Below, one piece after another: positions 1-17,251 of a stretch of DNA of 17,251 nucleotides. Source of the DNA: Thermoproteota archaeon (GTDB lineage Archaea > Korarchaeota > Korarchaeia > B14-G2); assembly GCA_003661385.1 (NCBI GenBank), contig QMWA01000015.1, forward strand, positions 1 to 17,251, in the 5' to 3' direction. Within the stretch, counting starts at the first letter, position 1. The number at the start of each line of letters is the position of its first letter. The notes below the pieces were generated by a model, which did no database searches, was not told where the DNA came from, and saw only the letters and a program-made list of their open reading frames with translations. A program made the position numbers and the translations under genes.

Positions 1-1
1 A

Positions 2-388
2 GCTAGGAGAGCAGGAGAGAAGGACATACCCCTCTTAGACAGGTTCTACAGGAGGCATGGTGTAGAGAGCTGGGATCCCAGCCAGGCTAAGGAAGGCGTG
101 TATTACATGATAGCTGTCAGTGGAGCAGTCGTGTCAGCAGCAGGAACACACTGCACATCAACTCAGCACTCTGTTGCTGTAGTAGGCAATGTGCTGACAG
201 CACCAGAGTACAGGGGGAGAGGGTATGCTAGAGCAGTGCTCTCGCAGCTCCTAGCTGAGCTAGCAGCCAGCTTCGAGTGCATAACCCTGGATGTCAGAGA
301 GGAGAACATAGCTGCGCAAGGCCTCTACAAGGAGCTTGGGTTCAAGCAGCATGCAATAGTCTACTCGTATCTAGTAGCCTGGAAGTAG
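2..388 (+). CDS. GNAT-family N-acetyltransferase, 5'-truncated
   Basis: This is the C-terminal part of a GCN5-related N-acetyltransferase, which would transfer an acetyl group from acetyl-CoA to an amine; the substrate is unknown. The frame is open to the left edge, so the true start lies outside the window; the GTG at 98 is internal, because the preceding codons (2-97) read as protein that fits the family. The acetyl-CoA-binding motif A is visible as APEYRGRGYARA, a variant of the Q/R-x-x-G-x-G/A signature, and it is followed by the usual NIAAQGLYKELGF helix-strand near the C-terminus. The upstream residues GVYYMIAVSGAVVSAAGTH look like the two central beta strands. The gene ends 69 bases before the porC start and seems unrelated to that operon, which has its own promoter. 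Family is clear; substrate is not. Confidence 0.85.
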   Translation, partial: ARRAGEKDIPLLDRFYRRHGVESWDPSQAKEGVYYMIAVSGAVVSAAGTHCTSTQHSVAVVGNVLTAPEYRGRGYARAVLSQLLAELAASFECITLDVREENIAAQGLYKELGFKQHAIVYSYLVAWK

Positions 389-424
389 GTATTGTGAGCC
401 AGCGCTCATGAGCGTAGTCAAAAG

Positions 425-431
425 TATTTAA
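425..431 (+). promoter_or_regulatory. TATA box of the por operon
   Basis: TATTTAA lies in an A/T-rich patch (420-432) centred about 30 bases before the ATG at 458. That is the spacing expected for an archaeal TATA box whose transcript starts at or a few bases before the ATG. It argues against the alternative GTG start at 443, which would lie upstream of the transcript start. Confidence 0.55.
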
Positions 432-457
432 CGCAGAGTAAGGTGAGGGGCTACTCA

Positions 458-1009
458 ATGATTTTTGAAGTAAGGTGGCATGGTAGAGGGGGGCAAGGCT
501 GCTGGACTGCAAGCACAGTCTTAGCCCTAGCAGCTTTGAGTGAAGGTAAGAGTGTGCAGTCGTTCCCGGAGTTCGGGCCAGAGCGTATGGGAGCTCCAGT
601 CCAGGCCTTCACCAGGATAAGCGATAAGAAGATCAGGATGCACTGCAACATTTACAGGCCAAATGCTGTTGTAGTCCTAGACCCGACTCTTCTAGGCAGA
701 AGCGTAGTTGAAGGGCTTGTAGAGGGTGGAGCGCTCGTAGTCAACACGAAGTCCACCCCATCTCAGGTTAAGAGCAGCTTAGGCATCCATGGAGTAAAGG
801 TGTGGACTGTAGATGCAAGCAGAATAGCTCTGGAGGTCCTCGGGAGAGAGATAACGAACACGCCGATGATAGGAGCTCTCGTCAAGGCAACTGGAGTAGT
901 GAAGATAGACTCTGTGATATCAGCCGTAAAGGAGAGGTTTCCAGGAGAGTTGGGGGAGAAGAACGCCACAGTAGTCAGGCGAGCATATGATGAGACGGTG
1001 GGAGAATGA
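458..1009 (+). CDS. porC: 2-oxoacid:ferredoxin oxidoreductase, gamma subunit
   Basis: Gamma subunit (183 residues) of a heterotetrameric pyruvate-type 2-oxoacid:ferredoxin oxidoreductase, which oxidatively decarboxylates a 2-oxoacid to acyl-CoA, CO2 and reduced ferredoxin in the cytoplasm. The N-terminus MIFEVRWHGRGGQG is the standard opening of this family, with the glycine-rich loop that contributes to CoA binding; later the SFPEFGPERMGAPVQAF stretch is also typical. I chose the ATG at 458 rather than the in-frame GTG at 443 because homologues begin here, GGTGAGG lies 8 bases upstream, and the TATA box at 425-431 places the transcript start next to it. The stop overlaps the delta-subunit start in ATGA (1006-1009), indicating translational coupling. 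Family certain. The oxoacid preference (pyruvate rather than branched-chain or 2-oxoglutarate) is inferred from the subunit layout and alpha-subunit motifs, not proven. Confidence 0.92.
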   Translation: MIFEVRWHGRGGQGCWTASTVLALAALSEGKSVQSFPEFGPERMGAPVQAFTRISDKKIRMHCNIYRPNAVVVLDPTLLGRSVVEGLVEGGALVVNTKSTPSQVKSSLGIHGVKVWTVDASRIALEVLGREITNTPMIGALVKATGVVKIDSVISAVKERFPGELGEKNATVVRRAYDETVGE

Positions 1010-1278
1010 AGAAGGGCTGGAGGGAGGTTCCAATCGGCGGTATATGCTGGGTGAGCTCAACAGAGTACAAGACAGGGACATGGAAGACCTATGCGCCGAG
1101 GATAGACTACGAGAAGTGTACGAACTGCGGCTTCTGCTGGTTCTACTGCCCAGATGGAGCCATACGCTGGAACGGAGAGGAGAAGCCTAAGGTAGACTAC
1201 GACTACTGCAAGGGCTGTGGCATATGCGCCCACGAGTGCCCAGCTAAAGCGATAACAATGGAGTTGGAGGTGAAGTAG
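1006..1278 (+). CDS. porD: 2-oxoacid:ferredoxin oxidoreductase, delta subunit (2[4Fe-4S] ferredoxin)
   Basis: Ferredoxin-like delta subunit of 90 residues that relays electrons from the beta-subunit cluster to external ferredoxin. Two classic CxxCxxCxxxCP motifs are visible: C38, C41, C44, C48 and C68, C71, C74, C78, so two [4Fe-4S] clusters are expected. The 30-residue N-terminal extension, with PIGGICWVSSTEYKTGTWK, is typical of PorD/VorD and docks on the other subunits. It starts inside the end of porC (ATGA overlap) with GGTGGGAG just upstream, and its last codons contain the ribosome binding site for porA. No motif cysteine is missing. Confidence 0.93.
   Translation: MKKGWREVPIGGICWVSSTEYKTGTWKTYAPRIDYEKCTNCGFCWFYCPDGAIRWNGEEKPKVDYDYCKGCGICAHECPAKAITMELEVK
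1266..1273 (+). promoter_or_regulatory. strong ribosome binding site for porA, inside porD
   Basis: GGAGGTGA is a full match to the archaeal anti-Shine-Dalgarno sequence, 5 bases before the porA ATG at 1279. It is embedded in the last codons of porD and fixes the porA start directly after the porD stop. Confidence 0.8.
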
Positions 1279-2493
1279 ATGAACCAGAAGGTAATAGGGT
1301 TAAGTGGAGACGAAGCTGTAGCCTATGCAGTCAAGCAGTGCAACGTGGATGTGGTAGCAGCATACCCCATAACACCTCAGACCATAATAGTCGAGAGGAT
1401 AGCAGACTACGTAAACGACGGCGAGGTAGACCTCGAGTACATACCAGTGGAAAGCGAGCACAGCGCGATGAGCGCCTGCATAGGCGCAGCTGCAGCTGGC
1501 GCCAGAGCTTTCACAGCTACAGCAGCAAACGGGCTGGCACTGATGCATGAAGTCGTGTACATAGCCTCAAGCCTCAGGCTCCCAATCGTGATGGCTATAG
1601 TCAACAGAGCGCTATCAGGGCCGATATGCATACACTGCGACCACAGCGACACGATGGCTGAGAGAGACTCAAGCTGGATACAGCTCTACGTCGAGGATGC
1701 ACAGGAGGCCTATGACACAGTGATCCAGGCGTTCAGGATAGCAGAGGACCCAAGTGTCCTGCTCCCAGTTATGGTGAACCTAGATGGCTTCATAGTAAGC
1801 CACACGCTACAAGACGTAAGCGTCCTGCCAGATGAGGTTGTCTCAGAGTTCGTAGGGAAGAGGCAAGTAGCAAGCATAGACGTAGCAGGCAAGACGGTCC
1901 CAATGATGCTCCACCCAGATAACCCACTCACCTTCGGGCCACTAGACCTATTCGACTACTACTTCGAGCACAAGAGGCAGCAGGAGGAGGCCATAAAGGC
2001 AGCTAGAGACGTGATCAAGAGGGTAAACGAAGAGTACTACAAGATAAGCGGCAGAAGATACGGGGATGGGATGGTAGACTCCTACAGGATGGATGACGCT
2101 GACATAGCTGTAGTAGGCTTAGGCTCAACGATGGGAACTGTCAAGGAGGTCGTAGATGAAGAGAGGAGTAGAGGGCTGAAGGTGGGAGCTATAAGAATAA
2201 GGTCGTTCAGGCCGTTTCCAGTAGACCAGCTGCTGGAGGAGCTAAGCAGGGTGAAGGTGGTAGGAGTCCTGGATAGGAGCGGAGCATATGGCGCACCTGG
2301 AGCACCAGTATACAACGAGATAAGATCTCTGCTCTACGACCTAGACAAGAGGCCAGCTGTCCTAGGCTACATCTACGGAATCGGAGGCAGAGACATGCCA
2401 CCAGAGCTAGTCAAGTCTGTCATAAGGGATCTGGAAAACGCGTTAGAGAAGCCTCCCGAGACCAAGGTCGAGTTCATTGGGGTGAGAGAATGA
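1279..2493 (+). CDS. porA: 2-oxoacid:ferredoxin oxidoreductase, alpha subunit
   Basis: Alpha subunit (404 residues, normal length) carrying the pyrimidine-binding (PYR) domain of the thiamine diphosphate enzyme and the transketolase C-terminal-like domain II. The YPITPQ motif near residue 30, the ESEHSAMSACIGAAAAGARAF region and the MAERDSSWIQLYVEDAQEAYD block are characteristic of pyruvate-type PorA. The C-terminal domain begins near residue 275 (ADIAVVGLGSTMGTVKEVVD) and includes a GVLDRSGAYGAPGAP loop. It follows porD with no intergenic base and overlaps porB in ATGA (2490-2493). A CxxC pair (C117, C120) sits in the loop just before the conserved HSD. The archaeal homologues I recall have non-cysteine residues there. 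Assignment to the family is certain; pyruvate as substrate is likely. Confidence 0.92.
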   Translation: MNQKVIGLSGDEAVAYAVKQCNVDVVAAYPITPQTIIVERIADYVNDGEVDLEYIPVESEHSAMSACIGAAAAGARAFTATAANGLALMHEVVYIASSLRLPIVMAIVNRALSGPICIHCDHSDTMAERDSSWIQLYVEDAQEAYDTVIQAFRIAEDPSVLLPVMVNLDGFIVSHTLQDVSVLPDEVVSEFVGKRQVASIDVAGKTVPMMLHPDNPLTFGPLDLFDYYFEHKRQQEEAIKAARDVIKRVNEEYYKISGRRYGDGMVDSYRMDDADIAVVGLGSTMGTVKEVVDEERSRGLKVGAIRIRSFRPFPVDQLLEELSRVKVVGVLDRSGAYGAPGAPVYNEIRSLLYDLDKRPAVLGYIYGIGGRDMPPELVKSVIRDLENALEKPPETKVEFIGVRE

Positions 2494-3455
2494 GCGGAGA
2501 GTGGAGTCCCACGCTGAAGGAGCTCGCAAAAAAGCCTGAGCTTCTTGCATCAGGACATAGGCTGTGTGCAGGCTGTGCAGCAGGGACTATAATCAGAGCA
2601 ATCCTCAAGGCCGCCTGGAAGCCTATTGTAGCAGTAAACGCGACAGGCTGTCTTGAAGTAGCCACGACAATATACCCCTACACCTCATGGAGGATACCCT
2701 GGATACATAATGCATTCGAGAACGCAGCTGCCACCGCAGCTGGGATAGCTAGAGCAAGAGACAAGCTTCTGAGAGACGGGCGGCTAGACAAGGACTACCA
2801 CGTGATAGCATTCGCAGGAGACGGAGGCACATATGACATCGGAATCCAAGCCCTCTCAGGCGCCCTGGAGAGGAGAGAGAAGATACTCTACGTGCTCTAT
2901 GATAACGAAGCGTACATGAACACTGGAATCCAGAGGTCAGGTGGAACACCAATGGCAGCATGGACTACAACTAGCCCAGCAGGGCGCAAGATACCAGGCA
3001 AGATAGAGTGGAAGAAGCCTATAGCGAGGATAGTAGCTGCACATGACGTGCCATACGTGGCTACAGCTACACCATGGCAGTGGAGAGACCTCGTCGTCAA
3101 AGCCAGGAAGGCACTGGAGGCTGATGGCCCAGCATTCCTACACGTGCTCTCACCATGCCCAAGAGGCTGGAGGTTTGACACAAACCTGAGCATAGAGATG
3201 GCTAGGCTAGCTGTGCAGACGTGCTTCTTCCCGCTCTACGAGATAGTAGACGGCGAGAAGTACGTGATAACAGGGTACAGCAGGAGCATAGCGATGAACC
3301 CCAAGCTGAAGAAGCCTGTAGTAGAGTACCTGAAGCCACAAGGCAGATTCAGGCACCTCTTTAAGCCAGAGAACGCCAGGCTCCTAGAGGAGATACAGAG
3401 GAGAGTAGACTACGAGTGGGAGAGGCTCCTCAAGCTAGCTGGATATAGGAGCTAG
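2490..3455 (+). CDS. porB: 2-oxoacid:ferredoxin oxidoreductase, beta subunit
   Basis: Beta subunit (321 residues) holding thiamine diphosphate and the proximal [4Fe-4S] cluster. The expected four cluster cysteines are present: C26 and C29 (LCAGC), C54 (ATGCLE) and C223 (SPCPRGW). The Mg/ThDP motif GDGGTYDIG starts at about residue 110 and is completed by YDNEAYMNTGIQRSGGTP. The IYPYTSWRIPWIHNAFENAAATAAGIA stretch (about residues 60-90) is typical of archaeal pyruvate/2-oxoisovalerate enzymes. GGTGA lies 4 bases before the ATG. It is the last gene of the porCDAB operon, and its stop overlaps by four bases the end of the convergent GH3 pseudogene. No lesion seen, so the complex should be functional. 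Confidence 0.93.
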   Translation: MSGEWSPTLKELAKKPELLASGHRLCAGCAAGTIIRAILKAAWKPIVAVNATGCLEVATTIYPYTSWRIPWIHNAFENAAATAAGIARARDKLLRDGRLDKDYHVIAFAGDGGTYDIGIQALSGALERREKILYVLYDNEAYMNTGIQRSGGTPMAAWTTTSPAGRKIPGKIEWKKPIARIVAAHDVPYVATATPWQWRDLVVKARKALEADGPAFLHVLSPCPRGWRFDTNLSIEMARLAVQTCFFPLYEIVDGEKYVITGYSRSIAMNPKLKKPVVEYLKPQGRFRHLFKPENARLLEEIQRRVDYEWERLLKLAGYRS

Positions 3456-4532
3456 AACAGGGCTGAGAGGGCTCTAGCAACCTTCTCAGCAGCCATCAGC
3501 ACCCTCGTCCTCACCCTTTTTCTTCCAACTACCCTGAAGAGCACCCCATCCTTGAGGCAGAGGACTACATCACCCATCCTATATCTCGGAGCTAGCGGCG
3601 TTGAGGCAATCAAGCACCCTGACTGCCCTGCTTTAAGCTCATGTAGCATCTTAGTCTTCCCACCCGCCTCAACCTCAAGCACATAAAAGTCGTACATTGG
3701 AGCTAGCCCAGGCTCCAGGGTGAGCTGGGAGGCAAAAGACCCCTCAGCAGCACCATACACCTCAAAGATGTCAGCTCCACCATATAGCTTCCTCAGCGAT
3801 GGAGTGTAAGCCCAGTGTATGCCAGGTACTCCAGCCAAGAACATCACCTGGAGGCTTAGAGGCCTCCTAGCCTTCATCAGCCCCCCAGGAAGTACAGTAG
3901 TATAGGTGATCCCACTGTGAACGTGAGCTTCAGGCCACGTGTTGCCTCGTAAACGCGCCTAAAGAGCTACATCCACTCCCTCATCGTAAGTGGAGCTACA
4001 AGCTCCCTGAAGAAGGATGGTGGAGGCGATACGTCAACCCCCAGCTTAAGTACAATGTAGGCTGCATGAATAGCGGAAACATGGCTGCATGGGGCTCTAG
4101 ATGGGCCAGAGCCAGCATACATCATCACTGGGGAGGGATGTTTGAGAGGCAGACTCCCTCCAGGAACTCCCTGAGCTCCGCGTAAGCCACCATAGCTCTA
4201 GCAGCAGACATGGTCCTCAGCTCTATGTCCACATCAGATATGGGTATGGCTTTAGGTGAGCCTGTTGAGCCCGATGAGAGAGCATAGGCTACAGGGGGAG
4301 CTGGTAGGAGGACATGATACTCGCCTTGGGCTACAGCTCTGAGAAGCTGCCTGACCTGCCTGTACTCTGCTATTGGGAGCCTAGTGAACCCTTGTATAGG
4401 CAAGTCTGCGTATCGAGACCAGGCTTCAGTCTCTGAGTATATCCTCGAGAGGAGCTCCATGGCATGCTCCTGTCCCCAAGCTGGGTCCCTGAGAGAGCCC
4501 ACCCACCTGCTATAGCATGCAAGCTCACGCAT
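3452..4532 (-). pseudogene. GH3-family acyl-adenylating enzyme, decayed
   Basis: Three pieces of one protein lie in order on the minus strand. Piece 1 (4532 to about 4135) holds the ATP-binding P-loop SSGSTGSPKAIP. Piece 2 (about 4136 to 3882, another frame) reads MMYAGSGPSRAPCSHVSA and continues to LYFLGG. Piece 3 (3877-3452) holds VYGAAEGSFASQL, LHELKAG and YRMGDVV. The order and motifs fit GH3-type acyl-acid adenylate/amido synthetases, distant relatives of phenylacetate-CoA ligase. Lesions are a frameshift in the C-run near 4130-4137, an in-frame TAG at 3967-3969, and a frameshift in the G-run near 3885-3890; each frameshift would be repaired by one extra base. The reconstructed protein is about 360 residues and stops soon after the AEK motif, so the usual C-terminal domain is gone, ending against porB. 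I see no convincing promoter. A sequencing error could explain one frameshift, but hardly all three defects and the truncation. Confidence 0.8.
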
Positions 4533-4545
4533 GTAGCTTAGCTAC
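4533..4545. repeat. 13-base perfect palindrome upstream of the pseudogene
   Basis: GTAGCTTAGCTAC has six-base arms around a central T and ends immediately before the minus-strand ATG of the pseudogene. It could be a remnant operator, or chance; it is far too short for a tRNA or a terminator with a T-tract. The rest of the 95-base gap to 4628 contains only the TATA box described separately. Confidence 0.3.
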
Positions 4546-4595
4546 CTAATGTGAAGCACATGGGCCTGTAGACGCCTTCGAGTACGTAGCCTAAC

Positions 4596-4602
4596 TTTAT
4601 AA
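4596..4602 (+). promoter_or_regulatory. TATA box for a leaderless transcript
   Basis: TTTATAA is centred about 29 bases before the GTG at 4628, so transcription is expected to begin at or just before the start codon. This supports the GTG start of the TIM-barrel protein gene. Confidence 0.6.
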
Positions 4603-4627
4603 GACTGCCTACAGTAGCTTGTGAGAG

Positions 4628-5371
4628 GTGATTCCCCTGTACACTACGATTGAAGGCAGGAAGGTGCCGCTGATAAGCATAGGAACCTCCCCCTTCATTG
4701 GCGCAGGTCAGTTTGGTGTTAAGGGGCTCCTATGGAGGAGCAGATTCCTCTATAATGCGCCAGCCATGGCTGAGCTGATGATGAAGAGCTATGAGTTTGG
4801 AGCTAAGGGAGCTCACATCATACCCCTGGGGGACATCCCTAAAGCTGTTAAGCTCGTGAGGAAAGAGTACCCCGACTTTGTAGTGATAGGCAGCACCCCC
4901 CCAGAGGGTGTTGAAAAGGGTATCAAGACTCTGATCGACCTGGACGCTGAGATAATATTCGTGCATGGCTCTATAGCTGATAGCCTGAGGTATGAGCTTC
5001 TAGACAGGTACTGCAGGATCATAGAGGAAGCTGGCGTGATCTCTGGTGTAGCTACGCACAGGCCGGTTCACACTGTCAGATACGTGGAGAACAACTGCCT
5101 ATGTAAGGCTGTCCTGCTCCCATTCAACCCAGTAGGGTACAGCATGGAGAACAGGAGGCTGCTGGAGGAGATAGTAGACAACAGCAGCTTGAGCTTCATA
5201 GCCATGAAAGCCCTTGCAGCAGGCTCTGTTAGACCTGAAGAGGCGTTTAAGTACATATCACAGCACAACATAAAGGCTGTTACGGTAGGGCTGGTGAGCA
5301 AGGAGGAAGCTAAGGAGACTATACATGCAGCACTCAAGTACCTCAAGGGGGATGGAGGGAAAGCCACCTGA
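4628..5371 (+). CDS. TIM-barrel-like protein, aldo/keto-reductase-like C-terminus, function unknown
   Basis: A 247-residue soluble protein with regularly alternating strands and helices that suggest a (beta/alpha)8 barrel. The opening VPLISIGTSPFIGAGQFG and the strand ends VVIGSTPPEG, EIIFVHGS, SGVATHRPVHTV and FIAMKALAAGSVRPEEAF follow a barrel-like rhythm; the last block and the following AVTVGLVSKEEAKET resemble the C-terminal strands of aldo/keto-reductase-like proteins. I see no complete aldo/keto reductase catalytic tetrad, so calling it a reductase would go too far. It may be an archaeal family without assigned function. The GTG start is set by a TATA box 29 bases upstream, suggesting a leaderless transcript. 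Its 3' end overlaps the convergent PurM-like gene by 29 bases. No cofactor-binding motif is obvious. Confidence 0.7.
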   Translation: MIPLYTTIEGRKVPLISIGTSPFIGAGQFGVKGLLWRSRFLYNAPAMAELMMKSYEFGAKGAHIIPLGDIPKAVKLVRKEYPDFVVIGSTPPEGVEKGIKTLIDLDAEIIFVHGSIADSLRYELLDRYCRIIEEAGVISGVATHRPVHTVRYVENNCLCKAVLLPFNPVGYSMENRRLLEEIVDNSSLSFIAMKALAAGSVRPEEAFKYISQHNIKAVTVGLVSKEEAKETIHAALKYLKGDGGKAT

Positions 5372-6353
5372 GGGAGTCAGGTCTACCTGATAGCTTATCT
5401 CTGGTGAAGTCGAAGACCACAGCACTCGACCCTTTGAACTCGATTGAGAGCTTTAGGCTTTCATCTACTTCACCGACTACATTAGCCTCTAAGCCGTAGC
5501 TTGCTGCCAGCCTACATGCCTCCTCAGCCTCCTCTGGTGGAGCAGCTGCTACGAGGCCGAAGCCGGGGTACATCAGGAGCCAGCTATCCCAGCTCAGGCC
5601 TCTTGGCTTAGGTATCTCTTCTACTCTCACAACCCCACCGACTCCGCTAGCCTCTAGCATCATCCCGATAGTCCCAACTATCCCAGGGTTGCTTGTGTCC
5701 TTAGCTGCTCTGATCAACCCCCTTCTGGACGCTTCTCTGGGATAGCTTAGCAGCTTAGCCAGCTCGCTTGGGGACTTGTGTGTAGTGGTGTCCCAAGCCA
5801 GCTTGTACCTGCTGTGTACTCTGCCATCTAGGTCTACTATGGCTAGTATCTTGTCTCCAGGTCTAGCTGAGTCAGATGGGATGAACCTGCCTTCAACGTA
5901 GCCTAGGATTGCAGCTGACACCAGTGGCTGAGGCGAGTCAGGGTTGTAGTGGCCTCCAACACAGGGCACCCTGAACTTCTCTGTGGCAGCAGCTATCCCA
6001 CTGGTTATCTCTGCAGCAAGCTCCTCGCTTGCCCCGATGACGGAGACCATAGCCACTGGGATACCGCTCTTGCAGCATATGTCGTTGACATTGACTAGGA
6101 CAGAGCAGTAGCCTGCGAAGTAGGGGTCTGCTTCTATCAGCTTGTGCCATATACCATCTGATGAGAGGAGAAGCAGGCTATCTGCCACCTTGATGAGAGC
6201 TGAGTCCTCTCCAAATGTCCTGAGCACCTTAGCTTGAGCTAGTGGAGGTACAGGTGGGAGCTTGGATGTCACCTCGTGTATAGACATCTTCCTGGTTACT
6301 CCAGGGAAGCTTCTAACCCTCTTAGCTAGCATCTCAGCTTCAGACAAGGCCAT
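5343..6353 (-). CDS. AIR synthase-related protein (PurM/HypE/ThiL/SelD superfamily)
   Basis: A 336-residue member of the ATP-using PurM superfamily, which phosphorylates or activates small molecules or carboxyl/carbamoyl groups. FGEDSALI (residues 47-54) corresponds to the GDDAA-type Mg-ATP motif of the family, followed by LLLSSDGI. VLVNVNDICCKSGIPVAMV is the second metal/ATP strand-helix, and VPCVGGHYNPDSPQPLVSAAILG the third conserved block; a C-terminal AIRS_C domain starts near residue 165 (ARPGDKILAIVDLDG). It resembles the AIR synthase-related proteins of methanogens and cyanobacteria (methanogenesis marker 2 or sll0787-like) more than true PurM or ThiL, which have other signatures; the substrate is unknown. 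A TATA box on the same strand lies 25-31 bases upstream of the ATG and no Shine-Dalgarno is present, so the transcript is probably leaderless. Confidence 0.8.
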   Translation of the reverse strand: MALSEAEMLAKRVRSFPGVTRKMSIHEVTSKLPPVPPLAQAKVLRTFGEDSALIKVADSLLLLSSDGIWHKLIEADPYFAGYCSVLVNVNDICCKSGIPVAMVSVIGASEELAAEITSGIAAATEKFRVPCVGGHYNPDSPQPLVSAAILGYVEGRFIPSDSARPGDKILAIVDLDGRVHSRYKLAWDTTTHKSPSELAKLLSYPREASRRGLIRAAKDTSNPGIVGTIGMMLEASGVGGVVRVEEIPKPRGLSWDSWLLMYPGFGLVAAAPPEEAEEACRLAASYGLEANVVGEVDESLKLSIEFKGSSAVVFDFTRDKLSGRPDSLRWLSLHPP

Positions 6354-6376
6354 CAGAGCTTGGTGCTAGGGAACAG

Positions 6377-6384
6377 ATATAAAG
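6377..6384. promoter_or_regulatory. shared TATA element between two divergent genes
   Basis: The plus strand reads ATATAAAG and the minus strand CTTTATAT. On the minus strand the TTTATAT core sits at -31 to -25 from the ATG at 6353, ideal for a leaderless transcript of the PurM-like gene. On the plus strand it is only 17-24 bases from the ATG at 6401, slightly too close for that start. No second TATA box is visible in this 47-base gap. Confidence 0.55.
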
Positions 6385-6400
6385 TTACGGATGTAGCTTC

Positions 6401-7042
6401 ATGGGTGCCTGCTTGAGAGTTGAGGGGAGGATTGCTGGTAAGGAAATTTACCCTGTTCTCCAGGGGAATGTGTGGGATACTAAGCTCTCTGGGTACGCCG
6501 ACTTGATATTCGGGGACTACAGGAGCAGAACTGTGTTCTATGAGGGGCACCCGCTGACCTGCACTCTAGAGGACGATGAAGTGCTGGAGGGCACAGAAGC
6601 CTTAGTGAAGACTCTCAGAGAGGCTCGTAAGGTAAGCGAGGTCATGTTTAGGATAGTATCAGACAGCCGGGAGGCATCCTCTGTTCTGGCCTCGGTTGAG
6701 GAGAAGGCGCTGAATTCGCTTGGAAGAAGGCTCGGGATCAAGGCGTACTGGCTAGTGAACCCTAGGGAGTACATCGAGATGCTGCCATCTGAGGTCGAGT
6801 CAGGCTTCATAGTCGTCAAGGGAGGGGAGCAGCTAGCCATAGGGGTGGTGTCTGGTGGGAAAGTAGTAGCTGCTGTCAAGAGGGTGAGCAGGGTTTATAG
6901 GATTGGTGGCATAGAGCTGCTTAAGCCACAGGGCAGAGACGTAATAGACTACACTAGAGTTGAGGGTGTGCCTAAGCTCGTCGAGTACAGGGTGGAGGGG
7001 CTTAGAGACTACATTGTAGAGCAGATTGCAGCAAGCATTTGA
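6401..7042 (+). CDS. conserved-looking archaeal protein of unknown function
   Basis: A 213-residue protein I do not recognise. It has no transmembrane segment, signal peptide or cysteine motif. The N-terminal third is beta-rich (FYEGHPLTCTLEDDEVLEG), the middle is helical with charged residues, and the C-terminal part has GGEQLAIGVVSGGKVVAAVKR followed by YRVEGLRDYIVEQIA. The gene stands 40 bases upstream of GGPP synthase and isopentenyl phosphate kinase on the same strand, so a role in isoprenoid or lipid metabolism, or its control, is possible by context only. The start is uncertain: ATG 6401 is conventional, but the TATA element at 6377-6384 is close enough that an in-frame TTG at 6413 (LRVEGRIAG) is an alternative. 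Codon use matches neighbours, so it is very probably a real gene. Confidence 0.65.
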   Translation: MGACLRVEGRIAGKEIYPVLQGNVWDTKLSGYADLIFGDYRSRTVFYEGHPLTCTLEDDEVLEGTEALVKTLREARKVSEVMFRIVSDSREASSVLASVEEKALNSLGRRLGIKAYWLVNPREYIEMLPSEVESGFIVVKGGEQLAIGVVSGGKVVAAVKRVSRVYRIGGIELLKPQGRDVIDYTRVEGVPKLVEYRVEGLRDYIVEQIAASI

Positions 7043-7044
7043 AG

Positions 7045-7052
7045 TTTAATAA
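7045..7052 (+). promoter_or_regulatory. possible TATA box for GGPP synthase
   Basis: TTTAATAA directly follows the stop of the unknown gene and is centred about 35 bases before the TTG at 7083. AGGTG at 7073-7077 can serve as ribosome binding site. The lipid genes may therefore have their own promoter as well as read-through. Confidence 0.45.
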
Positions 7053-7082
7053 CAGAGTATTTCTGGCAGTGCAGGTGCTATC

Positions 7083-8081
7083 TTGGTAAGCATAGAGGAG
7101 CTAGCTGAGCTCGGTAGGAGAGTAGACCCTGTCATAGAGAGGTATGTGGAGAAGGCAGGAGAGTTTAGGAGCTTGCTCCTATACCAGCTTAAGCTAGGCG
7201 GGAAGAGGCTTAGGCCTGCAGTGACCATGCTGAGCTGTGAGGCCTCTGGAGGCAGAGCAGAAGACGCCTTGGTGACAGCAGCCCTGCTCGAGCTGGTACA
7301 CAACTACACCCTTGTCTTAGATGACATAATAGATAGAGCAGACCTGAGGAGGGGGAAGCCTACGGTCAGGAAGAGATATGGTGACAACATAGCGATACTG
7401 ATTGGAATGTACTACAGAGAGATCATTGAGGACATGGTGCTCAGCACACCGAGCCCAGTTGAAGTCAGTAAGGTGGTCTCAGACACCATAAAGATGATAG
7501 CTGACGGAGAGAGGCTTGACATACTCTTCGAGCAAGCAGGGAGAAGCGACCCCTACGTCCTAGAGAACAGGTACCACAGCGTGAGCCTCAGAGACTACAT
7601 AGACATGGTGAGCAAGAAGACTGCAGCCCTCTTCGCAGCATGCTGCAAGCTAGGTGCTATGATGGCTAAAGCTGACACGTCGACCGTGGAGAAGCTGACT
7701 AGATATGGCTGGGAGCTTGGAGTGGTCTTCCAGATAGCAGATGACATCATAGACCTGTTCAGCACTAAGAGCGGTAAGCAGCTTGGTAAGGACATAATAG
7801 AGCATAAGCTGGGTAATGTGTGCATACTAGTTGGCCTAGAGGCGCTGGACGCAGAGGGCAGGCAGCTGGTCCTCGAGAAGCTCAGGAAGGAGAGGGTGGT
7901 ACAGGAGGACATCAAGCAGGTTATATCACTGCTGGAGAAAGCTGGTGCCAGGGAGAAGGCTCTAGAGCTCGGGAGGAAGCACGTGGAGGCCGCCAGAGAG
8001 AGCTTAGCCGAGATCCCAGACAGCAGAGCTAAGAGAACTCTGCTCGAAATCCCGCAGCTAGCGCTCGAGAGGACATACTAG
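7083..8081 (+). CDS. geranylgeranyl diphosphate synthase (polyprenyl synthetase)
   Basis: A 332-residue trans-isoprenyl diphosphate synthase that joins isopentenyl diphosphate units to an allylic primer to make the C20 precursor of archaeal membrane lipids. The first aspartate-rich motif is D80-D81-I-I-D84 followed by LRRGKPT, the second is D220-D221-I-I-D224, and the GGKRLRP diphosphate-binding motif lies near residues 39-45. Tyr75, five residues before the first motif, is a bulky chain-length residue consistent with C15-C20 products. The usual GQxxD motif reads GERLD (142-146), with Glu for Gln. The start is TTG, supported by AGGTG 5 bases upstream and by the usual family N-terminus. Isopentenyl phosphate kinase follows after 8 bases. 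Enzyme class is certain; exact chain length (C20 or C25) is not provable here. Confidence 0.92.
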   Translation: MVSIEELAELGRRVDPVIERYVEKAGEFRSLLLYQLKLGGKRLRPAVTMLSCEASGGRAEDALVTAALLELVHNYTLVLDDIIDRADLRRGKPTVRKRYGDNIAILIGMYYREIIEDMVLSTPSPVEVSKVVSDTIKMIADGERLDILFEQAGRSDPYVLENRYHSVSLRDYIDMVSKKTAALFAACCKLGAMMAKADTSTVEKLTRYGWELGVVFQIADDIIDLFSTKSGKQLGKDIIEHKLGNVCILVGLEALDAEGRQLVLEKLRKERVVQEDIKQVISLLEKAGAREKALELGRKHVEAARESLAEIPDSRAKRTLLEIPQLALERTY

Positions 8082-8089
8082 GGTGGAGA

Positions 8090-8845
8090 ATGGAGACTGT
8101 AGTGGTCAAAGTCGGTGGCTCAGCGATAACATGGAAGAGCAAGGTAAAGGCAGCTAGAGTAGATGCAGTGAAGGCCATTGCAAGAGAGCTGAGAAAGGCA
8201 TCTAGCAAAGCTAGGATCCTACTAGTCCATGGAGCAGGGTCATTTGGACACCCGATAGCTAGAAGGTATGGGATAACAACGTCATCTGGAGGAGCTCATG
8301 GAGTTGCTGAAACCAGGCTGTCGCTGCTGGAGCTAAGCTACATGCTCCTGAAGGAGCTTAACGAGGCTGGGGTGAAAGCCACGCTACTGAGCCCTATGGC
8401 TCTCATGGTAGCTAGAAGGGGAAGGATAGACAAGATATTCACAGAGCCCATAGCAAGGCTCCTAGACCACGGCATAATGCCGGTGCTCCATGGAGATGTC
8501 GTTTCAGACCTTGAAGCATGCTTCACAGTGGTGTCTGGAGACCAGATTGCATGCAGGCTTGCAGTGGAGCTTAAAGCCAGCAGAGTCGTATTTGGAGTCG
8601 ATGTGGACGGGGTTCTAGACGAGAGGGGAGGTGTTGTCAGGGAGCTGAGCTTAAGTAGGCTGTCAGAGTACAGCATGCAGCAAAAAGCCCCCGACGTGAC
8701 TGGGGGGATGGCTGGGAAGCTGATGGAGGCTAAAGCTGCCTTGGAGGCGGGTATACCTGTTGTAGTGGGGAACGCGGTTAAGCCTGGAGTGCTCTCAAAG
8801 ATGATATGTGGGGAGCCTGTCAGGTGTACTCTCGTCACTCTATAG
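8090..8845 (+). CDS. isopentenyl phosphate kinase
   Basis: A 251-residue amino-acid-kinase-fold enzyme that phosphorylates isopentenyl phosphate to isopentenyl diphosphate, the last step of the archaeal variants of the mevalonate pathway. The glycine-rich VVVKVGGSAIT opens the protein, and the HGAGSFGH motif (47-54) contains the diagnostic His54 that binds the substrate phosphate in this family and separates it from glutamate-5-kinase and UMP kinase relatives. GVDVDGVLDE and the DVTGGMAGKLMEA block form the ATP-binding half; the latter includes the conserved TGGM-x-GK. GGTGGAGA precedes the ATG. It lies 8 bases behind GGPP synthase and supplies that enzyme's C5 substrate. Its last 11 bases overlap the convergent DUF35 gene. 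Confidence 0.93.
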   Translation: METVVVKVGGSAITWKSKVKAARVDAVKAIARELRKASSKARILLVHGAGSFGHPIARRYGITTSSGGAHGVAETRLSLLELSYMLLKELNEAGVKATLLSPMALMVARRGRIDKIFTEPIARLLDHGIMPVLHGDVVSDLEACFTVVSGDQIACRLAVELKASRVVFGVDVDGVLDERGGVVRELSLSRLSEYSMQQKAPDVTGGMAGKLMEAKAALEAGIPVVVGNAVKPGVLSKMICGEPVRCTLVTL

Positions 8846-9308
8846 CTGGCTTCCAGTACTTTATGTCGTTTATTGAGCCAACCCTCTCCTCAGGAGGCTT
8901 CCAGACAGCCTTGACCATCATCCCAGGGTAGACCTCATCTGGGCTTGCCTCACCAATCCTGTGTATTAGGCCTCCAGTCACTCCATCGAATGCTATGAAC
9001 GCGATGACTTCAGGGGGATCTAGCTTGTTGCCGTCTGCATCCACTGTAAGGACGGTGAAAGCCTCTATGTAGCCCTCATCTAGGAGCTCAACCCACTCAT
9101 CTAGCTCACTAAAGCAGTGCTCACAGTATATCCTCGGCGGCAGATACGTTAGGTTGCACTTCCTGCACCTAGTTGCCACTATCTTGCCTTCCTTAAGCCC
9201 CCTGAAGAACTTCTCGCCAGCTCTACCGAGCGTGTATATGTAGTCTGTCTCCATGTCACCAAGCCAGTATCTAGCTCTACCTGCCTCAGTTATCTTCTCG
9301 ACTGCCAT
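8835..9308 (-). CDS. zinc-ribbon/OB-fold DUF35 protein, second copy
   Basis: A 157-residue member of the DUF35 acyl-CoA-associated OB-fold family, which in archaea and actinobacteria typically partners thiolases, HMG-CoA synthase or other acyl-CoA enzymes. An N-terminal helix (about 25-45) precedes the rubredoxin-like zinc ribbon with C48, C51, C62 and C65 (CRKC...YCEHC), then an OB-fold beta barrel. The last 23 complete codons before the final two (AVWKPPEERVGSINDIKYWKP core) are identical at DNA level to those of the gene upstream. The ATG at 9308 is preferred over GTG 9314 because GAGGTG lies 5 bases before it and the GTG overlaps the upstream stop. It follows its paralogue directly and so is co-transcribed and translationally coupled. 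No thiolase gene is in the window, so the partner is unknown. Confidence 0.88.
   Translation of the reverse strand: MAVEKITEAGRARYWLGDMETDYIYTLGRAGEKFFRGLKEGKIVATRCRKCNLTYLPPRIYCEHCFSELDEWVELLDEGYIEAFTVLTVDADGNKLDPPEVIAFIAFDGVTGGLIHRIGEASPDEVYPGMMVKAVWKPPEERVGSINDIKYWKPAIE
8847..8915 (-). repeat. 69-base exact repeat, copy A (3' end of second DUF35 gene)
   Basis: Identical base for base to 9323-9391 in direct orientation, offset 476. It covers exactly 23 codons in the same frame in both genes. Flanking sequence on both sides is unrelated or strongly diverged, so the boundaries are sharp. Confidence 0.95.
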
Positions 9309-9310
9309 GC

Positions 9311-9838
9311 TCACACCTCAATTGGCTTCCAGTACTTTATGTCGTTTATTGAGCCAACCCTCTCCTCAGGAGGCTTCCAGACAGCCTTGACTCTGACACC
9401 AAACTTTTCTCCTCGCATCCATGCTGGAAGATCCTCCTTGCTGACCTCACCTATCTTGTGGAGAATCCCAACGTTAGGTGGCGTGTCGTCCAGGTCTATG
9501 ACAGCTACTATGATAGGCTCCTTAAGCCTCTTGGCGTCAGCTGAAAGGTAGGATATCGAGTAGGTAGCTACTCTGCCTGCATCCCTCACATAGACCCACT
9601 CGTCGGTCGGCTTAAAGCACAGCTCACAGTACATCCTAGGAGGCACAAGGATCCTGCCGCACTTGCTGCACTTCCTGCCTATTAGCCTCCCGTTTTTCAG
9701 CTCCTCCAGAAACCTCGTTATAGCTACTCCAGCTGACCAAGCATACCTAGCTTTAGGCCTCCAGAATGTGGTAAGAACCCGCTTCTCTCTGATGTCAGCT
9801 TCCTTCAAGGGGGTACCAGGGTACTTGCTGATCTTCAC
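9311..9838 (-). CDS. zinc-ribbon/OB-fold DUF35 protein, first copy
   Basis: A 175-residue paralogue of the following gene, with a longer N-terminus (about 15 extra residues before the helix). The zinc ribbon cysteines are C57, C60, C71 and C74 (CSKC...YCELC), followed by the OB-fold (WVYVRDAGRVATYSISYLSADAK...) and the shared C-terminal tail ending in YWKPIEV. Outside the tail the two proteins differ at well over half of positions, so the duplication is old. DUF35 proteins shuttle or present acyl-CoA intermediates to thiolase-superfamily partners; having two suggests two different or a heteromeric complex. The start is GTG at 9838 with GGTGG 11 bases upstream and a TATA-like TTTAAG farther upstream, overlapping the lplA stop. 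No other plausible start fits. Confidence 0.88.
   Translation of the reverse strand: MKISKYPGTPLKEADIREKRVLTTFWRPKARYAWSAGVAITRFLEELKNGRLIGRKCSKCGRILVPPRMYCELCFKPTDEWVYVRDAGRVATYSISYLSADAKRLKEPIIVAVIDLDDTPPNVGILHKIGEVSKEDLPAWMRGEKFGVRVKAVWKPPEERVGSINDIKYWKPIEV
9323..9391 (-). repeat. 69-base exact repeat, copy B (3' end of first DUF35 gene)
   Basis: Partner of 8847-8915. All synonymous positions agree, unlike the rest of the two genes. Confidence 0.95.
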
Positions 9839-9876
9839 ACTCAGCTAAACCACCACACACACCCTAGCTGTCATCG

Positions 9877-10677
9877 CTACTTAAACCTTCTACGCTCCAG
9901 GTTCCATTCTCTCGACGAGTACTTCCTCCTCAGCTCACCTGCTCTCCTGAGCTCCCAAAGCGTGAGAGGCCTTCGCTCAAAGCTCACACCCAAGACCTCA
10001 CTGAACCCTGCTACCACGCAGTCAGCTACCTCCCACCTTGAGACAGAGCAGCCTAGGAGCTGGGATATGGAGGATATCCTCGTAGAGAGCTTCTCAGCAG
10101 CCTCCTCCGGTGAGCTAAATGGGTGCTTCAGGACAGTGAACATCTTCACTAGGTCAACTGAGACTAGCAGAGTTCCATGCTGCAGGAAGTAGCCTCCTCT
10201 TATTAGCTGAGCGCTCCCTGATATCTTAGCTGACCCTACTCTTATGTTCGGGCACTCTCTGCTGCTTCCCATCGATACTGATGCCTTGATGCCGAGGAGC
10301 TTTAGCCCAGATGTTATGGACTCTATTATCCTCTGGTACACACCTATGGTGTCGGATGCTCCTATGGACTTGAGGTCAGCTACCACACTGTATGTGAGCT
10401 CGCCAGCTGAGTCGTGGTAGACTGCTCCTCCACCAGTCGGCCTTCTGACAGCCTGTACACCGAGCCTCCTGCAGGCCTCGAGGTCAATGTACTGCTCCAT
10501 GTCCTGGAAGTAGCCTACTGAGGCAGCTGATGGAAGCCACGTGTATAGCCTGAGGGTGTTGGGGGCTAGGCCTCTCATCCTAGCGTCTAGCATAGCCTCG
10601 TCTATAGCCATGTTCAGGTAGGCGTCTCCAGGTGGGCTTACAACAAGCCTCCACTTCAAGACTCTAACCTGTGACAT
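9877..10677 (-). CDS. lplA: lipoate-protein ligase A
   Basis: A 266-residue lipoate/octanoate ligase of the biotin/lipoate A/B protein ligase fold, which attaches lipoate to a lysine of an acceptor protein such as glycine-cleavage H protein or a 2-oxoacid dehydrogenase E2. The signature RRPTGGGAVYHD covers residues 78-89, and the active-site lysine block GSAKISGSAQ has K151; GGYFLQHGTLLVSVDL follows as expected. The C-terminus (about 40 basic residues ending NLERRRFK) replaces the LplA C-terminal domain of bacteria; in archaea that domain is often a separate protein (LplB), which is not in this window. I prefer ATG 10677 to TTG 10695 because it is closer to the conserved start and reduces the overlap with the upstream gene to 14 bases. 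No lipoylated acceptor is encoded here. Confidence 0.9.
   Translation of the reverse strand: MSQVRVLKWRLVVSPPGDAYLNMAIDEAMLDARMRGLAPNTLRLYTWLPSAASVGYFQDMEQYIDLEACRRLGVQAVRRPTGGGAVYHDSAGELTYSVVADLKSIGASDTIGVYQRIIESITSGLKLLGIKASVSMGSSRECPNIRVGSAKISGSAQLIRGGYFLQHGTLLVSVDLVKMFTVLKHPFSSPEEAAEKLSTRISSISQLLGCSVSRWEVADCVVAGFSEVLGVSFERRPLTLWELRRAGELRRKYSSREWNLERRRFK
9881..9887 (-). promoter_or_regulatory. possible TATA box for the DUF35 pair
   Basis: On the minus strand this reads GGTTTAA and is centred about 46 bases before the GTG at 9838. A transcript starting near 9858 would have a leader of about 20 bases containing GGTGG. It overlaps the last codons of lplA. Confidence 0.35.
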
Positions 10678-10993
10678 AGGATAAGGGGCTCTCAAGCCTC
10701 GTTATCTTAAATATGAACACGTCCCCGACAGAAGGCCTACCTAGGTCCTGAAATTCCTCCATTGAAAGCGATATGATCACGTCTGGGAGCTCAGGTGTCC
10801 TGTCGAGCTCTATGGGGAGGCCCATCGCCCTGAAAACCTGAGCTGTGGCTCTGGCGACGCTTCTAGCAACCTCCTCTTCCTCACTTGAGTAGTAGCGCTC
10901 CTCACTCTCCCTGAACTCCTTGAGTGCAAGCTCCACCCTATTGCCGAGAGACTTCACATTAATGACAGCGTATCTCTTCTCTATGCTAGCCAT
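10664..10993 (-). CDS. small hypothetical protein, weak resemblance to arcadin-1
   Basis: A 109-residue protein, cytoplasmic, without cysteines or membrane segments. An N-terminal strand pair (YAVINVKSLGNRVELALKEF) is followed by an acidic linker (SEERYYSSEEEEV), an amphipathic helix (VARSVARATAQVFRAMG) and a C-terminal block VIISLSMEEFQDLGRPSVGDVFIFKI. Length and the LxxEEFxxLGRPxVGD ending remind me of the arcadin-1 accessory protein of the crenactin cytoskeleton, but I cannot confirm this and no crenactin gene is nearby. The ATG at 10993 is chosen over GTG 11002 because GAAGGTG lies 6 bases before it. It has its own TATA box inside the end of the upstream gene and overlaps lplA by 14 bases, so the two are probably co-transcribed. 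Confidence 0.7.
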   Translation of the reverse strand: MASIEKRYAVINVKSLGNRVELALKEFRESEERYYSSEEEEVARSVARATAQVFRAMGLPIELDRTPELPDVIISLSMEEFQDLGRPSVGDVFIFKITRLESPLSYVTG

Positions 10994-11023
10994 CACGTAC
11001 ACCTTCTAGATGGGTTCTCTAGC

Positions 11024-11869
11024 TCAGCTTATAAGCTTCCTCAAAGCCGCAGCTATCCTCCTATCCACCCTCCATGCGCCCTTCTCCATGTCTATAACCT
11101 CGAAGTAGGTTTGCTTGTGGTCTGCTATGTTATAGAGCCAGGGGAGTACGTTCTCCCAAAGCTGCCTAGCTGAAGTCCTGAACATGAAGAAGCTCACGAC
11201 CTCGCTCTCCGTGAAGTCGAAGCTTGAGCTGGGTTCAAGCCTCACACCGACGTCGATCAGGAAGACTATCAGGGAATTCGCTGTCCTAGGGACTGCGATC
11301 CCCCCTCTTCCCAGGGGGTATGCTTTCGCAGCTCCAACCCCACTGCTAGGCTCTCCTCTCACAGCTGCCTCCGCTAAGGCAGCTAAGCCTCTAGCCCATA
11401 GGCCGCCTGCCAGCACCTCAGATGCGAGCTGAGCGCTAGATGGAAGCCTTGACCCCGGGAGGCTGCTGACGTGAAGATACGCTACTGGCCCCTCTCTTAC
11501 CAGCTCAGCCACGCCTAGGTCTACTGCAAGGCCTATGGACCCCGTTATCTGCCGAATTCCTCTGCTCTTGACTTCCTTCATGACATCTGCTACTGCTATC
11601 TTACCCCTAGCCTTGTGAGCTATCAGTGCTTGAGCCACCTCGTAGACTGTCCTCGTGTTCTTGAAGACAGCCAGCACGCTGCCTATGCTTTGGAGTACAC
11701 GCAGATAGGGGTCTGCCTCAGGGGGCTCTAGGCTTGTTGCAGCAGCCCACAGCTCCTTTAGAGCGCGGTGGACTGCTGGAGCGCTGCAGGTCGAGCAAAG
11801 GTATTTCTCACCAGGCTCCAGCTCAATCCCACAGAGCAGGCACCTCTTCTCTGGGAGAAGTGCAGCCAT
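11024..11869 (-). CDS. zinc-ribbon hypothetical protein, possible winged helix
   Basis: A 281-residue protein I cannot assign to a named family. The N-terminus has a CLLCG...CSTC zinc ribbon (two CxxC pairs 13 residues apart, about residues 10-27). The next 100 residues are helical, with TVYEVAQALIAHKARGKIAVADVMKEVKSRGIRQITGSIGLAVDLGVAELVREG reading like a winged-helix domain (recognition helix RQITGSIGLAVDLG, wing AELVREGPVAYL). The C-terminal third contains a strand-rich FIDVGVRLEP-like part and a tryptophan-containing helix (QLWENVLPWLYNIADHKQ). A DNA-binding or regulatory role is possible by these features only. ATG 11869 is favoured over GTG 11878, because GGTG lies 6 bases before it. 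It is divergent from the acyl-CoA ligase gene across a 132-base gap that holds a promoter for each. Confidence 0.7.
   Translation of the reverse strand: MAALLPEKRCLLCGIELEPGEKYLCSTCSAPAVHRALKELWAAATSLEPPEADPYLRVLQSIGSVLAVFKNTRTVYEVAQALIAHKARGKIAVADVMKEVKSRGIRQITGSIGLAVDLGVAELVREGPVAYLHVSSLPGSRLPSSAQLASEVLAGGLWARGLAALAEAAVRGEPSSGVGAAKAYPLGRGGIAVPRTANSLIVFLIDVGVRLEPSSSFDFTESEVVSFFMFRTSARQLWENVLPWLYNIADHKQTYFEVIDMEKGAWRVDRRIAAALRKLIS
11028..11035 (-). promoter_or_regulatory. TATA box in a 12-base palindrome
   Basis: The palindrome AGCTTATAAGCT (11026-11037) contains CTTATAAG centred about 39 bases upstream of the ATG at 10993. It overlaps the last codons of the upstream zinc-ribbon gene and would give a leader of about 12 bases containing the GAAGGTG ribosome binding site. 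Confidence 0.5.
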
Positions 11870-11900
11870 CAGGTACACCGTATCATGTACCGTGAACTTA

Positions 11901-11910
11901 GTATTAAGTA
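11901..11910 (-). promoter_or_regulatory. possible TATA box for the zinc-ribbon gene
   Basis: The minus strand reads TACTTAATAC, centred about 36 bases before the ATG at 11869, giving a predicted leader of about 10 bases that includes GGTG. Confidence 0.4.
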
Positions 11911-11964
11911 TTGTGTACGCTCATCGAGTGTATGCTTCGGGGAAGCTGTAGAGCTGCGAGCAAC

Positions 11965-11973
11965 TTTTTTATT
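11965..11973 (+). promoter_or_regulatory. TATA box for the acyl-CoA ligase gene
   Basis: TTTTTTATT is centred about 33 bases before the ATG at 12002. The alternative in-frame ATG at 11981 is only 8 bases behind it and would not be in the transcript. Confidence 0.5.
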
Positions 11974-12001
11974 CAGCGCCATGGGGCTGCCTGGGATAAG
12001 T

Positions 12002-13681
12002 ATGTCACATGTTGAGAGGCCATGGTTCAAGTTTTATCCTGAAAAGGTTCCTAAGAGCATAGAGTACCCGAGGAAGACACTGCACCAGGTGCTTCGAGAG
12101 ACTGCTAAGAGGCTACCCGACAAGGCTGCGCTGATCTACTTCGGGAAGAAGGTTACATTTAGGGAGCTAGATGAGCTAAGCGACAGGTTTGCCGCCGCGC
12201 TAGCTGACATGGGTGTAGGGAAGGGAGATAAGGTAGCGATAATGCTCCCTAACTGCCCCCAGTTCGTGATAGCATACTACGGGGCGCTGAAGGCTGGAGC
12301 AATCAATGTCCCATTAAACCCCCTGTACACGCCTAGGGAGGTAGAGTATGCTGTGAACAACTCTGAAGCGAAGGTCATTGTTGTACTCGACCAGACTTAC
12401 AATAAGGTCAAGGAGGTCAAAGACAGAACCAGGCTTGAGCACGTGATATACACTAGCGTAGTGGACTTCATGCCTCCGCTCATCAAGTTCTTAGCCAGGG
12501 TCTTCAAGGGGCTGAAGCCTCTGAAGATACCTGAGGCAACCAGCTTCCTAGAGCTCCTCGGGAAGTACCCGCCTAAGCCACCTGAGGTCGATGTTAAGCC
12601 AGACGACCTAGCGATGCTCCTTTACACGGGAGGCACTACAGGCGTGCCTAAGGGGGTTATGCTCACGCACTTCAACCTGCTAAGCAATGCAGTCCAGACC
12701 TGCACAGTCGGGTTCATAGAGGAGGACTCGATTGCCCTCGGGGTGCTTCCGTTCTTCCACTCGTATGGGCTCACAACCGTGCTGAACTCATCTATATACA
12801 AGGGTATTACAGCTGTAATCCTGCCTAGGTTCTCGCCTGAAGATGTCTTTAAGGCTATCAAGAAGTACAAGCCTACGCACTTCCCTGGAGTGCCCACAAT
12901 GTACATTGCTTTGCTGAACCACCCTGCATTAAGCAAGTACAGGGAGCACATGAGGAGCATAAGGTTCTGCATATCGGGAGCAGCTCCGCTTCCACTTGAG
13001 ATAGCTAAGAAGTGGAGGGAGGTCACTGGAGGCATGATAGTAGAGGGCTATGGGCTGTCTGAGGCGAGCCCAGTGACGCACGTTAACCCGCTTGATGACA
13101 TAAAGAAGGTGAAGTTCGGCTCGATAGGCGTGCCAGTCCCGGATACGGACGCTAAGATAGTGGACTTGGAGACCGGTGAGAAGGAGCTGCCTCCAGGTGA
13201 AGTCGGAGAGCTTGTGGTGAAGGGCCCTCAGGTGGGCTTAGGCTACTGGAAGATGCCCGAGGAGACTGAGGAGACCTTCAGAGAAGGCTGGCTTTACACA
13301 GGTGACATAGCTAAGATGGATGAGGACGGCTACTTCTACATAGTAGACAGGAAGAAGGACATGATAAATGTGGGTGGCTTGAAGGCTTGGCCTAGGGAGA
13401 TAGAGGAGGTCCTCTACCAGCACCCTGCAGTCAAGCTGGCTGCTGTAGTCGGTGTTCCAGACGAGTTCTATGGTGAAGTGCCTAAGGCCTTCATAGTGCT
13501 TAGGGACGAGTACAAGGGCAAGGTCAAGCCAGGGGAGATAATAGACTTCTGCAAGGAGAGGCTGGCCAAGTACAAGGTGCCGAAGCACATAGAGTTCAGA
13601 GACGAGCTGCCAACCACGCTAGTCGGGAAGGTGCTCAGGAGAGTGCTAAAGGAGGAGGAGCTGAAGAAGAGGGAAAGCTAA
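12002..13681 (+). CDS. acyl-CoA synthetase (AMP-forming), long-chain fatty acid-CoA ligase-like
   Basis: A 559-residue ANL-superfamily enzyme that activates a carboxylic acid to an acyl-adenylate and then to the CoA thioester. The P-loop LLYTGGTTGVPKG covers residues 206-218; the VEGYGLSEASPVTH (A5) motif follows; GWLYTGD (429-435) gives the ribose-binding Asp435; the DRKKDMINVGGLKAWPREIE hinge comes next; and the catalytic lysine is K543 (GKVLRR). All core motifs are intact. The frame stays open upstream to 11768, but the start is ATG 12002: the family usually opens with RPWFKFYPEKVPK, and the TATA box at 11965-11973 excludes earlier starts. The sequence is closest in style to FadD-type long/medium-chain ligases; aromatic acids cannot be excluded. 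It stands 23 bases before the dehydratase/reductase subunit genes and may supply their acyl-CoA substrate. Confidence 0.92.
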   Translation: MSHVERPWFKFYPEKVPKSIEYPRKTLHQVLRETAKRLPDKAALIYFGKKVTFRELDELSDRFAAALADMGVGKGDKVAIMLPNCPQFVIAYYGALKAGAINVPLNPLYTPREVEYAVNNSEAKVIVVLDQTYNKVKEVKDRTRLEHVIYTSVVDFMPPLIKFLARVFKGLKPLKIPEATSFLELLGKYPPKPPEVDVKPDDLAMLLYTGGTTGVPKGVMLTHFNLLSNAVQTCTVGFIEEDSIALGVLPFFHSYGLTTVLNSSIYKGITAVILPRFSPEDVFKAIKKYKPTHFPGVPTMYIALLNHPALSKYREHMRSIRFCISGAAPLPLEIAKKWREVTGGMIVEGYGLSEASPVTHVNPLDDIKKVKFGSIGVPVPDTDAKIVDLETGEKELPPGEVGELVVKGPQVGLGYWKMPEETEETFREGWLYTGDIAKMDEDGYFYIVDRKKDMINVGGLKAWPREIEEVLYQHPAVKLAAVVGVPDEFYGEVPKAFIVLRDEYKGKVKPGEIIDFCKERLAKYKVPKHIEFRDELPTTLVGKVLRRVLKEEELKKRES

Positions 13682-13704
13682 CCCCCTATTTTTGGCTGGT
13701 TGCA

Positions 13705-14751
13705 TTGGATCCGCTTGCTGAGCTGATGCAGGCTGTCAAAGCCAGAGGTAGGGGAGCTGCAATCGGATACGTGTGCAGCTATACCCCTGAGGAGCTGCTT
13801 GAAGCCTCAGGTGAAAGCTACACTAGGGTGATTGGCTCCAACAGCACTGAGCTAGCTGACTCAGCCATACCAACCTTCACATGCAGGTTTGCTAGGCGGT
13901 GTCTGCAGCAGATGCTGGAGGGAGAGCTCAAGCGTGTAGTCGGAGCATATACCTGCGACACAGTCAGGGGGGTTGCAAGCATAGCAAGCTGGAGAGGAGT
14001 TGAATCCTGCTTCATCAACATACCTAGAGACATAAGCAAGAAGAGGAGCTTGGAGTATCTTGTTAGGGAGCTTGAGAAGCTAGCGGAGTTCCTCGGGGCA
14101 GCAGAGGGTGGGGTCGAGGAGGCTATCGAGGTGTGTGAGGAGGACAGGAGGGCTGTGATGAGGCTTGCTGAGCTTAGAGCAGTGGAGGAGCCTCCAGTCA
14201 CAGGGGTGGAAGCCTACCTAGTTGAGCTAAGCGGGATGCTCATGCCAAAGAGGAGACATCTGGAGCTGGTTCAAGAGCTGCTGGATACGCTGCCCTCTAG
14301 GAGTGGAGCCACTGGAGCTAGGGTCATGCTGATTGGCAGCACCCTGACGAACATCAAGCTGCTAGAAGCCATTGAGGCGGAGGGCTGTGTTGTCGTATAC
14401 GATGACCTCTGCACTGGATGCAGGTTCTACTGGGGGCTAGCACCAGCTTCAGGTAAGCCTCTTGAGAGGATAGCAGCCAGGTACGTCAGTAGAGCTAAGT
14501 GCCCCTGTGTCACACCGTTCTCTGAGAGAGCAGAGTACATCACTGAGCAAGCCAGGAGGTTTAGGGTTCAGGGCGCTATATTCCTGCTTCAGAAGTTCTG
14601 TGACCCCCACCTGTTCGAGTACCCTGCGTTAAGGGAGAGGCTTGAGTCCATCGGCGTAGAGACCATGCTCTTTGAAACTGAGGAGGGGGAGGCTGAGGTT
14701 GAGAAGCTCAGGATAGCTGTCGGAGGCTTCATAGAGAGGCTTGGTGGCTGA
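13705..14751 (+). CDS. 2-hydroxyacyl-CoA dehydratase/benzoyl-CoA reductase family, BcrC/HgdB-like subunit
   Basis: A 348-residue subunit of the ATP-driven radical Fe-S enzymes that either dehydrate (R)-2-hydroxyacyl-CoA or reduce aromatic/enoyl acyl-CoA. Family blocks are GYVCSYTPEELLEASG (from residue 21), TFTCRF (C60), YTCDT (C84), YDDLCTGCRFYWG (C236, C239), AKCPC (C266, C268) and KFCDPHLFEYP (C299). C60, C236 and C299 match the positions that ligate the [4Fe-4S] cluster in the family. The DDLCTG-R-Y/F pattern is nearer to BcrC and YjiM-like proteins than to HgdB or FldC as I recall them. The start is TTG at 13705 with no good ribosome binding site; ATG 13726 is an alternative. The downstream gene begins one base after the stop, so the pair is made together as a heterodimer. 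Confidence 0.88.
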   Translation: MDPLAELMQAVKARGRGAAIGYVCSYTPEELLEASGESYTRVIGSNSTELADSAIPTFTCRFARRCLQQMLEGELKRVVGAYTCDTVRGVASIASWRGVESCFINIPRDISKKRSLEYLVRELEKLAEFLGAAEGGVEEAIEVCEEDRRAVMRLAELRAVEEPPVTGVEAYLVELSGMLMPKRRHLELVQELLDTLPSRSGATGARVMLIGSTLTNIKLLEAIEAEGCVVVYDDLCTGCRFYWGLAPASGKPLERIAARYVSRAKCPCVTPFSERAEYITEQARRFRVQGAIFLLQKFCDPHLFEYPALRERLESIGVETMLFETEEGEAEVEKLRIAVGGFIERLGG

Positions 14752-14752
14752 G

Positions 14753-15955
14753 ATGAGGGCTAGCAGGCTGGCTTCAGCTAGGGAGATATCCTATGCCATA
14801 GGGGCTAGAGTGCTTGCTGCAAAGCTCTACAGAGAGCAGGGTGGGAAGGTAGCTTGGGTGACAGCACTGAGCCCAGTTGAGGTGCTCTACGCTGCTGGCA
14901 TCATGCCACTCTACCCGGAGCAGTACTCTGCTGCATGCGGTGCATTCAAGACCTCACTTAAGCTAGTGGAGAAAGCTGAGGAAGCAGGCTACTCACAGGA
15001 CTTATGCTCCTACTTCAGGTGCCACATTGGCCACGTGCTCTCTGGAGAGGGGCCTTTAGGGGGGCTTGCTAAGCCTGACATCCTTCTTCTCTCAGGAAAT
15101 CTCTGCCTTACCAGGGTGAAGTGGTGGGAGATCCTCTCAGAGAAGCTTAAGGCTCCGCTTTTCCACCTTGATATCCCCTTTGTAGCAGAGGAGGACAGCT
15201 GGCACCTCGAGTATGTCAGGTGGCAGATCGAGGAGCTAATGGAGTTCCTAGCTGAAGCCGGGGTTGAGGTCACGCTAGATAGCCTGAAGAGGAGCGTTGA
15301 GCTCTCAGATGAGGCTTCTAAGCTCTGGAATGAGGTCATGGACCTCAGGAAGGTGAGGCCATGCCCGATGGGGGCTAGAGACGCGTTCACAAGTATGTTC
15401 CTGATAGTGACATGCCCAGGACACCCTGTTGCAGTCGTCCTCCTCAAGAGGCTGCTCAAGGAGGTCAGGGAGAGGGTAGCTGATGGCAGGGGAGCACTCG
15501 AGGAGGAGAAGTTCAGGGTTATGCTGGATAACATACCGACATGGTATGACCTGTGGTTTGTCGACTACCTGGAGGAAAGAGGAGCAATATCAGTGGCGGA
15601 GACATACACTTACTCAGTGTGGTCTCCTAGGCTAGACTTCTCTAAGCCTCTTGAGAGCTTAGCTAGGAAGTACCTCTATGCAGGGCTTAATGAGAGCTTT
15701 GAGAGGAGGATAAAGGCTGCACTAGAGGTAGCTAAGGAGTTTGAGGTAGATGGGGCGGTGATCCACGTGAACAGAAGCTGCAAGCCATACTCATCTTGGG
15801 CTTACGAGCTCAAGAACGCCCTTAGAGATGAGCTTGAGATCCCAAGTGCAGTGTTTGAGGCTGACATGACAGACCCCAGGGTGTTCTCCAGAGAGCAGGT
15901 CAGGACTAGGCTAGATGCCTTAATAGAGGCGATGAGTGAGAGGGCTAGGAGGTAG
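14753..15955 (+). CDS. 2-hydroxyacyl-CoA dehydratase/benzoyl-CoA reductase family, BcrB/HgdA-like subunit
   Basis: A 400-residue partner of the previous subunit. It opens with a helix, then VAWVTALSPVEVLYAAGIMPLYPEQYSAACGA, the family signature; AGYSQDLCSYFRCHIGH carries C85, SGNLCLTRVKWW carries C118, and HVNRSCKPYSSW carries C343. The RSCKPYS element and the FEADMTDPRVFSREQVRTRLDA ending are what I know from BcrB/BadE-type benzoyl-CoA reductase subunits, which makes a reductase-like member more likely than a plain dehydratase, though not certain. The three cysteines would hold one [4Fe-4S] cluster; the acyl-CoA site would lie between the two subunits. ATG 14753 is one base behind the previous stop; upstream in-frame TTG and GTG codons overlap the preceding gene and are unlikely. 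The glutamine amidotransferase gene follows after 3 bases. Confidence 0.88.
   Translation: MRASRLASAREISYAIGARVLAAKLYREQGGKVAWVTALSPVEVLYAAGIMPLYPEQYSAACGAFKTSLKLVEKAEEAGYSQDLCSYFRCHIGHVLSGEGPLGGLAKPDILLLSGNLCLTRVKWWEILSEKLKAPLFHLDIPFVAEEDSWHLEYVRWQIEELMEFLAEAGVEVTLDSLKRSVELSDEASKLWNEVMDLRKVRPCPMGARDAFTSMFLIVTCPGHPVAVVLLKRLLKEVRERVADGRGALEEEKFRVMLDNIPTWYDLWFVDYLEERGAISVAETYTYSVWSPRLDFSKPLESLARKYLYAGLNESFERRIKAALEVAKEFEVDGAVIHVNRSCKPYSSWAYELKNALRDELEIPSAVFEADMTDPRVFSREQVRTRLDALIEAMSERARR
15948..15953 (+). promoter_or_regulatory. ribosome binding site of the amidotransferase gene
   Basis: GGAGGT lies in the last codons of the BcrB-like gene, 5 bases before the ATG at 15959. It fixes the start and indicates efficient coupled translation. 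Confidence 0.7.
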
Positions 15956-15958
15956 GAC

Positions 15959-16555
15959 ATGAGAATACTCGTGGTGAATCTGTACCTAGATAGGGAGAGG
16001 CATGGAAGCAGCTTCAGCAGGCTCCTCAGTGAGCTAGAGAAGGCTTCAGGTGCCATGCTTGAGCCAATATACTACACTGAAGTAGGTGATATAGGAGGCT
16101 ATGACTGCGTGGTACTCAGTGGGACAGAAGGCTACCTAAGCGAGGAGGAGACCACCAGAAGGTTCAGCAAGCTTGCTTCAGCCATCAGAGAGTCTGAGAC
16201 TCCTGTACTCGGCGTATGCGGAGGGCACCAGCTGATTGGGGTAGCATACTCGAGTAGAGTAGTGAGCTTAGGTAAGCTGGTCAAGGGGTATAGGGAGGTC
16301 AGGGTTCTGGTTGATGACGAGGTGTTTGATGGGCTCCCAGAGACCATAGTTGTATGTGAGAGCCACAGGGAGTGTGTTGAGAGGCTCCCAGAGGGCTTCA
16401 CCAAGCTGGCTTCCTCAAGCGACACTGAAATAGAGGCAATGAAGCTCAAGCACCCACTCAGGTATGGCTTCCAGTTCCACCCCGAGAGAAGCGATGAAAA
16501 GCACCCTCATGGCAGAGTGATACTCGAGAACTTCTTCAGGATCCTGCGTAGGTGA
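15959..16555 (+). CDS. stand-alone class I glutamine amidotransferase
   Basis: A 198-residue class I (triad) glutaminase, similar in outline to the glutaminase subunit of archaeal GMP synthase. It would hydrolyse glutamine and hand ammonia to a partner synthetase, or act as a hydrolase on a gamma-glutamyl compound. The triad is visible: nucleophile C87 in GVCGGHQ, and H174 and E176 in FQFHPE. LSGTEGY replaces the common LSGGP oxyanion strand of GuaA, and the EYG element of GuaA is absent, so this is probably not the GuaA subunit. No synthetase domain or partner gene is in the window. It is the last gene of the acyl-CoA ligase/BcrC/BcrB-like series, 3 bases behind the BcrB-like gene. Its 3' end overlaps the convergent carbonic-anhydrase-like gene by 20 bases. 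Confidence 0.85.
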   Translation: MRILVVNLYLDRERHGSSFSRLLSELEKASGAMLEPIYYTEVGDIGGYDCVVLSGTEGYLSEEETTRRFSKLASAIRESETPVLGVCGGHQLIGVAYSSRVVSLGKLVKGYREVRVLVDDEVFDGLPETIVVCESHRECVERLPEGFTKLASSSDTEIEAMKLKHPLRYGFQFHPERSDEKHPHGRVILENFFRILRR

Positions 16556-17093
16556 GGAAGCCGCTGACATGAGACTTAGCCAGCCTATGGTAGAATAAGG
16601 CGTGGTTTCTTATCATCGAGTAGGCTACGTCATCCACCTTCTTCACTGCCTTAGCTGGGACACCTACCACAACAGACCTAGGAGGCACCTTCATGCCCTC
16701 GAGAACTACAGCGCCCATCCCGACTATAGACCCCTCTCCGATCACTGCCTGGTTGAAGACCACCGCCCTCACCCCGATCATGACTGTGTCCTCTACTCTG
16801 CAGCCGTGGACTACTGCTCCGTGAGCTATGGTCACGTAGCTCCCGACCTCAACTGGAGTGTGTGAGACTAGCTTGCTGCCCTCATATATGTCTCCACCGT
16901 GGAGCACAGCGTTTTCCTGGATGTTGGTGTACTCCCCTACCCTTATCCTGGCGACATCTCCCCTCAGGACTGCTCCAGGGAAGACTGAGCTTCCTCTTCC
17001 GATTTCCACGTCTCCTACAATGAGGGCTTGAGGCGATATCATGGCTTCAGGGTGTATCTTAGGCCTCTTACCCTTGTACTCGAGTATAGGCAT
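16536..17093 (-). CDS. gamma-carbonic-anhydrase family protein (left-handed beta helix)
   Basis: A 185-residue hexapeptide-repeat protein of the gamma-carbonic anhydrase/YrdA/PaaY group, normally a trimer with zinc between subunits. The zinc ligands are present: H65 (NAVLHG), H91 and H96 (IAHGAVVHGC), together with R44/D46 (RGD) and Q59, which match the active-site residues of the Cam enzyme. The acidic loop of Cam is missing, as in CamH and PaaY. A 15-residue insertion (about 67-80, GGDIYEGSKLVSHTP) sits at the turn after H65. It starts one base after the stop of the activator ATPase gene, so it is co-transcribed with it. PaaY-type members hydrolyse CoA thioesters in phenylacetate metabolism, so a thioesterase role is an alternative to CO2 hydration here. 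Confidence 0.88.
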   Translation of the reverse strand: MPILEYKGKRPKIHPEAMISPQALIVGDVEIGRGSSVFPGAVLRGDVARIRVGEYTNIQENAVLHGGDIYEGSKLVSHTPVEVGSYVTIAHGAVVHGCRVEDTVMIGVRAVVFNQAVIGEGSIVGMGAVVLEGMKVPPRSVVVGVPAKAVKKVDDVAYSMIRNHALFYHRLAKSHVSGFLTYAGS

Positions 17094-17094
17094 C

Positions 17095-17251
17095 TCATCT
17101 CACCTTCTCCAGTGCTATCACAGCAGCTCCTAGAGCACCTACCACCTGAGGGTCTATGGGAGGCTTCTTAACTTCTATCCCAAGCTTCTCCTCTAGAGCC
17201 TTGAGGAAACCCTCGTTCTTTGCTACACCACCTGTGACGACGACATCCCTC
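17095..17251 (-). CDS. activator ATPase of dehydratase/reductase (BcrA/BadF/HgdC family), C-terminus only
   Basis: Only the last 51 codons are inside the window; the gene runs off the right edge. The reading VVVTGGVAKNEGFLKALEEK and the ending PPIDPQVVGALGAAVIALEKVR are the textbook C-terminus of the BadF/BadG/BcrA/BcrD/HgdC family: the nucleotide-binding TGGVAKN motif, then the PQ-x-x-GALGAA helix. These ASKHA-fold homodimeric (or BcrAD heterodimeric) proteins hold one [4Fe-4S] cluster between subunits and use ATP hydrolysis to push a low-potential electron into the dehydratase or reductase. Its closeness to the BcrC/BcrB-like genes, although on the other strand, makes it their likely activator. 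The cluster cysteines lie in the unseen part. It is 1 base upstream of the gamma-carbonic-anhydrase-like gene. Confidence 0.9.
   Translation of the reverse strand, partial: RDVVVTGGVAKNEGFLKALEEKLGIEVKKPPIDPQVVGALGAAVIALEKVR

Follow-up and report, generated by a model that had tools for sequence, protein, structure and literature searches.

A korarchaeal BCR/HAD-type gene pair that probably combines a BzdN-type double-cubane small subunit with a HadB-type large subunit

The locus described here raises the question of which reaction is catalysed by an acyl-CoA module whose two subunits resemble different characterised enzymes, and whether it belongs to a known branch of the BCR/HAD radical enzymes. 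The window, the whole 17,251-nucleotide stretch of DNA that was analysed, comes from a korarchaeotal genome (assembly of 1.74 Mb in 206 contigs, 91% complete). All genes listed in a preliminary description (ligase, two subunits and activator tail) are present, and its reading of them as a radical-enzyme module of the BCR/HAD family, activated by ATP and provided with a ligase of its own, was borne out by profile and PDB matches, as was the archaeal origin of the module. The lipid-synthesis genes that it placed nearby are a GGPP synthase and a PF00696 kinase (isopentenyl phosphate kinase-like) located 3–5 kb upstream. Its remark that few archaeal cases exist is outdated, with 12 archaeal loci of close relatives coming from the scan alone. 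The genes are the following:

12002–13681, + strand: AMP-forming acyl-CoA ligase, long-chain FadD-like, 559 aa (Pfam AMP-binding, 371 bits)
13705–14751, + strand: small (beta, BzdN/HadC-type) subunit, 348 aa, TTG start (PF06050, 220 bits)
14753–15955, + strand: large (alpha, HadB-type) catalytic subunit, 400 aa from ATG (PF06050, 257 bits)
15959–16555, + strand: class-I glutamine amidotransferase (PF00117, 84 bits)
16536–17093, − strand: gamma-carbonic-anhydrase/PaaY/CaiE-like hexapeptide protein (129/118/98 bits, each under cut-off)
17098–17251, − strand: BcrA/HgdC-type ATPase activator, C-terminal 51 residues (PF01869, 33 bits; TIGR00241, 41 bits)

Both subunits score far above the PF06050 (HGD-D) cut-off of 28.4 bits. 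Their genes are adjacent and stop–start coupled via TGAGATG; for the large subunit, the ATG at 14753 (400 aa) is the preferred start and a TTG at 14741 (404 aa) is possible. The gene order small–large matches bzdN–bzdO and is the opposite of HadBC at the loci in the present data. The glutamine amidotransferase gene, whose product reaches 106 bits with the GMP synthase A model (cut-off 198), follows after a gap of 3 bases. Since this gene and the gamma-carbonic-anhydrase-like gene separate the activator tail from the subunit genes, the activator is convergent and part of a separate operon; the gamma-carbonic-anhydrase-like gene lies directly downstream of it, with its start nearly touching the activator stop. 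The activator fragment aligns with the C-terminal 43–50 profile positions alone, the cluster cysteines falling outside its 51 residues, and because its frame continues without a break up to the contig edge (17251) we attribute the truncation to the assembly. The 206-contig, 91%-complete assembly yielded no second activase. One further match (C159), considered as a second activator, proved to be BadF/pantothenate-kinase-like, with no cysteine cluster motif in its printed sequence.

The small subunit is closest to BzdN from BzdNO, the class I benzoyl-CoA reductase of denitrifiers (PDB 8S02, PMC11971306). An alignment based on the double-cubane ligand residues reported for BzdN (PMC11971306) showed that all six cysteines are kept:

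13774–13776, + strand: C24, equivalent to BzdN C36, absent from the HadC/FldC type
13882–13884, + strand: C60, equivalent to BzdN C73
13954–13956, + strand: C84, equivalent to BzdN C100
14410–14412, + strand: C236 (in DDLCTG), equivalent to BzdN C263, absent from the HadC/FldC type
14500–14502, + strand: C266, equivalent to BzdN C293
14599–14601, + strand: C299, equivalent to BzdN C327

The preliminary description had correctly named C60, C236 and C299, together with C85, C118 and C343 of the large subunit, but overlooked C24, C84 and C266. In all clostridial HadC/FldC-type rows of the alignment the positions of C24 and C236 are occupied by Pro/Leu and Ala/Gly/Leu, respectively. Moreover, R41, R240, R263 and H302 match the basic pocket of BzdN (R53, R267, R290 and H330). 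BzdN is also the top PDB match by sequence (179 bits vs 116 for HadC) and the nearest structure to an AlphaFold2 model of the subunit (pLDDT 94.3; Z 45.7 vs 41.5 for HadC), and the NCBIfam scores, set against their cut-offs, are 175/454 bits for bzdN, 118/700 for HadC, 101/421 for BcrC and 136/350 for double_cubane. From its sequence, the small subunit is predicted to carry an [8Fe-9S] double-cubane site. The DDLCTG motif, previously taken as a sign of a reductase, is indeed common to BzdN (DDQCSG), since its cysteine is a double-cubane ligand; however, it also occurs at loci with 2-hydroxyacid dehydrogenase neighbours and thus marks the cluster rather than the reaction.

The large subunit points elsewhere. 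Its putative cluster ligands and catalytic glutamate, assigned by alignment and numbered here from the TTG, are:

14918–14920, + strand: E60 (E56 from ATG), equivalent to catalytic BzdO Glu65/HadB Glu55
15005–15007, + strand: C89 (C85 from ATG), [4Fe-4S] ligand, equivalent to BzdO C95
15104–15106, + strand: C122 (C118 from ATG), [4Fe-4S] ligand, equivalent to BzdO C128
15779–15781, + strand: C347 (C343 from ATG, in NRSCKPYS), [4Fe-4S] ligand, equivalent to BzdO C380

By sequence, the top PDB match is HadB with 190 bits vs 129 for BzdO, and the model (pLDDT 93.6) fits HadB (Z 51.3, rmsd 1.7) more closely than BzdO (Z 47.0, rmsd 2.2) or DCCP (Z 35.6). NCBIfam scores, set against their cut-offs, are 234/750 bits for HadB, 133/449 for bzdO, 120/487 for BcrB and 101/350 for double_cubane. 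At the positions of BzdO His131, Gln274 and Ser44 the subunit has R125, I265 and Val, and the long BzdO insert is missing. The RSCKPYS motif, also proposed earlier as a reductase sign, is nearer to that of the dehydratase HadB (NRSCKLMS) than to BzdO (NRGCEGLS) or MbdO (VKSCRTVS). Where HadB has Ser37, the large subunit has Ala, as does L035, a relative with a dehydratase-like context. The Ser37/Glu55 numbering of HadB is the one we presume, and it is consistent with the printed HadB sequence; we found no paper on HadB active-site residues that gives Glu55.

Since the small subunit is BzdN-like and the large subunit HadB-like, the two point to different characterised enzymes. On the basis of sequence and predicted structure we are confident of a mosaic architecture, in which a BzdN-type double-cubane small subunit is paired with a HadB-type catalytic large subunit. 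The data show the genes, the six plus three aligned cysteine ligands, this mosaic affinity and its recurrence in other anaerobes, from which we infer which clusters are formed, the route of the electrons, the reaction and the substrate. The mosaic combination is retained at roughly a dozen related loci, archaeal as well as bacterial, and at others the second cubane was lost in several steps, so that the partners of HadB-type subunits range from six to none of the six double-cubane ligands (L018 and L031 being relatives with four or zero). Homologues occur, for instance, in Archaeoglobus (L027) and Peptococcaceae (L036). A literature search, which mostly did not reach subscription papers, found no description of this combination. 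The earlier suggestion of a possible new branch, outside the characterised clades, held up in the trees: joining the large subunit to the HadB/FldB clade was rejected by the AU test (p 0.012, log-likelihood 34 lower), whereas joining it to BzdO was not rejected (p 0.34), and the small subunit was placed weakly as sister to BzdN (97/78). The Bcr/Bad enzymes were represented by NCBIfam models, MbdNO and the BcrB-like G048 protein (335/487 bits on the BcrB model); a search for BcrB/BadE reference sequences on plasmids returned none.

In three distinct branches of large-subunit relatives, the pair has a D-2-hydroxyacid dehydrogenase beside it or in its vicinity. Seven Bathyarchaeota loci carry a PanE/KPR-type enzyme, from a family that includes D-2-hydroxyacid dehydrogenases (PMC4230899), and a PF02826-type enzyme is found at L035, L041 and L044, together with 2-oxoacid oxidoreductases at these three. 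The window has no 2-hydroxyacid dehydrogenase. Complete six-cysteine sets occur mostly at loci without such a neighbour, and loci with one are mostly short of a ligand (exception L043); that the loss of ligands goes with the presence of such a neighbour is at most suggested, there being only two supported independent pairs. The korarchaeal genome itself has four matches to acyl-CoA dehydrogenase, four to the enoyl-CoA hydratase family and one to 3-hydroxyacyl-CoA dehydrogenase. An aromatic substrate, considered possible earlier, found no support: the top NCBIfam match of the ligase is PRK06710 (long-chain, 611 bits), compared with 298 bits for the benzoate-CoA ligase model, and neither a ring-opening hydrolase nor a dienoyl-CoA hydratase was among the best matches of three of the four enoyl-CoA hydratase homologues (the 90-aa L106 being excluded). 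Aromatic reduction specifically is thus without support in this genome. A ligase of like type occupies an equal position with tight spacing at L036 and L045.

Taken together, we propose that the two subunits make up a radical acyl-CoA enzyme, a heterodimer that is activated by ATP. The ligase would form the CoA thioester of an acid, possibly aliphatic, and the activator would, with ATP hydrolysis, hand low-potential electrons to the small subunit, which may hold them on its BzdN-type [8Fe-9S] double-cubane cluster. The HadB-type large subunit would receive an electron from there on its aqua-[4Fe-4S] cluster and could use it to reduce the acyl-CoA carbonyl to a ketyl radical. In the most likely outcome an (R)-2-hydroxyacyl-CoA would lose water to give an enoyl-CoA, usable by the acyl-CoA dehydrogenases and beta-oxidation enzymes of the genome. 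2-Hydroxyacyl-CoA dehydration is our first choice because relatives have 2-hydroxyacid dehydrogenases next door, with net enoyl- or aryl-CoA reduction close behind. In favour of the proposal we count the BzdN match of the small subunit with its six ligands and pocket, the HadB match of the large subunit, the relatives' dehydrogenase neighbours and the enzymes of the own genome. Against dehydration we count the bzdN–bzdO-like gene order, the AU results, the Ala at the HadB Ser37 position, the six-cysteine sets mostly without a dehydrogenase neighbour and the missing dehydrogenase gene in the window; furthermore, dehydration needs a catalytic electron only, so that a two-electron store is not obviously required. 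With dehydration included, the whole proposal is in our view as apt to hold as to fail.

The strongest competitor, which we consider appreciably less probable but a serious contender, is a net ATP-driven reductase, with two electrons stored on the double cubane and used by the HadB-type subunit to reduce an enoyl-, conjugated or aromatic acyl-CoA in the manner of BzdNO. The complete ligand set with its BzdN-like pocket, the gene order, the weak sister placement and the tolerated BzdO grouping would all fit this reading; yet the catalytic His131 and Gln274 of BzdO are missing, the bzdN, bzdO, BcrB and BcrC scores stay far under cut-off, the ligase is of the long-chain type and the scanned hydratase homologues gave no ring-hydrolase or dienoyl-CoA hydratase. 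Moreover, MbdNO reduces its substrate without a double cubane, so this cluster alone is no sign of reduction.

A merely divergent HadBC/FldBC/HgdAB dehydratase in the strict sense would explain why the large subunit is nearest to HadB in sequence and structure, but is unlikely given C24 and C236, the AU rejection, the low HadB and HadC scores and the reversed gene order. Even less probable is a DCCP-like small-molecule oxidoreductase with a degenerate partner: despite the six ligands and the 136 bits with the double_cubane model, that score is far from 350, the large subunit matches DCCP much more weakly than HadB (Z 35.6 vs 51.3), one of two distinct subunits has a single-cluster site and an acyl-CoA ligase adjoins them. 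Least probable of all seems an incomplete, unexpressed or dead module whose activator is just a truncated remnant, as its 51 residues might imply: the frame is open at the contig edge, and the cluster ligands are all intact, as is the catalytic Glu.

The family as such is already known, and what appears to be new is the pairing of a double-cubane subunit with a HadB-type subunit. In the published view, DCCP and BzdN alone have the double cubane and it is abolished in dehydratases, and new catalysis in the family was proposed in 2025 to have arisen through sub-cluster loss from a double cubane (PMC11971306). The related loci, with HadB-type subunits and partners bearing six to zero ligands, offer natural intermediates for this proposal, so that a few purified proteins would suffice to test it directly. 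Tentatively, and with less than even confidence, they may form a distinct, widespread third BCR/HAD branch in which a double-cubane storage subunit serves a HadB-type catalytic subunit, representing the predicted missing link between double-cubane proteins and the dehydratases and possibly using ATP for the net reduction of non-aromatic acyl-CoAs. The chemistry of such pairs is now placed in Korarchaeota, Archaeoglobus and Bathyarchaeota, and ‘benzoyl-CoA reductase’ annotations made by family match in archaeal MAGs may really denote them.

Overall, the korarchaeal pair shares with BzdNO the six small-subunit cluster cysteines, the basic pocket, the best structural match (Z 45.7) and the gene order, but differs in a large subunit without His131, Gln274, Ser44 and the long insert, in identities of only 33% and 25% and in scores far under the bzdN and bzdO cut-offs. 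MbdNO (3-methylbenzoyl-CoA reductase, PDB 9G87) and BcrCB share the overall fold and family; however, MbdN is missing three of the six double-cubane ligands in the alignment, and the BcrB and BcrC models give only 120/487 and 101/421 bits. DCCP (PDB 6ENO, 7YZM) has the same six-cysteine double-cubane ligation as the small subunit, but is a homodimer, made from one gene and carrying two double cubanes, whereas the korarchaeal pair is a heterodimer from two different genes with three ligands in its large subunit. HadB of the (R)-2-hydroxyisocaproyl-CoA dehydratase HadBC (PDB 3O3M) resembles the large subunit in its three cysteines, Glu55, a Trp, the NRSCK motif and overall structure (Z 51.3, rmsd 1.7, 32% identity), while HadC is a single-cluster subunit without equivalents of C36 and C263, the gene order is reversed and a joint clade is rejected by the AU test.

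Comparison of sequence and predicted structure indicates that the two HGD-D (PF06050) subunits of the window resemble different characterised enzymes, since the small subunit matches BzdN of benzoyl-CoA reductase and the large subunit HadB of (R)-2-hydroxyisocaproyl-CoA dehydratase. The genes that the preliminary description had placed at 12002-17251 (ligase, both HGD-D subunits and an activator C-terminus) are all present:

12002-13681, plus strand: AMP-forming ligase
13705-14751, plus strand: small HGD-D subunit
14753 (ATG) to 15955, plus strand: large HGD-D subunit, coupled to the small subunit by TGAGATG
15959-16555, plus strand: glutamine amidotransferase
16536-17093, minus strand: gamma-carbonic-anhydrase/PaaY-like protein
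5′ of the preceding gene, minus strand: final 51 residues of a BcrA/HgdC-type activator

Besides this activator tail, no further activase was found in the assembly. The window is one entire contig of a 1.74 Mb archaeal genome (206 contigs, 91% complete) and is consistent with its bin, because its pyruvate oxidoreductase beta subunit (2490-3455) shares 60-63% identity with the homologues in nearly every member of the class and phylum and G+C content is flat (52-55%). The activator and gamma-carbonic-anhydrase/PaaY/CaiE-like genes (16536-17251, minus strand) nearly touch (TGAGATG), which suggests that the activator of an acyl-CoA enzyme is co-translated with a hexapeptide protein. The glutamine amidotransferase gene begins 3 bases after the large subunit; among the matches listed no curated GATase subfamily scored above cut-off, and no counterpart lies beside close relatives' subunit pairs. 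Two reading frames at 3452-4532 (minus strand), one containing SSGSTGSPKAIPI, look like a frameshift-split GH3-type or other adenylate-forming enzyme; a 141-aa piece within them had no Pfam match. A tandem pair of ChsH2/DUF35 proteins (zinc ribbon and OB-fold; 8835-9838, minus strand) adjoins no thiolase, and elsewhere thiolase and DUF35 genes occur together at several loci related to the subunit pair. An Arcadin-1 homologue of the crenactin system (10664-11002, minus strand) overlaps a lipoate-protein ligase gene.

The small subunit is BzdN-like, with a predicted double-cubane site. In BzdN, the [8Fe-9S] cluster is bound by Cys36, 73, 100, 263, 293 and 327, and Arg53, Arg267, Arg290 and His330 surround the distal cubane (PMC11971306). 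By alignment, our protein has cysteines at all six ligand positions (C24, C60, C84, C236, C266, C299) and R, R, R and H at all four pocket positions; the three cysteines named previously thus stand, but do not form the complete set. In contrast, HadC and all clostridial HadC/FldC-type relatives carry Pro/Leu at BzdN position 36 and Ala/Gly/Leu at 263, and MbdN of 3-methylbenzoyl-CoA reductase lacks several of the six. Among PDB entries, BzdN also ranks first by sequence (179 bits versus 116 for HadC) and in fold comparison with the AlphaFold2 model (pLDDT 94.3; Z 45.7 versus 41.5 for HadC).

By sequence, fold and active-site residues, the large subunit is HadB-like. Among PDB entries, HadB scores highest in sequence comparison (190 bits versus 129 for BzdO) and has the fold closest to the model of the subunit (pLDDT 93.6; Z 51.3, rmsd 1.7 over 392 residues, versus 47.0 and 2.2 over 401 for BzdO). 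It retains three cluster cysteines, W39, Y91 and the catalytic E60 (BzdO E65), shares the NRSCK motif with HadB, and lacks the His131, Gln274, Ser44 and long insert of BzdO. All curated subfamily models scored far under their cut-offs (bits/cut-off: bzdN 175/454, bzdO 133/449, HadB 234/750, HadC 118/700, BcrB 120/487, BcrC 101/421, double_cubane 136/350). IQ-TREE trees (LG+C20) put the large subunit on a separate long branch that does not belong to the HadB/FldB clade (support 100/99); for the small subunit they recover BzdN as sister, with weak support (97/78). Since AU tests rejected placing the large subunit within HadB/FldB (p 0.012) and did not reject joining it to BzdO (p 0.34), its HadB affinity is based on similarity and active-site residues, not on the tree.

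Some 85,000 species genomes were scanned, yielding 74 loci (L numbers), about 32 at 35-43% identity to the window's large subunit, from Bathyarchaeota, Thermoprotei, Archaeoglobus, Desulfobacterota, Myxococcota, Chloroflexota, Bacillota and others. Of 29 genomes compared from the window's phylum, only one other carries a close homologue of the large subunit. In close relatives with both genes complete, the small lies directly 5′ of the large, as in bzdN-bzdO and opposite to clostridial HadBC-type loci. All six cysteines accompany a HadB-type partner at L023, L025, L026, L027, L032, L036, L038, L039, L043, L045 and L047; they also occur at L029, whose large-subunit match comes from the scan with its reading frame outside the compared set, and at the more distant L085. 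C293 is Ser at L022, L024, L037 and L040 (five of six cysteines), L044 lacks C263, L018 lacks C36 and C263, and L028, L042, L046, L048 and L049 show a HadC-like pattern. L031, L033 and L034 retain none of the scored small-subunit cysteines, with intact HadB-type large subunits. Gly, Ser, Gly, Glu, Ser and Asp replace the cluster cysteines in these small subunits (L031 and L034, both 8796-9920; L033, 2331-3230) and in that of L079 (5478-6602), whose HadB-type large subunit is cut by the contig end. The six-versus-fewer state requires at least six changes on the large-subunit tree. A different pair, in a MAG of the window's phylum (L013/L114, G028:C20, 2660-5191), exceeds NCBIfam cut-offs for BzdN (503/454) and BzdO (628/449), which makes this korarchaeotal relative a candidate carrier of a Bzd-type benzoyl-CoA reductase.

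Closely spaced ligase-small-large order is shared by the window, L036 (Bacillota), L045 (Myxococcota) and L044 (Chloroflexota), with long-chain FadD-type ligases in the first three. 2-Hydroxyacid dehydrogenases lie beside or near the pair in three separate branches: PanE/KPR-type at seven Bathyarchaeota loci, and PF02826-type with 2-oxoacid ferredoxin oxidoreductases at L035, L041 and L044. Members of the KPR family include dehydrogenases of D-mandelate and of other D-2-hydroxyacids (PMC4230899). Beta-oxidation genes are found near several relatives and in the window's own genome. Because of these dehydrogenase neighbours and beta-oxidation genes we favour dehydration of (R)-2-hydroxyacyl-CoA to enoyl-CoA, at about an even chance, since two observations count against it: the full double cubane, proposed to store two electrons in BzdN, is best preserved at loci without a nearby 2-hydroxyacid dehydrogenase, and the window has none. 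We rate a net reductase as the less likely of the two. Reduction of an aromatic substrate, entertained earlier, gained no specific support, as the ligase is long-chain-type and no ring-opening hydrolase was among the best matches of the genome's three enoyl-CoA hydratase homologues scanned. At the Archaeoglobus loci L027 and L039, the six-cysteine pair adjoins an aspartate/glutamate-type racemase and a five-gene cluster that L036 also has, transporter-like by its arrangement; racemase and cluster may hint at the substrate.

The evidence for a mosaic enzyme is comparative, and its cluster content, reaction and substrate are putative. A literature search mostly limited to open-access papers turned up no account of a HadB-type subunit paired with a partner that carries a double cubane. 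In the published view, the double cubane is known from the homodimeric double-cubane protein DCCP and from BzdN, dehydratases abolished both, and sub-cluster loss gave rise to new activities (PMC11971306).
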